A stretch of 64,000 bases of DNA from a virus. Every line of letters begins with the position of its first letter. Within the stretch, counting starts at the first letter, position 1. Below are positions 1-64,000 of this stretch, piece after piece. The stretch spans positions 1-64,000 of the IMG/VR virus record IMGVR_UViG_3300030012_004221; one strand, 5' to 3'. The translations under genes and the position numbers were made by a program. The notes below the pieces were generated by a model, which saw only the letters and a program-made list of their open reading frames with translations, made no database searches and was not told the origin of the DNA.

Positions 1-1226
1 AATGCATCACCTACAAAGTGTACATTTGGATATTTTGTTAATGAAAGATCTGAATAATTAACTAATGGTTCAGGAGCTAGATATTTAACTTCAGGTACAT
101 ATATTCCCCAATCATCTTTTAATGTTGGAAATATTTTTTTCATATCATTAATAAAATCTTCTATATACTTATAGTAACCTTGAAATGCATCTTTAACTAC
201 ATCTAAATTATCAATTTTAGTAGCTGATACATCTACACCTTCTGATGTTATAGATGGTTCTCTACTAGGACTGTAGAATAAACCTGTACTATTTTCTTGT
301 ACTTTACCTACTAGCTCTCTTGCCCATTTAAATGGTTTTTCAATACCTCTAACTTCCATTAATATGCCAAAATTAGTCATATCATTTCTAAATGACTCAT
401 CTTTTTTAGCATGTCCATTATAACTGTGATCACCATAGGTTTCTTCAACTGCTACATATGCAGCATTATTATTTGTACAAAATGATCTTAAACTAACATT
501 ATCTAATTTTCTATACAATTTAAAATCATAAGCAACATCAATTAACTTTTGGAAGTGTTTTTGTGGCGCTTCAAATCTAACACCTACTTGAGCTGGTTTT
601 TCTTCAGTTGGTAAATCATATTTTTGCATTATATTTGAAGTAAAGTCAATTCCTGATTTACCTACACCAAAAATAAGTTTATCGTAATTAAAAGTAAGAT
701 CTCTAGAATCACCTAAACCACAAATAACTTCTCTATTATCAAAATCAATATCACTAACTTTAGTTTCCCAAATAAATTCAACACCTTTACTAACTAAATA
801 ATCATACCAACTTTTACCTATTTCATGTAAGTAATCAGTACCAATGTGCCAACATGGAAATAATCTTAAACCAAAATACGGTTTAATAAATTCGGGTTCT
901 TCCTCTGGATTTGATAATATAATTTGTTCTGGATGTGGGTGAAATCTACTAAAATTATCTACTACTTGCTTCATAAGCTCCATAGCTTTATCTTCACCTA
1001 CATACTTAGATAATTGCCCACCAATTTGGGTTGAGTAAGTTAATTTACCATCACTCCAACCACCTGCACCTAAGTAACCTGTCATTACCTCTTCATAGGG
1101 TCTTAAATATGGATCTTGACCCATATCTATAATTGTTATTTTACCATCAAAATTATTATCAACTAATTTAGTAGCAGCATTTACACCTGCTACACCTGCT
1201 CCTACAATTACTACATTTTTATTCAT
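1..1226 (-). CDS. FAD-dependent dehydrogenase, COG2509-like (C-terminus cut by window edge)
   Basis: About 408 codons are present, starting at ATG 1224-1226. The protein opens with MNKNVVIVGAGVAGVNAA, a Rossmann dinucleotide-binding GxGxxG motif. It has WSDGKLTYSTQ near residue 60, a VGVRFEAPQ segment, SFCTNNNAAYVAVEETYGDH and, at the cut end, HFVGDA, the usual C-terminal FAD-binding motif. The order SDGKL, VGVR-E, cysteine-containing C-x-x-x, FVGDA matches the uncharacterised FAD-dependent dehydrogenases of COG2509. The family reaction is not well defined, so the substrate is unknown. The gene follows a terminator-embedded promoter and probably forms its own transcript. A metabolic flavoenzyme is unusual next to capsid genes. 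I am sure of the flavoprotein fold and moderately sure of the family. Confidence 0.8.
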   Translation of the reverse strand, partial: MNKNVVIVGAGVAGVNAATKLVDNNFDGKITIIDMGQDPYLRPYEEVMTGYLGAGGWSDGKLTYSTQIGGQLSKYVGEDKAMELMKQVVDNFSRFHPHPEQIILSNPEEEPEFIKPYFGLRLFPCWHIGTDYLHEIGKSWYDYLVSKGVEFIWETKVSDIDFDNREVICGLGDSRDLTFNYDKLIFGVGKSGIDFTSNIMQKYDLPTEEKPAQVGVRFEAPQKHFQKLIDVAYDFKLYRKLDNVSLRSFCTNNNAAYVAVEETYGDHSYNGHAKKDESFRNDMTNFGILMEVRGIEKPFKWARELVGKVQENSTGLFYSPSREPSITSEGVDVSATKIDNLDVVKDAFQGYYKYIEDFINDMKKIFPTLKDDWGIYVPEVKYLAPEPLVNYSDLSLTKYPNVHFVGDA

Positions 1227-1250
1227 TTAGATTTTAATTTATGTGTTATT

Positions 1251-1280
1251 AATATACGAAAAAAAAATGTGACCTCCAAA
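1251..1280 (-). promoter_or_regulatory. TTTGG-N16-TCGTATATTAA promoter overlapping a terminator
   Basis: Minus strand reads TTTGG, 16 nt, then TCGTATATTAA, 25 nt before the flavoenzyme ATG. The -33 TTTGG is supplied by the loop and 3' stem of the terminator hairpin, and the spacer is mostly its U-tract. Confidence 0.7.
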
Positions 1281-1291
1281 TGGAGGCCACA
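1259..1291 (-). terminator. Rho-independent terminator after the 249-aa gene
   Basis: On the minus strand a 10-bp stem TGTGGCCTCC / GGAGGTCACA (one G-U pair) closes a 4-nt ATTT loop and is followed by nine T. It ends the transcript of the cargo/structural block arriving from the right. Confidence 0.85.
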
Positions 1292-1344
1292 GATCTCAAA
1301 ATTGATTTATATAATCGCCCGGCTATGAATCGAGCTGTAAGTTT

Positions 1345-2094
1345 TTAATTATCATTATCCCAAAAACTATTTTGTCCACCTTTTAGTAAACCATATCCTA
1401 ATCCTAACCATCTTCCAGCTGCTTGTTCATCAGTCATACCACTAGTAATAGTTAAACCAAAATCTGCAGTAGCATCTGCATAATATGCTAAATCAGATAA
1501 ACCACTAGCTAAAGCATTATTTGCAAACCTAAAAGTAATTCTTGTTCCTTGTCTGTTTGCTGTTGGCTGTCCATTTTTATTATTAGATAGTAGACATACT
1601 GTGTAATCTGTTCCTGACCCACCAACATCTCCAGCAGTTTCATATTGAGCAAAACCATCATCAACTGAGTACATTCCATCTACATTATTCCCATCGATTT
1701 TATTTGCAGCAGCAACTCCACTACCATTATAGGTAGCATAATTTACACAACCTATATAATAATATCTTTTTCCTGTTCCTCCTAATTCATCTCCATTATT
1801 AACTCCTCCCATAAAACTTGCTCCTTGGGTAGTTGCAGCTTCTCCCCCATTTCCTGTAGCAATTGCTGATCCCGCTCTTGCATTATCTATAGGAACATTT
1901 CCTGTTCCAACTGTTACTACATTAGGGGTATTAATTTGACATGATACTTGAGTAGCAACTGTCATATAAGTAGAACTTCCTTCATTTGAGTCAAATTGCC
2001 CAAATACATTATATCCAGCAGAGGCAAAAGTTGTTGCACTTGCCCCACTTAGATTTCCACTTGCTGCTCCTCCAAAAAATGAATGTTTAGCCAT
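1345..2094 (-). CDS. Gly/Ala/Asn-rich probable structural protein
   Basis: A 249-residue protein rich in Gly, Ala, Ser, Thr and Asn with no signal peptide, no membrane segment and few charged residues. The N-terminus MAKHSFFGGAASGNLSG and the C-terminus ending in FWDNDN look like a virion surface or decoration protein, but I recognise no family. It is the last gene before the strong terminator and has an ATATTTATAA late-type element 15 nt upstream, so it is probably made late. The structural role is inferred from composition, position and promoter class only. Confidence 0.65.
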   Translation of the reverse strand: MAKHSFFGGAASGNLSGASATTFASAGYNVFGQFDSNEGSSTYMTVATQVSCQINTPNVVTVGTGNVPIDNARAGSAIATGNGGEAATTQGASFMGGVNNGDELGGTGKRYYYIGCVNYATYNGSGVAAANKIDGNNVDGMYSVDDGFAQYETAGDVGGSGTDYTVCLLSNNKNGQPTANRQGTRITFRFANNALASGLSDLAYYADATADFGLTITSGMTDEQAAGRWLGLGYGLLKGGQNSFWDNDN

Positions 2095-2109
2095 AATTTA
2101 ATTTTTTAT

Positions 2110-2119
2110 TTATAAATAT
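2110..2119 (-). promoter_or_regulatory. Late-type element ATATTTATAA
   Basis: Minus strand ATATTTATAAATAA, 15 nt before the ATG at 2094. It directly follows the stop of the cysteine-rich mini-ORF. Confidence 0.5.
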
Positions 2120-2127
2120 AATTTTTT

Positions 2128-2196
2128 TTAACAATTACAACAAGAACAACCGCAACTAGTTCCACAATTACATACTTGGCAATTACATTTGTTCAT
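2128..2196 (-). CDS. 22-residue cysteine-rich, metallothionein-like peptide
   Basis: A 22-codon ORF, ATG 2194-2196 to TAA 2128-2130, encodes MNKCNCQVCNCGTSC followed by GCSCCNC: nine cysteines in 22 residues, mostly as CxC and CxxC pairs. This spacing is typical of metal-thiolate clusters as in metallothioneins. The start overlaps the last codons of the cupin-like gene by 14 nt, suggesting translational coupling. The neighbouring 424-aa protein also begins with a CxCxxC cluster. The ORF is very short and could be fortuitous, but nine in-frame cysteine codons in AT-rich DNA is striking. Metal binding is inferred. Confidence 0.6.
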   Translation of the reverse strand: MNKCNCQVCNCGTSCGCSCCNC

Positions 2197-2494
2197 TTTT
2201 ATATATTTTTAATGTTAATACTCCAGTACCTTTAATTACTCTGTGCCACTGGTGTCGAGGTATAAATATACGTTCTTGTATTGAAGTTGGAAGGGAATTA
2301 TCAAGTTGTAACTGCCAATCTGTTTCACCTATAATTTCAACTACTCTATCTTCATCATCACGATGCCAGAGTAATTCTATTGGATCAATATTTTCACTAA
2401 ATTGCCTTAGAATATATTCATCTGTAACCTCTAAATCAATATAGGGTTTACCAGAATCCAGAGAAACTTGATTTGAGTCCGAGTAATTTTGCAT
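2183..2494 (-). CDS. Cupin-like small protein
   Basis: The ORF is open from 2593, but I favour the ATG at 2494 (MQNYSDSNQVSLDSGKPY), giving 103 residues; another candidate ATG is at 2542. The core holds WHRDDEDRVVEIIGETDW and then a second histidine-rich strand, IPRHQWHRVIKGTG. This HxD...H pattern with alternating strands suggests a cupin or dioxygenase-like double-stranded beta-helix binding a metal. No enzyme activity can be assigned. The 5' part overlaps the end of the 424-aa gene in another frame by at least 47 nt, and the 3' end overlaps the cysteine-rich mini-ORF. Confidence 0.6.
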   Translation of the reverse strand: MQNYSDSNQVSLDSGKPYIDLEVTDEYILRQFSENIDPIELLWHRDDEDRVVEIIGETDWQLQLDNSLPTSIQERIFIPRHQWHRVIKGTGVLTLKIYKNEQM

Positions 2495-3722
2495 AACGTG
2501 GTAATCTACAGCTCCAATATGATGCTTTTGTTTTGTCATTCCTAGTTGAGCATTTATGTCTTTTAGCAAATGCTTGACGAGCTTTTCTATCATTAATTTT
2601 AGCTCTTAATCCTCCAGATCCAAATCTAACAGTTTTAATATTTCCTGTTTTAGGATCCTTAACATATACTTTATATGCTTTTCCACCTGAAGATGAACGC
2701 ATTGGTTTATTTAATTTAGGACCTTTTTTCTTTGCTTTTTTCTTTTCATTTAATACATTAGTAATAGCTTCATCTATTCTTTTTATTTCCGCCACTGAAA
2801 TATCTCCTTTTTTTAAGTAAGGAAGTATATCTTTATAAGGTACGTATTTAATTCCATCAAATGTTTTAATTTTACCTGCTATAGATTTTCTTTCATCTTT
2901 ACCTCTAGTAGTTGTTTTATCAGCATCATCTAATTTAAATAATTCATCTCCTAATCCTAGTTTAGCAATTATAAAACCCATAACAGCTGCTGGAGGGAAC
3001 CCAATAGCAGCTAAAGCAGCACCACTAATTTTAAAAAGATCTTTTAATTGTGTTTTTAAAAATTCATTTTTTTCTTTACCAACAGTTTCACCTTTCATAT
3101 ATCGAGCTACTATTTTCATAGCTTCTCTAGTTTCACCCGCTTCTTCAACTGCAGTTTTTACAAGTGTATTAACTTTACCTTGTAAGTTATCTATACCTTT
3201 AGATATCATAGGTCCAATAACTGGTATTTTTTCTATTTTATCTTCAAATTTATCTACAAAGGCATTAATTTTATTTTCATTTAATGATTCTCTCATAGAC
3301 ATATTATCTATTTCATCACGAACAAATTCTTTTTCACCTGGGCCTAATTGATCATAATCCATTCCAAATTCCATATTTGCAATTTCATCATATATGTCCA
3401 TTTGCTCATTTAATTCAATAGGAAAATCTAATGGTACTTTTTTACCTTCAAACATACCAAAATGACCTAAATGTGTTTCTTTTAATAAAGCTAAATCATC
3501 CTCATGAGTAAATTCTAAAATACCTCTACTATATAATGATCTTGCCTCTGCAAATAAATCAAAGTAAGCACGTGAACCAGCACGATATAAATGCTCAGTA
3601 AGCGGTTTATTATTGTCTATATGGTGTTTTAAACCTTCAGACAGTATAGAACGTGGTGCTACACTTTCGTTTAGCATTAACGTTGGTTTTGTTTCACAAG
3701 TATTACATCCGCAGTCGCACAT
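2448..3722 (-). CDS. Probable capsid-associated protein with Cys-rich N-terminus and basic C-terminal domain
   Basis: A 424-residue protein beginning MCDCGCNTCETKPTLMLNES. Residues 1-9 contain a CxCxxxC cluster, and two L-x-E sites (MLNE|S and ILSE|G) follow within the first 30 residues, like prohead-protease cleavage sites. The middle is acidic and helical with a short hydrophobic stretch near 235-255 (AAIGFPPAAVMGFIIAKLGL). The C-terminal 70 residues are basic, with KVYVKDPKTG, FAKRHKC, NDKTKASYWSC and RYAKLLGL, an arrangement I recall from uncharacterised T4-like marine phage proteins. The exact role is unknown. Capsid association is inferred from neighbours and the cleavage-like sites. 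Confidence 0.75.
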   Translation of the reverse strand: MCDCGCNTCETKPTLMLNESVAPRSILSEGLKHHIDNNKPLTEHLYRAGSRAYFDLFAEARSLYSRGILEFTHEDDLALLKETHLGHFGMFEGKKVPLDFPIELNEQMDIYDEIANMEFGMDYDQLGPGEKEFVRDEIDNMSMRESLNENKINAFVDKFEDKIEKIPVIGPMISKGIDNLQGKVNTLVKTAVEEAGETREAMKIVARYMKGETVGKEKNEFLKTQLKDLFKISGAALAAIGFPPAAVMGFIIAKLGLGDELFKLDDADKTTTRGKDERKSIAGKIKTFDGIKYVPYKDILPYLKKGDISVAEIKRIDEAITNVLNEKKKAKKKGPKLNKPMRSSSGGKAYKVYVKDPKTGNIKTVRFGSGGLRAKINDRKARQAFAKRHKCSTRNDKTKASYWSCRLPRYAKLLGLKSSFSGFW

Positions 3723-3732
3723 ATTATTTTAT

Positions 3733-4815
3733 TTAAAAATCATAAGACCATCTAGGAAGACCGTCTTTAATATATATTTTAACACCTTTACCTAATTCAT
3801 CTAATAGCTTATCAGTAGATACTCTTTTATAATTACCTGATATGTCATTTAAAAAGAATACTTCTTGAAATCCTTCAGACTTAATATAGAGTCTAACTAT
3901 TTCTTTAGAAAAATCTTGTTCAAGTTGAAGCCAATTAAAATCATTACCACTTACATAAGATTTTATATTTAATTTAGAAAAATCTAAACCTGGGTAATTT
4001 TTCTTTAAAGCACTATCTAATACCACTAAATAATCATTTATAGCTTCTGGTTGCTCTTCTTTAATTTGATCAAAAATAATACCAATTCTATTCATTGGTC
4101 TTTTTCTTACTACTCCTTTTAATGATATATCATTTGCAAGTTTTGGATTAATTCCTTTTTCAATATCAGTATAAACAGTTTCCATTGTGTTAACTCCAAA
4201 CTCTGCTTTTTGTCCCATTGGGACTGCTCCTTTATTTTTAACTTCAATTTCTTTTCCACCTGCTTCAATATCACCTCCTGATACTGCATCTTGAACGTCT
4301 TTAAGCATTATAGATAATAGTATTTCTCCTTTACCTGTAGAAACTCTACCAATTGAAGGTTCTAATTTTAGAATAAATTCTACTAATTCATCAGATAAGA
4401 AATTAAACTTTTCTTTTAAGTTACCTCCATCACCTAAATAAGAATAATCTTTCATATTATCAAGGTATTCAGCATATTTAGGTACGTCTCCAGTAGATAC
4501 CATTTTATTGTAAATACTATCAGCTACTTTAGCAGGACCCTTACCTTTTGATTGAATATAATCAATAATCCCTTGTTTAAACTTAATTCCAGATACTGAA
4601 GATAATATACGAGCTAATTGTTCTGGTGTGAATTCTTCATCTTGAAGAACTTTAATAATTTCTTCTTTAGAAACTACCCCATCTGCTTCATCTTCTTTAA
4701 TAAGATTATTAACCATTTCTAATAACATAGTTTTTTCCTCAGGATTATTTACATCAGGGTATCCTTTAGGAAATTTATAAGAAATTTTATTTAAATATTT
4801 AGTTATATTATCCAT
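3733..4815 (-). CDS. Nuclease-fold-like cargo protein
   Basis: A 360-residue protein whose N-terminus, MDNITKYLNKISYKF, resembles the short amphipathic starts of its neighbours but lacks a clear L-x-E site. Around residues 155-205 it has GKGEILLSIMLKDV, then GGDIEAGGKEIEVKNKGAV. A Glu in a helix followed by D-x(7)-E-x-K is the catalytic layout of PD-(D/E)XK nucleases. That fold assignment is an inference; no further motif confirms activity. It begins at a TAATG overlap with the preceding gene, so the two are probably co-translated. Confidence 0.7.
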   Translation of the reverse strand: MDNITKYLNKISYKFPKGYPDVNNPEEKTMLLEMVNNLIKEDEADGVVSKEEIIKVLQDEEFTPEQLARILSSVSGIKFKQGIIDYIQSKGKGPAKVADSIYNKMVSTGDVPKYAEYLDNMKDYSYLGDGGNLKEKFNFLSDELVEFILKLEPSIGRVSTGKGEILLSIMLKDVQDAVSGGDIEAGGKEIEVKNKGAVPMGQKAEFGVNTMETVYTDIEKGINPKLANDISLKGVVRKRPMNRIGIIFDQIKEEQPEAINDYLVVLDSALKKNYPGLDFSKLNIKSYVSGNDFNWLQLEQDFSKEIVRLYIKSEGFQEVFFLNDISGNYKRVSTDKLLDELGKGVKIYIKDGLPRWSYDF

Positions 4816-5276
4816 TATATATCTATCTCAACATTATCATCAACTTCAACGTCAACATCTTCTGCACCACCACCAGCTTCACCACCTGCATCTGTTTCAG
4901 CAGCTTCACCTTCTGGTGCTCCATATCGTAATATACGAGCAATAGCTAAAGTAGCTCTTTCTTCTTCAGGTAAATTTAATAAATAATATTTTTTACCTTC
5001 AACCTGAGCTATCCAGCTTGTTTTTGAGTATATTAAATAAAAATCTTGATCGTTTTTTAGATTAATTCTAAATGTAGTTGGTTTTGGAGCTACCCAATCT
5101 ATAGATGCTAAGAAATTATCAAACTCATGTGTTAATAAGTCAATAATTACTGCTTTTAATTCTGGGAATTTTGTTAGCTCGTCGTATTCAACTGCAGCTG
5201 CCTCTGCCTGTTTAATATTGCCCACAACAGTTGGGACAAGCAATCTTATCTTTTCCCTTAGTTCTGCTGCTGTCAT
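4815..5276 (-). CDS. Conserved-type phage protein with acidic tail
   Basis: 153 residues. The first 115 form a mixed alpha/beta domain with two aromatic-rich strands (FYLIYSKTSWIAQV, KYYLLNLPEEERATLAIARI). The last 30 residues are a Gly/Ala/Asp/Glu tail ending DVDVEVDDNVEIDI, the same Val-Asp-Val type of acidic stretch found in the 204-aa protein at 6984-7598. I do not recognise the family. It is translationally linked to the nuclease-like gene below it. A role in capsid cargo or scaffolding is inferred from position. Confidence 0.65.
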   Translation of the reverse strand: MTAAELREKIRLLVPTVVGNIKQAEAAAVEYDELTKFPELKAVIIDLLTHEFDNFLASIDWVAPKPTTFRINLKNDQDFYLIYSKTSWIAQVEGKKYYLLNLPEEERATLAIARILRYGAPEGEAAETDAGGEAGGGAEDVDVEVDDNVEIDI

Positions 5277-5278
5277 AA

Positions 5279-6781
5279 TTATTTATCTTCTTTTTTCTCG
5301 TCTTCTCTTACTAAACCTTCACCGTAAGCTGCTCTAATAGCACCACATACTTTTTTAGCTCCTTCAACACCATATTTACCTTCATTATCATCTAAACATT
5401 GGTCAAATGGATAAGAACCTTCAGCTATTTTGGCTTTAGCTTCTCTAATAGTTTCTTTTAGTTCTTTTCTATCATCCATAGAAAAACCTTTTTTACCTAT
5501 GCCAAATTTTTTCTTAAAGTATCCTTTATTTACTTCATCTAATGCAAATCCTATTTCAGCATCTTTATCTGGTCTATCAACTGTTACATTATCAATATTA
5601 TCGGAATCAATTTCATCACCACCTGATCCTATAAATCTTTCTGGATCACCAGGCATTTGTTCTGCAACAGCCATTTCTTGCTTAAATTTAGCAAACAATT
5701 CTCTTGCTTTATCTCCTGATATTTTAGCTTCTTTTGCTGCTTTTTCCAACGCATCTAAAGCCATATCAATTTTACCACCTTTTTTAAGTAGGTCTTCTTT
5801 TAATTTTTTAGCTATTTTTTCAGCTATTTTTTTATTTTGCATATTAGTTTTTTTATTTTCTTCAAACGCACCTGACGCTGCTCTTCTATGAACTGCTGAA
5901 TCACCCATTTCATTTGGTGTGTATAACGATGGAGTAAACCCTGTATCATCGTCTGTGCCTAATTGGTTAATATCTTCGTCTACTACATCTACAGCTACGT
6001 CAACTACAGCATCTATTTTTGGTTCGTTAAGCTCAAATTCTAAGTACTGTTTTGCCCCAACTAATGCTTCCTTAGCTTTAAATACTTTACTTTGCCACCA
6101 TGATGGAAAATCTACTTCACCTGCACCATCAAATTGATCAACCATTTTATATAAATCCATAGCTGCCTTCCCAACTCTATATAAGTCAGCTTTTATCATA
6201 TGTGGTTCATTATCTTGATGTCCTAAATCTAGATCTTCATTTACTGCTGGTTCTGCTGCTTCTTCATCATCTGATAAATCTTTTAAAAATTGAAGTACTC
6301 TACCAAATTTTTGATTTTTAGAGTAATCTTTTTGTTCTTTATCTTGAATAGCATTATAAATTCCTAACATTGCTTTTGCAAACCCAGGAGCATCTTTAAT
6401 CTCATTAGCTAATTTTTGAATAATTGATGTTGGTAATTCTACTTCATTAACTTCTAAATCTTTTTTAATAGTTACTTTATGCATTTTACCACTACCTTCA
6501 GGAAATTCAAATTCTTTTTTTCCTGCATCTCTAGCTTTGTCTGCAGCTACAATAAAAGCATTTGCTTCTTTCATTGGTTTTCTTAAAGCATCTTTAATTA
6601 ACTCAGTTAATTTAGGATCCTTTTTGCCTTTAGCAATATTAGTAGCACGACCGTACATTACAGCTTCAGCGTCTTTACCATACTTTTTAACAAGATCTCT
6701 CTTGTTTTTTTTCATATTCATAATAACATCTTCTCTTTTATCGAGTTCTGCTTTTGTAAGTTTACGTTCGTTTAATGCCAT
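5279..6781 (-). CDS. Lysine/glutamate-rich 500-aa probable internal capsid or core protein
   Basis: A highly charged, helix-forming protein starting MALNERKLTKAELDKREDV. It has alternating Lys-rich and Asp/Glu-rich segments, a central coiled-coil-like part (KKIAEKIAKKLKEDLLKKGG, about 315-360) and a C-terminal mini-domain with two cysteines, YPFDQCLDDNEGKYGVEGAK then KVCGAIRAAYGEGL. That terminal domain looks like one I know only from uncharacterised phage proteins. The composition suggests a prohead-core or DNA-associated protein rather than an enzyme. The function is not established. Confidence 0.7.
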   Translation of the reverse strand: MALNERKLTKAELDKREDVIMNMKKNKRDLVKKYGKDAEAVMYGRATNIAKGKKDPKLTELIKDALRKPMKEANAFIVAADKARDAGKKEFEFPEGSGKMHKVTIKKDLEVNEVELPTSIIQKLANEIKDAPGFAKAMLGIYNAIQDKEQKDYSKNQKFGRVLQFLKDLSDDEEAAEPAVNEDLDLGHQDNEPHMIKADLYRVGKAAMDLYKMVDQFDGAGEVDFPSWWQSKVFKAKEALVGAKQYLEFELNEPKIDAVVDVAVDVVDEDINQLGTDDDTGFTPSLYTPNEMGDSAVHRRAASGAFEENKKTNMQNKKIAEKIAKKLKEDLLKKGGKIDMALDALEKAAKEAKISGDKARELFAKFKQEMAVAEQMPGDPERFIGSGGDEIDSDNIDNVTVDRPDKDAEIGFALDEVNKGYFKKKFGIGKKGFSMDDRKELKETIREAKAKIAEGSYPFDQCLDDNEGKYGVEGAKKVCGAIRAAYGEGLVREDEKKEDK

Positions 6782-6782
6782 T

Positions 6783-6956
6783 TTATTTTGCTTTATCTTC
6801 TGCTACAGAAGCTTTTCTATATTCAGTTACAAGTTTTTTAATTTCACCTAATGCTTTTCTTGCACGACCATGAGCTGCTTTTGACTTACCAGCATGCTCA
6901 ACTTTAAATGTTTCAAACAAAACATCTAATCTTTCGAATAGTTCTTGAGTATTCAT
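6783..6956 (-). CDS. Histone Hc1-like small basic protein
   Basis: A 57-residue ORF, ATG 6954-6956 to TAA 6783-6785. The N-terminal half is a helix (MNTQELFERLDVLFETFKVE). It is followed by HAGKSKAAHGRARKALGEIK and KLVTEYRKAS. The K-x-x-AA-x-x-RARKAL-E-I-KKL core is the signature of the histone H1/Hc1-like proteins of Chlamydiae and Bacteroidota. Those proteins compact DNA, so this one may bind phage DNA in the capsid or the host nucleoid. It lies between two highly charged genes with standard spacing. The family call is from memory of the motif. Confidence 0.65.
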   Translation of the reverse strand: MNTQELFERLDVLFETFKVEHAGKSKAAHGRARKALGEIKKLVTEYRKASVAEDKAK

Positions 6957-6983
6957 CCTATAAATTTTATTATTAATAACTTA

Positions 6984-7598
6984 TTAAAGTAATCCAGCTA
7001 ACTTTTTGAATCTTTTAACTTCTTCAGTTAATTCTTCTTTAACGTCTTTTTTATCTTCTTCATCTATGTCTTTAGGTCCTCTCATAGCTTCATCTACATC
7101 CTTTTTGTCTTCTTCATCTATGTCCTTAGGTCCTCTCATAGCTTCATCTACGTCTTTTTTGTCTTCTTCATCAAAGACTTTTTTACCTCTCATTGCTTCA
7201 TCTACATCTTTATCCATTTCTTCAGAAACTTCACCTGATTTAACAACATGAGTTCTAGTGTAATAAGTGATTGTATTTCCAATTTGATCTAGTAGTTTTT
7301 CATCTCCCATTCCTTCAGCTTTTTCTTGAGCTTTAGTTAAAAGACCTAATACTGCAGATACATCAGATGATTCACCTGGTAATTCTGATTTTACTTCAAT
7401 GTCAGATTCTTTAGATACATCATCAACATCAACGTCTTTTTCAACGTCAACATCTACGTTTTCTGTGTCTTTAACATCCACATTGTCTTCTACTTCAACG
7501 TCTTCTTGTTCTTTTACGTCGTCGTATTTTTCATTAAGTTCATCAGCTTCAGCTAAAAACGCCGATTTGATAATCTCTTTTAATTCCGATTTTTTCAT
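6984..7598 (-). CDS. Acidic repeat protein with capsid-targeting-like N-terminus
   Basis: 204 residues beginning MKKSELKEIIKSAFLAEADE, an amphipathic helix ending in L-A-E|A, a good match to the gp21-type cleavage consensus. Residues about 25-75 are Val/Asp/Glu repeats (VDVKDTENVDVDVEKDVDVD). Near 125-180 three 18-residue repeats of the form KKDVDEAMRGPKDIDEEDKK occur, encoded by 54-bp tandem repeats. The extreme acidity resembles prohead-core or DNA-mimic proteins. A late-type element lies 28 nt upstream. The function is not known. Confidence 0.75.
   Translation of the reverse strand: MKKSELKEIIKSAFLAEADELNEKYDDVKEQEDVEVEDNVDVKDTENVDVDVEKDVDVDDVSKESDIEVKSELPGESSDVSAVLGLLTKAQEKAEGMGDEKLLDQIGNTITYYTRTHVVKSGEVSEEMDKDVDEAMRGKKVFDEEDKKDVDEAMRGPKDIDEEDKKDVDEAMRGPKDIDEEDKKDVKEELTEEVKRFKKLAGLL
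7041..7222 (-). repeat. 54-bp tandem repeats inside the acidic protein gene
   Basis: Three in-frame 54-bp units start at about 7061, 7115 and 7169 and encode an 18-aa repeat with core DEAMRG; a partial unit precedes them at 7041-7060. The first two units are nearly identical and the third is diverged. Confidence 0.85.
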
Positions 7599-7626
7599 TT
7601 TTATGTTTTATTTTAGTTGGGTTTAT

Positions 7627-7636
7627 TTATAAATAT
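7627..7636 (-). promoter_or_regulatory. Late-type element ATATTTATAA
   Basis: Minus strand ATATATTTATAAATAA in the 86-bp gap before the acidic repeat gene, 28 nt from its ATG. Confidence 0.5.
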
Positions 7637-7684
7637 ATTAAAATATTTTCTAATTGCGTTAGTATTGTTAATTTTTTGCGGTTT

Positions 7685-7963
7685 TTAAGATTTTTTCTTA
7701 AATTTAGCTTTTTTAGTATTTTTTACAAATTGTTTACCTTTTTTACTGCCACGTACTTTTTTAGCTACAGTAGCTTTTCTTTGAGCTTTAGTTAAGGATT
7801 GTGCTTTTTTCTTAGGTAAACATCTAGTAGTTGGTTTACCTTTTTTCATAGTACCACATGGACCTGTGATATTACCTGATGTGTTAATACGCACCCAGTT
7901 TTCTTTTTTAAACCAGTCACGTAGTGATTCTTTAATTATTTCGTCTAGTCTTTCTCTAGTCAT
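7685..7963 (-). CDS. DUF5872-like basic protein
   Basis: 92 residues. The N-terminal helix MTRERLDEIIKESLRDWFKK leads into WVRINTSGNITGPCGTMKKG, RCLPKKKAQSLTKAQRKATV and a Lys-rich tail ending AKFKKKS. The order W-V-[RD]-I, GPCG, RCLPK-KA-SLT matches the DUF5872-type domain of marine T4-like phages, whose function is unknown. The two cysteines may form a metal site or disulfide. Strong positive charge suits DNA or capsid-core contact. Confidence 0.75.
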   Translation of the reverse strand: MTRERLDEIIKESLRDWFKKENWVRINTSGNITGPCGTMKKGKPTTRCLPKKKAQSLTKAQRKATVAKKVRGSKKGKQFVKNTKKAKFKKKS

Positions 7964-7964
7964 T

Positions 7965-8480
7965 TTATCTAGCGTTCAAATAATTACTAATTCTTCTAAT
8001 AGCATAATCATCCCCATAATTACCGGCCATCCAATTATTATGAATGTAATAAATTACATCTTCAAATCTATCTTTATTTAATCTAGGTCCTGCCTTTATT
8101 AAATCTTCCATTTCTTGATCATAACCATCATCTAACTCATCAAATGCTTCATTTAATTTATCTTGCTCATCATAATAATCTTGTGGGTGAAATTTCATTT
8201 CAACTACTTTACCATCTGGTTTAATGCTTACACCATCAACTAATATTTCAACTGGGTAAGGTTTATCTGGTTTATCATACCAGTAAGCCATTGTATATCC
8301 TCCGTTATCTAGTAATTCAACTAGTAAACCTCTTTTATAATCAAAATCTCCTGCTTGTAGTACTACTTCTTTACCCCTAGGTAAAATTAATTCAGCTTCA
8401 GGTACTACATTATCATCTTTATCTTCTTGTTCAGTAAGATATTGTTTGTTAAAATATTTTTTTAAATCGAAATCGTTCAT
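7965..8480 (-). CDS. Cargo protein with capsid-targeting-like N-terminus (FDLKKYF type)
   Basis: 171 residues starting MNDFDLKKYFNKQYLTEQED, with an L-T-E|Q site at residue 17. The middle (about 25-90) is a small beta domain (LILPRGKEVVLQAGDFDYKR, LLDNGGYTMAYWYDKPDKP). The end is helical, with a tryptophan- and glycine-containing segment (NNWMAGNYGDDYAIRRI). No family recognised. Start, spacing and N-terminal helix are shared with the next two genes upstream, suggesting targeting to a common place, by my inference the prohead. Confidence 0.7.
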   Translation of the reverse strand: MNDFDLKKYFNKQYLTEQEDKDDNVVPEAELILPRGKEVVLQAGDFDYKRGLLVELLDNGGYTMAYWYDKPDKPYPVEILVDGVSIKPDGKVVEMKFHPQDYYDEQDKLNEAFDELDDGYDQEMEDLIKAGPRLNKDRFEDVIYYIHNNWMAGNYGDDYAIRRISNYLNAR

Positions 8481-8482
8481 TT

Positions 8483-8806
8483 TTATAAATTATATTTTAT
8501 TACTGCGATTTTCTTATTTGCTATATCAATTATTTCTGGGTCTGTATCATCATCACCAAAACCTCCTCCTTTAAAATCCATAGGTAATTTAGAAGCTATT
8601 TTAAATGAAAATCCAGTTAATTCATCTACATCAGTAGCAGATGCATCATCCATATCGTCTAGTTTCCAATTAGCTAATTTAGTACCTAATTGTTGTTCTA
8701 CTTCAGGTTGATAAGCTTTTAATACTTTAAGAAGTAATTTTGATGATCTATCTTCTTTTAATAGCTTGTTTTCAGCTAAATATTTTCTTAAATCAAAGTT
8801 TTCCAT
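8483..8806 (-). CDS. Small cargo protein with capsid-targeting-like N-terminus (FDLRKYL type)
   Basis: 107 residues starting MENFDLRKYLAENKLLKED, with an L-A-E|N site at residue 12. The remaining 90 residues are a compact alpha/beta domain (LLLKVLKAYQPEVEQQLGTK, then an Asp-rich loop and IANKKIAVIKYNL). Function unknown. Two or three nucleotides separate it from the next gene, so translation is probably coupled. Confidence 0.7.
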   Translation of the reverse strand: MENFDLRKYLAENKLLKEDRSSKLLLKVLKAYQPEVEQQLGTKLANWKLDDMDDASATDVDELTGFSFKIASKLPMDFKGGGFGDDDTDPEIIDIANKKIAVIKYNL

Positions 8807-8824
8807 TTTTTTTAGTTATTTTAT

Positions 8825-10732
8825 TTATTTTTTCTTTTTACTTCTTCCACTTATTTGACCTTTACAAACCTTAACTGCTCTACCACTTAAATAAGCTGAT
8901 GATTTTTCCCCTGCTGCTTTACGTCTTTTAATATATGCTTTTCCTTTAGGACATAATTCTTTTTCGTTTAGTTGTAATCCTAATTTAATAGTTTCAGCTA
9001 TTTCTTTTGCTAATTCTTCTTTAAGTAATTTATCAAGTGTTTTAGCTTGTTTATCATGTGCCTTAACTGACTTTTTAAGTTGGCCAGATATTTTTTTAAC
9101 TTTATTTTTTTCTGATTTTGATAATTCTGCTTCGTTCATGTCGTAATCATTAATTAATTTATTAACTCTATATAATTTATCTTCTAATTTATTTAGTTCA
9201 GCTCCATATCTATCAGCTATTTCTCCTCCTTCTGGTTCAGCTTCTTGCTCCATATCCCTGTATAATTGAGAAATTCTATCTTCAATATCTCTTTTTTCAT
9301 CTCTTAAATCTAATACATATTCAAAGTCAATACGTTCATTTACTACATCAATTTTTTTACCATCTAAATCTTTTAAAGTAATTGAAGTATATATTTTACC
9401 TAATCTATCAGGATCTTTTTGTGCTAATTCTAAAGCTAAATCTGGGTTTGATAAAATCATTCTTTCATATTTTGACTTACCTTTTAATGCTTCTCTCCAT
9501 TCAGGAGTATTACCTGCTTTAATATCTTTAAGAGTTTCCTCATATTTTTTATCTTCAAAACCATATTTACCTGAGTATATATCTAGTAGTTGTTTATCAT
9601 CACTCATAGTATTAGCAACTGTTCTATAAATAGACCCTGCACTTGTAGGATCTAATTTATCTATAGCTCCCATTACTTGTTTATTAAAAAGACCATACTT
9701 ACCTTTTGCAACATTACCTATAGCACTTGCTACAGCTTTTCCAGCTTTGCCTATTGGTTCTAATAAACTAGATAATTTTACTTCTAATAAAGCCATACTT
9801 AATTCAGATTTTGCATCCATGTCTATAAAATCATCTGACACTGCAAATAATTGTACTTTGCCATTTTCTAAATCTACTATTTCAATGTCTTCTAAATCAA
9901 ATTTATTTTTTAATCTATCACCTATAACCTTCATATTCATCATGGCTGCCGCAGCACCTAATCTTCTCATTTGTCCTGACATTGTTTCTTTACCCAATGC
10001 TGTTAGTGCTCCACTTCCAGTAGGGTAATCAATAAATGCATATAAAAAATTAGGATTATTTTTATCTTTTTTAAATCTAGGTTTTGATATTTTAGGTCTT
10101 TGATTTTCATCAACTTTACCTTTCATAAAGATTCTATCTCTATCAATTTCGTTTGGGTCTTCTTCTTTACTTCTCATCCACTTAGCTAATATTTCTCTAG
10201 CTTCTCTTTTATCTAGACCAAATTCTGCTGATATATAAGGACCAGCTCCAAACATATTAGTTACACCCGAATCTCTTAGACCATCTAAAAATGTAAATAT
10301 TGTTTTTTCAACACCTTCTTTTATGTTAGCTTTATCTATAGAGAAAAATGAAATTGAAGCCGGATAATCTCTATCACCCCCAAATTCCATTTCATAATCA
10401 CTAGTATCATAAAATTCAAAATTATATTTTTTAGTTTGATTGTTTGCTTTTTCAAAAGCATTTTTTACTTTTTGAATATTTTCAGCTGACCAATCTTGTA
10501 AACCAAATGTTTTTAAATAATATCCTTCTCTACCATTATAAGAACCACCTCTAAACATATCATCAAATCTAAGATCGCCTAACTCTTTTCTTAAAGCAGC
10601 TAATAATATTTGGGCGTCATCTTCTTTATGTAAAAGGCGAGGTTTGGGGGTTGCAGAAGGTAATTCGAAATCTTTATCAATTTCATTTAGATATTGTTTC
10701 TTAAAGTACCCAGTTATATTAAAGTTATCCAT
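8825..10732 (-). CDS. Large cargo protein with capsid-targeting-like N-terminus and basic CPKGK domain
   Basis: 635 residues beginning [20 protein letters not shown], with L-N-E|I at residue 17. It is highly charged, with a coiled-coil-like region around 475-560. The C-terminus is a basic domain, [20 protein letters not shown] then VKVCKG and RSKKKK, which has the same two-cysteine plus polybasic layout as other proteins in this block. The central 400 residues are not recognisable. A late-type element sits 10 nt before the start. Capsid-internal location is an inference from the targeting-like peptide. Confidence 0.7.
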
Positions 10733-10742
10733 TAGATTTTAT

Positions 10743-10752
10743 TTATAAATAT
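10743..10752 (-). promoter_or_regulatory. Late-type element ATATTTATAA
   Basis: Minus strand ATATATTTATAAATAAAA, only 10 nt before the ATG of the 635-aa gene, implying a very short leader if used. Confidence 0.5.
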
Positions 10753-10763
10753 ATAAAAATATG

Positions 10764-11339
10764 TTACTTTTTAAGGCTTTCTAAATGTTCAATAGTTTTA
10801 CTTAATCCCTCATATACTTTCTTTACATTAGGACCACCTACCCACTTTTCAACATCACCTTGCTCTGTTATAAATGAATTATTTGATATAGTTAATTGTG
10901 ATTCTATATATTTTTTTATATCATCTATAAATCCATCTATGTCAGAATTTATGATTCTAGCTTCATAAGCTTCATATAACCCTGCAGTACGTAATTCGTG
11001 TTCAAATTTAATAACACAATCCATACATTTTTTATGAATATTCCAATATGGTTTATCAAGATCATTACGCATTTTAGATCCACAACAAGGACAAAATATA
11101 GGCATTATATGTGCTTTTTTAGCAGCATCTAATTTTGTAATATTTTGTTTTAAGCCATTTTTTATAGTCCATTTACGACCATCTGCTTCCCAAATATCAC
11201 CTTCTTTATATTGTTTTTCTGATTTAGAGTAACCAACACTTTGACCTACTTTATCACCATGTTTACCTTGAATAAGGTTACGCATTCTATTAACATCTCT
11301 TTCAGTAAATTGTTTTTTTAACCCTTGTACTTTGCTCAT
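10764..11339 (-). CDS. Zinc-finger-containing conserved T4-like phage protein
   Basis: 191 residues. The N-terminus MSKVQGLKKQFTERDVNRMR, followed by GKHGDKVGQSVGYSKSEKQY and a GDIWEADGRKWTIKNGLKQN segment, is a pattern I know from uncharacterised T4-like marine phage proteins. A treble-clef-type zinc site is visible: FCPCCGSKM with a second pair at KKCMDCVIKFEHEL. The C-terminal third is helical. Function unknown, possibly nucleic-acid or protein binding through the zinc knuckle. Confidence 0.75.
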   Translation of the reverse strand: MSKVQGLKKQFTERDVNRMRNLIQGKHGDKVGQSVGYSKSEKQYKEGDIWEADGRKWTIKNGLKQNITKLDAAKKAHIMPIFCPCCGSKMRNDLDKPYWNIHKKCMDCVIKFEHELRTAGLYEAYEARIINSDIDGFIDDIKKYIESQLTISNNSFITEQGDVEKWVGGPNVKKVYEGLSKTIEHLESLKK

Positions 11340-11342
11340 AAA

Positions 11343-11549
11343 CTATATTTTTTGTAACTCTGTAATTATTGTCTGTATTTCTTCAGATGTTAATTTACCA
11401 TCAACTTTCCAAACTTTAATTTGATTTACTAATTCACTTATTAATATTTTTTGTTGTGGTGGGGGTGGTGTAAATGATTTAGTATTATTACTTCTTACTC
11501 GTGGAGAGCCACCTTTATAACCACCTCCTAAAGTTTTTATTTCACTCAT
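11343..11549 (-). CDS. Small proline-rich linker protein
   Basis: 68 residues, starting at an ATGA-type overlap with the large fusion gene upstream. A Gly-rich start (LGGGYKGGSPRVRS) and PPPPQQ linker precede a C-terminal helix pair (ILISELVNQIKVWKVDGKLT). The last 35 residues look like an EF-hand-like or SHOCT-like short helical hairpin, but I cannot name it. Confidence 0.6.
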   Translation of the reverse strand: MSEIKTLGGGYKGGSPRVRSNNTKSFTPPPPQQKILISELVNQIKVWKVDGKLTSEEIQTIITELQKI

Positions 11550-14185
11550 AATCCTAGTTGTTTTAGTTGTTCAATTGTATCAGCAGCTGATGTGTGTAGT
11601 ATTCCTATACCACCTTGTGATCTCCATTGTTCAATATTTGATTCTCTATCGTCAATCAATATATGATTTGGTGCTGCATAATTTTGTTTTTTAGCTGCTT
11701 GAGCTAATGTTAATTTAATTCCAGGTAAATTATTTCTAACCCATAGTCTTTTACCTAATCTAGATGTTTGAGATCTAGAAGGGGATGATAATAATTCTAC
11801 ATCATAATTTTTAATGTAATCCCAATATCTTTTACCATCAGACATCCAAGGCATGCCTACCCAAAATGCTACACCTTCACCATCAGCTAATTCCCAAAAT
11901 TTTTCTTTACCAAATCTTTTTTCATATTCTGAAGGTGAAATACCATCAGAGTATTTTTCAAACCTACCATTAAAGTCAGTTATGACCCCATCCATATCCG
12001 AAAATATTTTATATTCTTTTTTATTCATAGCGTTTTCTACTTCTGTAGCTATTTCTCTTGCAAATTGGTTTAACCCAAAAGGATCCTTACCCAATTTATC
12101 ATTAAAACCAAATTTATGCTTGTATACTTCATTTAATGAGTCTGTCCAATTTCTAAATGTCATTGTACCTCTTAAATTAGCTTCTTGTTCTAATTTATTA
12201 AGACGTTCATCCTCTAATGTATTAGTAGTTTGTACATTATCCAACCTATTTTCTAAATACTGTATGTGATGTATCATTTCATGAGCGTATGAACGCGCTA
12301 TATCTTTAGGATGTCTACCTTCAGTATATAATGCTATAGTTTGTGTATTTGGGTCATAATACGCTGTTTTACCAAGAAATTGACTAGCATTATCAACATC
12401 ACCATCAATCATTTGTAACATAGGTAATGGTTGAATATTCATACCTTTATCTAACATATGTTGAGTAAATCTAGATAATATATCTATAAGATCTATTTTT
12501 TTAGAATATGTAGCATTTTCATTTATATTTTTTTTAGATTTTCTAACTAAACCCCATTTTGGTAATTTTTTACCTTTATACTCACCATCCATTTCATAGT
12601 TACGAACTGAGTATTTTTTACCATTTTCATCTTCTAATGATAATTTATATCTATTAACTCCTTCTCTACTATTTTTTATTACTTTAAGTTGTAATGATTT
12701 TTCTAATTTTTTACCTCCTAATGGAAAACCTTTAGGTGCCCTTAAAACATCACCAGGTAGTATTTGACCGTCATAATTTGTTAAGTCAATTGCTATTTCA
12801 TTGACATTAGTTGTTGTTTTTAATGTCTTAGATAATTGTAATGCCTTATAATATTTTTGATTTTTATCTCCTAATTGTACACCCTTTTTATCTTTATCTT
12901 TATCCATTTTTCTTAAACGAGCTAACTCTTTATTAATTTTAGATAATGGAATTTTTTTACCTTTAGGTATATTTAATCTTTTTCTAACAGTACCTTGTTT
13001 TAACTTACCTGCTTTTTTTCCTTTAGCAGCCATTTTTTCGTATGTGTCTCCTTCACCTATATCTCTATAATTGTTAGATGGTGGGAACGAATTCATTTTC
13101 TTTTTAGCTTGTTCTTTTGTTTTATAAGGACCAAATTCTTGTCTTATACCTGGAGAGAATGGATTATCTTGTATAAAGTAATACTTATCTCCTCGTTTTT
13201 CAATAGCTCTATAACGACTTCTACCTCCAAATCCTTTTCTTTCTTTTACTTTATCGTATCCAGATCCAAATGGAGCAGCTTTACCATCGTGGTTAGGCGC
13301 TACATTTTCATTTTTTTGTTTTTGTTTTTTTAAACGTTGAGTTTTCTTTTTAGATGCTTCTTTTTTATCTTTAATATATTCAAATCCAGCTTTTAATTTT
13401 TTCTTTTTAGCTGGGTCCTTAGTTCTAGATAAGGCTGCTCTTACTCTTTGATGAATTAAATTTATAATTTGGGATTGTCTAGCATGTGATTTAGCTTTAA
13501 ATGATGCTTTACCTAAAGTATCTACTATATCTTGTCTAGTACTAAACTTAACACCTACAGTATCTTTAGGATCTTCATCTGTGTATAGTCTTCTACTTGA
13601 TCCTTTAGGTTTTTTACCTGTTCCTTTTTTGGGATCATTTTCATCTAACCAAGCTTCTAATAAAGCAATTTCATCTAATCTTTGTACTAGTTTATATATT
13701 TCAGATTTTTCTTTTACTTCATCAGGTATAAATTTAATAAAATCCTCTTCTTTATCTAATGCTTTTCTAGCATTAGTTCCACTCATATCAGGATCATAAG
13801 TAGGGATTACTTTAACAATAATATTAGGATATTTATCTAAATTACTAGTTCTAGCAGATACATCATCTAAATCATCTTGTCTTCCTTCTCTATAACCAAT
13901 AACAAAATAAATAATATCCTGAGGGTTATCTTTAGCTAAACGTAAAATATCTCCAATTGGTGATTTTGATGGTTGTATATTAACTTTATTAGCTAAATAT
14001 TTTTTATATATGTCCCAAATTTGAATAGCTTCAAATTGGTCTATACCATCACGTACTTTACCTCCTACATAAATGTAAAATTCATCTATTTCAGGAAATT
14101 CCTGAAGAGCATTTTTTACAATTTCAAAATGACCTGCTGTTGGTGGTTTAAAACCCCCTCCATATGCTGCTAATACTTTACCCAT
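11546..14185 (-). CDS. Multidomain fusion: cytidylyltransferase-like, basic region, HExxH peptidase, HAD phosphatase
   Basis: The ORF is open from 14239, but ATG 14183-14185, overlapping the previous stop as ATGGGTAA, gives 879 residues starting MGKVLAAYGGGFKPPTAGHF. Residues 1-175 carry GGGFKPPTAGH and SGTNARKAL, as in NMN/cytidylyltransferases. Residues 200-300 hold SHARQSQIINLIHQRVRAAL and a Lys-rich stretch, followed by a highly basic linker to about 465. Near 633 is AHEMIHHIQYLENR, a zinc-peptidase HExxH helix with EQEAN later. From about 728, IFSDMDGVITDF and LIDDRESNIEQW are HAD phosphatase motifs. It may be a polyprotein cut during assembly. Confidence 0.8.
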   Translation of the reverse strand: MGKVLAAYGGGFKPPTAGHFEIVKNALQEFPEIDEFYIYVGGKVRDGIDQFEAIQIWDIYKKYLANKVNIQPSKSPIGDILRLAKDNPQDIIYFVIGYREGRQDDLDDVSARTSNLDKYPNIIVKVIPTYDPDMSGTNARKALDKEEDFIKFIPDEVKEKSEIYKLVQRLDEIALLEAWLDENDPKKGTGKKPKGSSRRLYTDEDPKDTVGVKFSTRQDIVDTLGKASFKAKSHARQSQIINLIHQRVRAALSRTKDPAKKKKLKAGFEYIKDKKEASKKKTQRLKKQKQKNENVAPNHDGKAAPFGSGYDKVKERKGFGGRSRYRAIEKRGDKYYFIQDNPFSPGIRQEFGPYKTKEQAKKKMNSFPPSNNYRDIGEGDTYEKMAAKGKKAGKLKQGTVRKRLNIPKGKKIPLSKINKELARLRKMDKDKDKKGVQLGDKNQKYYKALQLSKTLKTTTNVNEIAIDLTNYDGQILPGDVLRAPKGFPLGGKKLEKSLQLKVIKNSREGVNRYKLSLEDENGKKYSVRNYEMDGEYKGKKLPKWGLVRKSKKNINENATYSKKIDLIDILSRFTQHMLDKGMNIQPLPMLQMIDGDVDNASQFLGKTAYYDPNTQTIALYTEGRHPKDIARSYAHEMIHHIQYLENRLDNVQTTNTLEDERLNKLEQEANLRGTMTFRNWTDSLNEVYKHKFGFNDKLGKDPFGLNQFAREIATEVENAMNKKEYKIFSDMDGVITDFNGRFEKYSDGISPSEYEKRFGKEKFWELADGEGVAFWVGMPWMSDGKRYWDYIKNYDVELLSSPSRSQTSRLGKRLWVRNNLPGIKLTLAQAAKKQNYAAPNHILIDDRESNIEQWRSQGGIGILHTSAADTIEQLKQLGL

Positions 14186-14975
14186 TAATAAATGATTTAA
14201 TTTTTGCTTGAGCTTCTTCCCTTGAAACTGAATTATCAATTATATCTTTAACACCTTCATCCGATAATAATGCCTTAATATCAGCATTTAATTGTGCTTT
14301 TGCTTTATCTGATCTTGCCTGTGCTTTTTCGTCTTTTGGTTTTGTGTTTTGTGGTTTAAAAGGATCTAAATATTTTTTTACTATATCTTCTAAATTATCT
14401 AATTTTTCATCTTGTAATAAATTTGATACAGATACAAAATTATTACCAAATAAATCTTTGTATGGTTGATAATTTTTCGTAACTGAGTTCCATGTTCTCA
14501 TTACTATAGCAGGTGCTAAACTTCTATCACCTGATTTATCAAATCTGTCTTGATTTTGTTTTAATGATCTTTCTAAATCAGTATAAACATAAAGCATAAA
14601 TACTTCATAACCAGCATCTTCTAATTCTCTTTTTAATTTTTCTGTTTGTCCATATGATGCGGCAGTTCCATCTAATATAAATGATTCTCTATTAGCTATT
14701 GCTTTAGGTAAGTCTTCATCTTTTAATTTTGCAGTAGCTTGTCGCATTAATTTAGCTGCTTGGCTTCTTTCTTCAGGGGTAGCATTTTTTAAATCTAAAC
14801 TTACACCTGCTTTTTTTAGTAAAGGAACAAAATCAAAATCTATATTATATGTAGTTAAACTAGATAAGTCTAACCCTTTAAGGATATATCCTTTTCCAGC
14901 TCCAGGTGCACCTGCTAATATAATTGCTTTAGGTGATGATGTTGCTTCTTTTAGTAATTGCATTAATTTTATCAT
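14178..14975 (-). CDS. Zeta-toxin-like P-loop kinase with capsid-targeting-like N-terminus
   Basis: 265 residues beginning MIKLMQLLKEATSSPKAIIL. The LLKE|A at residue 10 fits the gp21-type consensus exactly. Walker A is GAPGAGKGYI (about 22-31), an NIDFDFVPLLKK segment follows, and FILDGTAASYG holds the Walker-B-like strand. Later LERSLKQNQDRF resembles the kinase lid arginines. The best description is a zeta-toxin/polynucleotide-kinase-like enzyme phosphorylating a small molecule, sugar nucleotide or nucleic-acid end. The C-terminal 60 residues are charged helices. The next gene overlaps its stop. Confidence 0.75.
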   Translation of the reverse strand: MIKLMQLLKEATSSPKAIILAGAPGAGKGYILKGLDLSSLTTYNIDFDFVPLLKKAGVSLDLKNATPEERSQAAKLMRQATAKLKDEDLPKAIANRESFILDGTAASYGQTEKLKRELEDAGYEVFMLYVYTDLERSLKQNQDRFDKSGDRSLAPAIVMRTWNSVTKNYQPYKDLFGNNFVSVSNLLQDEKLDNLEDIVKKYLDPFKPQNTKPKDEKAQARSDKAKAQLNADIKALLSDEGVKDIIDNSVSREEAQAKIKSFING

Positions 14976-15505
14976 ATTCTTGGTTTTCCAAACATTGTTT
15001 TTCTATACTTTTTACCACCTAATATTCTATCATATGAACCATCATCATACATTTTTATTTCTTTACCTTTAAGTGCTTTACGAATTGTTTCTTCATCAGT
15101 AACTTGTATTACATTTGCATTACGTAAAATACCTTCAATAGCACCTGATGCCTCAATATAATTTCCAGGTTCATCTAATTTATCAATTGTACGACCTATA
15201 GCTCCTCTTTTACCTGGGCTAGTTCCATCATGTCCTATACCAACATGTTTAGTACCACCTGCTCTTTGTTTTGTTACTGTTACAGCATCTAAACCTGAGT
15301 CATCATCTAAATCAATAATTTCATAGTCTGAACCTGCTAAATCACTAACCGATTTATAATTAGGATGACCTCCAATAGGTCCATAAGCATTTTGGATTAA
15401 ATCTAGAATATCTACTTCTAAATCTTTTATATCATTGCCCGATAGCGGTACCCATTTGTTTTTAGGTATACTCACTTCTTTTAACAGCTGTACTAATGAT
15501 ATCAT
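14972..15505 (-). CDS. Cargo protein with capsid-targeting-like N-terminus (MISLVQLLKE)
   Basis: 177 residues starting MISLVQLLKEVSIPKNKWVP, sharing the Q-L-L-K-E pattern with the kinase below it. The remainder is alpha/beta, with DYEIIDLDDDSGLDAVTVTK, a glycine/histidine-rich GGTKHVGIGHDG loop and a basic end (GGKKYRKTMFGKPRI). I do not recognise a catalytic family. It has a late-type element 15 nt upstream, and its stop overlaps the kinase start (ATGA), so both are probably produced together. Confidence 0.7.
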   Translation of the reverse strand: MISLVQLLKEVSIPKNKWVPLSGNDIKDLEVDILDLIQNAYGPIGGHPNYKSVSDLAGSDYEIIDLDDDSGLDAVTVTKQRAGGTKHVGIGHDGTSPGKRGAIGRTIDKLDEPGNYIEASGAIEGILRNANVIQVTDEETIRKALKGKEIKMYDDGSYDRILGGKKYRKTMFGKPRI

Positions 15506-15520
15506 GAATTGAATATTTTG

Positions 15521-15530
15521 TTATAAATAT
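15521..15530 (-). promoter_or_regulatory. Late-type element ATATTTATAA
   Basis: Minus strand GATATTTATAACAAAA, 15 nt before the ATG at 15505. It immediately follows the nuclease gene's stop codon. Confidence 0.5.
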
Positions 15531-16327
15531 CACAATTTCCGTTTAGCTGTAGTTCTAAATTCAGTAAAGCTTGGTTTATGTCTAGGATTTTCTAAGTCAA
15601 ATAATTTTTTAACAGTATTAAATATACCAATATTTTCTTCTTGGGTACGTTTTGACTCAAATAACTCCCATCCTTTACCTTGTATAGCACCTTCTTTAGG
15701 TCCTCTTTTAGATGATTTTAACCATAAAATACCATATCTATCTGCTGTTTTACCAAAACATTCTTCATAACATTTACCATAAACTGCTGTTTGTAGTTCA
15801 TATGTAGTTTGTAAATGATTAGATGTTTTAAAATCAATAATCCATAATTCACCATCAATTTCACATATCATATCACAGGTACCTGCTACTTTAAGTTTAT
15901 CCGAAAATATGTGCACTTCAGTTTCAATTAATGTTGGATTATATGTTTCCCAAAAATCAACAAATTTTAAAAACATTTGCCATACATCTGGATTATACAT
16001 TGGTTGACCATTAACTAAGAAATTTAATTCTTTACCTTTTAAATAGTCTTCACACATTTCATGTACTTTTGTTCCTTCTTCACCTGCTTTTTTTACTATC
16101 CAATCAGCACTATAACCAACCTTTTTTAGCCAATCCTGAAAATGTTTGCCTTTAGGATAATAACTTAAAACATAAGTTATAGATGGATAATATTTTCCAT
16201 TTCGTTTATAATACCTAGCATCTGGTAAGGTTATTTGTTTTGAATCTTCACTAATTTCTAAGACTCTATTATATGACTTTTTATAATAAGTCGTTGAATT
16301 TGTTAGATTAATTTTTTTCTTACTCAT
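15530..16327 (-). CDS. PD-(D/E)XK exonuclease (RecB-like)
   Basis: 265 residues. Motif I is GTKVHEMCEDYLKG (about 87-100, the conserved H-x-x-x-E helix). Motif II/III is GTCDMICEIDGELWIIDFKT, with D-x(n)-D-x-K, and YELQTAVYGK supplies the conserved Q-x-x-x-Y. This is the classical RecB-family nuclease arrangement. Such enzymes in phages process DNA ends for recombination-dependent replication. It overlaps the primase stop by 4 nt, so the two form a replication pair. The start at 16327 fits that overlap. Confidence 0.88.
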   Translation of the reverse strand: MSKKKINLTNSTTYYKKSYNRVLEISEDSKQITLPDARYYKRNGKYYPSITYVLSYYPKGKHFQDWLKKVGYSADWIVKKAGEEGTKVHEMCEDYLKGKELNFLVNGQPMYNPDVWQMFLKFVDFWETYNPTLIETEVHIFSDKLKVAGTCDMICEIDGELWIIDFKTSNHLQTTYELQTAVYGKCYEECFGKTADRYGILWLKSSKRGPKEGAIQGKGWELFESKRTQEENIGIFNTVKKLFDLENPRHKPSFTEFRTTAKRKL

Positions 16328-17259
16328 ATAAGTTGTAATTTTTTCTCCATTAAATCATATTGTGATAATGGAAGCGTTTTTTGGATTAAATTTGTAAAAT
16401 AGTTAAATCCCATTTCACTAGGGTCTTTCCCTTCGAGTTCTACTAAGTAGACCTCCTTTCCTTCATCCATAAACTTTTCAGCAAACTTTAATGCTTGCTT
16501 TCTAGCATCAGAATCTAGAGCAATATATATTTTTTCTACTGTTGACTTAACAATTTTCATTAATAAATTTTGTTGTAAATTTTTACCTAGTAATGGTATT
16601 GCATTTCGTTTTATAGCAATAGCATCAAATGGACCTTCACATAAAACTAATGGTAAATCCCAATTAATAAATAACTCAAATGGAATTATATTTCTTGATG
16701 TTTCTGGATTACGGTATTTAATATATGGTTTATCTTCAAATGATCTACCTGTAAAATAATTTAAATGACCTTTTTCATCATATGAAGGTATAATAATCAT
16801 ATTTTGGTATCTACCAGATGTACAATATCCTAAATTATATTTAATAATATCTTCTTCAGTAATACCTCTATTTTTTAAATAAGACATAGCACGTCTACCC
16901 TCTATATCAGACATAGTAATATTAGAAAAATATTTTATTTCTTTAGGTAATTTTAATATTTTTTTATCTGTAGAACTTGGATTATATTCTTGTTCATTAC
17001 CTATTAATTTATATAATTCATTAAATTTTTCGGATGACGCATTTACTTTTTTAAATAATGTAGAAATTCGTGTACCTTTTTTATCACATACCCAACAATG
17101 CCAAGGATTATATCCTTTTTTATTCTGGGAGTAATTAATTTCTAATTTTTGCTTATGGTGATTGCAATAAGGACAAGAATGTGCCTGATTACCTCTTGCA
17201 GTACGTTTACCTGATCCTAGTACTGAATTTACTAGATTTATTAATAGTTCATTTACCAT
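16324..17259 (-). CDS. T4 gp61-type DNA primase
   Basis: 311 residues. An N-terminal zinc-ribbon is formed by HSCPYCNHHK and HCWVCDKKG (about 27-60). A linker leads to the TOPRIM-like core, YCTSGRYQNMIIIPSYDEKG, LPLVLCEGPFDAIAIKRNAI and IYIALDSDARKQALKFAEKF, holding the E and D-x-D metal residues. This matches DnaG-type primases and the T4 gp61 family that makes RNA primers at the fork. It has its own promoter at 17268-17297 and is linked to the PD-(D/E)XK nuclease. Confidence 0.88.
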   Translation of the reverse strand: MVNELLINLVNSVLGSGKRTARGNQAHSCPYCNHHKQKLEINYSQNKKGYNPWHCWVCDKKGTRISTLFKKVNASSEKFNELYKLIGNEQEYNPSSTDKKILKLPKEIKYFSNITMSDIEGRRAMSYLKNRGITEEDIIKYNLGYCTSGRYQNMIIIPSYDEKGHLNYFTGRSFEDKPYIKYRNPETSRNIIPFELFINWDLPLVLCEGPFDAIAIKRNAIPLLGKNLQQNLLMKIVKSTVEKIYIALDSDARKQALKFAEKFMDEGKEVYLVELEGKDPSEMGFNYFTNLIQKTLPLSQYDLMEKKLQLI

Positions 17260-17267
17260 GGTGGTTT

Positions 17268-17297
17268 AATATACAAAACTAATTTTATGCATCAAAA
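17268..17297 (-). promoter_or_regulatory. TTTTG-N16-TTGTATATTAA promoter before primase
   Basis: A degenerate copy of the phage-wide early promoter (TTGTATATTAA, TTTTG) with the same 16-nt spacer, 8 nt before the primase ATG. It sits between the Seg-like gene and primase. Confidence 0.6.
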
Positions 17298-17302
17298 CTA
17301 TA

Positions 17303-17752
17303 TTATTGAAAATCTTTAGTATAAAATTTACCTAAAATATTATCATTCCAAAATTCATCTGGTTTTTCTAATACTTGATAAATCATTTGGAATTTTGTTT
17401 CATAATATGTAAGTAATTTTTTACTATCAGCGGCTGCTAATATTTCTCTTTCCCAATTATCTGCAGGTTCAGTTTTTACTAATTCTAATATTTCTTTATT
17501 AGATCCCCAATATGTTTTCCAATCGGACTCTTTTACTGCTAGTTTATAAGCAGGTCTTCTACCAACAACTCCTTGGTATTCTAATAAATCTTTTTTTGTT
17601 AATTTTACTTTCCTAGTAAAGAATAGTATTTTTTTACCTATATATTTTTTATTTGTAGGTAAATGGGTTATTTTATAAACAAACCCATAAGTATGATCAG
17701 GGAAGTCAGACACTGTGTCTACTTCCTGGTTTTGGTATATCCAATTATTCAT
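17303..17752 (-). CDS. SegE-like GIY-YIG endonuclease-domain protein
   Basis: 149 residues. YGFVYKITHLPTNKKYIGKK corresponds to the GIY-YIG core (here G-F-V-Y...Y-I-G). It is followed by WKTYWGSNKEILELV and a Glu in LTYYETKFQM, matching the variant GIY-YIG domain of T4 Seg-like proteins. In T4 these are freestanding homing endonucleases. The gene starts at a TAATG overlap with a fibre gene and lies between tail and replication modules, a typical insertion point. A DNA-repair role is the alternative. Confidence 0.75.
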   Translation of the reverse strand: MNNWIYQNQEVDTVSDFPDHTYGFVYKITHLPTNKKYIGKKILFFTRKVKLTKKDLLEYQGVVGRRPAYKLAVKESDWKTYWGSNKEILELVKTEPADNWEREILAAADSKKLLTYYETKFQMIYQVLEKPDEFWNDNILGKFYTKDFQ

Positions 17753-18753
17753 TATACGTCATAGTTAACTATGATCGTTGTGTCTGTAAATTGTGAAATT
17801 GGTAATGGAAATGACAATTTTCCAACAGCTACCAACTCAGTATTTTCATTATATAATCCAACACAAGTCACATATGGTTCAAAAAATGATGATGTAACAT
17901 AGTCATAATATTCAACATTATAACTTCCACTACTACCATTGTTTTTAAGTAATGAAGGATTTGTTGAGTAACCAAATTCGTTTTCTAAAATTGTACATTT
18001 ATATTGTTGTTCGTAAATAGTAATCGATGATGAAAATTCAAATTTCATATTATCAAGACCACCAACACCAGCTGCCTGTTTACCTATATTTGTTAATGGT
18101 TTTGAATTATTACTTCCTGTTGTAATAACTGCTATTCCCTGGTTGTAGAATATTTGACCCACAACTAAACTAGTATTAGTATCTCCACCTGATGAAGATA
18201 TAGAACTGCTTATAAGATTTCCTTCACCATCATCAACTATTTCAAATTGGCTATAATATGGTGATTGTTCATATGTAAATTTAAAAGTATAAGGTACAAT
18301 TCCTTCACCAAATAATTTTTGAGGTATTGAAAATGTGGTTATCACATCATCAGATGCTGTTGGAAAAAACCTTTTTTGTTCTAAAGTTGATTGTAAATAA
18401 TTATCAAATCTTGGTGCTATAATTGGACCAAAAAAGTAATCATCTTCTCTAGTAGCGCCTGGTAATACACTTTGTGTAGTAGCATTATCACCTGTACTTT
18501 GGGTTAAAAAGTTAGTATAATAAAGATGTTTAGCACTATTATAAACATTTCCTTGAGAAGATGTAAAAACAAATCCAGTTGAAGTACCGTAACTACTACT
18601 TTTAGTTACTAAATCCCAGTTTCTTCCAAAAAAGACATTAAGACCATATTCTGATCCAGTGATTTCAGAACTACCAGATAAAAGCCATCCCTTATCGGCA
18701 CAGAAAGGTGTTTGAATAACATCCTTGGTTGTAAATTGTTTGAATGCGCTCAT
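17752..18753 (-). CDS. Tail-fibre or baseplate-appendage protein, paralogue A
   Basis: 333 residues, rich in Ser, Thr, Tyr and Asn, with no signal peptide. The C-terminal 90 residues contain FGYSTNPSLLKN, then VTCVGLYNENTELVAVGKLS and FPLPI. The same scheme recurs at the end of the next gene (FNYSTNPSF, ITSVGLYNNNQELVAVAKLS, RPL), so the two are paralogues sharing at least a C-terminal domain. A structural tail role is inferred from this pairing and the neighbours. Confidence 0.75.
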   Translation of the reverse strand: MSAFKQFTTKDVIQTPFCADKGWLLSGSSEITGSEYGLNVFFGRNWDLVTKSSSYGTSTGFVFTSSQGNVYNSAKHLYYTNFLTQSTGDNATTQSVLPGATREDDYFFGPIIAPRFDNYLQSTLEQKRFFPTASDDVITTFSIPQKLFGEGIVPYTFKFTYEQSPYYSQFEIVDDGEGNLISSSISSSGGDTNTSLVVGQIFYNQGIAVITTGSNNSKPLTNIGKQAAGVGGLDNMKFEFSSSITIYEQQYKCTILENEFGYSTNPSLLKNNGSSGSYNVEYYDYVTSSFFEPYVTCVGLYNENTELVAVGKLSFPLPISQFTDTTIIVNYDV

Positions 18754-18756
18754 CCA

Positions 18757-19803
18757 TTAGAAGTCTAGCTTAACTCTTACAAGCAACTCCTTAGTAAAGT
18801 CTTTTAATAATGGTCTAGATAGTTTAGCTACTGCTACTAATTCTTGATTATTATTATATAAACCTACTGAGGTAATGTATACTTGTGGGTCGTTAATAAA
18901 TGAATCAAATAATACAGCTCCTGTAGAACCTGATATAAACGATGGGTTAGTTGAGTAATTAAACTCATCTGCTCTTGCTCTTACAAATACAAAATCTGAT
19001 GATAATTGTTCATTTGAATTTAAAGTCCAACCTGGGGATGTTGCTGCTGCACCACCTAAATTTAATGAATTGTAAATTTTCTGTGGGTTATTATTAGCAG
19101 TATTTGATCCTCTTACTGTACCTAAGTCAATACCACCATCAGCAAATGTTCCATCTAATGCAGGTCCGTTTAATAATATTACTCCTATGTCAGGCATAAA
19201 CCAACCATAAGAACCAGAATTTGCTGTCCAACCATTTGCATCTACTCCTGTAAATACTGTACCAGCAGAACCAGATACTAAGTTAAATATTCTACCTGCT
19301 TCTGAAAATACTGCTGCACCACCTAATTTACTATCATCTGTAAGATATAACTCATCTGATGCTCCAGATCCTGATAAACATAAGGTCATAGTTCCTGGTA
19401 GTAATTCTTCTTTATATCCTGATCTTTCTATTGGTAAAGCATAAAAATAAGATGCTGATTGGTTACCAAATACAAATGAATTTCCTTCATCTCCTATAAT
19501 TAATGATCTATATTGACCATAATTAGTTCTAGTAGGTGAAAGTCCAGCTACATTTGGGTTATATAATAAACTTCCACTTCCTTGTTCATCACAATATGCA
19601 ATTGCAAATTGAACTGATCCAGTTGCTGCAGCACCAAAGAATATATTATAATAAAACTGTCCTGTTGTACTTGCTACCTGAACTGATGACGTGAAAAAAG
19701 CCGTCATTGTAGGTGAATTATTTAACCAAACTGTATTGGTAACATTTTCGTTACTTATAAGTAAATCTCTTGGGTCTAATGTTTGAAAAGCTCCACTTGC
19801 CAT
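18757..19803 (-). CDS. Tail-fibre or baseplate-appendage protein, paralogue B
   Basis: 348 residues beginning MASGAFQTLDPRDLLISNEN, low in charge and rich in Gly, Ser and Thr. It shares the STNPS...VGLYN-N-ELVAV-KLSRPL C-terminal domain with paralogue A, 3 nt downstream. The N-terminal halves look unrelated or strongly diverged, which would suit two appendages that attach to the same partner through a common C-terminus. Family name not recognised. Confidence 0.75.
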   Translation of the reverse strand: MASGAFQTLDPRDLLISNENVTNTVWLNNSPTMTAFFTSSVQVASTTGQFYYNIFFGAAATGSVQFAIAYCDEQGSGSLLYNPNVAGLSPTRTNYGQYRSLIIGDEGNSFVFGNQSASYFYALPIERSGYKEELLPGTMTLCLSGSGASDELYLTDDSKLGGAAVFSEAGRIFNLVSGSAGTVFTGVDANGWTANSGSYGWFMPDIGVILLNGPALDGTFADGGIDLGTVRGSNTANNNPQKIYNSLNLGGAAATSPGWTLNSNEQLSSDFVFVRARADEFNYSTNPSFISGSTGAVLFDSFINDPQVYITSVGLYNNNQELVAVAKLSRPLLKDFTKELLVRVKLDF

Positions 19804-19814
19804 ATTTTTTTATT

Positions 19815-20483
19815 TTATGATGTTTTAGTTATGTTAATTGGAACTTGTAATCTTGCACCTGAGTCTCTACCTACTATAGTTAATAAACTAAATAGTGTTG
19901 AAGCTGCTGTACCTGTTGTACCATACAAAGTATTAACTCCTGTTGCTACAAGTGTACAAGTCTGTCCAATTACTGTTTTAGATACATCTGTTCCATTTGT
20001 TGATGTTGAATTTAATGCAAGTGCTGCGTCTGTATCAATACCAGATCCAATTACAGAGCTAAATTGTCTAACATCACTTACAGTAAATACATATCCTGAT
20101 GATTCAACTACTGAGTTATTACCTAGATAATTTAATGTTTGTGGTTGAATTGTTGTTTGAGCTGTTTGAGCTAATTTAATTAAACCTAAACCAATATCAA
20201 GTATTGGCATTTTAGCTGTATCTCTTGGTAAAGTAGCTAATTTATATTTTAGCATTTGGTTTTCATCTGGGAATGCTTCTAACAATGGCATATTTTGGAT
20301 AGCTTCTCCATAAAATGCAGATCCTGAAGGGTTATTTGGATTATATAATGTATAATCAATTTCATCATCAGATAAGGCAAATTGTGTAATGTTAAAAGAA
20401 CCATCTCCTCTTGCCAAGAGTTCCCTTCCTTTTGTTGTTAAGATAGCATCTACTGTTACTACCTGATTATTTAAATATCCCAT
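19815..20483 (-). CDS. Conserved-type tail structural protein
   Basis: 222 residues starting MGYLNNQVVTVDAILTTKGR, followed by ELLARGDGSFNITQFALSDD and EIDYTLYNPNNPSGS. This N-terminal block is one I recall in tail-module proteins of T4-like marine phages of unknown function. The remainder is Thr/Ser-rich and beta-prone. It has a late-type element 16 nt upstream and lies directly after the giant structural gene, so it is probably a baseplate or fibre component. Confidence 0.75.
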   Translation of the reverse strand: MGYLNNQVVTVDAILTTKGRELLARGDGSFNITQFALSDDEIDYTLYNPNNPSGSAFYGEAIQNMPLLEAFPDENQMLKYKLATLPRDTAKMPILDIGLGLIKLAQTAQTTIQPQTLNYLGNNSVVESSGYVFTVSDVRQFSSVIGSGIDTDAALALNSTSTNGTDVSKTVIGQTCTLVATGVNTLYGTTGTAASTLFSLLTIVGRDSGARLQVPINITKTS

Positions 20484-20499
20484 GTTTAATGTATTTTAG

Positions 20500-20509
20500 T
20501 TATAAATAT
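20500..20509 (-). promoter_or_regulatory. Late-type element ATATTTATAA
   Basis: Minus strand ATATATTTATAACTAAAA in the 80-bp gap after the giant gene, 16 nt before the ATG at 20483. Confidence 0.5.
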
Positions 20510-20563
20510 ATAATTTTTTAGTTTCTATTCCAAGTTATAGTTTAAATTTGTTGATTTAGGTGA

Positions 20564-23500
20564 TTATGGTACTGGGTCTGGTAATTCTGAATCATCTCTA
20601 AATGCATTTTTAAGTTTTAGTTGGTTAATTAATGTTAAAGCGTTTCTTTTTTGTTGTGGTGTAAAATCATTTGGTATTAAGAATCCACCACCTGATCCAG
20701 TTGTTGCTCCTACACCTATTGTTGTTGGTGGTGTTTGGTAAACAATTACTCTATCATCGGCATTTACTCTTCTTCTAATTGTAAATTGTCCTATTAATCC
20801 CCCAATTACATTTTGTTGAGATGGATCTGGGTAAACAAAAACTTTATTTCTAATATTATCTTGTTGTGCTAAAGGTGACATTGCTTCTGCTGCAAAACAT
20901 TGTGAACTATCACAATATGAAGCACTAAATAAACCTGCTGCTGGTACTGAGGGTCCAAACGATCCAGTTATAGATGTTACGTGAAATACTGTTGTTTTAA
21001 AAACTGGGTCACTTTGTGCAGAAAACTGAGTGTTAGATATATAAGTACATTCTATTTCATCATTTACTTTTATTAAGAATGGTAATGGTGCATCTGCTTC
21101 TTTATATCCACCTAAAGTACTTCCCGAGAAGTCTTGTCTCCAATAAAATTCACTATCTTCATTATTATTGTCACCCACAGCAAATGATGCTGATAGTGCT
21201 TGTGGAATACCAGGTATTACCATTGTAGGAACTCCATCATCGTCTAATAATGCTCTAAGTGATTGACTTACACAATGGTTCATACTATTTACAATAGCTA
21301 ATCCAGGACCAGATACAAATTGTGTATTTTCATCTCCTTTAGTTGAAAACGCAGCTTCAAAAATTCCTCCAGCACCTCTTAAAAATAAACAATTACTTCC
21401 TGTTGCTAAAAACCCATCAGGAGTATTAACACCTGATACTGCTAGTGATGCAGAAACATCTGCAAAACTTTCATTACTATCATTAACCCAACTTGCAGTA
21501 AAGAAAGACATGGTAGGAGTAAAAGTTGGGTATCTAAATTCGTTTGGTGGGCCTGTTTTTCCAGTTGTAGCAGCTCCAATTGTTTGCATTTCTAAAGCAC
21601 CTTGGAATATAACATTATCACCTGTTTTTAATTTACCATAATCAACTGATTTAAATTTAAGTGAATCATATGCTACAGCTACTTTTCTATCTAATTCAAA
21701 TGTACTTCTAACTTCAGTTAAATTATTTCCACTACCGTCTACTTTAATAACTTCTGGGGTTTGAGGTGCTTTTCTACCTAATACACTAGATGTAGGGGAT
21801 TGAATTAATGATTCAATTTCAAATGTATAAGTTCCTGGTAGGTTTAAGTTATTATATGATGATTTAAATCTAGCAAAATAAATTGGGTTTTTATTAATTA
21901 CAGCTTGATTAGCATAACTATTATCTCCAGGCCATGTTGATTGTGATACTACACTACCACTTAAAGCGTTTAAGAATGTAATACTTGATGTTGCTGGAGT
22001 ATAGAAATTATAATCAGCACTTTGTATTTCACTACCTACGTATCTAGGATTAATTATTCTAGTTTTAGTATAATTACTATCTGGTACCTGAGCTTTTTCT
22101 GCTGTTCTTTGTACTATTGGTATAATATTTGAAGGTGTATCTTCCCCATCATCATATTCAACTTTCATAATGTAAGTATTTTTAATACTTGAAGATGCAT
22201 TATTAATTAATGGGTTAAATGCTGTATTGTAAAATTCATCTTGGTTAGGTGCTGTTGGATCGAATGCTATAAATTGTGAATTTGCAAATGAAGATGAATA
22301 TATACCATTGTTAGCTGTTTCAAGTGAAAGTGTACCAAATGCCTCACTACTACCTTTGTTTGTTGTCCACTCATCACCATTACTGTTTCCAAATCCTCCA
22401 TTTATTATAGTAAATGTAGCAAGTCCTCCAGATCCTACAACTGAATCTACTCTAATTATTATACCAGTATCAGTTCCTGTGGTAACATTAAGTACTGAAT
22501 ATTCTTGACCAACTGAAAATCCACCTCCAACATTATCAATAGTTAAAGCTCCAGCAGCTGTTGAAACATATCCTTCAGCTGATCCGCTTAATACTCTAGT
22601 ACCATTTCTACCGAGTGAATTTGCTTCATATGCAAAACCTATTGTTGAACCTTCGTTATTTGATACAATACCTTTTATTTGATTATAAATTTGTCTAAAT
22701 CTACTTCCTGATGTATTAGTCCAATCTAAAAATGGTTCACCACTTTGACTAACATTTAAATCAAAGTTAAAATCAACATTTGGGTTTAATAATGTAGATA
22801 CATTATCAACAAGATTATTTTGACTATCTATACTAAATCTACTAAATACTAAAGCTGATGGTACCCAATTTCCAATATCATGAAAATATGATGAGGTAAA
22901 GGATGTTCCTAATAAAAATAAACTACCTGTTCCAGGTGCATAAGATGCTGTTGCAATTGTATCTAGGAAATTTTGTTGTTGAGCTGCAAAAGTACTAAAA
23001 TTAAATGGTAAATTTACTCCTTTTTCATTACCTACACCATCACAAACAATAGTTACAAAAGAAGTACCCGATCCAGCTCCTCCTGGTTTAGTACCATCAT
23101 TAGCTTCTAATCTTATTGGTCTACCTTTTTCTAAAGATGTATTTGGGAATCTATAGTATACATAATCCTCTGTACCTAAAGCAGCATCACTTACCTGTGA
23201 ACCAGTAGCATCAAGGAAGTCTCTTTCTACAATACGGGTTCTTCCAAAATACCCAGAATGAAGTATTCCTGAATTTAAATTTCCTAATAATCCAGTGTTT
23301 AAGAATGACCAAGTTTTTCCTGATGTGTTTGGATTTGCTATGGACATTTGAGTAAATTTTATAAGAGGATTAGTTTGGTTAAATCCGTAAATAACTGTTC
23401 CATCATCTTCAAATTGTGGGTTAGTCCAAGTTGAATACATATCAGTTTCATCATGTGCCCCAAATGATGGGAATGGTACTAATAAATCTGATCTAAATTC

Positions 23501-26500
23501 ACCTGATGTTGCTGCTAAATCTGCACTCTCTGCCTTTGCCCCATCTGGATCTCTAATAACTTGCATTGGCAATATTAAACTATATATAAAGTGATTTTCT
23601 GCATTTGTACCTGATTGTACAATAGCTAATGCACCTGTGTTTGTAGTAGGTGTTAATACTCCATCGAAAAAATCACCTTTAATACTACTTAAAGCAGCAT
23701 CAGCAGAATCATATTCATATATTAACATCCTCATTCCAAATAATGCTGTTGATGTAACTGGAGAATCTAATCCATTATATTGATCTATTATTAAATGATA
23801 AGTTGTATCTGGCATTGGTGCTCTAGCAAATGGATTATTTAATAGTGATTGGGTCATTGCTACAACCTCACTTCCACTATATTCCCCATTAAAAAATTGT
23901 TCTTGATAGCCATTCCATTCTAATACACTACCTGATATGGTTTCATATTCATCAAACCATCCTTGTTGTGAAACTGGATCCCCTATAAATTTACCTATAC
24001 TTCCTGAGTGTTCATCTTTTAAATCACCAAATCTAAGGAATGTATTTGTAAAAGTATTTTCAGCACCTTGCATTATAAAATTAAAAAACAATCTTTCATC
24101 AGGGAAGAATTCTAAATATGAAGATGTATGAGTTAATTCAGTTGGATTAGGGAATGTCTCTGTTTGGTTATATATAACTCCTCTTTTACTTGAAGTTATT
24201 TGGAATTGAGGTTCAAGATCTGCTCCATCTGAAACTCTAGTCATATCAAACTGAACTTTAGATTTTATATGTTTTGTTGTTTTTAAACAACTACTTCCTG
24301 GGGTATTTCCTTCGAGATCGTTAAGTTTTTGAATGTAAACATTATTAAGATCCATTGTAACTCTATTACTAGAGCCAGTCATTTGGAATCCAGCTTGTAT
24401 AAAACTCTGTAATTCTCCCTCAGGTGCTAATGCAGTTTCAGTAGAAGAACTATAAAAGAAAGATCCTGAATTTGATAATGGAATTTGTGATGTTGAACCT
24501 GTAATGCTAACTGTACCACTTTGTGTAAAATATGTAAAATCTACTGGGGTAGAATAAAATGCTGGACCACCTGTAAATGTTGGTATAGCACCTGAGTAAG
24601 AACCTAAAGGTATATTAGCATTTAACTCTAAATTTTGAAATACTTGAGCTACATTTAATGTATTAGCACCCCAAGCTGTGTCTGTTCCTTCAGTACCATA
24701 AACTCCTGTTCCATAAACTCCTGTACCATATAAAGCTCCTGTATCAGCTGATGATGTAACAAACGAACCTGATGTTCCAAAAGCTATTGTTGTATTTGGC
24801 GTTATTTGTACAGCTGGGCGACGATTACGCTCCAACATATGTTGTTTGATTATAACACCTGTAGTTACGCTAGAACGCGCAGGTACATATGATTTAATTG
24901 CTTTAAATAATGAATTATCAAAGTATTTTATTAATCTAATATAATCCCAAACATTACCTTGTGTGTATTTTTTAAAGTAATCTTCTGCTGTTTCTCTTAG
25001 TTTTGGATAAAAATAATCAGATGAAGTTATAAATCTTGGATCTGCAATAGCGTCAGATATTACTCCATGACCATATGTAGCTATAATGTCATCATTTACT
25101 TCATCCTGAGGTGAAAATCCTACTTCTAAATTATTAGTATCTTCAGTATAACTTTTACTTATTTTATAATTTTGATCTATACTTATTTGTCTTGATAATA
25201 CATTACCATAAGCATCTCCATCTTCAACTTGTATTTTATTTGATATTCTATTTCTAATTCCTATTGATGGTTGATCTAATTGATAAACTTCATAATTAGG
25301 TTTACTATAAGTTCTACTATTAAGATTGTAATATATAATCCAATCATAACTTGATGTTACTGTAGAATTAGCTGGGTTTATAAATGAACCTGTTATTACT
25401 AATGGAGCTGATCCTGTTATTGCTGGGTGTGAAGAGGTAATTTGAACTGTATAAGGATCACTACCAGATGATGTAAATAATTGTTCTAATTCATTTCCTA
25501 AAGGTGCTCTAAAGTTTACTATATCAAATGATGATTGTGAACCTGTGATTGCATTACCTTCAACTGATTCAGGATTCATTACAAAATCATGAAATACTGA
25601 CTCACTAATAGCATTTGAATAGTATCTAAATTCTTGGAATGATCCTGAAAATATTTTACTTGATGGATTAGTTATAGCTGTAAACCCATCACTTCCACCT
25701 GATCCACTTTTTACTGTACCTACATTAGATCCTGATATATAACCACCTACATAAACTCCATTAGGATCACCTACTCCAAATGCATTCCAAGATTCATTTA
25801 ATGATGATGAATTACCAGGGTCAGAAATAGTTATACTTGCTGATCCTGTCCATCCTATAGTATTACCATCATCTCCATTATATTGATTATTAGCTGCAAA
25901 TAAAGTATATGTTGTTGCAGATGTATTTAAACTTTGACTTACGTGTGTATCTCTTTGTAGTAAAACTGACCACCAACCTTTATTAAAGAATGGTAGATAT
26001 ATTTTTGGAGATTGAACTGTACCACCTTCACTTTCAGAACCTGATAAGAAAAATGATAAATTTCCATACTCATAAAAATTACTAAAACTAGATCCACTAT
26101 ATGAACCTGATGGTTGTTCATCATATTGTAATGATATAGCCCAATCTACTTTATTGTCTGCTGTAGTATTTGATTTTTTAGATAAAATGGATTGACTAAA
26201 ATTAGTACCAGCAAAACTAGAAGATGGGAAACCTGTAGTTTTAAATCTTACAGCTACACCATCTGGTACTATAAATTCATTATCACCTGCTTCTGTTACA
26301 TTAGCTATATGGTTTCTTTCTAATGGCATCCATGGTACTAAAACAGATGAACTAGCTAAATACTGTGTTGCTACAGGAGTATAGGCATAACTAAATCTAT
26401 TATACCATAAATCATAATCATTACTATTATCTCTATTTTTACCTCCAAACTCATTAATTCTAAGTATAGTATTTGGTATACCCCAAATATTAATTAATTG

Positions 26501-28510
26501 TCTTAAACCAGATATTGTACCTTTCTTTTTAGTAAGATAAGCCATATTATGGAATAGACGTTTATAAATTTCTTTACTTACTTTATCTATAGCATAAGGG
26601 AAACCTGGGTTTATAATTGATTCTACATAACCTTCCCATGAGTATTCTGGGTCCCAATAATTTACTACTGATCCACTATTTACAGCTATATATTGTGTAA
26701 TTAATTCACTTCCTGTTGGTGGTACATAACTACCATTGTCTTCACCTGCTAAACCTATAAAATTACCTTGATTATTATAATTGTTTCCAAACGTTTCAAA
26801 TCCTAAACTTTTAATAGCATCAGCAGCTAATCCTAATGGTAATCCTTCATCTGGGTTGTTTGTTGTATTGTATCTTTCACTTAATGCTTTTGTATAAAGC
26901 CATACTTCATCAAAAGATTGACCTACCATATTAGCAAAAGTTACATAATTTTCATTTTCAGAATTTTCAACAATGTATTGTGGTATAGTATAATATAACC
27001 AATTTTGATTATTTTCATCATATAAAGATGCTGATAGAATGATACCTCCATAGTATTGGTTACTTTCAATATCACTACCTAGCCATTCTAATACTTCTGT
27101 ACTTCCTGTTGGTAATAATTCAAACGGATAGGCTGATCCTGTTTTTGGATACGCAAATACTGATGATGTGTTGTAATATAAATAAGTTTCATATCCATCA
27201 AAATTCTCTATTAAATTTGTAATATTGGTTTGTAAGCTAGCTAAACTTTGAGATATAGCAGTTACATTAGGATTAGAACCCGTTATTGAAGTTATACTTT
27301 CTATATCTGCTTCAAAAGCTTGTATTTGTGATACTTTTTCATAAAAATTATTAACTCTTTCTTTAGCAGAAGAAAAATTAACAAATTCATTATATGTGTT
27401 ATATGAATAATTAGGTGTTATAGTTACACCTCTTTGATTTAAAATATTTAAAACTTGATTTAATGATTCAGATGATTTTGTTTCTACTAAATCATTTCTT
27501 GATTTTAATGTAGTTGAATTATTAACTAAGTCTTGTAATGATATATTAATATTAGGTCCTTTAATATAAGTTGCATTATCAATAAACGTTTGTATATCTT
27601 CAGCATAATTAATTTTATAAGCAACACTTTCTCCTACTTTAGTTACTACATATAATTCATCTTTTGTTTTAAATTGAACTGGAAGGGCATCATATAGTTT
27701 AATTAATACTCTTGGTTCTACTCCTGTTTCATCTAAGATACAATTTACAGCTATTTGATAATCATTATTAAATAAACTAATATAAAACTCATCAAAATTT
27801 TCTGATGAATCTAATGATTCTTTTAAAGATTTATAACTATCTAAAATTTCATCTTTTGATATAAAATTAGATTTTAAAGCTATTTCTGTTCTATCACCTG
27901 ATATTTCTGATATATAAAAAGTTTTTTCTATACTAGATCCTAACTCATAATTAATAAAATTATAAGCTGTAAATACTTGACCAGCATCAAACCCTAAATT
28001 AAATGCATCTGTTGTTGGGTCTAATTTAATAGCATTAGTTATAGAAGATGTAGGAGGATTTTCAACTACTACGTTTTCACCTGTTTCTGCGTTTGTATAT
28101 GAACCTGTTAATAGTGTACTATCTGAATTTTTACCTATTGACCATCCTGTAAAATTATAATTTACACTTGCTAAATTTTTATCTGCATCATATACAAAAA
28201 ATTCGACTAAATTTTCTCCTTGAGTAAATGAACCTGTTATATTTTCACTTGGAATAATTTCTTGATCTTGTAATTCAAAACCATCACCAAATTCTGTTAA
28301 TGTATTAGGATTAATAGGGACACAAGAAGCACTAACAGGAATAGCAATATTATCACTTTCTACTACTTCATCTGTTTTTAAAGGTTCTACTGGGTTAGGT
28401 AATTGAATTGAAGAAGTAGTTACTAATTTTTCTTCTTTAATTTCTCTTACTCTTCCAGTTCCTCTTTCTAATGGACTTTCTTCTCTAAATTCGTCTCTAT
28501 ATCTTGACAT
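20564..28510 (-). CDS. Giant 2648-aa baseplate/tail structural protein with LamG-like segment
   Basis: The largest gene in the window. It starts MSRYRDEFREESPLERGTGR and is rich in Ser, Thr, Asn, Gly and Tyr. Around residues 600-750 a helical stretch (LTKKKGTISGLRQLINIWGI) precedes a region with aromatic beta strands. At about 850-980 WWSVLLQRDTHVSQSLNTS, WNAFGVGDPNGVYVGGYISG and SGSFQEFRYYSNAISESVFH look like a concanavalin/LamG fold. KSYVPARSSVTTGVIIKQHM near 1220 is a second conserved-looking block. The lack of long coiled coils argues against a tape measure. A gp7-like wedge or fibre-attachment protein is likeliest. Confidence 0.75.
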   Translation of the reverse strand: MSRYRDEFREESPLERGTGRVREIKEEKLVTTSSIQLPNPVEPLKTDEVVESDNIAIPVSASCVPINPNTLTEFGDGFELQDQEIIPSENITGSFTQGENLVEFFVYDADKNLASVNYNFTGWSIGKNSDSTLLTGSYTNAETGENVVVENPPTSSITNAIKLDPTTDAFNLGFDAGQVFTAYNFINYELGSSIEKTFYISEISGDRTEIALKSNFISKDEILDSYKSLKESLDSSENFDEFYISLFNNDYQIAVNCILDETGVEPRVLIKLYDALPVQFKTKDELYVVTKVGESVAYKINYAEDIQTFIDNATYIKGPNINISLQDLVNNSTTLKSRNDLVETKSSESLNQVLNILNQRGVTITPNYSYNTYNEFVNFSSAKERVNNFYEKVSQIQAFEADIESITSITGSNPNVTAISQSLASLQTNITNLIENFDGYETYLYYNTSSVFAYPKTGSAYPFELLPTGSTEVLEWLGSDIESNQYYGGIILSASLYDENNQNWLYYTIPQYIVENSENENYVTFANMVGQSFDEVWLYTKALSERYNTTNNPDEGLPLGLAADAIKSLGFETFGNNYNNQGNFIGLAGEDNGSYVPPTGSELITQYIAVNSGSVVNYWDPEYSWEGYVESIINPGFPYAIDKVSKEIYKRLFHNMAYLTKKKGTISGLRQLINIWGIPNTILRINEFGGKNRDNSNDYDLWYNRFSYAYTPVATQYLASSSVLVPWMPLERNHIANVTEAGDNEFIVPDGVAVRFKTTGFPSSSFAGTNFSQSILSKKSNTTADNKVDWAISLQYDEQPSGSYSGSSFSNFYEYGNLSFFLSGSESEGGTVQSPKIYLPFFNKGWWSVLLQRDTHVSQSLNTSATTYTLFAANNQYNGDDGNTIGWTGSASITISDPGNSSSLNESWNAFGVGDPNGVYVGGYISGSNVGTVKSGSGGSDGFTAITNPSSKIFSGSFQEFRYYSNAISESVFHDFVMNPESVEGNAITGSQSSFDIVNFRAPLGNELEQLFTSSGSDPYTVQITSSHPAITGSAPLVITGSFINPANSTVTSSYDWIIYYNLNSRTYSKPNYEVYQLDQPSIGIRNRISNKIQVEDGDAYGNVLSRQISIDQNYKISKSYTEDTNNLEVGFSPQDEVNDDIIATYGHGVISDAIADPRFITSSDYFYPKLRETAEDYFKKYTQGNVWDYIRLIKYFDNSLFKAIKSYVPARSSVTTGVIIKQHMLERNRRPAVQITPNTTIAFGTSGSFVTSSADTGALYGTGVYGTGVYGTEGTDTAWGANTLNVAQVFQNLELNANIPLGSYSGAIPTFTGGPAFYSTPVDFTYFTQSGTVSITGSTSQIPLSNSGSFFYSSSTETALAPEGELQSFIQAGFQMTGSSNRVTMDLNNVYIQKLNDLEGNTPGSSCLKTTKHIKSKVQFDMTRVSDGADLEPQFQITSSKRGVIYNQTETFPNPTELTHTSSYLEFFPDERLFFNFIMQGAENTFTNTFLRFGDLKDEHSGSIGKFIGDPVSQQGWFDEYETISGSVLEWNGYQEQFFNGEYSGSEVVAMTQSLLNNPFARAPMPDTTYHLIIDQYNGLDSPVTSTALFGMRMLIYEYDSADAALSSIKGDFFDGVLTPTTNTGALAIVQSGTNAENHFIYSLILPMQVIRDPDGAKAESADLAATSGEFRSDLLVPFPSFGAHDETDMYSTWTNPQFEDDGTVIYGFNQTNPLIKFTQMSIANPNTSGKTWSFLNTGLLGNLNSGILHSGYFGRTRIVERDFLDATGSQVSDAALGTEDYVYYRFPNTSLEKGRPIRLEANDGTKPGGAGSGTSFVTIVCDGVGNEKGVNLPFNFSTFAAQQQNFLDTIATASYAPGTGSLFLLGTSFTSSYFHDIGNWVPSALVFSRFSIDSQNNLVDNVSTLLNPNVDFNFDLNVSQSGEPFLDWTNTSGSRFRQIYNQIKGIVSNNEGSTIGFAYEANSLGRNGTRVLSGSAEGYVSTAAGALTIDNVGGGFSVGQEYSVLNVTTGTDTGIIIRVDSVVGSGGLATFTIINGGFGNSNGDEWTTNKGSSEAFGTLSLETANNGIYSSSFANSQFIAFDPTAPNQDEFYNTAFNPLINNASSSIKNTYIMKVEYDDGEDTPSNIIPIVQRTAEKAQVPDSNYTKTRIINPRYVGSEIQSADYNFYTPATSSITFLNALSGSVVSQSTWPGDNSYANQAVINKNPIYFARFKSSYNNLNLPGTYTFEIESLIQSPTSSVLGRKAPQTPEVIKVDGSGNNLTEVRSTFELDRKVAVAYDSLKFKSVDYGKLKTGDNVIFQGALEMQTIGAATTGKTGPPNEFRYPTFTPTMSFFTASWVNDSNESFADVSASLAVSGVNTPDGFLATGSNCLFLRGAGGIFEAAFSTKGDENTQFVSGPGLAIVNSMNHCVSQSLRALLDDDGVPTMVIPGIPQALSASFAVGDNNNEDSEFYWRQDFSGSTLGGYKEADAPLPFLIKVNDEIECTYISNTQFSAQSDPVFKTTVFHVTSITGSFGPSVPAAGLFSASYCDSSQCFAAEAMSPLAQQDNIRNKVFVYPDPSQQNVIGGLIGQFTIRRRVNADDRVIVYQTPPTTIGVGATTGSGGGFLIPNDFTPQQKRNALTLINQLKLKNAFRDDSELPDPVP

Positions 28511-28521
28511 TAATTTTTATT

Positions 28522-28923
28522 TTAAGCTTCTCCTCTTGTGGATACAGCTGATGCTACATTAGAGTTACTATTTTCATTAAAATTAGCTATTACGTCAGCT
28601 ATTTCTTGTCTTACTTCTAAATTTTCAGTTCTTAATTCTGCTATTTCTTCTAGTAAGGCTTCAATTTCTTCTTTTTGTGGTTCATAATCAATATACTCAC
28701 CACTTGTTTTTACTAAATATTCATGTGAATTTATATCACCCGTTTTAGGAATTTCATAAAAAAACTTCTCATACAAGCTCCAAAAATCTTCTAATGTAGC
28801 CAAATTTAAATCAAAAAACTGAGGGTCAAGTTCACTCTGTAATTGAGTAAAATCAGTATTAACTGTTTCATTAAATTTAGTTTTATCAAAAACTGTTCTT
28901 TTTAAATCTATATTTTTACTCAT
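28522..28923 (-). CDS. Small structural partner with coiled-coil C-terminus
   Basis: 133 residues. The first 90 are mixed (FWSLYEKFFYEIPKTGDINS), then EEIEALLEEIAELRTENLEV forms a clear heptad coiled coil, with a Ser/Asn-rich end. It lies 11 nt before the giant gene and overlaps the gene before it by 4 nt, which suggests a chaperone, adaptor or oligomerising baseplate component for the giant. Family not recognised. Confidence 0.7.
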   Translation of the reverse strand: MSKNIDLKRTVFDKTKFNETVNTDFTQLQSELDPQFFDLNLATLEDFWSLYEKFFYEIPKTGDINSHEYLVKTSGEYIDYEPQKEEIEALLEEIAELRTENLEVRQEIADVIANFNENSNSNVASAVSTRGEA

Positions 28924-30071
28924 CCATTAACTACTTTAAACATTATATTTTCATCAAAAACTTTAGTTACATCTCCTATTTTAGTTTTTACTAAAATTGT
29001 ATAGTATCTTTCAGGTTCTAAACCATTCATATATAAATCAAAATAACTTGAAGTGGCATCAGCACTAATTCTCGTATAATCACTATCGAAATCTATCACA
29101 AATTCATTTGTTTCTGTGTCTTTTACAGCATATAATGAATGTGATTCTGGAAGATAAAAATTAGTAGTGTATAAAGATGCTGTTAAAAATACTCTATCTG
29201 GGTATTTTGGCATTGCAGCAAATCTTAATCTTGGTACACTTTGAGAATAATAAGTTCCTTGATTATTAAATAATGAAATAAAACTTTCTACCTGTGGTAA
29301 TATAGTATTAGTAGATGAACCAGTATCAAATGTATAATCATTCCATCTAAATTCTAATTCAGGTGGGTATATAGTATTAGTATCAATTGAAAAATATTTA
29401 AATGTTGTTGTTGTTTCTTTTGTTCTTTTAAATTCAACTGAATCAGTATTTTTAACTAAAAATCCTTGATTAGCAAATCCATCAGTATTATCTAAAGAAT
29501 AACTATACCAAGTTTCAACTGTGTTTTTAACATCTACTAAAATATCTTTTGGATTAGCATATGTAAATACTTGAGATTGTGTTACTGGATCTAATGATGA
29601 TATATTTGATCCTGTATACCAATTTCCACCTCCCGTTACACTTCCTGAAAATGATGCTGTTACATAAGTTGCAAAACCACTTGTAGGCCATAAAGTAGAC
29701 CCAGAAAAATCTAACCAATTCCAACTTGTTCCATTTACAACTTCTGGTGCATCATTAAATTTTCCTGTTCCCATACCCCAATTACCAGCTACTGGGTAAA
29801 ATTCTAATGTTTGATCTAAATTTAATCCTGTTACTACAGCATGATAATTTCTTAAATATGCTGTCCATTCAGATTTACCTGTTCCTATTTTATTTGTTAT
29901 TACATTTGTAATTTCACTATCAGAAAATTTAAGTACATATCTACTTACTTGGCCTAAACCACTTGCTAAATAGGTTCTTGCTTCTAATAGTTCATCTCTA
30001 CCTGTGTTTCTATTTGGAAACTCAGTGTATAATGTTGCATCTTTTTCTGGGAATATTTTATATACAGCCAT
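28920..30071 (-). CDS. Baseplate/tail structural protein (DNRLRE-like)
   Basis: 383 residues beginning MAVYKIFPEKDATLYTEFPN, followed by RNTGRDELLEARTYLASG. Initial strands with a K-DATLYTEFPNRNTG-DE pattern resemble DNRLRE-type beta domains used as adhesive or scaffold modules. The remaining sequence is beta-prone with many aromatic residues. It lies between gp6-like genes and the giant, in the normal place for a wedge or fibre-connector protein. Exact counterpart in T4 not determined. Confidence 0.7.
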   Translation of the reverse strand: MAVYKIFPEKDATLYTEFPNRNTGRDELLEARTYLASGLGQVSRYVLKFSDSEITNVITNKIGTGKSEWTAYLRNYHAVVTGLNLDQTLEFYPVAGNWGMGTGKFNDAPEVVNGTSWNWLDFSGSTLWPTSGFATYVTASFSGSVTGGGNWYTGSNISSLDPVTQSQVFTYANPKDILVDVKNTVETWYSYSLDNTDGFANQGFLVKNTDSVEFKRTKETTTTFKYFSIDTNTIYPPELEFRWNDYTFDTGSSTNTILPQVESFISLFNNQGTYYSQSVPRLRFAAMPKYPDRVFLTASLYTTNFYLPESHSLYAVKDTETNEFVIDFDSDYTRISADATSSYFDLYMNGLEPERYYTILVKTKIGDVTKVFDENIMFKVVNG

Positions 30072-30074
30072 GTC

Positions 30075-30650
30075 TTATACGGTTTTATTATCGGTTTTAT
30101 ATTTAATTATAGATTCCATATAAGTGTTTTCTGGAGTATATGCATTTAATTCTGACGTTGAATCCTGACCATCTCTAGTTTTTAAAGGAGTACCCATACT
30201 TGGAAGTGGGGTTGTAGGACTTGTTGATGCTTTATAATTAGTATAAGTACCTTCACCACCTACAGTATTAAATTGATTTGGAGCTACCCTATTTGGACCT
30301 CCTGTTCCTCCTTGTCTTACCCCGGCTTCATCTGAGGTATTATCTAATGCTGTTACTTTTAAAATGCCTTCATCAGTAACTTCACCACCAGCATCAACTG
30401 ATACTAACGCTGATTTTTGGTTTCCTTCTTGCATATAAGGTTCTGTTGGTGAATATCTAGCCGAAAAACCACCATATTCAACACCATTTATTGTAACAGG
30501 ATCAGTATTAATAGGACCTCCTAAGGGTTCTTTATTTTCTAAATCTAGATTAGTTTTATTAAAACTTCCTCTTAACCCTTCTCTAGTACCTTTAACATCT
30601 AAATCTTCATTCGGTTTAATATTTGGTATGTCATTTCTTCCTTTTGCCAT
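30075..30650 (-). CDS. Hydrophilic, low-complexity structural protein
   Basis: 191 residues, rich in Gly, Asn, Thr, Pro and Asp and almost without hydrophobic clusters (NDIPNIKPNEDLDVKGTREG, TSPTTPLPSMGTPL). It is predicted by eye to be largely disordered, perhaps a linker wrapping around baseplate parts. It lies 10 nt from the gp6-like gene. I recognise no family. Confidence 0.65.
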   Translation of the reverse strand: MAKGRNDIPNIKPNEDLDVKGTREGLRGSFNKTNLDLENKEPLGGPINTDPVTINGVEYGGFSARYSPTEPYMQEGNQKSALVSVDAGGEVTDEGILKVTALDNTSDEAGVRQGGTGGPNRVAPNQFNTVGGEGTYTNYKASTSPTTPLPSMGTPLKTRDGQDSTSELNAYTPENTYMESIIKYKTDNKTV

Positions 30651-30660
30651 AATTTAAATT

Positions 30661-32523
30661 TTATATTGGTACTACTCTACCTTTAATATCTGAATTAGGG
30701 AATTTAACTTCAAAAATCATAGGATCAATTGATGGATAAACAACACCATCAATTGTAGCACCTGGGATGTCATAAGCAAAATCACTATATCCTAATGCTA
30801 CACCTGTTAAATTATTAATTTGAATGTTTTTTACAGTTTGAACTCCTTCTACTTTATCTAATAAAACAAATAGATCTGAAAATAATATTGGTTGGTTTAT
30901 TTGCCAGTCATCTATATCAAAGTAATTAGATAATGAATCTATACATCTAGTTAAAACTTCACTATTGTTATAATTAGGTAATACTATTATATCAAATACT
31001 ACTTCAATATTAATAACAAAAGCATCTTTTATTTTAATAGAATCATTAATCATTCTATATTCTGCTAAATATGTTCTTAAATTTCTTTTAATTAATGATG
31101 ATGCTGATCTTAATTTTTTATCTGCATCATAAGTTAAAACATATAAATCTAAAATTGTTGGTAATTCACCTGGTTGGTAATCAGCTATTTTAGTTGGAAT
31201 AGCATATGCCTTTGCAATAGTACCTAAATTAGAAGGCATTGATAAAGTTCTAATTAAATAATCTTCTTTAGTTACTGCTCTTAATTGGTTTTGGAAATTA
31301 CCTACTGCATTTAATCTTAATTCTTCTATAGTATCACCATCTTGACCTCCATCTGCAGCTAATGGATTATTAGCTGATACTGATGCAAATATTGTGTTTG
31401 CTAAAGCTGTATCTGCTAAGTTTGGATTAACAAAAGTAAAATTAGTATCATCTAAAACAGTTAATGTACCTGCTTCTACATTTGAACTTACACCCCCACC
31501 AGTTAAATATCTAAATGTTAATGTTGTATTATATGGAGCAATTCCATAAGTATTTGTAAATATGAAGTTTAAAGGGGAAAATGCTGTTGTTAATTGGTCT
31601 CTTTCAAATGGTAAACCTAAACCTACATTATCAGGATTAGGAATTATTGTTTCATCATTATTTTTAGTTGAACCAGCCCCAAATTGAATTTGTAAAGAAC
31701 CTGAGTCTAAAAATCTAGTTACAAATCTTCTTTGTACTTGTTTTAACTGTAATAAATAAGGAGCATCTTCTTCTATATTATATGTTGGATCATTTGTATT
31801 TGTGTTTCTTATTGTATCATATACGTTTTCTTGCGCCATATTAGGTACTTCATACCACTCATTATCATCTGTATCTTTACAATCTAAAACGCCTATAATA
31901 TTAGAAGCTTTTATTGTTCTACTATCAAATCTTTCAGCTGCTGTAAAAGTAAAATCAATTGTGTTTATTGTAGCTGATATTGCTTTTCTACTCTTTTTTA
32001 ATAGATAAAATGTTGGGTTAACACCTGATATTTGGTATACAGAAACTGTAGTTGGATCTAAGGATCCTGATGCAGAAAAATCAACAACATCTTCTATTAA
32101 GAATTGTTGAGATGAATCAATATTAGATGTAATTTGAGTGTTTTCTGGTATAATCATTGCATAATCATAGTCAGGAACATATTCTCCACCCTCTAATTTA
32201 GCAGGAACTTGTTGGAAAAAATCTATATTAACACTAGCAGCTGTTGTTACTTTAGGTTCATAACCTAGTAAATAAGCCATTTGATATAAATTTTCTTGTT
32301 GTCTTGCTTTTTGAATAAATGTTTCTTGTATTTGATTATCTAAATAAAATGATAAAACATCACCTACATAAGAAGCCATTTCCATAAATAGCATACCTGT
32401 AGATGTATCTGAAAAATCATTAAATGTATCAGGAAAATAAGTTTTAGAATAGTTAATTAAAGCATTTCTAAATTGGTTAAAATCCCTATCAATATATCTT
32501 ATGTCTCTTTTTAAATCAGCCAT
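30661..32523 (-). CDS. 6: Baseplate wedge protein, gp6/baseplate-J type
   Basis: 620 residues starting MADLKRDIRYIDRDFNQFRN, a well-known opening of T4-like gp6 proteins. FMEMASYVGDVLSFYLDNQI (about 45-65) and QENLYQMAYLLGYEPK follow. A middle beta region leads to AVTKEDYLIRTLSMPSNLGT near 420 and ILFSDLFVLLDKVEGVQTVK near 555, the conserved baseplate-J-like core. gp6 forms the wedge ring around the hub. It overlaps the gp25-like gene by one nucleotide (TAATG), the usual 25-6 order. Confidence 0.92.
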   Translation of the reverse strand: MADLKRDIRYIDRDFNQFRNALINYSKTYFPDTFNDFSDTSTGMLFMEMASYVGDVLSFYLDNQIQETFIQKARQQENLYQMAYLLGYEPKVTTAASVNIDFFQQVPAKLEGGEYVPDYDYAMIIPENTQITSNIDSSQQFLIEDVVDFSASGSLDPTTVSVYQISGVNPTFYLLKKSRKAISATINTIDFTFTAAERFDSRTIKASNIIGVLDCKDTDDNEWYEVPNMAQENVYDTIRNTNTNDPTYNIEEDAPYLLQLKQVQRRFVTRFLDSGSLQIQFGAGSTKNNDETIIPNPDNVGLGLPFERDQLTTAFSPLNFIFTNTYGIAPYNTTLTFRYLTGGGVSSNVEAGTLTVLDDTNFTFVNPNLADTALANTIFASVSANNPLAADGGQDGDTIEELRLNAVGNFQNQLRAVTKEDYLIRTLSMPSNLGTIAKAYAIPTKIADYQPGELPTILDLYVLTYDADKKLRSASSLIKRNLRTYLAEYRMINDSIKIKDAFVINIEVVFDIIVLPNYNNSEVLTRCIDSLSNYFDIDDWQINQPILFSDLFVLLDKVEGVQTVKNIQINNLTGVALGYSDFAYDIPGATIDGVVYPSIDPMIFEVKFPNSDIKGRVVPI

Positions 32524-32930
32524 TATTGTAGTAGTATGTTTATTTCATCACTTATATCAAAATTTTCTATTTGATAAGTTAATGTAAAATTAATTTCATT
32601 ATTATCTGGTTGATTATCAAATTGAATCTCTAAGATTATAACATTAGGGAAAAATAGTGATATATCATCCTGAATTCTTGCCTTCAAATCATCAGTAGTT
32701 CTATCTAAAATTTGTTCAAATAATAAAGCTCTTAAATCAGCCCCAAAATTTGGATTAAAAACTCTTTCACCTCTATTAGTTAATAAATAATTAATTAAAT
32801 TAGATTTTGTTTGTTCTCTAGTTGTAAATGTAGGGTTAAACACAGCAGGTCCATTAAAAGGAAGAGAAAACCCTACGGCTTTTCTTCCGATTGAATCTAT
32901 TGGATATTTACTTGCTATTATTCTTGCCAT
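32523..32930 (-). CDS. 25: Baseplate wedge protein gp25 (GpW/gp25 family)
   Basis: 135 residues, the usual family length. NPTFTTREQTKSNLINYLLT, NRGERVFNPNFGADLRALLF and a helix-strand end (ILEIQFDNQPDNNEINFTLT) are the diagnostic gp25 blocks, including the R-G-E-R turn. gp25 sits in the wedge and helps start sheath polymerisation. It starts and ends with one-nucleotide overlaps with its neighbours. Confidence 0.94.
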   Translation of the reverse strand: MARIIASKYPIDSIGRKAVGFSLPFNGPAVFNPTFTTREQTKSNLINYLLTNRGERVFNPNFGADLRALLFEQILDRTTDDLKARIQDDISLFFPNVIILEIQFDNQPDNNEINFTLTYQIENFDISDEINILLQ

Positions 32931-33274
32931 TATTTTTTCATTAATGATGCTATTTGTGACATATCAACTTCTCCTGCTGGTAGTGCTCCATTAGCTGAAT
33001 CAAAACCAGGTTGAGGTGTAAAACTTTGAGGTACATTATTAGTTGTAAAAGCAGCTGCAGTATCACCTAATATATTTTGATAAGCTGCTCTTTTTTCGGA
33101 AGCTGACATAACTGGTTGTTGTGGAGCTTGATGTTCTACAACTGGAGTTGATGTTATCTGTTGAGGGGCAACTTTAGGAGTTTTTACAGCTTCCAATAAA
33201 ATATCTTTTAATTCTTCTTGAATTGCTTCTCTAACTGCTTCTTTTATTATCTTTTTTAACTCTGATGACTTCAT
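32930..33274 (-). CDS. Small helical protein with capsid-targeting-like N-terminus, between baseplate genes
   Basis: 114 residues starting MKSSELKKIIKEAVREAIQE, closely similar to the start of the acidic repeat protein at 6984-7598 (MKKSELKEIIKSA). ILLE|A occurs near residue 28, a gp21-type site. The middle is Pro/Gln/Val-rich and probably unfolded; the end is a short helix (MSQIASLMKK). A late-type element lies 6 nt upstream. Its place in the baseplate operon is unexpected for a capsid cargo and leaves the function open. Confidence 0.7.
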   Translation of the reverse strand: MKSSELKKIIKEAVREAIQEELKDILLEAVKTPKVAPQQITSTPVVEHQAPQQPVMSASEKRAAYQNILGDTAAAFTTNNVPQSFTPQPGFDSANGALPAGEVDMSQIASLMKK

Positions 33275-33280
33275 TTTTTA

Positions 33281-33290
33281 TTATAAATAT
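33281..33290 (-). promoter_or_regulatory. Late-type element ATATTTATAA
   Basis: Minus strand AATATTTATAATAAAAA, 6 nt before the ATG at 33274, in the 51-bp gap of the baseplate operon. Confidence 0.5.
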
Positions 33291-33325
33291 TATTATTATT
33301 AATTTTTTTAATTATTTTCGATGAT

Positions 33326-34936
33326 CTAATCATCATCTGTTTGTTCTAGTCTCACATATGTTTCAGCTTGATACTGAGGTAATATGTTATCTTGTTGAAT
33401 TACATTTAATTTAAATGAATATTCTCCAATTTCGTTGTAAGTGTATCTAAAAACTCTAGTTGCATTTTCAGATGTATATGTTTTAGTTGAAAAATCTGGG
33501 TTTTGATTAGTATTTAAATTTAATAATATATCTGGAACAAATGTTACCCCTACTATAGGGTCTTGTGTTTGACTTGAACCAAACCCTGTTGTATTATTAA
33601 ATGGGTTAATACCAGTTTTTATATAAATTCCTACAGACTGGGAAACAGCTGTTGTAATAACTCTACCTAATATTTGATTTAGAGAAGGATTGCTAAAGTT
33701 TGTAGGTAAATCAATGTGTCTACTTTCAGTACCATCATTTTCTAAATTACCCATATCAAATGATATAGCTAACCCTGGTGTTTGGTTAGTTGTACCTTGA
33801 GGACCAGATGAACCTTGTACACTAACTGCAGCCGTTGTATCTGTAGTTGTTTGATTACCTCTATTAAATTCACCTGATGTATTAAAATTAGTATTATTAT
33901 TTATATACCAAGTAGTATCTAGTTGTTCTATTACAAATTTTGCTTCTTCAACTAATACCTCAACAGAAGTACTATATGAATATTTTTTACCATAAATGTT
34001 ATAAACAACAATACCTTTATAAGGATTACCATCAAATTGGTTTATATTTTCTGCTCTAATTCTTCTTTGTGGAAAAGCAAATTCATTATTGGGATTATAT
34101 TCTAAAGTAAGTAACCAATCAGGGTTTGGAAATCCTGTTTTTTGATATAGAAACCTAGGATTAGCTCCTGGTTGTAATCTTCTAGTTAATTCTTCCTCAC
34201 TTGCTACATTTATATTAACATCAGTAGATATACCAGAAGTTGCTGCTACATTTCCTATTGTATTCATTAACCAATTTAAAGCACTAGCTTCATCTGATAA
34301 TGTCCAAGACACAGGAACTGTTTCCGGTATAGGAGGTATATTTAAGTTTAGGTCAATTTGAGAAGCATAGTAATTTCCATTAAAGGTAACATGATCTCCT
34401 ATATTATATTCAACATCAGGTCTCCATTCAAGATCACCTAATAATTCTTCAATACATTCATTTAAAACCCCATCTAATATTGTTAATTTATCTAATACTA
34501 TTTGAGATGATTCTGTTACTGTTTTTGCAACTGGTGGGACTATTTTAAGTGATGCTTTTGCTCCTTTTACTAAATCCCCTAATGTATCTAAGGAATCAGC
34601 TAATAAGGTTATTACATTAACTGGAATACCAATACCCGGAGGGACTGATGTTGGTAATGGTATACTTTTAATTACTTTAACAGCCGTTCCAACTGTTGTA
34701 ACTATAGTTTTAGTAGCATTTACTGTACTATTAACTCTTGAAAACTCACCTAATACATTAGATAATGCAGACTGAATTTGATTTTTTTGTTGTACTATTT
34801 TTAATAATTCATCCTTAGGAGGACATGATTCTTTAAATTTTTCAATCAAATCATCAATAGCTAATTCAAACTTCGAAGTATTTTTTATAATTCGAGTTGT
34901 AGATTTTACTAATAATTTCCCTAATGCTGAGCTCAT
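33326..34936 (-). CDS. Baseplate structural protein with CBM5/12-like chitin-binding motif
   Basis: 536 residues. The first 170 are helical with hydrophobic heptads (KTIVTTVGTAVKVIKSIPLP, VITLLADSLDTLGDLVKGAK). At about 172-205 comes LEWRPDVEYNIGDHVTFNGN then YYASQIDLN, the W-x(3)-V-x-Y-x-x-GD-V-x-x-NG-x-YYA pattern of small carbohydrate-binding modules. The rest is beta-prone. The helical start could anchor to the hub while the CBM-like module contacts host polysaccharide. It follows the gp5-like gene by 2 nt. Role inferred. Confidence 0.75.
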   Translation of the reverse strand: MSSALGKLLVKSTTRIIKNTSKFELAIDDLIEKFKESCPPKDELLKIVQQKNQIQSALSNVLGEFSRVNSTVNATKTIVTTVGTAVKVIKSIPLPTSVPPGIGIPVNVITLLADSLDTLGDLVKGAKASLKIVPPVAKTVTESSQIVLDKLTILDGVLNECIEELLGDLEWRPDVEYNIGDHVTFNGNYYASQIDLNLNIPPIPETVPVSWTLSDEASALNWLMNTIGNVAATSGISTDVNINVASEEELTRRLQPGANPRFLYQKTGFPNPDWLLTLEYNPNNEFAFPQRRIRAENINQFDGNPYKGIVVYNIYGKKYSYSTSVEVLVEEAKFVIEQLDTTWYINNNTNFNTSGEFNRGNQTTTDTTAAVSVQGSSGPQGTTNQTPGLAISFDMGNLENDGTESRHIDLPTNFSNPSLNQILGRVITTAVSQSVGIYIKTGINPFNNTTGFGSSQTQDPIVGVTFVPDILLNLNTNQNPDFSTKTYTSENATRVFRYTYNEIGEYSFKLNVIQQDNILPQYQAETYVRLEQTDDD

Positions 34937-34938
34937 TT

Positions 34939-36171
34939 TTATTTAGATTTACTAACCTTTGATTTATATGATTGAATTTTATTAAGCATATTTTGTGCTT
35001 TAACTAATGTTTGTGTTGCTGGAGCTGGTATAGCCCCATTAATAGCAAAAGGTGGTCCTGATCCTATAGGTGTACCTAATGCTGAGCAAAGTGAAATTAA
35101 AGATGATAATAATCTAGATAAATCACCTAAAAATTTATCACCTAATATTACTGGTTCTGTTGCATTTTTATCTCCTAAATAAATTTCTTTAGAAGCAACT
35201 ACTGTTTTTGGTGTATCTACATTTAGACTATTAACTGAATTTAAATTTATAGTATCAAAAGATGATAGTAATATATTATCTGTTTTAGAATTAAATAATA
35301 ATCTACCTGAGTTTATAATTACTTGTTCACCTGTAAATTTAGGAGCTGCTTCAGGAGATGAATCATATGATTTATAATTATCACTTGCTAATTCTATAGG
35401 TATTTCTTGTGTTGATGTTAAATATATACTTGATAAATCTGTGTTTATATCTTCAACTTGAGGTACCCAAGGTTCAGCATCATCTTCATGCTGACCATTT
35501 TTTAATATTGTAATAGGATCCCCATCATTACCTGATTTAGACCAAGGATTAGGTATTTGAGCTCCTTGTATAGTTGAACCAAATCTAATTGTTTGCCCCC
35601 ATCTACCTTGATATATTAAATCTCCAGCATAAGGTTGTAAATTTCTTATTTCTAACTTTTCCTGAAAATCAGTTCCTAAATCAATTTCAGTTCCACCATC
35701 TGTTACTCTTCTAACTGATCCAGCTTCTGTTTGTTGATAATCTGCTTGTTGAGATTCAGGATTTGCATCACCATAAATAGGATCTGGGATAGCATTATGG
35801 TGGGTGCTATTCCATATATTAATAGATTGAAAATAATAATATGATAAATTATTAACATCTGATTGAACACTACTATTAGGTAATGCTAAAACATATACTA
35901 TTTCATTATGTAATGGTATATTTGAATTATTTGGAAATAATGGTTTAGCAAAATTATCTGACGTAAATTGAGGATTTGAGTTTGGTTGGTTTAATCTATC
36001 AAAAAATATACAACCAATAGAGCTCCATTCCCCAAAATCTTTAAATACTTGACTTTGAGTTTTATCATCTATCATTGAAAACTTTACTCTAGCAGCAAAT
36101 ACTCCTGCTCTATTTACTTGAGCCGTTTTAATCTTATTAAACGAAGCTAATGTAGTTGATAATCTTGGCAT
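34939..36171 (-). CDS. 5: gp5-like baseplate hub protein without lysozyme domain
   Basis: 410 residues. The N-terminal barrel contains NRAGVFAARVKFSMID and EWSSIGCIFFDRLNQP. The middle has LEIRNLQPYAGDLIYQGRWG then QTIRFGSTIQG, a block typical of gp5/VgrG-like hub proteins of T4-like marine phages. The part after residue 270 is repetitive (KTDNILLSSFDTINLNSVNS), compatible with a short beta-helix needle. No lysozyme segment like that of T4 gp5 is visible. It would form the central spike. Confidence 0.8.
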   Translation of the reverse strand: MPRLSTTLASFNKIKTAQVNRAGVFAARVKFSMIDDKTQSQVFKDFGEWSSIGCIFFDRLNQPNSNPQFTSDNFAKPLFPNNSNIPLHNEIVYVLALPNSSVQSDVNNLSYYYFQSINIWNSTHHNAIPDPIYGDANPESQQADYQQTEAGSVRRVTDGGTEIDLGTDFQEKLEIRNLQPYAGDLIYQGRWGQTIRFGSTIQGAQIPNPWSKSGNDGDPITILKNGQHEDDAEPWVPQVEDINTDLSSIYLTSTQEIPIELASDNYKSYDSSPEAAPKFTGEQVIINSGRLLFNSKTDNILLSSFDTINLNSVNSLNVDTPKTVVASKEIYLGDKNATEPVILGDKFLGDLSRLLSSLISLCSALGTPIGSGPPFAINGAIPAPATQTLVKAQNMLNKIQSYKSKVSKSK

Positions 36172-36173
36172 GT

Positions 36174-36515
36174 TTATGCTTTTTTGTCTGAATGGATTTT
36201 ATCCATCTCAGCTAATAATTGTTGCTTTTCTTCTTCTGTAATGCCTAACCCACCATCATCATTTTGGTTTTGGAGTACTCTTTGAACTATTGTAGCCATT
36301 TTTATCAAAGCATCATCGTTTTTAACTCCTATCTCCATATATTCTTTTATAAGTGGTACTATAAGTGTTGCATCACCTATTTCTTGGACTAAAGGTTTTA
36401 ATTCAGAAATTAAAGCAACAACTTGAGCATCTCTCTTTTTTTGGTTTTGGTAAATTTCTTCTAAAATATCCGAAAATGTTTTTTTACCAAAAACTAGTGA
36501 ATCTAATTGTCCCAT
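36174..36515 (-). CDS. Small conserved-type helical protein at start of baseplate operon
   Basis: 113 residues, helical throughout, with FGKKTFSDILEEIYQNQKKR at the start and IVPLIKEYMEIGVKNDDALI in the middle. It is the first gene of the baseplate run and lies 10 nt below a late-type element. I recall similar short proteins next to gp5-like genes in T4-like phages but not their role. Confidence 0.7.
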   Translation of the reverse strand: MGQLDSLVFGKKTFSDILEEIYQNQKKRDAQVVALISELKPLVQEIGDATLIVPLIKEYMEIGVKNDDALIKMATIVQRVLQNQNDDGGLGITEEEKQQLLAEMDKIHSDKKA

Positions 36516-36525
36516 AATTTTTTGG

Positions 36526-36535
36526 TTATAAATAT
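36526..36535 (-). promoter_or_regulatory. Late-type element ATATTTATAA at head of baseplate operon
   Basis: Minus strand ATATATATTTATAACC, 10 nt before ATG 36515. Being the first such element of the tail run and directly behind the gp55-like gene, it could drive the 36.5-20.6-kb operon. Confidence 0.55.
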
Positions 36536-36547
36536 ATATTTTTAAAA

Positions 36548-37363
36548 CTATTTTGGAGGAAAATAACCGTGATCTAAATAAAACAAATATTTTTCTTTAA
36601 AAATACTATATAGTTTATTTGCTATTTTTGTAATTTTTGGTGTTTTTACGTCAACCATTTCCCTAATGTAAATATAAAGTGCTTTTTTATTAAAAACATC
36701 TATATTATCTCTTTTTCTAAACAATTCTAGAATAGCATCTGCTATCATAGCATCATTACCCTTAGGAAACAAATCATATATTCTATCTGTACAGTACTCT
36801 ATATACTCATCTACAAATAAAGATAATCTATCTTCATATTTATAATCTTTTGGGATTTTAGAATCTGGTATGTTACTAAACTCTTCATTTTTTATGACAG
36901 TTTGAACATCATCTTCTACTCTTTTAGATGTAATAAAAGAAGGATCAGTTGTATCTAATTGGGAATAGTGGTTTAGATCTGATATTGAAATATTTTTAAT
37001 CTTTTTACCATAATTCTTTTGATTATATACTATTAACCATCTTTTTACTATAGTACCAAAGTAAGAATAGGCTTTAGCCCCATTAGTAGGGTCAAATTTA
37101 TGGATTTTAGATAATAAAAATACCATAATTTCATGTTGAAGATCTTCTAAATTTTCAACACCATCAGTATAATAAAATTTAAATGTGTGGATTATGTTTT
37201 CTGTTAATTTATAAAAGGCCCAATGAATTTTTTCTTCATATAATTTACTTCGTTCGTCCGGATCAGAAGAGCGATTATAATCAACAATCGCTTTTTCTGT
37301 TTCTTTGGTAAAATAAACTCTGCTCTGTTTTTGAGCTTTATGCCTTCTTATTATTTCATCCAT
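36548..37363 (-). CDS. 55: gp55-type late-transcription sigma factor
   Basis: 271 residues. ENLEDLQHEIMVFLLSKIHK followed by FDPTNGAKAYSYFGTIVKRW and LIVYNQKNYGK is the region-2-like core (aromatic and basic residues for -10 binding and melting) of T4 gp55 family sigma factors. A central acidic linker precedes helices ending in YLFYLDHGYFPPK. In T4, gp55 together with gp33 and the sliding clamp directs RNA polymerase to TATAAATA boxes. Here it is the obvious candidate to read the ATATTTATAA elements. It overlaps the next gene by 1 nt. Confidence 0.88.
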   Translation of the reverse strand: MDEIIRRHKAQKQSRVYFTKETEKAIVDYNRSSDPDERSKLYEEKIHWAFYKLTENIIHTFKFYYTDGVENLEDLQHEIMVFLLSKIHKFDPTNGAKAYSYFGTIVKRWLIVYNQKNYGKKIKNISISDLNHYSQLDTTDPSFITSKRVEDDVQTVIKNEEFSNIPDSKIPKDYKYEDRLSLFVDEYIEYCTDRIYDLFPKGNDAMIADAILELFRKRDNIDVFNKKALYIYIREMVDVKTPKITKIANKLYSIFKEKYLFYLDHGYFPPK

Positions 37364-37656
37364 TATTTAAATTTTTTCAGTTGAAACTCATTTAGAATAT
37401 TTTGTATTTGTTTAATTTGTTTAAAGAAAAAACCTATTTCATCATCTGACGCAAATGAACCTTTAATGTCAATTTTTTTAACTTTTGCCTCTGCAGCTTC
37501 AATAACTCTAGATATTTTATCTAAGTATTCAAGATATCCAACTACAATGTCCTCTGCTTTTTCGTTTTTTCTAAGTAAATTTAACGTTGTAAATCCTAAA
37601 ATGATACAAACAACTGAAAGAAGAATTATAATAATGGTTGGGACTGTTATAATCAT
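37363..37656 (-). CDS. Single-pass membrane protein with coiled coil
   Basis: 97 residues. The N-terminus is a transmembrane helix (TIIIILLSVVCIILGFTTLN, about 6-27), followed by charged helices with heptad spacing (GYLEYLDKISRVIEAAEAKV, FFKQIKQIQNILNEFQLKKF). It resembles spanin- or holin-accessory-like small membrane proteins but has no diagnostic motif. Its start overlaps the HD protein stop as ATGA, so it is part of the sigma-factor operon. Confidence 0.7.
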   Translation of the reverse strand: MIITVPTIIIILLSVVCIILGFTTLNLLRKNEKAEDIVVGYLEYLDKISRVIEAAEAKVKKIDIKGSFASDDEIGFFFKQIKQIQNILNEFQLKKFK

Positions 37657-38429
37657 AATTTATCAAATATATTTTTTAAGCCTTCACTTTTAATAGTGCC
37701 CAATGCTTTATTTTTTACATTAGATTTTTTGCTATCAGTACTCAATGTATAATTTCCCTTTTTACCATCCAAGTTATTTTTAAATTTAGGTAACCATTCT
37801 CTTTCAAATTCAATTCTAGCAGCCATCATATCTGCAAAATGTAATATAAAAGGCAATGCAGTCCTTGGTTTTGTTTCTGGCATATATGATTTTAAATATT
37901 TTTCATTTGCTACATCATATAAACCATCATGTGTTTGAATAGCAACCATTTCATTAAAAGTATATTTAACATCATGTTGTTGAAGTAAAAATAAACCTCT
38001 ATCTGGAACAGCTGCAAAAGCAATTTCTTTATTATGCATATAATCCTCACCTAATTTTTCTCTTCTCCATTTATCAGTTTGAGGTAAATATGATTCATGG
38101 GTTTCATCTCCCATTTTACCTAAATCATGATTAATAGCTGAAAATACTAGTTCTTCTTTTGTAAAAGTAGACATATCTGTACCTTCTTCTTTCCATAATT
38201 CATATTGTTTTAAAGCACAATCAACTACTCTATTAACATGCTCAACATACCCACCTGGGAATGCGTTATGATATTCTTTTTTATGTGAAGCAGGCATTAA
38301 CATTAGTCTATCCTGGAATTTAGAATAGAAGTCTAGTAATTTTTGTTTACGATCGCCTGTAATATAATTGCTGATATTAGCGTTAAATGTTTCCCAATTA
38401 TTTTGGATTTGTTCTGCTGATAATTTCAT
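37653..38429 (-). CDS. HD-domain phosphohydrolase
   Basis: 258 residues. NAFPGGYVEHVNRVVDCALK supplies the first histidine of an HD fold, INHDLGKMGDETHE the HD pair, and FILHFADMMAARIEFEREWL the distal aspartate. The fold hydrolyses phosphate esters of nucleotides or cyclic dinucleotides; the substrate here cannot be read. Possible roles are dNTP pool adjustment or removal of signalling nucleotides. It sits two genes upstream of the late sigma factor and is translationally linked to the membrane protein between them. Confidence 0.82.
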   Translation of the reverse strand: MKLSAEQIQNNWETFNANISNYITGDRKQKLLDFYSKFQDRLMLMPASHKKEYHNAFPGGYVEHVNRVVDCALKQYELWKEEGTDMSTFTKEELVFSAINHDLGKMGDETHESYLPQTDKWRREKLGEDYMHNKEIAFAAVPDRGLFLLQQHDVKYTFNEMVAIQTHDGLYDVANEKYLKSYMPETKPRTALPFILHFADMMAARIEFEREWLPKFKNNLDGKKGNYTLSTDSKKSNVKNKALGTIKSEGLKNIFDKL

Positions 38430-38446
38430 AACTTTTATTTTTTGGT

Positions 38447-38644
38447 TTAACCTTGTCTTAATGGTGATGCTTCTCTTTCTACTAATGATTCTAGATCTTC
38501 TATAGTTTCATATAAATCTTTTAAACCATTTCTAAAATCTTGAGCTGAGGATTGACCTCTTGCCACCATTAAATCTAAATTTTTGATTTTTGATTTGATA
38601 TTAGTAAATCTTTTGTCTACTAATTCTTTATTTCTAAATGCCAT
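38447..38644 (-). CDS. Small charged helical protein
   Basis: 65 residues, fully helical with alternating Lys/Arg and Asp/Glu (FTNIKSKIKNLDLMVARGQS, LYETIEDLESLVEREASPLR). It looks like a helical hairpin or coiled-coil dimer. No family recognised. A GTATATTAA element and an inverted repeat lie just upstream. Confidence 0.65.
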   Translation of the reverse strand: MAFRNKELVDKRFTNIKSKIKNLDLMVARGQSSAQDFRNGLKDLYETIEDLESLVEREASPLRQG

Positions 38645-38670
38645 AATTGTAATTTATTAATTAATATACT

Positions 38671-38689
38671 GGAATATATGAATTATTCC
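38671..38689. promoter_or_regulatory. Inverted repeat GGAATA-N7-TATTCC upstream of the 65-aa gene
   Basis: A perfect 6-bp inverted repeat abuts a -7-like CAGTATATTAA on the minus strand, but no TTTG stands at the expected distance. It may be an operator. The rest of the 146-bp gap (38645-38790) shows no gene; a T-run at 38764-38770 could be a weak terminator. Confidence 0.3.
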
Positions 38690-38790
38690 TGTTCCATCCA
38701 CCCCTTATTCCTAATTCCCTTATCTCTCTATTTTCTTTAAAACCCTGTATCTCCAAGGTACTAGAAAAAAATTAGGTAACCAAGCTTAGA

Positions 38791-39207
38791 TTAGTTTTTT
38801 CGTGAAATATTTTTGATTTTTAGTATTTTAGCACACTTCTCATACTCCTCACATTCAGTAAAGTGTTTAAGCCCCATTTCTAATGTAGCAATAAATTCTT
38901 CATTACTATAACTTAAAATAGTGAGTATGTGATCATCATTATTTAAATCTAATTTGTTTAAATAAGACCATGCTCTATTGAATGCAACAAACTTTCCTGC
39001 TTCTCTAATATCACTTATATCAAATTCACCATTAGATTGTTTAAAGAAATTAGCTACTTTTTTTGAAAAATTAATATGATTTAAAATTAACTTTTTCCAC
39101 ATTCCACAAAAATAAAGTGGTTGATTTTCAAAATCAAGATGGGTTTTGTTTTCTTTTCTTAAATCTTCGGGAGTAAATAAGTTAAATAAGTTTTCTAGGT
39201 TAAGCAT
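38791..39207 (-). CDS. Helical protein of unknown function
   Basis: 138 residues from ATG 39205-39207 (MLNLENLFNLFTPEDL); an upstream ATG at 39216 overlaps the late-type element and is less likely. Mostly helical, with a C-terminal HFTECEEYEKCAKILKIKN similar to the end of the 109-aa protein at 62632-62961 (EDEEYEACHKIKKLIEKY). The shared E-E-Y-E-x-C-x-K-I helix suggests related C-terminal motifs. Function unknown. Confidence 0.7.
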   Translation of the reverse strand: MLNLENLFNLFTPEDLRKENKTHLDFENQPLYFCGMWKKLILNHINFSKKVANFFKQSNGEFDISDIREAGKFVAFNRAWSYLNKLDLNNDDHILTILSYSNEEFIATLEMGLKHFTECEEYEKCAKILKIKNISRKN

Positions 39208-39212
39208 TTTTA

Positions 39213-39222
39213 TCATAAATAT
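39213..39222 (-). promoter_or_regulatory. Late-type element ATATTTATGA
   Basis: Minus strand AATATTTATGATAAAA, one base off consensus, 5 nt before the favoured start at 39207. Confidence 0.4.
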
Positions 39223-39410
39223 TAGTATTTGTCAAGTGATGGACCTCCTTTAATCCTATAGAGGGCATAACTCCACCTTTCTTTTGCAGATTTATGACTA
39301 TGCTTGTCCTGACGTGCCATTTTTTCAAGCTGGTTATCAAATTCTTTTTTGATACCATCAGCAACAACCGTATTGTAAATTTCAACTAATTCGTCTTCGT
39401 AGTGACCCAT
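39222..39410 (-). CDS. Small basic protein (MGHYEDEL)
   Basis: 62 residues, MGHYEDELVEIYNTVVADGI, then FDNQLEKMARQDKHSHKSAK and ERWSYALYRIKGGPS. An acidic helix is followed by a basic helix, with several His/Lys residues. No family recognised. The frame is chosen over an overlapping 61-aa ORF because of balanced composition and normal spacing from an upstream late-type element. Confidence 0.65.
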   Translation of the reverse strand: MGHYEDELVEIYNTVVADGIKKEFDNQLEKMARQDKHSHKSAKERWSYALYRIKGGPSLDKY

Positions 39411-39425
39411 AACACTTAATATATG

Positions 39426-39435
39426 GTATAAATAC
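39426..39435 (-). promoter_or_regulatory. Late-type element GTATTTATAC
   Basis: Minus strand AGTATTTATACCATAT, 15 nt before ATG 39410; a variant of the ATATTTATAA element. Confidence 0.35.
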
Positions 39436-39447
39436 TACAAATCCAAC

Positions 39448-39630
39448 CTATTTTGTATTTTTTTGTTGTTTAATGTTATAGAAGTAATCTTCAGCTTCTT
39501 TTTGTTCTTGAAATAATTTTTCTTTATCTTTATCAGATAAACTATTCCACCATTCATCATGTTGAGCTACCATTTCTTCCATAGTAACTGGTTTAGATTC
39601 TTTTTCCCACTTATTATTCATATCTTTCAT
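39448..39630 (-). CDS. Small acidic protein of unknown function
   Basis: 60 residues (MKDMNNKWEKESKPVTMEEM) with a helical, Glu/Gln-rich end (DKEKLFQEQKEAEDYFYNIK). ATG 39621 is an alternative start. Nothing more specific can be said. Confidence 0.6.
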   Translation of the reverse strand: MKDMNNKWEKESKPVTMEEMVAQHDEWWNSLSDKDKEKLFQEQKEAEDYFYNIKQQKNTK

Positions 39631-39636
39631 TTTTAA

Positions 39637-39819
39637 TTATTTTCTTGAGTAATTACCTGTATATTCATAAAATAATCCTTTAGTAGGATGATTGATGCTA
39701 TTTCCTGTTACTACAAATTCATGTAATTTAGAATTCATCATTTGAGCTTTTAAAGCTGTTATATATAATCTATTATTTAATAATATACTGTTTTTTGAGT
39801 TTACGTTTATTCTTGCCAT
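39637..39819 (-). CDS. Small protein of unknown function
   Basis: 60 residues, MARINVNSKNSILLNNRLYI, then HEFVVTGNSINHPTKGLFYE, beta-prone and weakly basic. The start is preceded by the AATAAAAGTTATG leader common to early genes here. No family recognised. Confidence 0.6.
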   Translation of the reverse strand: MARINVNSKNSILLNNRLYITALKAQMMNSKLHEFVVTGNSINHPTKGLFYEYTGNYSRK

Positions 39820-39838
39820 AACTTTTATTTATTTTAAA

Positions 39839-40006
39839 TTAATATTCATCTTCACCAATCTCCCAACTTTTGGGATGTTTTGATTTTCTTTTATAATCTT
39901 TTTTACTTTTAACTACTTTTTCAGTTAATTTTTTTCCAATATGGTGGGCAGCTTCTCCATGAGACCACCCACCGTTGAAATCCAACTTCTTCTTCTTCTT
40001 TTTCAT
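39839..40006 (-). CDS. Small basic protein starting with polylysine
   Basis: 55 residues, ATG 40004-40006 (overlapping the RadA-like stop as TAATG) to TAA 39839-39841. It begins MKKKKKKLDFNGGWSHGEAA, then HHIGKKLTEKVVKSKKDYKR and ends SWEIGEDEY. The His/Lys-rich helix and coupling to the recombinase-like ATPase suggest a DNA-associated accessory, but that is a guess. Confidence 0.65.
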   Translation of the reverse strand: MKKKKKKLDFNGGWSHGEAAHHIGKKLTEKVVKSKKDYKRKSKHPKSWEIGEDEY

Positions 40007-40803
40007 TATATCATATTCATTGGCTCATCAAATAACCAATTAACTTTATTTCTAGAATTTAAATTAAAGTATAATTTATTACCATTACCACCTCTTCGGT
40101 TTTTACTAAAATGTAAGTATCTACCTTGATCATCAAATTTCAAATGACCCATTGCTGTTGTCATGTGTTTAATTTTATTTGAACCAACGAACGTACCACC
40201 TTTAGTAACTTGTTGAATAATTAAAAATGTAGTATTGGTTTTAGATTCATTATTACCTAAATTATGCTCATCAAGTAATTGAAGAATTCTATTGGTATTT
40301 GACTTTCCAGTACCACCAAAGTAATCTACATAACTATCTGATATCTCAGCAAGTGAATCAATTAATACACAATCATATCCTTCTTTAAGAGCTGTTCTTA
40401 AAACAACATCAGGATTAACTTCTGTATAATCACCCATAAATAAAATATCTAATTTACCAAATTTAGGGAATCTTTTAACATAACCAACCATATCAATAGC
40501 ATTCATCTCACCTGATATAAATAAACATTTTTTCTTGTTTTTATTAAGATCACCTAAAATATCTAATAAAACAGTAGTTTTTCCAACACCTGGATCACCT
40601 GTAATTACAACATTTGTACCTGGCATAATACCATTATCTGAACTAAAAAATGCATCAACTTTAGTTTTAGTTCTCATTGGTTTAAATAATTTCTTATCGA
40701 AACTTAAATCATTCATTTTAACAGTTTTTACATTAATGCTTACTGTTTGAGGAGAATTAATTTTACTTGGACGACCTCTTTTAATTGTGTTTGAATTTGA
40801 CAT
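40006..40803 (-). CDS. RecA/RadA-like P-loop ATPase
   Basis: 265 residues. GDPGVGKTTVLLDILGDLNK (about 69-88) is Walker A, CLFISGEMNAIDMVGYVKRF holds the RadA/Sms-like switch region with SGEM, CVLIDSLAEIS is Walker B, and FLIIQQVTKGG the downstream sensor strand. This resembles the ATPase core of RadA/Sms or KaiC-type proteins; UvsX is less likely because the RecA C-terminal region is missing. It probably works in recombination or as a helicase-like motor. It has its own early promoter. Confidence 0.8.
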   Translation of the reverse strand: MSNSNTIKRGRPSKINSPQTVSINVKTVKMNDLSFDKKLFKPMRTKTKVDAFFSSDNGIMPGTNVVITGDPGVGKTTVLLDILGDLNKNKKKCLFISGEMNAIDMVGYVKRFPKFGKLDILFMGDYTEVNPDVVLRTALKEGYDCVLIDSLAEISDSYVDYFGGTGKSNTNRILQLLDEHNLGNNESKTNTTFLIIQQVTKGGTFVGSNKIKHMTTAMGHLKFDDQGRYLHFSKNRRGGNGNKLYFNLNSRNKVNWLFDEPMNMI

Positions 40804-40835
40804 AACCTTTATTATTATTAATTATTTACTCTGTA

Positions 40836-40865
40836 AATATACGAACCCTCTCTCAGGAAACCAAA
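40836..40865 (-). promoter_or_regulatory. TTTGG-N16-TCGTATATTTAC promoter before RadA-like gene
   Basis: Minus strand TTTGG, spacer of the GAGAGAGGGT type, TCGTATATTTAC, with AAAGACTTCC further upstream (40874-40884). The leader ends AATAAAGGTTATG. Confidence 0.8.
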
Positions 40866-40882
40866 TATCTTCGTGGAAGTCT

Positions 40883-41779
40883 TTAAATTACTTTATTAAA
40901 TATTGCTTGTTCTTTTAATTTAGCTTCAATAACAATATCAGGATCTAAACCGTAAGTATTGATTTTATTGTAAATTAAATCTGAGTGTGCCTGTGGTCTA
41001 ATGGACTCATCTAATTTTTCTTTTCTCCTACTTTCTGAATAGTGACAACATTGTTTAACATTATCAGGCCAAGTTGCATATGCTGCTATTAACGCTTCTT
41101 CTTCAGTTAACCCACCTGTATTAAATTTATGATGGAAATAATCAAATACAACAGGTATCCCAATATTTAAATGGACTCCCTTTATTAAATCTTTAACAGA
41201 AAACTCATTTGGGGAATCATCATTTTCAACTACAAGTCGTTTTTTAGTATTATCATCTAATAATTCAAAATTTTTACAAAAACGTTCTAATGCTGCCTCT
41301 TTATCTCCATAAGCACCACCTACATGAATGTTAATTTTATTATAATTACTAGGTTCAAATCCCATCATATCAAATTGTTCTGAATGTTTATTTAGGCCTA
41401 TAACTGTACGTTTAACAACTTTATCATTTGGAGATGCTAAACAATGAAATGGACCAGGATGCATTGTAAGTCTTTGTTCTGATTCAGTAGCTATATTACC
41501 ACATTTTAACATTAATGATTTAATTTCATCCCAATCTTTTAAGTCTTCCCAATTATATTCTTCCATCCAAGGAAATATTTGAGATGATAATCTAAATAAT
41601 TTAATATTATGCTCATTATTCCAATGAATATGTGTTTCTAAATCTTTTACATTTTGAAGTGATAACTCAGAAACATAATCTAAACCCTTTGATTCAAATG
41701 TTTTTCTACGCATAGTCCTATTAGTAAAAATTCCATTTGATTTTAAAGCAGTATTAATACAGGCATAACCTAAATTCAT
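40883..41779 (-). CDS. uvsE: UV damage endonuclease (UVDE/UvsE family)
   Basis: 298 residues, the usual size of bacterial UVDE. It starts MNLGYACINTALKS. LFRLSSQIFPWMEEY, RLTMHPGPFHCLASPND, NKINIHVGGAYGDKEAALER, KRLVVENDDSPNEFSVKDL, PVVFDYFHHKFN and QCCHYSESRRKEK contain the metal ligands (H, H, E, D, H, H, E) of the TIM-barrel nuclease that nicks 5' of UV photoproducts. The start overlaps the lipoprotein stop as ATGA. A repair enzyme of this kind fits a virus of sunlit water. Confidence 0.93.
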   Translation of the reverse strand: MNLGYACINTALKSNGIFTNRTMRRKTFESKGLDYVSELSLQNVKDLETHIHWNNEHNIKLFRLSSQIFPWMEEYNWEDLKDWDEIKSLMLKCGNIATESEQRLTMHPGPFHCLASPNDKVVKRTVIGLNKHSEQFDMMGFEPSNYNKINIHVGGAYGDKEAALERFCKNFELLDDNTKKRLVVENDDSPNEFSVKDLIKGVHLNIGIPVVFDYFHHKFNTGGLTEEEALIAAYATWPDNVKQCCHYSESRRKEKLDESIRPQAHSDLIYNKINTYGLDPDIVIEAKLKEQAIFNKVI

Positions 41780-42417
41780 AATATAATAATTTTGATATTC
41801 TTTTCTATAGTAATATTTTCTCCCATATCTGAATTAAATAATGTTTTAGTAAATACGTTAATTGTATCTCCAATCATTTCATTATCTAACATAAAATTTT
41901 GCCTAGGTGTATAATTATATTTAGAATGTGATCCTAAGAGTGTAGAAGCATATGGACACTCAGAGCAAAAATTTTCAGGAATTTGATAACCAGCTATGTT
42001 GGTTGGTGGGTGAATATCCATTAAGTTAGACATAGTATAAACGTAGTTACCAATTGGAATTGGATTTTCCAAATTATCGTCATTAAACCAACCTAAATAA
42101 CTATACATGGGGGTTTGAAATTGTATTGAATCCATAATAATCCAATAATCGGAATCAAAACTAGATTCTACTAAAGGTACCCCATTTATAACATATTCAT
42201 CATTTAAAGGGGTTAAACTACCTTGTATTTGAAAATAATCTAAATCATCCCATTGAATTTCATAATAACCATTATTATTAGGGGATACAAATTGATTTTT
42301 ATAAACTACTTCCCATGATGTTTCACAATCACCATTACATGGTGTTGGATAAATTGTTTCTTTAGTACATGAGAATAAACTAAAAAAACTAAATAATATT
42401 AATATATTTTTATACAT
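41776..42417 (-). CDS. Lipoprotein of unknown function
   Basis: 213 residues. MYKNILILFSFFSLFSCTKE is a type II signal peptide with a FSC lipobox typical of Bacteroidota, so the protein is probably lipidated in the envelope. The rest is beta-prone, with cysteine pairs (PCNGDCETS, FCSECPY). Near the C-terminus, IGDTINVFTKTLFNSD matches KGDSVNIFTKLEFNTI of the other lipoprotein at 57569-58285. A possible role is modifying the host surface, for example superinfection exclusion. Confidence 0.75.
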   Translation of the reverse strand: MYKNILILFSFFSLFSCTKETIYPTPCNGDCETSWEVVYKNQFVSPNNNGYYEIQWDDLDYFQIQGSLTPLNDEYVINGVPLVESSFDSDYWIIMDSIQFQTPMYSYLGWFNDDNLENPIPIGNYVYTMSNLMDIHPPTNIAGYQIPENFCSECPYASTLLGSHSKYNYTPRQNFMLDNEMIGDTINVFTKTLFNSDMGENITIEKNIKIIIL

Positions 42418-42865
42418 AACATTCTCCTATTTCATTAATAATTTCTTTTACTTCCTCCAAATCAACTTGAAAAAATTCACGTTGATTACTCAAGCGATAT
42501 TCACTTAATCTTTCATGAACATCCTTTTCCATATCTAACCCATTCCAACAACTATAAGCATACTCAACTTCATAGGGTAAAGCAACACCTGTTGCATTTG
42601 ATAATTGTCTTGCCCTTTCTTCGGGAGTATTATTAGTATAACCTATTTTAAATATTCCCGGTTGAACAGGATTAGATAAAACATAAACCCAAGAATCATG
42701 ATCACCATCACGATTTGTGTAAGAAAGTTTTTTACGATTTGTAAAATAATTTACATCTTCCCACCCATCACCTTTTAAAGAAGGGGATAAAGTAAAATAA
42801 GAAGCATCGGATACATCTTTAGCGGGAAAAAATTGGTTTGATTCTTTTATTGAAATTCTTTGCAT
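42410..42865 (-). CDS. T5orf172/GIY-YIG (MUG113-like) protein
   Basis: 151 residues. SWVYVLSNPVQPGIFKIGYT, then NNTPEERARQLSNATGVALP and EKDVHERLSEYRLSNQREFF are the hallmarks of the T5orf172 subgroup of GIY-YIG domains (V-Y-V-L...F-K-I-G-x-T, R-x-x-L, E-x-x-x-H-x-x-L). Such domains cut or bind DNA; they also occur in free mobile nucleases. It heads the lipoprotein-UvsE operon behind its own promoter. Confidence 0.85.
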   Translation of the reverse strand: MQRISIKESNQFFPAKDVSDASYFTLSPSLKGDGWEDVNYFTNRKKLSYTNRDGDHDSWVYVLSNPVQPGIFKIGYTNNTPEERARQLSNATGVALPYEVEYAYSCWNGLDMEKDVHERLSEYRLSNQREFFQVDLEEVKEIINEIGECYV

Positions 42866-42891
42866 TTTTATAACCTTTATTTTGTGACATG

Positions 42892-42921
42892 AATATACGA
42901 AAGATATCTTGCTTATCCAAA
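42892..42921 (-). promoter_or_regulatory. TTTGG-N16-TCGTATATTCA promoter with AAGATATCTT palindrome
   Basis: The spacer contains the perfect palindrome AAGATATCTT (42901-42910), also present in the esterase promoter at 51156-51185. The 144-bp gap 42866-43009 holds nothing else I can name. Confidence 0.78.
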
Positions 42922-43009
42922 TTTATTTATAAAAGCGGTCTCGAAACTTCTCTCTTCTACAATATAGCATCTATAAATACGTATATACAGTATTATACAT
43001 TATTATACA

Positions 43010-43378
43010 CTATGATATAACTAAACTAAAATTACCAGTTGATTTTATGTAATATGAGTTAGCAGCAACTGTTTGTGTTGGTGTAAATTGAAATGATCCA
43101 CTACCATCTCCTCTTCCAATTGGTATAGCCCAGTGGGTAGAGCTTGAGACAATAAGGGATTGAGTTACATTACCATTAAATGTTCCAAACGATCCAGTAA
43201 GTAGTGTAGTGGAATTTAGATTTTGGTTTGCGGTAGCATTCCCCTCCAGTGTAAGATATCCTATTGGGAAATTATTATTAGACGCCGTTACGTTAAGAAC
43301 GGTAAATGTTTTAGCTCCTGACAGTTCTTCTCCTAACGTTCCGCTATTATGCATTTGTGCTGCTGTATATGTTGCCAT
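43010..43378 (-). CDS. Small virion-type structural protein
   Basis: 122 residues starting MATYTAAQMHNSGTLGEELS, beta-prone and rich in Thr, Asn, Ser and Gly, without signal peptide. The MATYTAAQ start and composition resemble small tail or decoration proteins of T4-like phages. A late-type element 15 nt upstream supports late expression, although the gene lies among early-type genes. Confidence 0.65.
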   Translation of the reverse strand: MATYTAAQMHNSGTLGEELSGAKTFTVLNVTASNNNFPIGYLTLEGNATANQNLNSTTLLTGSFGTFNGNVTQSLIVSSSTHWAIPIGRGDGSGSFQFTPTQTVAANSYYIKSTGNFSLVIS

Positions 43379-43393
43379 ACTGGAATTATTTTA

Positions 43394-43403
43394 TTATAAA
43401 TAT
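43394..43403 (-). promoter_or_regulatory. Late-type element ATATTTATAA
   Basis: Minus strand GATATTTATAATAAAA, 15 nt before ATG 43378, touching the stop of the adenylyltransferase gene. Confidence 0.5.
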
Positions 43404-43810
43404 CACGAGTTGTGGGCTCCGTTTATAATATCCGAAGAACTTAAATCACCATATCTCTTAACATATATTATTTCCTTGATGAATTCACTACCTATTATCT
43501 TTTTATCTTTATAGTCATCACCAATTAACATATATCTTGGGGAGTGTGCTTTGATTAGTTCAATTAATTCGTCATCCGTTGAAAAAGATACTACCGCATC
43601 TATATATTTAATAGCCTTTAAAAATTCTACTCTATGTTGTAAGTTATTTATAGGACGGTCATTTCCTTTCATCGACTGAATTCTATCATCCGTATCTATC
43701 CCCACTATTACCGGAAGACCCATTTGTCTTGCTCTTTGGAAGAGTTTGATATGCCCCATGTGGAGCACATCAAAACATCCATTTATCCAAACTATATTTT
43801 TATGAGGCAT
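43403..43810 (-). CDS. HldE-C/TagD-type cytidylyl- or adenylyltransferase
   Basis: 135 residues. VWINGCFDVLHMGHIKLFQR is the GCFD-x-x-H-x-GH nucleotide-binding signature. VIVGIDTDDRIQSMKGNDRP and INNLQHRVEFLKAIKYID follow as in the family, and IIYVKRYGDLSSSDIING replaces the usual R-x-x-x-[ST]S-T end. Such proteins make ADP-heptose (HldE C-domain) or CDP-glycerol (TagD). The HldE-type kinase at 58304 makes the first option attractive. The start overlaps the DUF932 stop. Confidence 0.85.
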   Translation of the reverse strand: MPHKNIVWINGCFDVLHMGHIKLFQRARQMGLPVIVGIDTDDRIQSMKGNDRPINNLQHRVEFLKAIKYIDAVVSFSTDDELIELIKAHSPRYMLIGDDYKDKKIIGSEFIKEIIYVKRYGDLSSSDIINGAHNS

Positions 43811-44615
43811 ACTCTAATGCAACATTAAATAATTCTTTATTTATTTTCATGTCTTGTTTGAAATTTTTAATTTCTCTAGCTTTTCTAAGCTTTCCACCTG
43901 CCATGTAATCAAAATCACCTTCAATGATTTTTTCTTGTACTACATTAAATACTGACCATAAATCATTTCCTTCATCTTCTTTTCTAACTGGTTTGATGAA
44001 TTCATCCATATTTATCTTAATTCTATTAAGTTCATCTTTTTTAAATCTAGTATTTAAAGCTTCTTTAGCAAATTCTAAAATTTGATTTTGCTCTAACTCT
44101 GTAGCTTTCATTTTATTCATTGATTCAACTGTTAATGGAAGATTTTCAACCATTTCTTTAATTTTAACTTGTAAATCATCAAATGAATAACCCATATGTC
44201 TCATTTTAACTGATTCAAATCTTGTATCGGCAATTACCAATCCATTAGAACAAACTAATCTGTATAAACCTGCTTCAAAATTAAAAGCATTTTTACCATC
44301 ATGAGAATTAGTCATTAATATTTGTGGAAATACTGTATCTCCATCCTGACCATTAATTACAACATCATCATTTCTAAATACCAATAAATGTTTTTGGAAT
44401 CCTTGTGTTGATTTTTTCCTTGCTTTTACCTCTTTTGCTTCAATTGGTTTCCAACCTAACAATTCCATATCATCAATTACTCTTTCTGTTGGAATATGAG
44501 TATAGTGTTTTGACACCTCACTACTTGGTGTTTTAGCAAATACTGCTGGTGCAAGTGATTTAATATTTTCTTTACTTAAATACTTAGCTGTTTGTAATGT
44601 TTCTTCGTTTAGCAT
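43800..44615 (-). CDS. DUF932 phage/plasmid-like protein
   Basis: 271 residues. KHLLVFRNDDVVINGQDGDT then FPQILMTNSHDGKNAFNFEA and GLYRLVCSNGLVIAD match the DUF932/TIGR03299 family found in phages and plasmids, whose function is unknown. The C-terminal half is helical and charged. It is the first gene after the long non-coding region and has an early promoter. Confidence 0.82.
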   Translation of the reverse strand: MLNEETLQTAKYLSKENIKSLAPAVFAKTPSSEVSKHYTHIPTERVIDDMELLGWKPIEAKEVKARKKSTQGFQKHLLVFRNDDVVINGQDGDTVFPQILMTNSHDGKNAFNFEAGLYRLVCSNGLVIADTRFESVKMRHMGYSFDDLQVKIKEMVENLPLTVESMNKMKATELEQNQILEFAKEALNTRFKKDELNRIKINMDEFIKPVRKEDEGNDLWSVFNVVQEKIIEGDFDYMAGGKLRKAREIKNFKQDMKINKELFNVALEYAS

Positions 44616-44646
44616 AACCTTGATTTTTAATTATTAATATGGGGTG

Positions 44647-44676
44647 AATATACGAACCCTCTCTCGGGGAACCAAA
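44647..44676 (-). promoter_or_regulatory. TTTGG-N16-TCGTATATTCAC promoter before DUF932 gene
   Basis: Spacer CCCCGAGAGAGGGT, nearly identical to that of the RadA-like promoter. AAGACTTCC lies upstream (44687-44695). Confidence 0.8.
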
Positions 44677-44679
44677 CAT

Positions 44680-45345
44680 TTTACCGGAAGTCTTCAAAAG
44701 TTTTTAAAGAGCTGTTACAAATATAACAACCATTATAATCACATATATTATTGGGCTGAGGTCAATTTTTCTTTCCATGCTGATATATACATTACAACAT
44801 TCTATTATATGTGGTTTTAATATTAAGTAGTTATTACCAATATTATATCAATATATATTTTATCGATGCCAAAAATTTTGTTAAAAAAAGAATCCACATA
44901 TCACGATTTTTTAATCCCTTTACCCATATATATCCTTATATACAATCGATGCTTTAAGATCGTTTTCGAACCATAAAGACAGCTAAAACTTTTTTTGCGC
45001 ATATACACGCCCGATGGACGGCGGCTATCCGTGGGTAATTACGCGGGCGGTACGGCGTACCACGGCGAAAATATTATGTAAATATGTAAGTGATATAGCG
45101 GTGAGGATATATCATCCAGTAAGTACAACGGTAGGGATAGTTACGTACTAAGTACTAACCACCCCTACACAAGGTACTACATAAATAATAATTAAATAAT
45201 ACTAACTTACGTTACATTAAGGTAAGCGGTACGGCTAAGGTACTGATGTATGCCTCCCTACCGTCGTATTCTGCACCACCAATGCATGCTCATAACACAC
45301 AATCACCGTTATCCACCGCACCTCCGCGCGTGTTTACCATATTTT
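44680..45345. other. Long non-coding, GTAC-rich region; possible origin or structured RNA
   Basis: About 660 bp without a supportable ORF on either strand. The left half is AT-rich, with two ATCGATGC copies (44863 and 44945 areas). The right half (45000-45340) is much richer in G+C than the surroundings. It has eight GTAC sites between 45050 and 45243, a 13-bp palindrome GGTACGGCGTACC (45049-45061), a direct repeat GCGGTACGGC (45047-45056 and 45226-45235) and an inverted pair ACGGTAGGG/CCCTACCGT (45128-45136 and 45256-45264). An early promoter points into it from 45351-45380. A replication origin or an untranslated RNA are the main options. Confidence 0.6.
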
Positions 45346-45347
45346 AC

Positions 45348-45590
45348 CTAAATATACGAACAATTTTTTGCTTTTCCAAACCATTTTACACATGCCTTTT
45401 GTGAATAGTTGCGAACAACGCGTTTACTTTGCGGTTCGTAATATATACTCGTTCCTATAGGTAAGGGTTGGCTGCGCGGAATAAAGGGGTTAATGTGAGT
45501 GTGGTTTTGGTTTATATTCCCCCTCACTAGTTGTTCATATACTATTTGACTTCTTTTTGGTTGTGTCATACTTGGTATTTTGTTTGTCAT
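45348..45590 (-). CDS. Small basic protein of unknown function
   Basis: 80 residues, or 73 if started at ATG 45569 (MTQPKRSQIVYEQLV). The sequence is basic, with NQNHTHINPFIPRSQPLPIG and KACVKWFGKAKNCSYI. It overlaps the preceding gene by up to 56 nt and contains a promoter in its 3' end, both reasons for doubt. No family recognised. Confidence 0.5.
   Translation of the reverse strand: MTNKIPSMTQPKRSQIVYEQLVRGNINQNHTHINPFIPRSQPLPIGTSIYYEPQSKRVVRNYSQKACVKWFGKAKNCSYI
45351..45380 (-). promoter_or_regulatory. TTTGG-N16-TCGTATATTTAG promoter reading into the non-coding region
   Basis: Same spacing as the other early promoters. It overlaps the last codons of the 80-aa ORF and has no start codon in the following 660 bp, so its product would be untranslated or a very long leader. 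Confidence 0.72.
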
Positions 45591-45717
45591 ACTTGGCTAA
45601 CCTCTTCTTAAACGCATTTAAGTTCTTTGATTTGTAATGATCCTCCACTACAGCCCAAATAACTGCTAACGTAAACACAACAGCAACACCCATAAAACCT
45701 AATAAACCTTCACTCAT
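45535..45717 (-). CDS. Small single-pass membrane protein
   Basis: 60 residues. The N-terminus MSEGLLGFMGVAVVFTLAVI is a transmembrane helix (about 4-24), with a Lys/Asn/Ser-rich cytoplasmic tail (KRLAKYDKQNTKYDTTKKKS). One of several small membrane proteins in the early region; function unknown. Confidence 0.65.
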   Translation of the reverse strand: MSEGLLGFMGVAVVFTLAVIWAVVEDHYKSKNLNAFKKRLAKYDKQNTKYDTTKKKSNSI

Positions 45718-45733
45718 CGTTTAGTTATTTTAA

Positions 45734-45967
45734 TTAATATTCGTTTGAATCTTCCCCGTCGTCGCTGGAATTATCATCACCGTCACTCCATCTATCCCAA
45801 TCATTATTATCCTCATCTACCCATGGTTTGGTTTTAGGATCCTTTTCGGTTAATTTTTTCATATTAGCCTCCATTGTCATTTGTTTTAGAGCATTAATAT
45901 AATTAAACCTTTCAGTTACACTCATCATACGAAGCATATCTTTATCTAACTCACTATACTTTGGCAT
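45734..45967 (-). CDS. Small acidic protein
   Basis: 77 residues. A helical start, MPKYSELDKDMLRMMSVTER, is followed by a strongly acidic tail (WVDEDNNDWDRWSDGDDNSS). The tail could mimic DNA or be disordered. It lies 1 nt after the preceding gene's stop. Confidence 0.65.
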   Translation of the reverse strand: MPKYSELDKDMLRMMSVTERFNYINALKQMTMEANMKKLTEKDPKTKPWVDEDNNDWDRWSDGDDNSSDDGEDSNEY

Positions 45968-45968
45968 A

Positions 45969-46295
45969 TTATAAATTTAATGATTTAACTTTTTTACTTA
46001 TTTCATTTGCAGTTTGAGCTGAACTCACAATAGCAATTACTTTAGCTACAGTGTCAGTTGACAACCACCCAGCAATCTGATCATCTTCTCTAATCTCAAT
46101 AAATCTTGAATCATTATCAAATACAGCAATTTCAGCACTTACTGAATCCCAGTAATCTTGTTTTTGAGGAGTACCATATGCATCTTTTTCTCTAACAGCA
46201 CAGTAATTACCTATACCCCACTGAACAGAAATACTAAATCCATTTTGGAAATCCATTTGAAATCCTTTATTCAAACAACTTGTAAACTTAGACAT
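45969..46295 (-). CDS. Protein of unknown function with beta N-terminus
   Basis: 108 residues. FQNGFSISVQWGIGNYCAVR and SAEIAVFDNDSRFIEIREDD form strands, and the end is a helix (VAKVIAIVSSAQTANEISKK). Similar small proteins are common in T4-like phages, but I know of no function. Preceded by the AATAAAGTTATG leader. Confidence 0.7.
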   Translation of the reverse strand: MSKFTSCLNKGFQMDFQNGFSISVQWGIGNYCAVREKDAYGTPQKQDYWDSVSAEIAVFDNDSRFIEIREDDQIAGWLSTDTVAKVIAIVSSAQTANEISKKVKSLNL

Positions 46296-46299
46296 AACT

Positions 46300-46392
46300 T
46301 TATTTTTTAACTATTAATAATCCTAATAATAATCCTAAATTAATACTAGCTAAAACTACTATCAACACTTCTAAAATACTCACTTCTATCAT
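46300..46392 (-). CDS. 30-aa membrane mini-protein
   Basis: ATG 46390-46392 to TAA 46300-46302, 30 codons. After MIEVS the peptide is one hydrophobic helix (VLIVVLASINLGLLLGLLIV) ended by two lysines. It lies 4 nt before the next start and carries the AATAAAAGTTATG leader, which supports translation. Function unknown. Confidence 0.6.
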   Translation of the reverse strand: MIEVSILEVLIVVLASINLGLLLGLLIVKK

Positions 46393-46402
46393 AACTTTTA
46401 TT

Positions 46403-46600
46403 TTAATAAAACATTCTATTCCAAGTCAACCAACTAGGTTCACTAACTAATTTACCATCTCTCTCAACAGTACATTTATTACCACATTTAGATACCTTAA
46501 TTAACTTATTATTCCCACAATAATCTTTACCAATTGATTCTCTTAATTCACCAATCTTATTAAATCCATCTAATTTATCTGTAATACTTAAATCTATCAT
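46403..46600 (-). CDS. Small protein with paired cysteines
   Basis: 65 residues. The helical start (MIDLSITDKLDGFNKIGELR) is followed by DYCGNNKLIKVSKCGNKCTV and WLTWNRMFY. Three cysteines could form a small metal site. First gene behind an early promoter, with leader AATAAAGGTTATG. Confidence 0.65.
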   Translation of the reverse strand: MIDLSITDKLDGFNKIGELRESIGKDYCGNNKLIKVSKCGNKCTVERDGKLVSEPSWLTWNRMFY

Positions 46601-46626
46601 AACCTTTATTTTTTATTTACAGGGTA

Positions 46627-46656
46627 AATATACGAACCCTTTCTCAGGTAGCCAAA
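46627..46656 (-). promoter_or_regulatory. TTTGG-N16-TCGTATATTTAC promoter
   Basis: GAGAAAGGGT-type spacer, 26 nt before ATG 46600. The -33 element overlaps the last codons of the 150-aa gene, so genes are packed over promoters. Confidence 0.78.
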
Positions 46657-47096
46657 TCCTTTTGCATAAATCTATATAGTTCTAAAATAGTACCATCAAA
46701 ACTATAAACAATATCATGCATTTTACTTCTTTGAACTCTAAAATGTTTACTGAAATTATTAACTAGTCTATCCATCCTATCAGCTTCATCTTTCATTCCA
46801 TCTTCATACAATTTATTATAACGTTTTCTAGCTTTACTTTCAATTTCAATATAACGAATATCTTGTTCTATTTCATCTAAATTACCTTGATAATTATCTT
46901 TAAAATCCTTTTGTTCTTCTTTCATCCAATGTAATTCCCACTCAGCTTCTTGAAAAAATGGAGTTGGATCAAAATCACCATTTGTAATTTTATCTAATAA
47001 CCTTGCTTTGTAAGGTAAATTTTTATGTGATCTAAAACGTCTCCACCAATAGAAAGGCATTGCTCGTCTACCACTTGGTTTTTTAGGTACTCTCAT
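46644..47096 (-). CDS. Basic helical protein of unknown function
   Basis: 150 residues with an Arg-rich start, MRVPKKPSGRRAMPFYWWRR, then charged helices (EAEWELHWMKEEQKDFKDNY, RYIEIESKARKRYNKLYEDG). The pattern suggests a nucleic-acid- or RNA-polymerase-binding factor, but no family is recognised. The start overlaps the previous stop (ATGA). Confidence 0.68.
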   Translation of the reverse strand: MRVPKKPSGRRAMPFYWWRRFRSHKNLPYKARLLDKITNGDFDPTPFFQEAEWELHWMKEEQKDFKDNYQGNLDEIEQDIRYIEIESKARKRYNKLYEDGMKDEADRMDRLVNNFSKHFRVQRSKMHDIVYSFDGTILELYRFMQKDLAT

Positions 47097-47569
47097 ACTC
47101 CTAAGTATTTTTTATATTTACTATCCATTTTATCATAATATTTAGTTTTTAAAATATTTTTATGAGCTAAATTTATGTCATTTAAATTGTTTATCAAAAC
47201 TAAAAAACAAGGAGCTAATGCTCTAGCATTAAAACCATCCACCTCTAATTTATCATTAGGATTAATACATAACGCTTTCCAATTACTTTGATCTGATGCT
47301 TCTAATACTTTATTTAAAAAATGCTGATAACGTTTAGTATCCCTTTCATCCATCTCAGCATGCTCTTGAATAAACACAGCTGAGTTTTTACCTGACTTAA
47401 TAAATTTATGCATACAAATAATAAAATCATTTTTAGTAGTTATACTATCTATGTAAATATTATCTGTTTCTCTTTCTTGTTTAGCAAAAGGACAAACAGG
47501 CATACCATTATATTCATCTCTTGGTATTTCTAGTACATTTTTAATATAATCTAATACTTTATTTTTCAT
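47093..47569 (-). CDS. Conserved-type protein of unknown function
   Basis: 158 residues. PVCPFAKQERETDNIYIDSI and FIICMHKFIKSGKNSAVFIQ are followed by NWKALCINPNDKLEVDGFNA and RALAPCFLVLINN. Alpha/beta with four cysteines, one in a CPF motif. I recall no function for such phage proteins. It overlaps both neighbours slightly. Confidence 0.7.
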   Translation of the reverse strand: MKNKVLDYIKNVLEIPRDEYNGMPVCPFAKQERETDNIYIDSITTKNDFIICMHKFIKSGKNSAVFIQEHAEMDERDTKRYQHFLNKVLEASDQSNWKALCINPNDKLEVDGFNARALAPCFLVLINNLNDINLAHKNILKTKYYDKMDSKYKKYLGV

Positions 47570-47684
47570 AAGCCCAAATTGAAGGAAGTCCTGAGTACTT
47601 ACAAATTAATTTATTATTAACTTTGTATAATTCTTCTTCCCATTCTTCATCTTCAATTTCATAATGTATTCCTGACATACACAT
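47559..47684 (-). CDS. 41-aa acidic mini-protein
   Basis: Started at ATG 47682-47684, 1 nt after the previous stop, giving MCMSGIHYEIEDEEWEEELY and NNKLICKYSGLPSIWAYEK. A longer in-frame ORF reaches 47768 but would overlap the 56-aa gene and lacks a better start. Function unknown. Confidence 0.55.
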   Translation of the reverse strand: MCMSGIHYEIEDEEWEEELYKVNNKLICKYSGLPSIWAYEK

Positions 47685-47685
47685 A

Positions 47686-47856
47686 TTAATGATCTTTATT
47701 TTTACAATTCTTTTTATGTTTAAACCATCCCCCACATTTACATTTAACATAGTAAATAGCTGGTCCAACGATTGGAACTGAAGCTGCTAAAGTAAAAATG
47801 TTTGGATGCCAATGTTCACCACAAAACCCAAATAAATGTTTTAAAAATTCTATCAT
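47686..47856 (-). CDS. 56-aa membrane-associated mini-protein
   Basis: ATG 47854-47856 overlaps the ligase stop as ATGA; TAA is at 47686-47688. MIEFLKHLFGFCGEHWHPNI precedes a hydrophobic stretch (FTLAASVPIVGPAIYYV) and a KCKCGGWFKHKKNCKNK tail with three cysteines. It could be a membrane protein with a small metal site. Not recognised. Confidence 0.6.
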   Translation of the reverse strand: MIEFLKHLFGFCGEHWHPNIFTLAASVPIVGPAIYYVKCKCGGWFKHKKNCKNKDH

Positions 47857-49130
47857 AATTCTCTTTTTTCTCCGTGTATTATTTTTACTGTAGGAAATCT
47901 TAAACTTATCCCACCTTCTTGATTTGCAGTTTCCTCAAAATATTGTACAGTTATTGTTTTTCCTACAATAGAACCATCCATATATTGCAAACGCTGCTCT
48001 TGAGTAAATCCACTACCTACTTTTACTAAATAACCTTTATGCTCAATCCATACTTGTGATAACATAGTCATTGACTCTGACTTACCATCTCTAACTACTT
48101 CATGTGTATCAATATCCCAACCTAATACTTCATATTCAGCATCATGGAATTTTTTAACTTTAACTAGGTTTTTACTACGTTTACCTTCATAACCTACATT
48201 TTTACGTAACATAAATCCTTCCCAACCTTTTTCAGCTGATAGTTTATTCCATGTTTCAAAATGATCATCATCTGTTATTTGGAATTGATCTACATAATGT
48301 AATATTGATGTATCTGTAAACCTACCTCCTTGCCAAGCTCTTAAAGCACGTAACCTTTCAGTTAAGGGGGTATCACCTTTCTTTTGATTAAACTCCCATC
48401 TATGAATCATATCAAATATCATAAATATAGGATTTTCAATTTGATGATCTTTACGTCTAAGTTGTTTCATAACACCCTGAAAATCTTCATTACCATCTTC
48501 ATCCATTAAACATATTTCACCATCAAACACATAATTAACAATACCTGTGTTTTCAATAGCTTCTTTTACTTTATTTAAGGTAGTTAATTCTTTACCCATT
48601 CTAGAATATAATGTACAATCTCCATTTTGATCTACCACAGCTAAACATCTAACTCCATCTAATTTTCTTGAAGCATACCATCTATCATTCCAATCACATT
48701 TACCTTTATATTCTTGAGCCAATGCAACAGAAAATGTAGGAATTAAACCAGGAACTGCTTTATTAATAACTTTATCTCCTGCTCTAATTTTAAGATCTTT
48801 ATCTATAATACTTAAAACTAATTCTTCATGTTTAACACTATCACAAGTAGCCATAAGAAAACCATTTACAGCAGCAATTGCATCATGTCCTGTAATTTTT
48901 CTACTACTTAAATCATCTAATAACTCAAATATGGTTTGATAAGTATTATACTTAAATAACCCAGAATTCTTCCTACACGTTTTACCTGTGACAAAATACT
49001 GTTTGAAGGGGTTATATGTATATTCTAATACCTTATGTATAAACGCGTCACTTTGCGCTATAATCGCAACTTTTTGCGTGCTACTACTGGTAGCACGCAT
49101 TTCATTTACAAATCCTCTTAATATCTCCAT
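47853..49130 (-). CDS. ATP-dependent DNA ligase
   Basis: 425 residues. Motif I is WYASRKLDGVRCLAVV (the adenylated lysine of KLDG), motif III VFDGEICLMD, motif IIIa PIFMIFDMIHRWEFNQ, motif IV GWEGFMLRKNVGYEGK and motif V LVKVKKFHDAEYEVLG, followed by an OB-fold. The N-terminal 150 residues are a helical DNA-binding part. The enzyme seals nicks in replication and repair. It is made from the operon starting with the KOW-like 91-aa gene. Confidence 0.93.
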   Translation of the reverse strand: MEILRGFVNEMRATSSSTQKVAIIAQSDAFIHKVLEYTYNPFKQYFVTGKTCRKNSGLFKYNTYQTIFELLDDLSSRKITGHDAIAAVNGFLMATCDSVKHEELVLSIIDKDLKIRAGDKVINKAVPGLIPTFSVALAQEYKGKCDWNDRWYASRKLDGVRCLAVVDQNGDCTLYSRMGKELTTLNKVKEAIENTGIVNYVFDGEICLMDEDGNEDFQGVMKQLRRKDHQIENPIFMIFDMIHRWEFNQKKGDTPLTERLRALRAWQGGRFTDTSILHYVDQFQITDDDHFETWNKLSAEKGWEGFMLRKNVGYEGKRSKNLVKVKKFHDAEYEVLGWDIDTHEVVRDGKSESMTMLSQVWIEHKGYLVKVGSGFTQEQRLQYMDGSIVGKTITVQYFEETANQEGGISLRFPTVKIIHGEKREL

Positions 49131-49131
49131 A

Positions 49132-49407
49132 CTAAGCTTTTCTTAATAAACCTGGTGAAACATTAAATCTCCCAAAACCATCATTTTCAACAACTTTAAT
49201 ATTTTTACTATTAATTTTAGTAATTCTAAATATTTTACTAGGATCCATTTTTTTATGAACAATAGTAACTACATCACCTACTCTAAATGATGACTTAATT
49301 TCATTTCTTAATTCTGATTTACGAATATTGATTTGATCAACTATTGAATTTAAATTTTCGTTTTCTGAATTTTTAATGAATTCTAACACTTCGTTTAAAT
49401 TTACCAT
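49132..49407 (-). CDS. Small SH3/KOW-like protein
   Basis: 91 residues. A helical start (MVNLNEVLEFIKNSENENLN) leads to FRVGDVVTIVHKKMDPSKIF and RITKINSKNIKVVE, the pattern of a KOW/SH3-like barrel that can bind nucleic acid or RNA polymerase. First gene of the ligase operon, with the AATAAAGGTTATG leader. Confidence 0.68.
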   Translation of the reverse strand: MVNLNEVLEFIKNSENENLNSIVDQINIRKSELRNEIKSSFRVGDVVTIVHKKMDPSKIFRITKINSKNIKVVENDGFGRFNVSPGLLRKA

Positions 49408-49438
49408 AACCTTTATTGTTTTTATTATTTACGGGGTA

Positions 49439-49468
49439 AATATACGAAAGGGATCTGGCTAAGCCAAA
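49439..49468 (-). promoter_or_regulatory. TTTGG-N16-TCGTATATTTAC promoter with hairpin
   Basis: The -33 element lies in a stem GGGATTTGGC / GCCAGATCCC (49451-49473 area). AAAGACTTCC is found upstream (49478-49487). No long U-tract follows, so this is not a strong terminator. Confidence 0.78.
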
Positions 49469-49496
49469 TCCCTCTGCGGAAGTCTTTAAATAATTT

Positions 49497-49652
49497 TTAG
49501 TGATCTAAAAATACAGCATACACAGGTACTTTTTTATTTTTAGGAAAGTGTACTGTAGTTATTAACTCTTTTTTCTTGATTACAGGCTGTTCAGTTTTAT
49601 CAACTGGCCAATATTTAGGATTTTTACTATTTAATTTTCTTTTCTTAGGCAT
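49497..49652 (-). CDS. 51-aa basic mini-protein
   Basis: ATG 49650-49652 overlaps the preceding stop as TAATG; TAA at 49497-49499. Sequence opens MPKKRKLNSKNPKYWPVDKT and ends PVYAVFLDH. A basic N-terminus and a short strand-rich end. Function unknown. Confidence 0.6.
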   Translation of the reverse strand: MPKKRKLNSKNPKYWPVDKTEQPVIKKKELITTVHFPKNKKVPVYAVFLDH

Positions 49653-50221
49653 TATTGATAATAGTCATCATCATCATATTCATCATATTCATCATAATCA
49701 TCCTCATAATCTTCTTCATCTTCAAATTCAGATTCGTAATTAAACATATCTTCATTTGACTCAGTATAATTACCATCTTTACCCTCAATGTAATCTAATA
49801 CTTTTTCTAATGCAAAATTAAGCAATCTTTCATACCCATCTTCTGGAGCATCTATTGCCTTGTTAAATGTGCTTGTTAATGTAGATTGTATTTCTAATGG
49901 AATTTCCCTTGAATTAGTTAAAAATGAATGAGCAGGACCTGCTGTTTCAGCTCCATATCCTTTATAAAAGAAATCACCATCATTATAATAACGATAAATA
50001 ATTCTATTAATTGCTCTTAACATTTCACCTTCAATAAAATCAGAATTACCTGATCCAGGTACTAATTTATCATATAATACTTCATTTCTTTTTTCTAACT
50101 TTCCACCTACAAATTCTTTCATTAAATTTGGACCTGCAGGTTTAGATCTAGGCTTACCATCTGGAGTATAACCACAAGTACCTTCGTTCAAAAATTTTCT
50201 AAATGTGTTTAATTCTTTCAT
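49652..50221 (-). CDS. Protein with capsid-targeting-like N-terminus and acidic tail
   Basis: 189 residues starting MKELNTFRKFLNEGTCGYTP; FLNE|G at residue 13 fits a gp21-type site and resembles the T4 internal-protein leader MKTYQEFIAE. The middle is a helical domain (GEMLRAINRIIYRYYNDGDF), and the end is an Asp/Glu/Tyr-only tail (EDEEDYEDDYDEYDEYDDDD). It lies far from the main cargo block, beside its sister gene. Capsid packaging is inferred. Confidence 0.72.
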   Translation of the reverse strand: MKELNTFRKFLNEGTCGYTPDGKPRSKPAGPNLMKEFVGGKLEKRNEVLYDKLVPGSGNSDFIEGEMLRAINRIIYRYYNDGDFFYKGYGAETAGPAHSFLTNSREIPLEIQSTLTSTFNKAIDAPEDGYERLLNFALEKVLDYIEGKDGNYTESNEDMFNYESEFEDEEDYEDDYDEYDEYDDDDYYQ

Positions 50222-50640
50222 TTTAAATCGGATAATATATCTTCTACTACGTTTATAAAATCATTCATATCAATATTACCGTCTAATAATTGATCAACGT
50301 GAATCATCATTTCTTTCTTTAATGAATCTTTTTTAGATCTACCCATTTCCATTTCAAATTCCTCATCATCAATGTACATTTGTTCATCAACATCTTCTTT
50401 ATCTTCTTTATACATTGTATTTATGTAAAAGTCATCAGCTACTTTTTGTAATTGATCTCCTGAGTATTCCATAGTTTCACCTGTCTCTTTATTCTTAACA
50501 ACATAAGCTTTTAAATCAGATGCAAACATATCTCTAACTGACATTACTTTCATTTTTGTATCATCACCTTTAAGGACGACAGTATCACCCCTCATTATTT
50601 CTTCATTAAGGAATCTTCTAAAATTTTGTAATTCTTTCAT
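50218..50640 (-). CDS. Protein with capsid-targeting-like N-terminus (MKELQNFRRFLNE)
   Basis: 140 residues, MKELQNFRRFLNEEIMRGDT, with the first 13 residues nearly identical to the neighbouring 189-aa protein, so the leader has been duplicated. After it comes a small barrel-like part (DTVVLKGDDTKMKVMSVRDM) and an acidic helical end. Function unknown. Confidence 0.72.
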   Translation of the reverse strand: MKELQNFRRFLNEEIMRGDTVVLKGDDTKMKVMSVRDMFASDLKAYVVKNKETGETMEYSGDQLQKVADDFYINTMYKEDKEDVDEQMYIDDEEFEMEMGRSKKDSLKKEMMIHVDQLLDGNIDMNDFINVVEDILSDLK

Positions 50641-50644
50641 GATT

Positions 50645-51136
50645 TTATTTTACTATTTTATTATACATATCAATAAAATCAGTAAGAGGCACTCTATGCC
50701 CCATCGTTTTAACCGATTGAATATCTGACTTCACCCACTTATCTTTAACATGATCTTTAAGCCAATCTAACGTTTTATTAGGCTCTATAACCGTGTCTTT
50801 TTCACCAAGCACCACAGTAAATTCATCAGGAAAATGTTTTTTCACAAACTTAGGAAAAGCAGGTTCTATTGGTCTAGAGTGTAAAGCTGGGTTAAAAGCT
50901 AAAATAGGAATTTTATAAAGAGCACCTAAAATAAAAGCAGAATAACCACCCATACTTGAACCTATAATTAAATCTGGTTTAAACTCTTCAATAGTAGAAC
51001 ATAAAAATGAAAATATATCACTTCTAGTATAATCAATAGCTGGGGCATGAACAAATGCTTTAGTTGCTAAAAAATCTACTTTTTCACCGCCTTGAGGGCT
51101 TTCTAAACCATGTAGATATAATATCTTTTTTGTCAT
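50645..51136 (-). CDS. YqiA-like alpha/beta-hydrolase esterase
   Basis: 163 residues from ATG 51134-51136 (MTKKILYLHGLESPQGGEKV). GSSMGGYSAFILGALY holds the nucleophile Ser in the G-x-S-x-G elbow, VVLGEKDTVIEP the acid Asp and KTMGHRVPLTDF the catalytic His. Size and motifs match the YqiA/UPF0227 esterases. The substrate is unknown; deacylation of a host envelope component is possible. First gene behind an early promoter. Confidence 0.85.
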   Translation of the reverse strand: MTKKILYLHGLESPQGGEKVDFLATKAFVHAPAIDYTRSDIFSFLCSTIEEFKPDLIIGSSMGGYSAFILGALYKIPILAFNPALHSRPIEPAFPKFVKKHFPDEFTVVLGEKDTVIEPNKTLDWLKDHVKDKWVKSDIQSVKTMGHRVPLTDFIDMYNKIVK

Positions 51137-51155
51137 AATCAATTTTTACTCTGTA

Positions 51156-51185
51156 AATATACGAAAGATATCTTGCTTCTCCAAA
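51156..51185 (-). promoter_or_regulatory. TTTGG-N16-TCGTATATTTAC promoter with AAGATATCTT palindrome
   Basis: The spacer contains AAGATATCTT (51165-51174), shared with the promoter at 42892-42921. About 70 bp of unassigned DNA upstream (51186-51255) hold only imperfect inverted repeats. Confidence 0.78.
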
Positions 51186-51255
51186 TATTTTCACAAATGA
51201 AGCCCACAACACGTTTCCCAGGTTAAAACCGAGGTATGCCAAGCGAAAAGGTTTT

Positions 51256-51474
51256 TTACATAACTTCAACTACTTCCGCGTCTTGGATTGTTTCACAAAA
51301 CAAAAAATGTGTTTGTGTTCTTAACACATGATCACATCCTAACCAATCTCTAAAGGCTTGTACCATATCCATATTCAATCGATTTTCACCTTTAACACTA
51401 AAATTGTGTGTGGCTACTTCCCTTTTCACAACATAAGCATTGTCATTTAGGTACTTCAAATAATCTGTTATCAC
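51256..51474 (-). CDS. Small protein of unknown function
   Basis: 72 residues, alpha/beta (MITDYLKYLNDNAYVVKREV, MVQAFRDWLGCDHVLRTQTH, FLFCETIQDAEVVEVM). The strand-helix-strand order is like a small ferredoxin-type fold. Not recognised. Confidence 0.65.
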   Translation of the reverse strand: MITDYLKYLNDNAYVVKREVATHNFSVKGENRLNMDMVQAFRDWLGCDHVLRTQTHFLFCETIQDAEVVEVM

Positions 51475-51497
51475 TGTATATACGTATTAATATCTGG

Positions 51498-51851
51498 TTA
51501 GTTGTCAAAAAGCTCTTTCGTTGACTCTTTATATAATGAGTCTACATATTCCCATCTTAATCGCTCATCTCTAATTGAATCTTGCTTTGTATAAGTAAGT
51601 AATTTACCATCTATAATTTCCCAATGTATTATATTTGGATCCTCATCTAATGAATATTTTTTTTCGGCTTCATATAGTGATTTATTTAACTCATCTACTT
51701 GATCTTGATATTTTGTTTCTGTTGGTGGTTTCATAGGTGCTTTTGCCTCTTTAGTTGAAAACACTAACATTATAGTAAAAAATATTATTAAAACTATCAT
51801 TATATAATAGTCAATAAAAAATTGTTTTATTTTTAATTTCGTTATTTCCAT
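51498..51851 (-). CDS. Signal-anchored membrane protein
   Basis: 117 residues from ATG 51849-51851 (MEITKLKIKQFFIDYYIMIV), which overlaps the previous stop as ATGGAAATAA. One transmembrane helix (YYIMIVLIIFFTIMLVF) is followed by a periplasmic, Lys/Glu-rich helical domain. The layout is spanin-like (i-spanin), but no partner is proven. Confidence 0.65.
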   Translation of the reverse strand: MEITKLKIKQFFIDYYIMIVLIIFFTIMLVFSTKEAKAPMKPPTETKYQDQVDELNKSLYEAEKKYSLDEDPNIIHWEIIDGKLLTYTKQDSIRDERLRWEYVDSLYKESTKELFDN

Positions 51852-52198
51852 AATACTTGTATACATATTAATATTAATGCTATACCTAAACTAACTAATG
51901 TTTTTGGTGTTAGTGTTTCACCAAAATGATGATTTACTAATAACGCATAGATAATTATTCCAACACCAAACCCAATAAATCTAGCAGGCCATAATAACCC
52001 ATCAAATCCTTGAACAGAATATTTAGTTCCCCAAATATAAAAGTATGATATAATTAAACCAAAACAAGCTAATATAAATTCATTTTTTCTAAACCAATCT
52101 GTTGACTTAAAGAATTGTCCATTTAATTGGTAAAATGTAACTATATGAGCCATAAAGAACCAAAATACACCTACTAATATTTCTTTATATGCTATCAT
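51842..52198 (-). CDS. Multi-pass membrane protein, possible EamA/DMT half-like
   Basis: 118 residues with four hydrophobic segments: ILVGVFWFFMAHIVTFYQL, FILACFGLIISYFYIWG, FIGFGVGIIIYALLV and LVSLGIALILICIQVL. This is the size of a four-helix DMT/SMR-type transporter half, but such an identity is only a resemblance. It overlaps both neighbours. A holin or ion-transport role is possible. Confidence 0.68.
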   Translation of the reverse strand: MIAYKEILVGVFWFFMAHIVTFYQLNGQFFKSTDWFRKNEFILACFGLIISYFYIWGTKYSVQGFDGLLWPARFIGFGVGIIIYALLVNHHFGETLTPKTLVSLGIALILICIQVLWK

Positions 52199-52578
52199 TT
52201 TATTGTTTTATATATTTCTTGTTCTAATTCTTCTTCAGTCATTTCCCAAACATCATCATTATCTTCTACCACTTCTTTAGATAATTCTTTTGCTAAATCA
52301 TCTTTCCAAGCAATTTCAGGTAATAAACCAGCATTTTCAATTAATGACCAAATTCTTTCTTTCCATAAATCCATTTTAACACCCTCAATAACACAATCCC
52401 AACCAAATTCATGTGTAAATTCTCCAATTATATCTACAAATTCACGTGTTAATTTATCTAATTCACCCCCAATAGCAAAGTTAGTACCGTACTTATCAGA
52501 ACCATTAGTTCCTTCTTCATACATTAATTTAACTTCTAACCATTTAGGTGTTAAAAACGATTTTTTTATTTTTACCAT
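52195..52578 (-). CDS. Protein of unknown function
   Basis: 127 residues, mostly helical and acidic (KLMYEEGTNGSDKYGTNFAI, ELDKLTREFVDIIGEFTHEF, WEMTEEELEQEIYKTIK). The start carries the AATAAAAGTTATG leader. Not recognised. Confidence 0.65.
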   Translation of the reverse strand: MVKIKKSFLTPKWLEVKLMYEEGTNGSDKYGTNFAIGGELDKLTREFVDIIGEFTHEFGWDCVIEGVKMDLWKERIWSLIENAGLLPEIAWKDDLAKELSKEVVEDNDDVWEMTEEELEQEIYKTIK

Positions 52579-52583
52579 AACTT

Positions 52584-52838
52584 TTATTTAATTTTAATTT
52601 TAGATTTTGTTTTTTTAATTTTTGTTCTATGCATTGGAACCCTTCCTTGATTACCAATACCATCCATATCAACCCCATTTGAACTATTAAGTACTTTATC
52701 ATAGTAATTACGTAGTTCTGGGTCTTGAAGCATTTCATCTCTTTGAGAATTATGCCCCCAAATAATTGCTGTTAATAATCCTACCATATAACCCGCAAAG
52801 ATTATAAAACCAATAATAAACATCCAAGCGTTCATCAT
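52584..52838 (-). CDS. Small N-terminally anchored membrane protein
   Basis: 84 residues. A transmembrane helix (FIIGFIIFAGYMVGLLTAIIW, described here as residues 7-27) is followed by a hydrophilic domain ending in basic residues (RTKIKKTKSKIKIK). ATG 52835 is an alternative start. Function unknown. Confidence 0.62.
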   Translation of the reverse strand: MMNAWMFIIGFIIFAGYMVGLLTAIIWGHNSQRDEMLQDPELRNYYDKVLNSSNGVDMDGIGNQGRVPMHRTKIKKTKSKIKIK

Positions 52839-53041
52839 TTTATTTTTCTTTTAGGGTTAATACTACCTCTTCTTTGTCTAATAGCTATTGAAAATGCTAA
52901 TATTGATGGAACCCATATTCCAACAAATATTCCTTCTAATTTATTACCTGTAAACCATAACGTTACAGAGTATAAAAATGATATAAAAGCCAATATTATT
53001 GGATAATATATCTCCCAGTATAATTTAATTTTATTCTTCAT
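52835..53041 (-). CDS. Small two-helix membrane protein
   Basis: 68 residues with two hydrophobic helices (IYYPIILAFISFLYSVTLWF and GIFVGIWVPSILAFSIAI) and a basic end. Overlaps both neighbours by a few nucleotides. Could be a holin-like or envelope-modifying protein; no proof. Confidence 0.62.
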   Translation of the reverse strand: MKNKIKLYWEIYYPIILAFISFLYSVTLWFTGNKLEGIFVGIWVPSILAFSIAIRQRRGSINPKRKIK

Positions 53042-53213
53042 CTGATTTTATTATTACATTAACATTATTACCTTCAAATGATAAACCTACCACTTGGGTT
53101 TTTTCTTTTTCTTCAACACTTTTTATAAATTTAACTAAATCAAAAGCCCTGAAATAATAACCGCCTTTAGCAGTACCTTGAAAGTCATCTGACCAAAATA
53201 TTTTATCGCTCAT
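53031..53213 (-). CDS. Small beta-rich protein
   Basis: 60 residues from ATG 53211-53213 (MSDKIFWSDDFQGTAKGGYY), overlapping the previous stop. The ORF is open to 53252, but this start fits the usual overlap. Ends VVGLSFEGNNVNVIIKSDEE. Not recognised. Confidence 0.6.
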   Translation of the reverse strand: MSDKIFWSDDFQGTAKGGYYFRAFDLVKFIKSVEEKEKTQVVGLSFEGNNVNVIIKSDEE

Positions 53214-53436
53214 CTTGTACAGTTTTAAATTCTTGGTTAGTATCAATTTCATCTAAATGACACATTGCTTCATTTAAATAATCTCTCATTTCATACACCA
53301 TATAATCTAATTCAGATGAACGTACACAATTTTTTATTTCATATATAAAATGATGACATTTATCTATTGCATCAACTGCTAGTTGTAATTTAGGTTCGCA
53401 GTCCCAACCATCTTCGTATGTTTTTATTTCTGCCAT
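53203..53436 (-). CDS. Small helical protein of unknown function
   Basis: 77 residues. MAEIKTYEDGWDCEPKLQLA is followed by helices (VDAIDKCHHFIYEIKNCVRS, YMVYEMRDYLNEAMCHLDEI) containing four cysteines in all. No recognised family. Confidence 0.62.
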   Translation of the reverse strand: MAEIKTYEDGWDCEPKLQLAVDAIDKCHHFIYEIKNCVRSSELDYMVYEMRDYLNEAMCHLDEIDTNQEFKTVQDER

Positions 53437-53439
53437 AAC

Positions 53440-53622
53440 TTATTTTTTAATACACATTAAACATAAACTACCCATAAATAAATTTAAAATGAAAAATGCC
53501 ATTTCATTTAATTCACCTGAAAATGGGATTATTTTTTGCATTATACCAGCTGCTGTTAAATAGGCAACATAGAATGATGCTAACATACCTAAAAGTGCTT
53601 TGAAATTAATCTTATGATACAT
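53440..53622 (-). CDS. Small two-helix membrane protein
   Basis: 60 residues, two hydrophobic segments (LLGMLASFYVAYLTAAGIM and FILNLFMGSLCLMCIKK). Leader AATAAAGGTTATG behind an early promoter. It heads a run of overlapping small genes. Function unknown. Confidence 0.62.
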   Translation of the reverse strand: MYHKINFKALLGMLASFYVAYLTAAGIMQKIIPFSGELNEMAFFILNLFMGSLCLMCIKK

Positions 53623-53653
53623 AACCTTTATTGTTTTTAATTAATATGGGGTA

Positions 53654-53683
53654 AATATACGAACCCTATTTTGGGAAGCCAAA
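53654..53683 (-). promoter_or_regulatory. TTTGG-N16-TCGTATATTTAC promoter
   Basis: Spacer CTTCCCAAAATAGGGT, 31 nt before ATG 53622; it drives the run of small membrane and helical genes down to about 51.5 kb. Confidence 0.78.
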
Positions 53684-53686
53684 TGT

Positions 53687-54064
53687 TTACACAAATTTCT
53701 TCCAGTTTTCTTCTTCTTTTTTTGCTGAGACCTCATATGGATGGGTAAAATAATCATGACCCATCTTATAATATCTTTTCATCCATGATTCTGATTGTAA
53801 AAAATGAACATACTCATGAATAATTCCTCTAATTATATCTTCGACTTTATTAATATAATCAGAGTATAAAAACATTTTATTTGATTTTCTATCATATTCT
53901 GCTTCAGCTGGGTCATCACCTTCCATTTCTGGTTCTCCACTTAATCTAGCAAATATGTTTCTATGAATTTCTATAGGAGGGAATCCTCTTTTTCCTGATC
54001 CATAATAATCCCTAATTTTAGGGTATGCTTCGTTTGCTATTTGTAATATTTCTTTATTATTCAT
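53687..54064 (-). CDS. HExxH zinc metallopeptidase-like protein
   Basis: 125 residues from ATG 54062-54064 (MNNKEILQIANEAYPKIRDY); the longer ORF to 54100 would run through the promoter. DIIRGIIHEYVHFLQSESWM holds the H-E-x-x-H zinc helix, and DYFTHPYEVSAKKEEEN supplies a Glu third ligand after an HPYE turn. The size fits minimal phage gluzincin/ImmA-like peptidases. Its target is unknown. The -7 box ends 5 nt before the ATG. Confidence 0.8.
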   Translation of the reverse strand: MNNKEILQIANEAYPKIRDYYGSGKRGFPPIEIHRNIFARLSGEPEMEGDDPAEAEYDRKSNKMFLYSDYINKVEDIIRGIIHEYVHFLQSESWMKRYYKMGHDYFTHPYEVSAKKEEENWKKFV

Positions 54065-54071
54065 ATAGATA

Positions 54072-54101
54072 AATATATGAAAAAAAAACCGGGTATCCAA
54101 A
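54072..54101 (-). promoter_or_regulatory. TTTGG-N16-TCATATATTTA promoter overlapping a terminator
   Basis: Built like the promoter at 1251-1280: the hairpin loop ATTT plus GG gives the -33 element and the U-tract the spacer. The -7 box ends only a few nucleotides from the peptidase ATG, so a transcript would be almost leaderless. Confidence 0.65.
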
Positions 54102-54114
54102 TGGATACACCGGC
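54081..54114 (-). terminator. Rho-independent terminator after the 75-aa membrane protein gene
   Basis: Minus strand stem CCGGTGTATCC / GGATACCCGG (one bulged U), loop ATTT, then eight T. It closes the transcript of the OMP and 75-aa genes. Confidence 0.85.
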
Positions 54115-54137
54115 TTCTTTATTAGTTTTTAATTAAC

Positions 54138-54365
54138 TTATTTCTTATCGATAAAAAATTTAGCTAAAATAACTAGTGCTACTAATCCAACAAATCCACC
54201 TTCACCGAATACGGTTAGTAAACCTGTTAAATTTGCAACTATATCCATTCCAAATATAGTTGTTCCGGTTAACACATACCATAGGATTGCTACTGGTACA
54301 ACTGCCATCATAATTGATAACAATCCACCAAAAAATCCAGTTACATACTTAATTACATTTTCCAT
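54138..54365 (-). CDS. Two-helix small membrane protein, holin candidate
   Basis: 75 residues: a short charged N-terminus (MENVIKYV), helix 1 (GFFGGLLSIMMAVVPVAILW), a Gly/Thr-rich link, helix 2 (GGFVGLVALVILAKFF) and a basic end IDKK. Size, two helices and short tails suit a class II holin, though the lysin gene lies 5 kb away. Last gene before a strong terminator, with the OMP gene just upstream. Confidence 0.7.
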   Translation of the reverse strand: MENVIKYVTGFFGGLLSIMMAVVPVAILWYVLTGTTIFGMDIVANLTGLLTVFGEGGFVGLVALVILAKFFIDKK

Positions 54366-54392
54366 TTTTATTTTTATTTAAGTTAATAATAA

Positions 54393-54806
54393 TTAAAACT
54401 TCAGCCCAACTCCTAACTGTAAGTTAGTTGTCTTAGCTGCTGAATCGTATACAACTTTAGGATCAACGAATACGCTTTTATGAATCGTAAACATTTTACC
54501 TAATCCTATTTGTAATGCATCTGTGTCAAGTCCTGGAGCTCCTGCATAGATAAAATATTCTTTCCAGAAATATCTAGCATGTAAATCTAACTCCATGTCC
54601 GCAGTTGAATCAGTTTGTGATACATTCAAACCTACCATTAGGTTATCAGTTACACCATATCCAACTGTTGGCGCTATAGACCATTCAGTCCATGATACAT
54701 TAGCAATGTCACCAGTACCTACATACCAGTCACCTTTCGCGTTTTGAGCATTTACTCCTACTACAAAAAGCAGTGATAGAGCAAACGTTAAAATCATTTT
54801 TTTCAT
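54393..54806 (-). CDS. Outer-membrane beta-barrel protein
   Basis: 137 residues. MKKMILTFALSLLFVVGVNA followed by Q is a Sec signal peptide with a typical Bacteroidota cleavage site. The mature part consists of alternating strands (WSIAPTVGYGVTDNLMVGLN, MELDLHARYFWKEYFIYAGA) and ends in LQLGVGLKF with a C-terminal Phe, as in eight-stranded OmpX-like barrels. A phage-made outer-membrane protein may block receptors. No late or early promoter copy is visible; a structured 161-bp leader precedes it. Confidence 0.85.
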   Translation of the reverse strand: MKKMILTFALSLLFVVGVNAQNAKGDWYVGTGDIANVSWTEWSIAPTVGYGVTDNLMVGLNVSQTDSTADMELDLHARYFWKEYFIYAGAPGLDTDALQIGLGKMFTIHKSVFVDPKVVYDSAAKTTNLQLGVGLKF

Positions 54807-54967
54807 TTTTTTGATTTTGGTTAATAATTATTTTAATTTGAAAACGTAGTGGTCTACTACTTAAGATAACTTATCGTAGCCGACTTGTACATTTTTCAAA
54901 TGTCGAACGGGAACGATAATAAATTTGACCGTGTTATCCAACCTAAAATGTTGGTTTTTTAATGGAT
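54807..54967. other. Structured leader region before the outer-membrane protein gene
   Basis: No ORF. Several short hairpins: GTAGTGGTCTACTAC (54846 area), GATAACTTATC, CATTTTTCAAATG and, at 54938-54954, CCAAC-N7-GTTGG followed on the plus strand by six T. The last looks like a plus-strand terminator, or the end of the 226-aa gene's transcript. A regulatory leader or a small RNA are possible. Confidence 0.4.
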
Positions 54968-55648
54968 TTAGCTATCCATTTTATCTGATACGTAATTATC
55001 GAAATCTTCAACATAGTCGTCCATTTCATAATCTACGTAATCTGCTTTAGCGCCTAGTCTAAAGCTATTTTTTAGTGAGTCTATATAAGCGTCTAATGCA
55101 AAATCTTTATCATCAAGACTTTTTTCTTTTTTAATATATGCTTTAATGACATCAAAATTTACATTTTTTGCTTCTGATAAAAATTGAGCCCATTTAGCTT
55201 CATAACCTTCTTCCATAATATTTTCTTCTATTTCATCTACCATATACATTCCTGATTCACCTAACTCATCCTCAATTTGTTTAGCTATATTGGCAATACC
55301 ATTATTTTTTAAAGTAAACCATTTTCCTAATTCTTTTATCCAAACATATCCATAATCACCTCCAAATGAATCTACCATATCACCTATCATTAATCCTGCT
55401 TCAAATGGTGAATCAGCATCTAATACTTTGTAGGTTGGATCTTCATCATATTTTGAATCAATATCTCCTGTTTCCATATCAATTGACGATATATATCCAG
55501 TGCTAGCTAATCTTTCAGCTGCATCTTCATCATTAAAATGTTTTACTAAAACTTTACCTAAATGTTCAGGATAACCATCATAGTGGTTATAGGTTCCGAC
55601 AAGTTGTTTGTCATCATCTAAAAATCCTATTAATGCTCTTGTTGCCAT
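54968..55648 (-). CDS. Conserved-type T4-like phage protein (MATRALIGF)
   Basis: 226 residues. MATRALIGFLDDDKQLVGTY then NHYDGYPEHLGKVLVKHFND is an N-terminal block I recall from many T4-like and other large phages, all uncharacterised. The Asp/His/Tyr cluster could be an active site. The second half is helical and acidic. Late-type element 19 nt upstream. Confidence 0.75.
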   Translation of the reverse strand: MATRALIGFLDDDKQLVGTYNHYDGYPEHLGKVLVKHFNDEDAAERLASTGYISSIDMETGDIDSKYDEDPTYKVLDADSPFEAGLMIGDMVDSFGGDYGYVWIKELGKWFTLKNNGIANIAKQIEDELGESGMYMVDEIEENIMEEGYEAKWAQFLSEAKNVNFDVIKAYIKKEKSLDDKDFALDAYIDSLKNSFRLGAKADYVDYEMDDYVEDFDNYVSDKMDS

Positions 55649-55667
55649 ATTACTTTTTTATGTTTGG

Positions 55668-55677
55668 TGATAAATAT
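55668..55677 (-). promoter_or_regulatory. Late-type element ATATTTATCA
   Basis: Minus strand AATATTTATCACCAAA, 19 nt before ATG 55648; one base off consensus. Confidence 0.4.
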
Positions 55678-55913
55678 TATAACTTATATAGAGATCGATA
55701 CTTTTCTATAAAACTCTCTCCTACCGCAAGTTTTAATATTACTGCGCAATCTGGAACTCCTGGTAGTTTAGGAGCTGTGTTAATGTAGTCAACATTTGTA
55801 TTTCTCCATACTTTCATTTTAGTTTTAGCATTACTTCTATTTGAAGTTTTAAATACCATTACAACAGGATTATTACAATACCTTTGATTTTTTTTAATTA
55901 TAGCTTCATCCAT
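55677..55913 (-). CDS. Small basic protein of unknown function
   Basis: 78 residues, MDEAIIKKNQRYCNNPVVMV, then FKTSNRSNAKTKMKVWRNTN and PGVPDCAVILKLAVGESFIE. Beta-rich and basic at the N-terminus. Not recognised. Confidence 0.63.
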   Translation of the reverse strand: MDEAIIKKNQRYCNNPVVMVFKTSNRSNAKTKMKVWRNTNVDYINTAPKLPGVPDCAVILKLAVGESFIEKYRSLYKL

Positions 55914-55914
55914 A

Positions 55915-56067
55915 TTAAAATAAAAATTTAAATATTATGTAATAAGTAAGTATTAATGCAAATCCTAAAAGAGAAATAAAAGTACCTATTACACTACTTT
56001 CATATTGTTTTCTACTTCTACCTTGCCATTCATTTGGATCCCAGTTATCTTTAATTGTTTTTTTCAT
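55915..56067 (-). CDS. 50-aa membrane mini-protein
   Basis: ATG 56065-56067 to TAA 55915-55917. MKKTIKDNWDPNEWQGRSRK is followed by one transmembrane helix (SVIGTFISLLGFALILTYYI). The next gene starts 1 nt after the stop. Function unknown. Confidence 0.6.
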   Translation of the reverse strand: MKKTIKDNWDPNEWQGRSRKQYESSVIGTFISLLGFALILTYYIIFKFLF

Positions 56068-56233
56068 TTTTTCTATTTAAATTAAAACCTATTATAGGTT
56101 TATACCCAGTTAATTTATCTTGTTGATTTTGTAATGTATTCTTTAAACTAATAATTTTAGATACATCTTTTTCATTTTCCATCCAATCAGAAAATAAATA
56201 AGTTAATAAGTGATTTTTAATGTTTTTTACCAT
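56051..56233 (-). CDS. Small helical protein of unknown function
   Basis: 60 residues, MVKNIKNHLLTYLFSDWMEN, then SKIISLKNTLQNQQDKLTGY and an Asn/Lys-rich tail. Overlaps both neighbours by 17 nt, typical of this region. Not recognised. Confidence 0.58.
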   Translation of the reverse strand: MVKNIKNHLLTYLFSDWMENEKDVSKIISLKNTLQNQQDKLTGYKPIIGFNLNRKNEKNN

Positions 56234-56660
56234 TTCTCATTTCTTTAATATGTTTACAATTCCCAAATGATCTCCAAGAACCAGGACAATCACAAAAATA
56301 TTTACCTGAGTCTGGGTAGTATTTTGTAGTGTAAACAGCATCACTACTACCACTATTAAATGTTTTTACAACTGTTTTTGATCTTTGTTTTTTGGGTTTA
56401 GGTTTGATCCAATTAATATCTTTTAATGTAGTATTTGGATCTACTTTTTGCCATGAAGGCACAATATATTTTTGGCCATTAAATGTAGCTAACGTTGGAG
56501 GTAATACCTCATGTTTATATTCATATCTAAACATTCGTACATTTATAAATGAACCAAATCCTTTAGGATTAAAACCAAATGGTTCACCATCAGGTTTATA
56601 GATAATTCTAGACCTGGGGTTACCATATTTATTTAAGTTTGTAAATTTCCAGAGTGCCAT
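56217..56660 (-). CDS. SWIM zinc-finger protein
   Basis: 147 residues. The C-terminus has KYYPDSGKYFCDCPGSWRSF then GNCKHIKEMRNGKK, the C-x-C-x(n)-C-x-H motif of SWIM zinc fingers, which bind DNA or proteins. The N-terminal 90 residues are beta-rich (PRSRIIYKPDGEPFGFNPKG). The start overlaps the 40-aa ORF stop as TAATG. Confidence 0.78.
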   Translation of the reverse strand: MALWKFTNLNKYGNPRSRIIYKPDGEPFGFNPKGFGSFINVRMFRYEYKHEVLPPTLATFNGQKYIVPSWQKVDPNTTLKDINWIKPKPKKQRSKTVVKTFNSGSSDAVYTTKYYPDSGKYFCDCPGSWRSFGNCKHIKEMRNGKKH

Positions 56661-56782
56661 TATAGGTAAAGCATTTGAAATTCTTCTTCTACTAATTTAG
56701 CAGCTTCTTCTTCACTATAACCTTGTTCTAAATATTTTTCAAACAAGTTTTCTAAAATTTGTTCATTAATTTGATTTGACAT
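56660..56782 (-). CDS. 40-aa UBA-like acidic mini-protein
   Basis: ATG 56780-56782 to TAA 56660-56662. MSNQINEQILENLFEKYLEQ then GYSEEEAAKLVEEEFQML: a three-helix pattern with G-Y-S-x-x-x-A like UBA/CUE-type bundles. Leader AATAAAGGTTATG. Function unknown. Confidence 0.6.
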   Translation of the reverse strand: MSNQINEQILENLFEKYLEQGYSEEEAAKLVEEEFQMLYL

Positions 56783-56799
56783 AACCTTTATTATTTTAA

Positions 56800-56964
56800 T
56801 TATTTATTATTTTTTTCCCACTCCTGTCTGAAAACTATAACTTGTTTTCCCATTGGACCTCCTTCATCATGAGTGATATTTAATACACTCATACCTTCAC
56901 CTATATTCATAGGCAAACCTTTACTTTTTTTATCTAATAGAAATTCAATTAACTTAGTTCTCAT
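56800..56964 (-). CDS. 54-aa protein of unknown function
   Basis: ATG 56962-56964 to TAA 56800-56802. MRTKLIEFLLDKKSKGLPMN, then GEGMSVLNITHDEGGPMGKQ. The helix-strand layout is unlike a membrane protein. It is the first gene after an early promoter, with leader AAAGTTATG. Confidence 0.6.
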   Translation of the reverse strand: MRTKLIEFLLDKKSKGLPMNIGEGMSVLNITHDEGGPMGKQVIVFRQEWEKNNK

Positions 56965-56988
56965 AACTTTATCTTTATTTACATGGTA

Positions 56989-57018
56989 AATATACGAAAG
57001 TTTTTTCGGGAAACCAAA
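56989..57018 (-). promoter_or_regulatory. TTTGG-N16-TCGTATATTTAC promoter
   Basis: Spacer TTTCCCGAAAAAACTT; 24 nt before ATG 56964. An AAAGCC-type sequence replaces the AAGACTTCC box upstream. Confidence 0.78.
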
Positions 57019-57035
57019 TATTTTCGCGGGGGCTT

Positions 57036-57569
57036 TTAATGAAGTTTTAGTGGGTTATATCTTCTACCATCTTTTATGTGTTTTGGGTATGGTATTTCTT
57101 GCATGTTAACAGCAATATTATCTGGGATTGATTTATGTAAAATCGATTTTTCTTTTTCTCCTTGATATTCAATAACATCATTTACAATTTTAATTTCTTC
57201 ACCTGCCATTTCCGTTACTTGATGTAATCTTACAAAATCTTCACGTCTTGGGTAATAAAAAAAACATATATTATCATAATGTTTAATGTCAACATATATT
57301 TGATGTTTATTTAAAGCTAAATCTAACCCTGTTTTAAATATATTGTGTAAATTATTGTAATCGTAAATAGGACCTATTAACAAAATATCAACGTCTTTAG
57401 TGTTAGCGGGATCAATTACATACTTACCCCCTACAAATACATTATATTCTTCTAAATCTACTGCCTCTTTAAATGAACACCACCACTCATTTACTCTATC
57501 TATTGGTGGTGGGCTGATCCATGGTTTTTCAGTTTCTACTTCACCATATCTATAATAAAATTTTCCCAT
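57036..57569 (-). CDS. Nucleotidyltransferase-fold-like protein
   Basis: 177 residues. YNVFVGGKYVIDPANTKDVD then ILLIGPIYDY looks like the G-G-x(n)-D-x-D strand of the polymerase-beta nucleotidyltransferase fold, and HQIYVDIKHYDNICFFYYP carries a third acidic residue. Substrate unknown: tRNA, sugar and antitoxin-type (MNT) enzymes share the fold. The stop overlaps no gene; an early promoter follows. Assignment is by motif only. Confidence 0.65.
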   Translation of the reverse strand: MGKFYYRYGEVETEKPWISPPPIDRVNEWWCSFKEAVDLEEYNVFVGGKYVIDPANTKDVDILLIGPIYDYNNLHNIFKTGLDLALNKHQIYVDIKHYDNICFFYYPRREDFVRLHQVTEMAGEEIKIVNDVIEYQGEKEKSILHKSIPDNIAVNMQEIPYPKHIKDGRRYNPLKLH

Positions 57570-58285
57570 TAATTAATTTTCCCCCTTCTATTTGATGATG
57601 GTTTTGATATAACATTATTACTTGGTCTAGAATAATTATTACTAGGTTTTGAATAATTATTATTTGGTCTAGAGTAGTTATTATTAGGTTTAATTATAAT
57701 ATTGTTACTTGGTTGCCAATTATTATTAGGTTTAACTCTAATATTGTTGTTATTATTACTATTACTAGGTTTATAATTAGCAATAAAATTATCAACAACA
57801 GGCTTATCTATATTAACTCTTGGTTTATTTCTATTAACTCTTAAAGTATTAGATATAGATGTTAAACTACCCCTTCTACTAGCATTATAAATTACATTAT
57901 AACTCTGATTATTAAATGGGCCATTATACCAACTATATATTGGATTTTGGTAATGTGAATAACTCCAATGATTCCAACTATACCACCCATATGGTCTTGG
58001 ATAGTACCAATACCAATATCTATGATGTCTAACCCAATCAGGATGATACCAATTGTACCAATCGTAACTACTACCCCAATACCAACTATGATTTCTAAAG
58101 AATCTAGGTTTAAAATCTAATGTAATAGTATTAAATTCTAATTTTGTAAATATATTTACTGAGTCACCTTTAATTTCATCAAGATAAACTATTTCTGTTT
58201 CACAGCATTTATCTACAGGCACTTGTTGATAAGTCCCACAGCTAAATAATAATACTGCTACAATACTAATTATAAATTTATTCAT
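57569..58285 (-). CDS. Lipoprotein rich in Tyr/Trp and Asn repeats
   Basis: 238 residues. MNKFIISIVAVLLFSCGTYQ is a lipoprotein signal with an FSC lipobox. Residues 60-130 are exceptionally rich in Trp, Tyr and His (YDWYNWYHPDWVRHHRYWYW). The C-terminal 70 are Asn/Ser/Pro repeats of the NNYSRPS type. KGDSVNIFTKLEFNTI matches a segment of the lipoprotein at 41776-42417. An adhesive or surface-blocking role in the outer membrane is conceivable. Confidence 0.72.
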   Translation of the reverse strand: MNKFIISIVAVLLFSCGTYQQVPVDKCCETEIVYLDEIKGDSVNIFTKLEFNTITLDFKPRFFRNHSWYWGSSYDWYNWYHPDWVRHHRYWYWYYPRPYGWYSWNHWSYSHYQNPIYSWYNGPFNNQSYNVIYNASRRGSLTSISNTLRVNRNKPRVNIDKPVVDNFIANYKPSNSNNNNNIRVKPNNNWQPSNNIIIKPNNNYSRPNNNYSKPSNNYSRPSNNVISKPSSNRRGKIN

Positions 58286-58293
58286 ATGTTTGG

Positions 58294-58303
58294 TTATAAA
58301 TAT
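58294..58303 (-). promoter_or_regulatory. Late-type element ATATTTATAA
   Basis: Minus strand AAATATTTATAACCAAAC, 8 nt before ATG 58285 of the Tyr/Trp-rich lipoprotein. Confidence 0.48.
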
Positions 58304-59041
58304 TTAAGTAGGTGTTTGAACACCACGTTTACTAACAACCCCAGCTGAGACTTTATTTGCAAATTTAATTGCATTTGGAACTGATTTTGCTGTTGCGTAT
58401 GATAATGCGAATGCAGCTGTAAATGTATCCCCAGCTCCACTAACATCAATTGTTTCTTGAGGTTGGGGAGAAGGATAAATTTTACCTTGATACATTGATC
58501 CCTTAGAACCTAAAGTAATAATAACTTTTTCATCATCTAATTGTTTATTATTCATCCATTCTCCTTCATTTAATTTCACAAAAGTAAAATCTTTAATAAT
58601 ATCATTAGTGAGTTTTCTTTTACTATCTAATATTGACAGTTTTGATTTATACGCAATTATTTGTAAAGCATAATCTGATAAGTATCCTTTATTGTAGTCA
58701 CTTACGACTACTAAATCAGCATCCTGTATAAAATGTTCATAATTTTCAGACCATACAAATGACTCAATTTTATCATCACCCTCATCAACTCTTAAAAACA
58801 TATGGTTTGTTTTTTTCTCAACATACCTAGTTTTAGTTACTTGAGATAAATTACTAAAATGTAATATTTTAGATGTTGGTTCTAATGCCTTAATATTAGC
58901 AACTGTATTACCTGACATACCAGCGTTTTGCTTTGTATACATTGGTTGTAATATTGGTACTGGTGCTTCAGGTGATAACCTATTTATTTTACAGTATATA
59001 AACTTATCTATACACGTTTCTCCTATAACTACTACTTTCAT
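58304..59041 (-). CDS. PfkB-family kinase, HldE N-domain-like
   Basis: 245 residues, shorter than free HldE kinase domains (about 310). MKVVVIGETCIDKFIYCKIN, then RLSPEAPVPILQPMYTKQNA with the S-P-E-A-P-V-P signature of D-beta-D-heptose-7-phosphate kinases, ADLVVVSDYNKGYL and the catalytic IDVSGAGDTFTAAFALSYA. With the adenylyltransferase at 43403 the phage carries both HldE activities as separate genes, which would yield ADP-heptose. The sugar is inferred; other PfkB substrates remain possible. Confidence 0.85.
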   Translation of the reverse strand: MKVVVIGETCIDKFIYCKINRLSPEAPVPILQPMYTKQNAGMSGNTVANIKALEPTSKILHFSNLSQVTKTRYVEKKTNHMFLRVDEGDDKIESFVWSENYEHFIQDADLVVVSDYNKGYLSDYALQIIAYKSKLSILDSKRKLTNDIIKDFTFVKLNEGEWMNNKQLDDEKVIITLGSKGSMYQGKIYPSPQPQETIDVSGAGDTFTAAFALSYATAKSVPNAIKFANKVSAGVVSKRGVQTPT

Positions 59042-59238
59042 GCTATATAATCACTCATTAATGGTTTTCTCTTAAGACGTTCTTTTTCAATTTGAGCATC
59101 TAATGTTATTAAAGAACACATTCTTTTTAATGTTTCAGGATGATATTGAGCCATTTCAATTAATACTTCATCTTCAAAAGTATTAAAATATTCCATAAAT
59201 GTTGGGGCTCTAAATGTTAGTTTTATTTTATCATCCAT
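59038..59238 (-). CDS. Small protein of unknown function
   Basis: 66 residues, MDDKIKLTFRAPTFMEYFNT, then a helical end (MCSLITLDAQIEKERLKRKP). Overlaps both neighbours (ATGA downstream, ATGGATGA upstream). Not recognised. Confidence 0.62.
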   Translation of the reverse strand: MDDKIKLTFRAPTFMEYFNTFEDEVLIEMAQYHPETLKRMCSLITLDAQIEKERLKRKPLMSDYIA

Positions 59239-59353
59239 ATATTCTAGTTGGTTGTTTCTTTTTTTTATTAATTTTAATACTACCTTTTTGAATCATCATT
59301 CTTCTCCACTCCATAAATTGAGTGTAATTTGATTTGTGTGAATTTTTACTCAT
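59231..59353 (-). CDS. 40-aa basic mini-protein
   Basis: ATG 59351-59353 to TGA 59231-59233. MSKNSHKSNYTQFMEWRRMM, then a Lys-rich end (SIKINKKKKQPTRIYG). Coupled to the next gene by an 8-nt overlap. Function unknown. Confidence 0.58.
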   Translation of the reverse strand: MSKNSHKSNYTQFMEWRRMMIQKGSIKINKKKKQPTRIYG

Positions 59354-59356
59354 AAC

Positions 59357-59488
59357 TTATCTACCTTGTCCTTTATATAATTTTTTATAATTTTTACTTC
59401 TTTTTAATTTACTTGTTTTACTTTTTGCATGAACCCCAGGTCTTTTTTTCTTTGTTGTGCCTAGGTATGTGGAAACGTTTAATGCCAT
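59357..59488 (-). CDS. 43-aa basic protein (KRPGVHAKSK type)
   Basis: ATG 59486-59488 overlaps the glucosaminidase stop as TAATG; TAA at 59357-59359. MALNVSTYLGTTKKKRPGVH then AKSKTSKLKRSKNYKKLYKG. I recall the K-R-P-G-V-H-A-K-S-K-x-S-K-L-K core from other large phages of Bacteroidota, without known function. Nucleic-acid binding is likely from the charge. Confidence 0.65.
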   Translation of the reverse strand: MALNVSTYLGTTKKKRPGVHAKSKTSKLKRSKNYKKLYKGQGR

Positions 59489-60048
59489 TATTCAAATTTT
59501 TCTTTTAGGTTATTAATTTTAATTACATGCTGCAACGATGATACATATGCATCTGCTTCAGCGTATTGTTTATCTAACAATTTATATAATTGTTTTTCAG
59601 ATTTACATCTATATGCAAAGGTTGAATACCATAAAGCATAATCAGTAACTGATTCTTTCCAACTGTCATAATAAGCATGACCAAATTGAGTACCTTTAGC
59701 TAAATTTAATCTAACTCTAGCTTCTTTCATTCCAAATAAATTGTTATTTTCTTTAAATATTTTAGATTGATAATGACCAGTTTCTAAAATAGATTGTGCT
59801 AATACTATGTGGGGAAATTTAAAATTTAATTTATTAATTTCTTCAATTAATTTATCTTCACTAAATTCATTAATATCATTAACTATTAAAACAGTTTCTG
59901 TATCTGTAATGTATTTTGTTTCAGGTGCTGTAGTAAGACCTAAAAATAAGAATAAAGTAAAAAATACTAATGCTGTTTTTAAAAATACTCCTACAGTATT
60001 AATTGGTTCATATTGTAATTTGCGGTTGTTGTATGTATAATATTTCAT
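59488..60048 (-). CDS. Membrane-anchored N-acetylglucosaminidase (lysin)
   Basis: 186 residues. After a charged start, TVGVFLKTALVFFTLFLFLG is a signal anchor (about 18-40). FKFPHIVLAQSILETGHYQS then KIFKENNNLFGMKEARVRL is the diagnostic glucosaminidase (FlgJ/Bax-like, PF01832-type) core with catalytic Glu, and SVTDYALWYSTFAYRC the second conserved block. It would cleave peptidoglycan glycans. The anchor suggests export without signal cleavage, as in SAR endolysins. Confidence 0.88.
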   Translation of the reverse strand: MKYYTYNNRKLQYEPINTVGVFLKTALVFFTLFLFLGLTTAPETKYITDTETVLIVNDINEFSEDKLIEEINKLNFKFPHIVLAQSILETGHYQSKIFKENNNLFGMKEARVRLNLAKGTQFGHAYYDSWKESVTDYALWYSTFAYRCKSEKQLYKLLDKQYAEADAYVSSLQHVIKINNLKEKFE

Positions 60049-60058
60049 AATGTTAAGT

Positions 60059-60235
60059 TTAAAATTTATCTAAAAAATTGCCTTTAATAACTTTGCTTTT
60101 TAGTAAACTATTTTTTTCATCATCTTTAAGCATTTTATTGGCTAATTTTTCTAAATGCCTTGATTTAACTTTATCATAATCATTTACAATTTGATCATGT
60201 TTTCTTTTTTTTATATTTCTAGTTTTCTTTGCCAT
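60059..60235 (-). CDS. 58-aa basic mini-protein
   Basis: ATG 60233-60235 overlaps the dehydratase stop as TAATG; TAA at 60059-60061. MAKKTRNIKKRKHDQIVNDY, then a Lys/Glu helix (VKSRHLEKLANKMLKDDEKN). Function unknown. Confidence 0.6.
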   Translation of the reverse strand: MAKKTRNIKKRKHDQIVNDYDKVKSRHLEKLANKMLKDDEKNSLLKSKVIKGNFLDKF

Positions 60236-61125
60236 TATAACTCATATTCATTTTCAAAAACACTTTTTAAGTAATCTTCAATTGTCAAATTAACTTGGTT
60301 ATTTGATTTTAAAGCATACCTTTTATCATGCCCTAATCTATCAGGCGCATATTTCCATTTTACTTCTTTACCTAAGATATCACCCATTAATTGAACTAAT
60401 TCTTTATTTTGCCACCTATCTCTGGATCCAATGTGAGCTATTCCTGATGCATTATTTACTATTAGATCAAATATTTCAGTAACATTATCTTCAACCCATA
60501 TCCATTCTCTTACTGCTGTACCATCTCCATAAATTGGTATTTCAACATCAGCCTCAATACAATTCATTATAATTGGTATGAATTTTTCTGGATGTTGCAT
60601 ATCACCAAAGTTATTACAAGTACGAGTAATTAAATATGGTAAACCATAAGTTCTACCTGCTGATTTTACTAACATATCAGCTGCAGCTTTAGATGCTGAG
60701 TAGTATGAAGATGGGTTAAGCATATCTGTTGTAAGTGACTCGCCTATTAATTTATCTCCATATACTTCATCAGTTGATATTTGTACAAACTTCTTTAATG
60801 AAGGTATTTTAATTGCTATTTCTAATAAATTAAAAACCCCATCAATATTAGAATGGACAAATTGCAAACCATTAGATATTGATCTATCTACATGCGATTC
60901 AGCAGCAAAATTAACTATATAATCAACATTTGTTCCTATATCTTCTAATGTAAGATCACAAATGTCTTTTTTAATTAATTCATAAGTACAACCTTCTACT
61001 CTCCTAATGTCAGAAGCATATGTGCCCTTATCTACTATAACTGTTTTAATGTTTGGGTATTTTTCTAACATTCTAACAAATGCGGATCCTATAAACCCTA
61101 ACCCTCCTGTAACTATTATTTTCAT
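60235..61125 (-). CDS. NAD-dependent sugar-nucleotide dehydratase/epimerase (RmlB-like)
   Basis: 296 residues. MKIIVTGGLGFIGSAFVRML is the SDR NAD site (GxxGxxG). VNFAAESHVDRSISNGLQFV is the RmlB-type H-V-D-R-S block. ISTDEVYGDKLIGESLTTDM includes the T-D-E active-site triad. SYYSASKAAADMLVKSAGRT supplies Y-x-x-x-K, and YGLPYLITRTCNNFGDMQHP the N-x-[FY]G-P-x-x-x-P segment. dTDP-glucose 4,6-dehydratase is the best match. It fits with the glycosyltransferase and sugar kinase nearby. Confidence 0.9.
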   Translation of the reverse strand: MKIIVTGGLGFIGSAFVRMLEKYPNIKTVIVDKGTYASDIRRVEGCTYELIKKDICDLTLEDIGTNVDYIVNFAAESHVDRSISNGLQFVHSNIDGVFNLLEIAIKIPSLKKFVQISTDEVYGDKLIGESLTTDMLNPSSYYSASKAAADMLVKSAGRTYGLPYLITRTCNNFGDMQHPEKFIPIIMNCIEADVEIPIYGDGTAVREWIWVEDNVTEIFDLIVNNASGIAHIGSRDRWQNKELVQLMGDILGKEVKWKYAPDRLGHDKRYALKSNNQVNLTIEDYLKSVFENEYEL

Positions 61126-61748
61126 ATTCTTGATATTATGTTTAATTCGTCTTTATCATCTTCACCTAATCCTAATTCTTTAAGTCGTTGCATATGGTAA
61201 TCATCGACTTCCCATTCTACCTTACTTTGATTAGTAGGTACATGGTCTTCAATACCTTCAATTTGTTTATCTGTAAAAATATCACCAACATTTAAAAAAT
61301 AATGATTATAACATAACAATTCAATATTGTCTAATTTATAATTTTGTTTATTATTATCTTTAAAATTTAACAATAAAGGTATTTTATAATCTAATACTCT
61401 CCTTTCCCTAAACCCACATATAGCACATTTTTCTTCTAAATAACCTTCAGTAATTAACCTATATTTAATTTTGTCAGGGGTGAAAGAAGCAGCGTTTGCC
61501 CTTCCTTCTATAATATCCATTAGTGCTGGTTCTTTACCACCTGACTTTAAGAATTTAGGAATACCAACTCCTGATTGATTTTTATGTTGTTCAAATAAAT
61601 TATCATGGGTATCACTCTCATATATTTTAGCCCATTTTTTATAATGTACATAAGAACAATTCAAATATCTAGCTGCTGCTGCATTTGATCTGGTTTTAGC
61701 TATTGCTGCTAAAATTTGTTCTTTAGTAAGTGGTCTTGGTTTAGGCAT
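61122..61748 (-). CDS. HNH-like endonuclease with helix-turn-helix start
   Basis: 208 residues. MPKPRPLTKEQILAAIAKTR and SNAAAARYLNCSYVHYKKWA form a helix-turn-helix. EEKCAICGFRERRVLDYKIP, LLLNFKDNNKQNYKLDNIEL and LCYNHYFL have the zinc-cysteine pairs and N-x-x-x-N-x-x-x-L-C-x-N-H ending of HNH nucleases, but the catalytic first His seems replaced by Tyr/Lys. It may therefore be a DNA-binding remnant or a variant nuclease. Confidence 0.75.
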   Translation of the reverse strand: MPKPRPLTKEQILAAIAKTRSNAAAARYLNCSYVHYKKWAKIYESDTHDNLFEQHKNQSGVGIPKFLKSGGKEPALMDIIEGRANAASFTPDKIKYRLITEGYLEEKCAICGFRERRVLDYKIPLLLNFKDNNKQNYKLDNIELLCYNHYFLNVGDIFTDKQIEGIEDHVPTNQSKVEWEVDDYHMQRLKELGLGEDDKDELNIISRI

Positions 61749-61989
61749 CTAAATTTTTATATGAGTCAAGTTTTATTGGTTTTTGGCTTTTTTCAAAAAC
61801 TTCAACTTGATCAGGTGTCATAATATGAATATCATTCCATGTATGATCACCTTCTCCATTAACTGTACTTACAGCTTTATAAGCACCTACAGTTGAGCAA
61901 TTAACACAAACTTTGTACCCAAATTTAGTTAATCTTAATTCAGGCATAGGTTCCCCACAAGATGTACAAGGTATCATTTTCATTTCCAT
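61741..61989 (-). CDS. DksA/TraR-type zinc-finger protein
   Basis: 82 residues. MEMKMIPCTSCGEPMPELRL then TKFGYKVCVNCSTVG is a C-x-x-C-x(n)-C-x-x-C zinc ribbon of DksA/TraR type. The C-terminal half (WNDIHIMTPDQVEVF) is specific. TraR-like proteins modulate RNA polymerase, but the coiled-coil hairpin of DksA is absent, so the role is uncertain. It is the first gene after an early promoter. Confidence 0.75.
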   Translation of the reverse strand: MEMKMIPCTSCGEPMPELRLTKFGYKVCVNCSTVGAYKAVSTVNGEGDHTWNDIHIMTPDQVEVFEKSQKPIKLDSYKNLDA

Positions 61990-62040
61990 TATTTTATAAT
62001 TTAGTTTATACTTACAGTATAACTATAAACTTATACCGTA

Positions 62041-62070
62041 AATATACGAAAAATAACTAAAAAATCCAAG
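62041..62070 (-). promoter_or_regulatory. CTTGG-N16-TCGTATATTTAC promoter
   Basis: The -33 is CTTGG instead of TTTGG; spacing unchanged. AT-rich inverted repeats (TATAGTTATACTGTAAGTATA, 62013-62033 area) follow before ATG 61989. Confidence 0.72.
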
Positions 62071-62071
62071 C

Positions 62072-62479
62072 TTATTTGGTGGAAGAAGGAGATTTATATT
62101 TGATGTAACCCCAAAGGTCATCTGTGTTTTTAAGAATAAACTGTTTACCATTATGTCCCTCTAATGGGATAATTTTACCATCTGGTCCAATTCTATCATA
62201 AATATACCATAAAATTATTTTAGTTGCTTCACTACCATAAATCATAGACATATAAGTTTCAACAACTACCCAAAGTGGATCAGTTAATTTATGAGCATCA
62301 ATACCACCTATTGATGATAATTCATTTTCCATTGTATCAGCAGCTATTAATTTATTAATCATAATGCCAAATGCTTTTTCTTCATTTTGACTAACATTAT
62401 CTTTAATATTAGCTTCTGTCCCTAATATTTCTTTAAATAACTTTTGCAAGTCTTCTTTACCGTGTATACTATCTTCCAT
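62072..62479 (-). CDS. Protein of unknown function
   Basis: 135 residues, helical (LQKLFKEILGTEANIKDNVS, LWVVVETYMSMIYGSEATKI, ILWYIYDRIGPDGKIIPLEG), weakly acidic. Similar proteins occur next to small regulators in T4-like phages, function unknown to me. Confidence 0.7.
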   Translation of the reverse strand: MEDSIHGKEDLQKLFKEILGTEANIKDNVSQNEEKAFGIMINKLIAADTMENELSSIGGIDAHKLTDPLWVVVETYMSMIYGSEATKIILWYIYDRIGPDGKIIPLEGHNGKQFILKNTDDLWGYIKYKSPSSTK

Positions 62480-62480
62480 A

Positions 62481-62642
62481 TTATATTTTTTCTACACTAA
62501 ATAAACTAGTAAATGATTCTAATTTTATTTTTTTTCTCTTTGCAGCTATAATTTCTGCATCTGAATTTGATTTAGCTTCTACTATTCCTACTGTTTCTTT
62601 ATTAGGATCATTTTTGATAAAGTATTTATATTTACAACTCAT
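62481..62642 (-). CDS. 53-aa protein of unknown function
   Basis: ATG 62640-62642 to TAA 62481-62483, overlapping the preceding gene by 11 nt. MSCKYKYFIKNDPNKETVGI, VEAKSNSDAEIIAAKRKKIK, ending LFSVEKI. The E-A-x-S-x-x-x-A-E-x-x-A-A-x-R-K pattern looks like a small strand-helix-strand fold. Not recognised. Confidence 0.62.
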   Translation of the reverse strand: MSCKYKYFIKNDPNKETVGIVEAKSNSDAEIIAAKRKKIKLESFTSLFSVEKI

Positions 62643-62961
62643 ATTTTTCTATTAATTTTTTAATTTTATGACACGCCTCATATTCTTCATCTTCAATTAA
62701 TAAATGGATCATCTTCATTAGTGGCTTTTTAAATTGGGATCTATTTATTTCTACTATAACTGATAAATTAAGTACATTAAACAACTCAGCTTTTGGTAGT
62801 TTATTTTTTAGAGCATACACTATAGCTTTATATGATTCTTTTAAAACAAAATTATTAAATTTATGACTATTAGCTAGTTCAAATAGATCTTCTTGATTAT
62901 TCCAATCTATTTCAATAAATACAGCTTCTCTTTCGATTTTTTTATCTTCTTTTTCCATCTG
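62632..62961 (-). CDS. Protein of unknown function with EEYEAC helix
   Basis: 109 residues from ATG 62959-62961 (MEKEDKKIEREAVFIEIDWN). The first ATG of the frame (62980-62982) is fused to a late-type element and would leave no leader. The C-terminus (IHLLIEDEEYEACHKIKKLI) resembles the end of the protein at 38791-39207. Function unknown. Confidence 0.66.
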   Translation of the reverse strand, partial: QMEKEDKKIEREAVFIEIDWNNQEDLFELANSHKFNNFVLKESYKAIVYALKNKLPKAELFNVLNLSVIVEINRSQFKKPLMKMIHLLIEDEEYEACHKIKKLIEKYEL

Positions 62962-62981
62962 TAGTGTATTTAGGGATTCCA

Positions 62982-62991
62982 TTATAAATAT
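62982..62991 (-). promoter_or_regulatory. Late-type element ATATTTATAA
   Basis: Minus strand AAATATTTATAATGG; 20 nt before the favoured start at 62961. It decides against the upstream ATG. Confidence 0.45.
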
Positions 62992-63789
62992 TTAAAAATT
63001 TATTCCTCTGATTAACTGTCCTTTAGGTCTATGAGAATTATTTTCTAATAGCTGAGGTGCTATACCCCACTTATACATAAACATTTGTGCAGCTGGTCCT
63101 TCAGTTGCCTTAAATTTATCACCTTCTTTACCATTTTTAGTAGCTGTGCTTCCAAAATGATATAAATGAGCATTGTGGGTTCTAATAAACCCTAACCCCA
63201 TTAAATCTAATTTTAAAAAGAAATCCCAATCACATATAAATGGTGATTGATACATTGTATCAAACCCACCTGCAGCCATATAATATTTTTTATACATTGC
63301 AAACGGAAATATACCACCATCAACAGTTAATGTATCTTTTTTAATAGATTTTTCATATTCAACAAATTCACTATACTTAAATTCTTTTGGATTACTACCA
63401 AAATCCTTAACTGGGAATTTAAATATACCAGGACCTGTTGGCTCTATTTGATTTAATGTTAGTACTGTTTTTTCTTTATCTTTAAGAGTATCTAATATTA
63501 CACCATCCCAATCTTTACAAAATACATTATCATCATTTACAATAAAAATAATTTCATTACTAGCATTAATTACTCCTAAATTAAGTGCTTGTTGCATTCC
63601 CTGATTTTGGCCTAAATCAAGTACATCAATACTATCTTTATATTTATTTAATATTTCTTGACTTTCTTCTATATAGCCATCTACAGCTACAATAATTTCA
63701 TTTTCATTTGTTTGTTGTTCAATAGCTGATTTTAAACAAATATCTAAATACTCTGGGTTTCTATATGTTGGTATTATTAAACTTATCAT
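62992..63789 (-). CDS. GT2-family glycosyltransferase
   Basis: 265 residues. MISLIIPTYRNPEYLDICLK and SAIEQQTNENEIIVAVDGYI form the nucleotide-sugar-binding start. LGQNQGMQQALNLGVINASN is followed by IIFIVNDDNVFCKDWD with the D-D-x metal motif (DDN), and DGGIFPFAMYKKYYMAAGGF by FICDWDFFLKLDLMG with the E/D-D acceptor region. GT-A fold enzymes of this kind transfer sugars to glycans, lipids or proteins. It groups with the methyltransferase fragment and RmlB-like gene. Confidence 0.88.
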   Translation of the reverse strand: MISLIIPTYRNPEYLDICLKSAIEQQTNENEIIVAVDGYIEESQEILNKYKDSIDVLDLGQNQGMQQALNLGVINASNEIIFIVNDDNVFCKDWDGVILDTLKDKEKTVLTLNQIEPTGPGIFKFPVKDFGSNPKEFKYSEFVEYEKSIKKDTLTVDGGIFPFAMYKKYYMAAGGFDTMYQSPFICDWDFFLKLDLMGLGFIRTHNAHLYHFGSTATKNGKEGDKFKATEGPAAQMFMYKWGIAPQLLENNSHRPKGQLIRGINF

Positions 63790-63790
63790 A

Positions 63791-64000
63791 TTATTTTTTT
63801 ATTATGTAGGATCCTGTATGAAATCCTGATTCTGATCCTACTACACGTTTCTCTAATGAATATACTTTATCATCATAAGGATTACGTACTTCTAAAGGTA
63901 GGTTTTTTTCTATCATCCAATCTTTTACAGCTGCTGCTGCTTCAAATAAACATAAATCATCAAATATAATCATTCCACCTTTTTCAACTTTATCATATAA
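63791..64000 (-). CDS. SAM-dependent methyltransferase, TylF-like (C-terminal part only)
   Basis: The frame is open to the window edge, so about 69 codons of the C-terminus are visible. LYDKVEKGGMIIFDDLCLFE then AAAAVKDWMIEK matches the G-G-x-I-x-x-D-D metal- and SAM-binding end of TylF/macrocin-type O-methyltransferases acting on sugars. The start lies outside. Together with the glycosyltransferase it suggests decoration of a methylated glycan. Confidence 0.68.
   Translation of the reverse strand, partial: LYDKVEKGGMIIFDDLCLFEAAAAVKDWMIEKNLPLEVRNPYDDKVYSLEKRVVGSESGFHTGSYIIKK

Follow-up and report, generated by a model that had tools for sequence, protein, structure and literature searches.

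A block of 14 genes at positions 3,733 to 15,505 of an uncultured T4-like phage sequence appears to encode mainly cargo of the phage head. We consider it about 80% probable that the N-terminal leaders of these proteins recruit them into the prohead, that a protease frees the bodies behind the leaders, and that the bodies exit with the DNA. Judged from sequence comparison, a head-targeting role is supported by the portability of the leaders, their swapping on homologous bodies, the location of the genes near head genes, and the link of one leader class to the tail of the scaffold protein. The leader would be a short amphipathic helix that binds the core, or a scaffold-binding surface, during prohead assembly, and the shell would close after the leader-bearing protein has been recruited. 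A gp21-like protease would then cut after [LIV]-x-E at or near the end of the leader; the freed body would stay in the head, be present in the virion and be injected with the DNA. In the host the bodies may act in takeover or counter-defence, as the T4 internal proteins do, all three of which are reported to block restriction enzymes (PMC12373910). In uncultured T4-like phages the internal-protein logic of T4 would thus extend to unrelated bodies of at least 97 families, and the leader could serve as a sequence handle for virion-delivered effectors missed by annotation.

Phage Record and Probable Host

The window (the whole stretch of DNA analysed, 64,000 nt) comprises bases 1–64,000 of the 158,183-base IMG/VR record IMGVR_UViG_3300030012_004221, which is linear and incomplete. 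Its head, tail, replication, and 7-deazaguanine genes resemble those of Flavobacterium phage vB_FspM_immuto_2-6A (160 kb; hereafter immuto). The block belongs to a T4-like, Immutovirus-related phage from an environmental metagenome, and because of this resemblance the host is probably a member of the Bacteroidota. Immuto itself is grown on Flavobacterium sp. LMO8 as laboratory host. The portal gene is interrupted by the record end (157424–158008 corresponds to the C-terminal portion of immuto gp197), and no terminase was found among the immuto hits when the query set was compared with the whole immuto genome; the missing part of the portal gene, together with the terminase, therefore probably falls into the gap from 158183 to 1. 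The immuto stretch matching the block is gp176–195, and its end lies directly upstream of the terminase gp196. The gene at 1–1226 (minus strand), also cut by the record end, starts with MNKNVVIVGAGVAGVNAATKLV, which resembles the start of FAD/NAD-binding proteins. Homologues of the immuto 7-deazaguanine genes for FolE, QueE, QueD, QueC, and DpdA are found at record positions 88325, 91746, 92562, 93534, and 94958, which suggests that the phage DNA may be modified.

Leaders of the Block Genes

An earlier note, made from the sequence alone, had described T4-type leaders on unrelated proteins of the block and named six starts. Its reading of these proteins as putative packaged cargo is largely supported. 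All six are present exactly as written, all on the minus strand (Table 1), and 7685–7963, with homologues in the fetched loci, provides a seventh fitting start. The description holds for about 8 of the 14 genes, whereas about 6 of 14 are without a processable leader; genes 5279–6781, 6783–6956, 10764–11339, 11343–11549, and 11546–14185 carry no convincing one (start codons were set by rule). The L-x-E sites that the note had marked for cleavage are there, but some are ambiguous: YLAE/N in 8483–8806 is one of two candidates, as follows from a second [LIVMF]xE in the class A family consensus, the other being LLKE/D at residue 18. In 7965–8480 and 8825–10732, K stands for E at the first site and the second site is retained (LTE and LNE, respectively). 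Relatives of 3733–4815 start MNLIDKIILE/W.

Table 1. Leaders and related terminal elements in the window; a slash marks a candidate cut.
Element	Residues	Position	Strand	Gene	Remarks
Class A leader MENFDLRKYLAENKLLKE	1–18	8753..8806	−	8483–8806	candidate cuts after E12 and E18
Class A leader MNDFDLKKYFNKQYLTE	1–17	8430..8480	−	7965–8480	cut of the earlier note, MNDFDLKKYFNKQYLTE/Q
Class A-like leader	1–17	10682..10732	−	8825–10732	
Class C leader MIKLMQLLKE/A		14946..14975	−	14178–14975	exact T4 register (hydrophobic 4, 7, 8 and E10)
Class C leader MISLVQLLKE/V		15476..15505	−	14972–15505	exact T4 register
Class B leader MKKSELKEIIKSAFLAE/A	1–17	7548..7598	−	6984–7598	acidic protein
Scaffold-like C-terminal tail EVKRFKKLAGLL	193–204	6987..7022	−	6984–7598	
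Class B leader MTRERLDEIIKE/S	1–12	7928..7963	−	7685–7963	small basic protein; T4 spacing
Leader-like start MDNITKYLNK		4786..4815	−	3733–4815	T4 spacing, K replaces E10
T4-like leader MKELNTFRKFLNE		50183..50221	−	49652–50221	outside block
T4-like leader MKELQNFRRFLNE		50602..50640	−	50218–50640	outside block

Homologues of some block proteins carry such leaders as well. In the fetched loci 8483–8806 has 11 matches, of which 10 belong to class A, and the best matches span the leader region. The body of 7965–8480 is common to class A proteins of loci L079 and L228, and in L086 and L070 it forms part of longer, fused proteins. Class C leaders occur on 13 of 16 homologues of 14178–14975 in the fetched loci, among which 14972–15505 has no homologue. 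The acidic protein 6984–7598 contains tandem repeats of DVDEAMRGPKDIDEEDKK type.

Motif Statistics and T4 Control

A bare [LI]xE with its E at residues 6–20 is present in 9 of 14 block genes versus 39 of 176 others (Fisher p = 0.0016). As a criterion this count is significant yet weak, and a rule based on T4 spacing was used instead. Because targeting by IPIII depends mainly on residues 4 and 7 and processing on residues 8 and 10 (PMC9026906), the rule takes the form hydrophobic-x-x-[FYLIM]-[LI]-x-E within 17 residues. It is matched by 9 of 190 genes, where shuffles predict 2.5. Four of the 14 block genes match (7685, 8483, 14178, and 14972; shuffle mean 0.15), and none of 3,000 shuffles reached four. 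The matches outside the block are two genes at 49.6–50.6 kb, the protease, 155499 at the gp67/68 position, and 32930 among the baseplate genes. The T4 register is exact in 14178 and 14972 and shifted in 8483, 7685, 49652, and 50218. Since the baseplate-region gene 32930–33274 has a class B-type start, class B may be less specific; it is the weakest of the classes. With T4 as positive control, 13 of 260 ORFs match the rule (3.4 expected), including ipII, ipIII, gp24, and alt; the start of T4 ipI, MKTFKEFTSTTTPVSTITE, is longer and in this respect resembles the long class A leaders. The scan of N-termini that the earlier note had called for is thus positive, and the T4 control passed.

A Portable Class A Module in IMG/VR

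The codon-level pattern FDL[KR]K[FY]LxEN gave at least 120 matches in IMG/VR, and its scrambled version gave zero. Among the matches listed, 126 of 142 have an ATG no more than seven codons upstream and are therefore N-terminal. Only 4 of 28 matches in cellular genomes (257 Gb) are N-terminal, and two of these four lie on one contig with full long leaders, which is probably phage DNA. In IMG/VR the class A leader (FDLKKFLxEN) precedes unrelated bodies of at least 97 families, as defined by single-linkage BLAST clustering (E < 1e-5, 30% coverage), a count that would drop with more sensitive comparison. The same leader is thus found on unrelated proteins, as expected of a capsid-targeting sequence, and 29 of the families keep the exact T4 register. 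With one representative per family the consensus is F-[DN]-L-[KR]-K-[YF]-L-x-E-N (E 94%, N 91%), after which the second [LIVMF]xE mostly ends at residues 14–16 or 20–22. The first candidate site is lacking in 6 families, the second in 10, and both in none; these counts are not different from independence, and compensation between the two sites was rejected as proof. Compared with 50,697 phage records, the two consensus leaders matched only immuto isolates. The literature searched contained nothing useful on immuto virions or on leaders in marine T4-like phages. Relatives of immuto gp194 (L026, L027, L040, L055, L057, L062, and L083) carry the class A module at both ends, and the C-terminal copy reads LQEGFDLRKFLAENRK in most of them.

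Protease, Capsid, and Head-Gene Neighbourhood

The gp21-like protease that the earlier note had proposed to look for outside the window is encoded in the same record, beside the Gp23 capsid gene. This Peptidase_S77 gene (PF03420, E = 1.2e-30) at 153891–154328 has the gp22-position gene (152350–153597) on one side and gp67/68-position genes on the other, with the Gp23 capsid gene (PF07068) adjoining. All 12 leader-bearing records of at least 150 kb contain an S77 protease, a T4-like core gene whose co-occurrence is expected in any T4-like phage. Near the position of the T4 cut (E65/A66), 83 aligned capsid proteins mostly read QAKQ[LI]VxE followed by A, S, Q, or N. Because the capsid proteins keep [LIV]xE near this position, the cut rule in these phages is likely [LIV]-x-E. 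A head-cluster gene is present in 55 of 120 class A loci, among the matches listed, versus about 11% expected at random.

Exchange of Leaders Between Phages

Homologous bodies are found behind different leader classes. L021_6318 (class A) is 66% identical to immuto gp176 (class B), and the alignment starts past the leaders. Classes A and C are exchanged between L079 and immuto gp189 (55% identity) and between L047 and L024 (39%), classes C and D between L151 and L259 (59%), and classes D and A between L241 and immuto gp179 (36%). Proteins of the window take part in such swaps: the body of 49652–50221 shares 56% identity with a class A protein of L082, that of 50218–50640 matches an L082 protein bearing a class B-like leader, and other phages carry a core of 6984–7598 behind leaders of classes A and D. 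From this exchange on homologous bodies we strongly infer that the leader classes are functionally equivalent.

The Scaffold Tail as a Leader Class

Class D leaders resemble the end of the scaffold protein itself. The scaffold (gp22-position protein) of the block's phage ends with DEMVARFKKLAGII, its tail being ARFKKLAGII, and the motif forms the C-terminal end of 96 related scaffold sequences. It also stands at the N-terminus of 35 non-scaffold proteins (typically MKKQILSEEFRRMQKLAGIITE) and at the C-terminus of 9, including 6984–7598; the reversed-order control of the pattern gave zero matches. The class D tag and the scaffold C-terminus are thus identical in kind, where the identity of the octamer is partly due to selection (class D loci were chosen by RMQKLAGI) and the terminal position and flanking residues are free of that effect. 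In 27 of 38 N-terminal tags an [LIVMF]xE follows with its E exactly three residues past LAG[ILVM]. Since class D equals the scaffold tail and swaps with other leaders, cargo may enter proheads through scaffold mimicry. We lean slightly towards the view that the C-terminal tail of the phage's own scaffold is a portable cargo tag, N- or C-terminal and exchangeable with T4-type leaders, which would be natural modular protein loading of a very large, mostly uncharacterised cargo set. The scaffold-tail class suggests what the capsid-targeting sequence recognises, a question directly testable in immuto, the only cultured relative found.

Comparison with Known Systems

With T4 capsid targeting (IPI–III, Alt, and gp21) the leaders share an N-terminal helix of 10–19 residues with 4-7-8-10 spacing, a cut after [LI]xE (here a candidate only), and unrelated bodies behind one leader. 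Unlike T4, these phages have several leader families swapping on one body, far more body families when all phages are taken together, class A leaders with two candidate cut sites, and one class of leader copying the scaffold tail; no such tail was seen in T4 gp22. In the giant phages phiKZ and SPN3US many head proteins are cut after x-x-E by a gp21-like protease and several are ejected, but their propeptides are mostly longer than 100 residues with an S/A-x-E motif, whereas the leaders here have 10–24 residues and [LIV]-x-E. In engineered P22, proteins fused to a C-terminal segment of the scaffold are packaged (PMC9962691), a use of the scaffold tail as packaging tag that parallels the one proposed here. 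The P22 tag is engineered and unrelated in sequence, whereas the tag here appears natural, short, and usually N-terminal.

Alternative Explanations

If chance or composition were responsible, look-alike starts would have been picked from the common [LI]xE, which in its bare form is indeed present at 22% of the other gene starts (39/176). This is hardly credible given the strict motif, the zero counts of the scrambled and reversed controls, the cellular-genome control, and the dozens of unrelated bodies, which refute it for classes A, C, and D and leave class B less certain. A more serious possibility, still unlikely in our view, is that the leaders let assembly proteins interact with the prohead core or the scaffold, and that the protease destroys or expels most of these proteins, as with T4 gp67 and gp68, so that they are not delivered as cargo. 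In its favour, the immuto gp199 family of small genes at the gp67/68 position also begins with class B leaders, one of the leader classes is the scaffold tail, and the acidic 6984–7598 could be a core protein; against it, some bodies appear to be enzymes (kinase and nucleotidase), and with at least 97 class A families the repertoire differs far too much from phage to phage to consist of essential core proteins.

The leaders might also address another target in infection, such as a site in the membrane, an enzyme complex of the phage, or a degradation pathway, and the binding partner cannot be named from sequence alone. Such a target is very unlikely given that class D equals the scaffold tail, that the classes swap with one another, that the spacing is that of T4, and that the genes lie near head genes.

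Cargo Bodies

Almost none of the cargo has a known domain: the 125 leader-bearing bodies gave matches to only 4 Pfam and 12 PHROG families, one body each. Most of the block proteins had no match in the Pfam/PHROG search, and the kinase and nuclease roles of bodies are annotation- or motif-level. The P-loop kinase that had been listed among the cargo-like proteins is 14178–14975, of Zeta_toxin type (PF06414, E = 5e-18). The nuclease-like call for 3733–4815 is at the level of motif residues only, with E164, D182, E191, and K193 invariant in 9 sequences of the family (a PD-(D/E)XK-like candidate); the mean pLDDT of the AlphaFold2 model is 51.5, and sequence and profile searches with the family gave no convincing Pfam match and no PDB match. 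This protein and its relatives (L012, L019, L026, L032, L034, L036, L056, L069, L081, and L214) comprise 39 proteins whose similarity is confined to roughly the first 30 residues, a leader-like start followed by KGYPD. Past the shared head, they fall into at least 11 body clusters, several of which show E..D..ExK-like residues by eye. The group possibly combines a constant head with a variable, putatively nuclease-like domain. The gene 11546–14185 joins a NadR/NMNAT-like N-terminal part, which resembles immuto gp183, to a metalloprotease-like stretch with HEMIHH and a 5'-3' deoxyribonucleotidase; its relatives have the nucleotidase as an independent protein that carries a short leader of its own.
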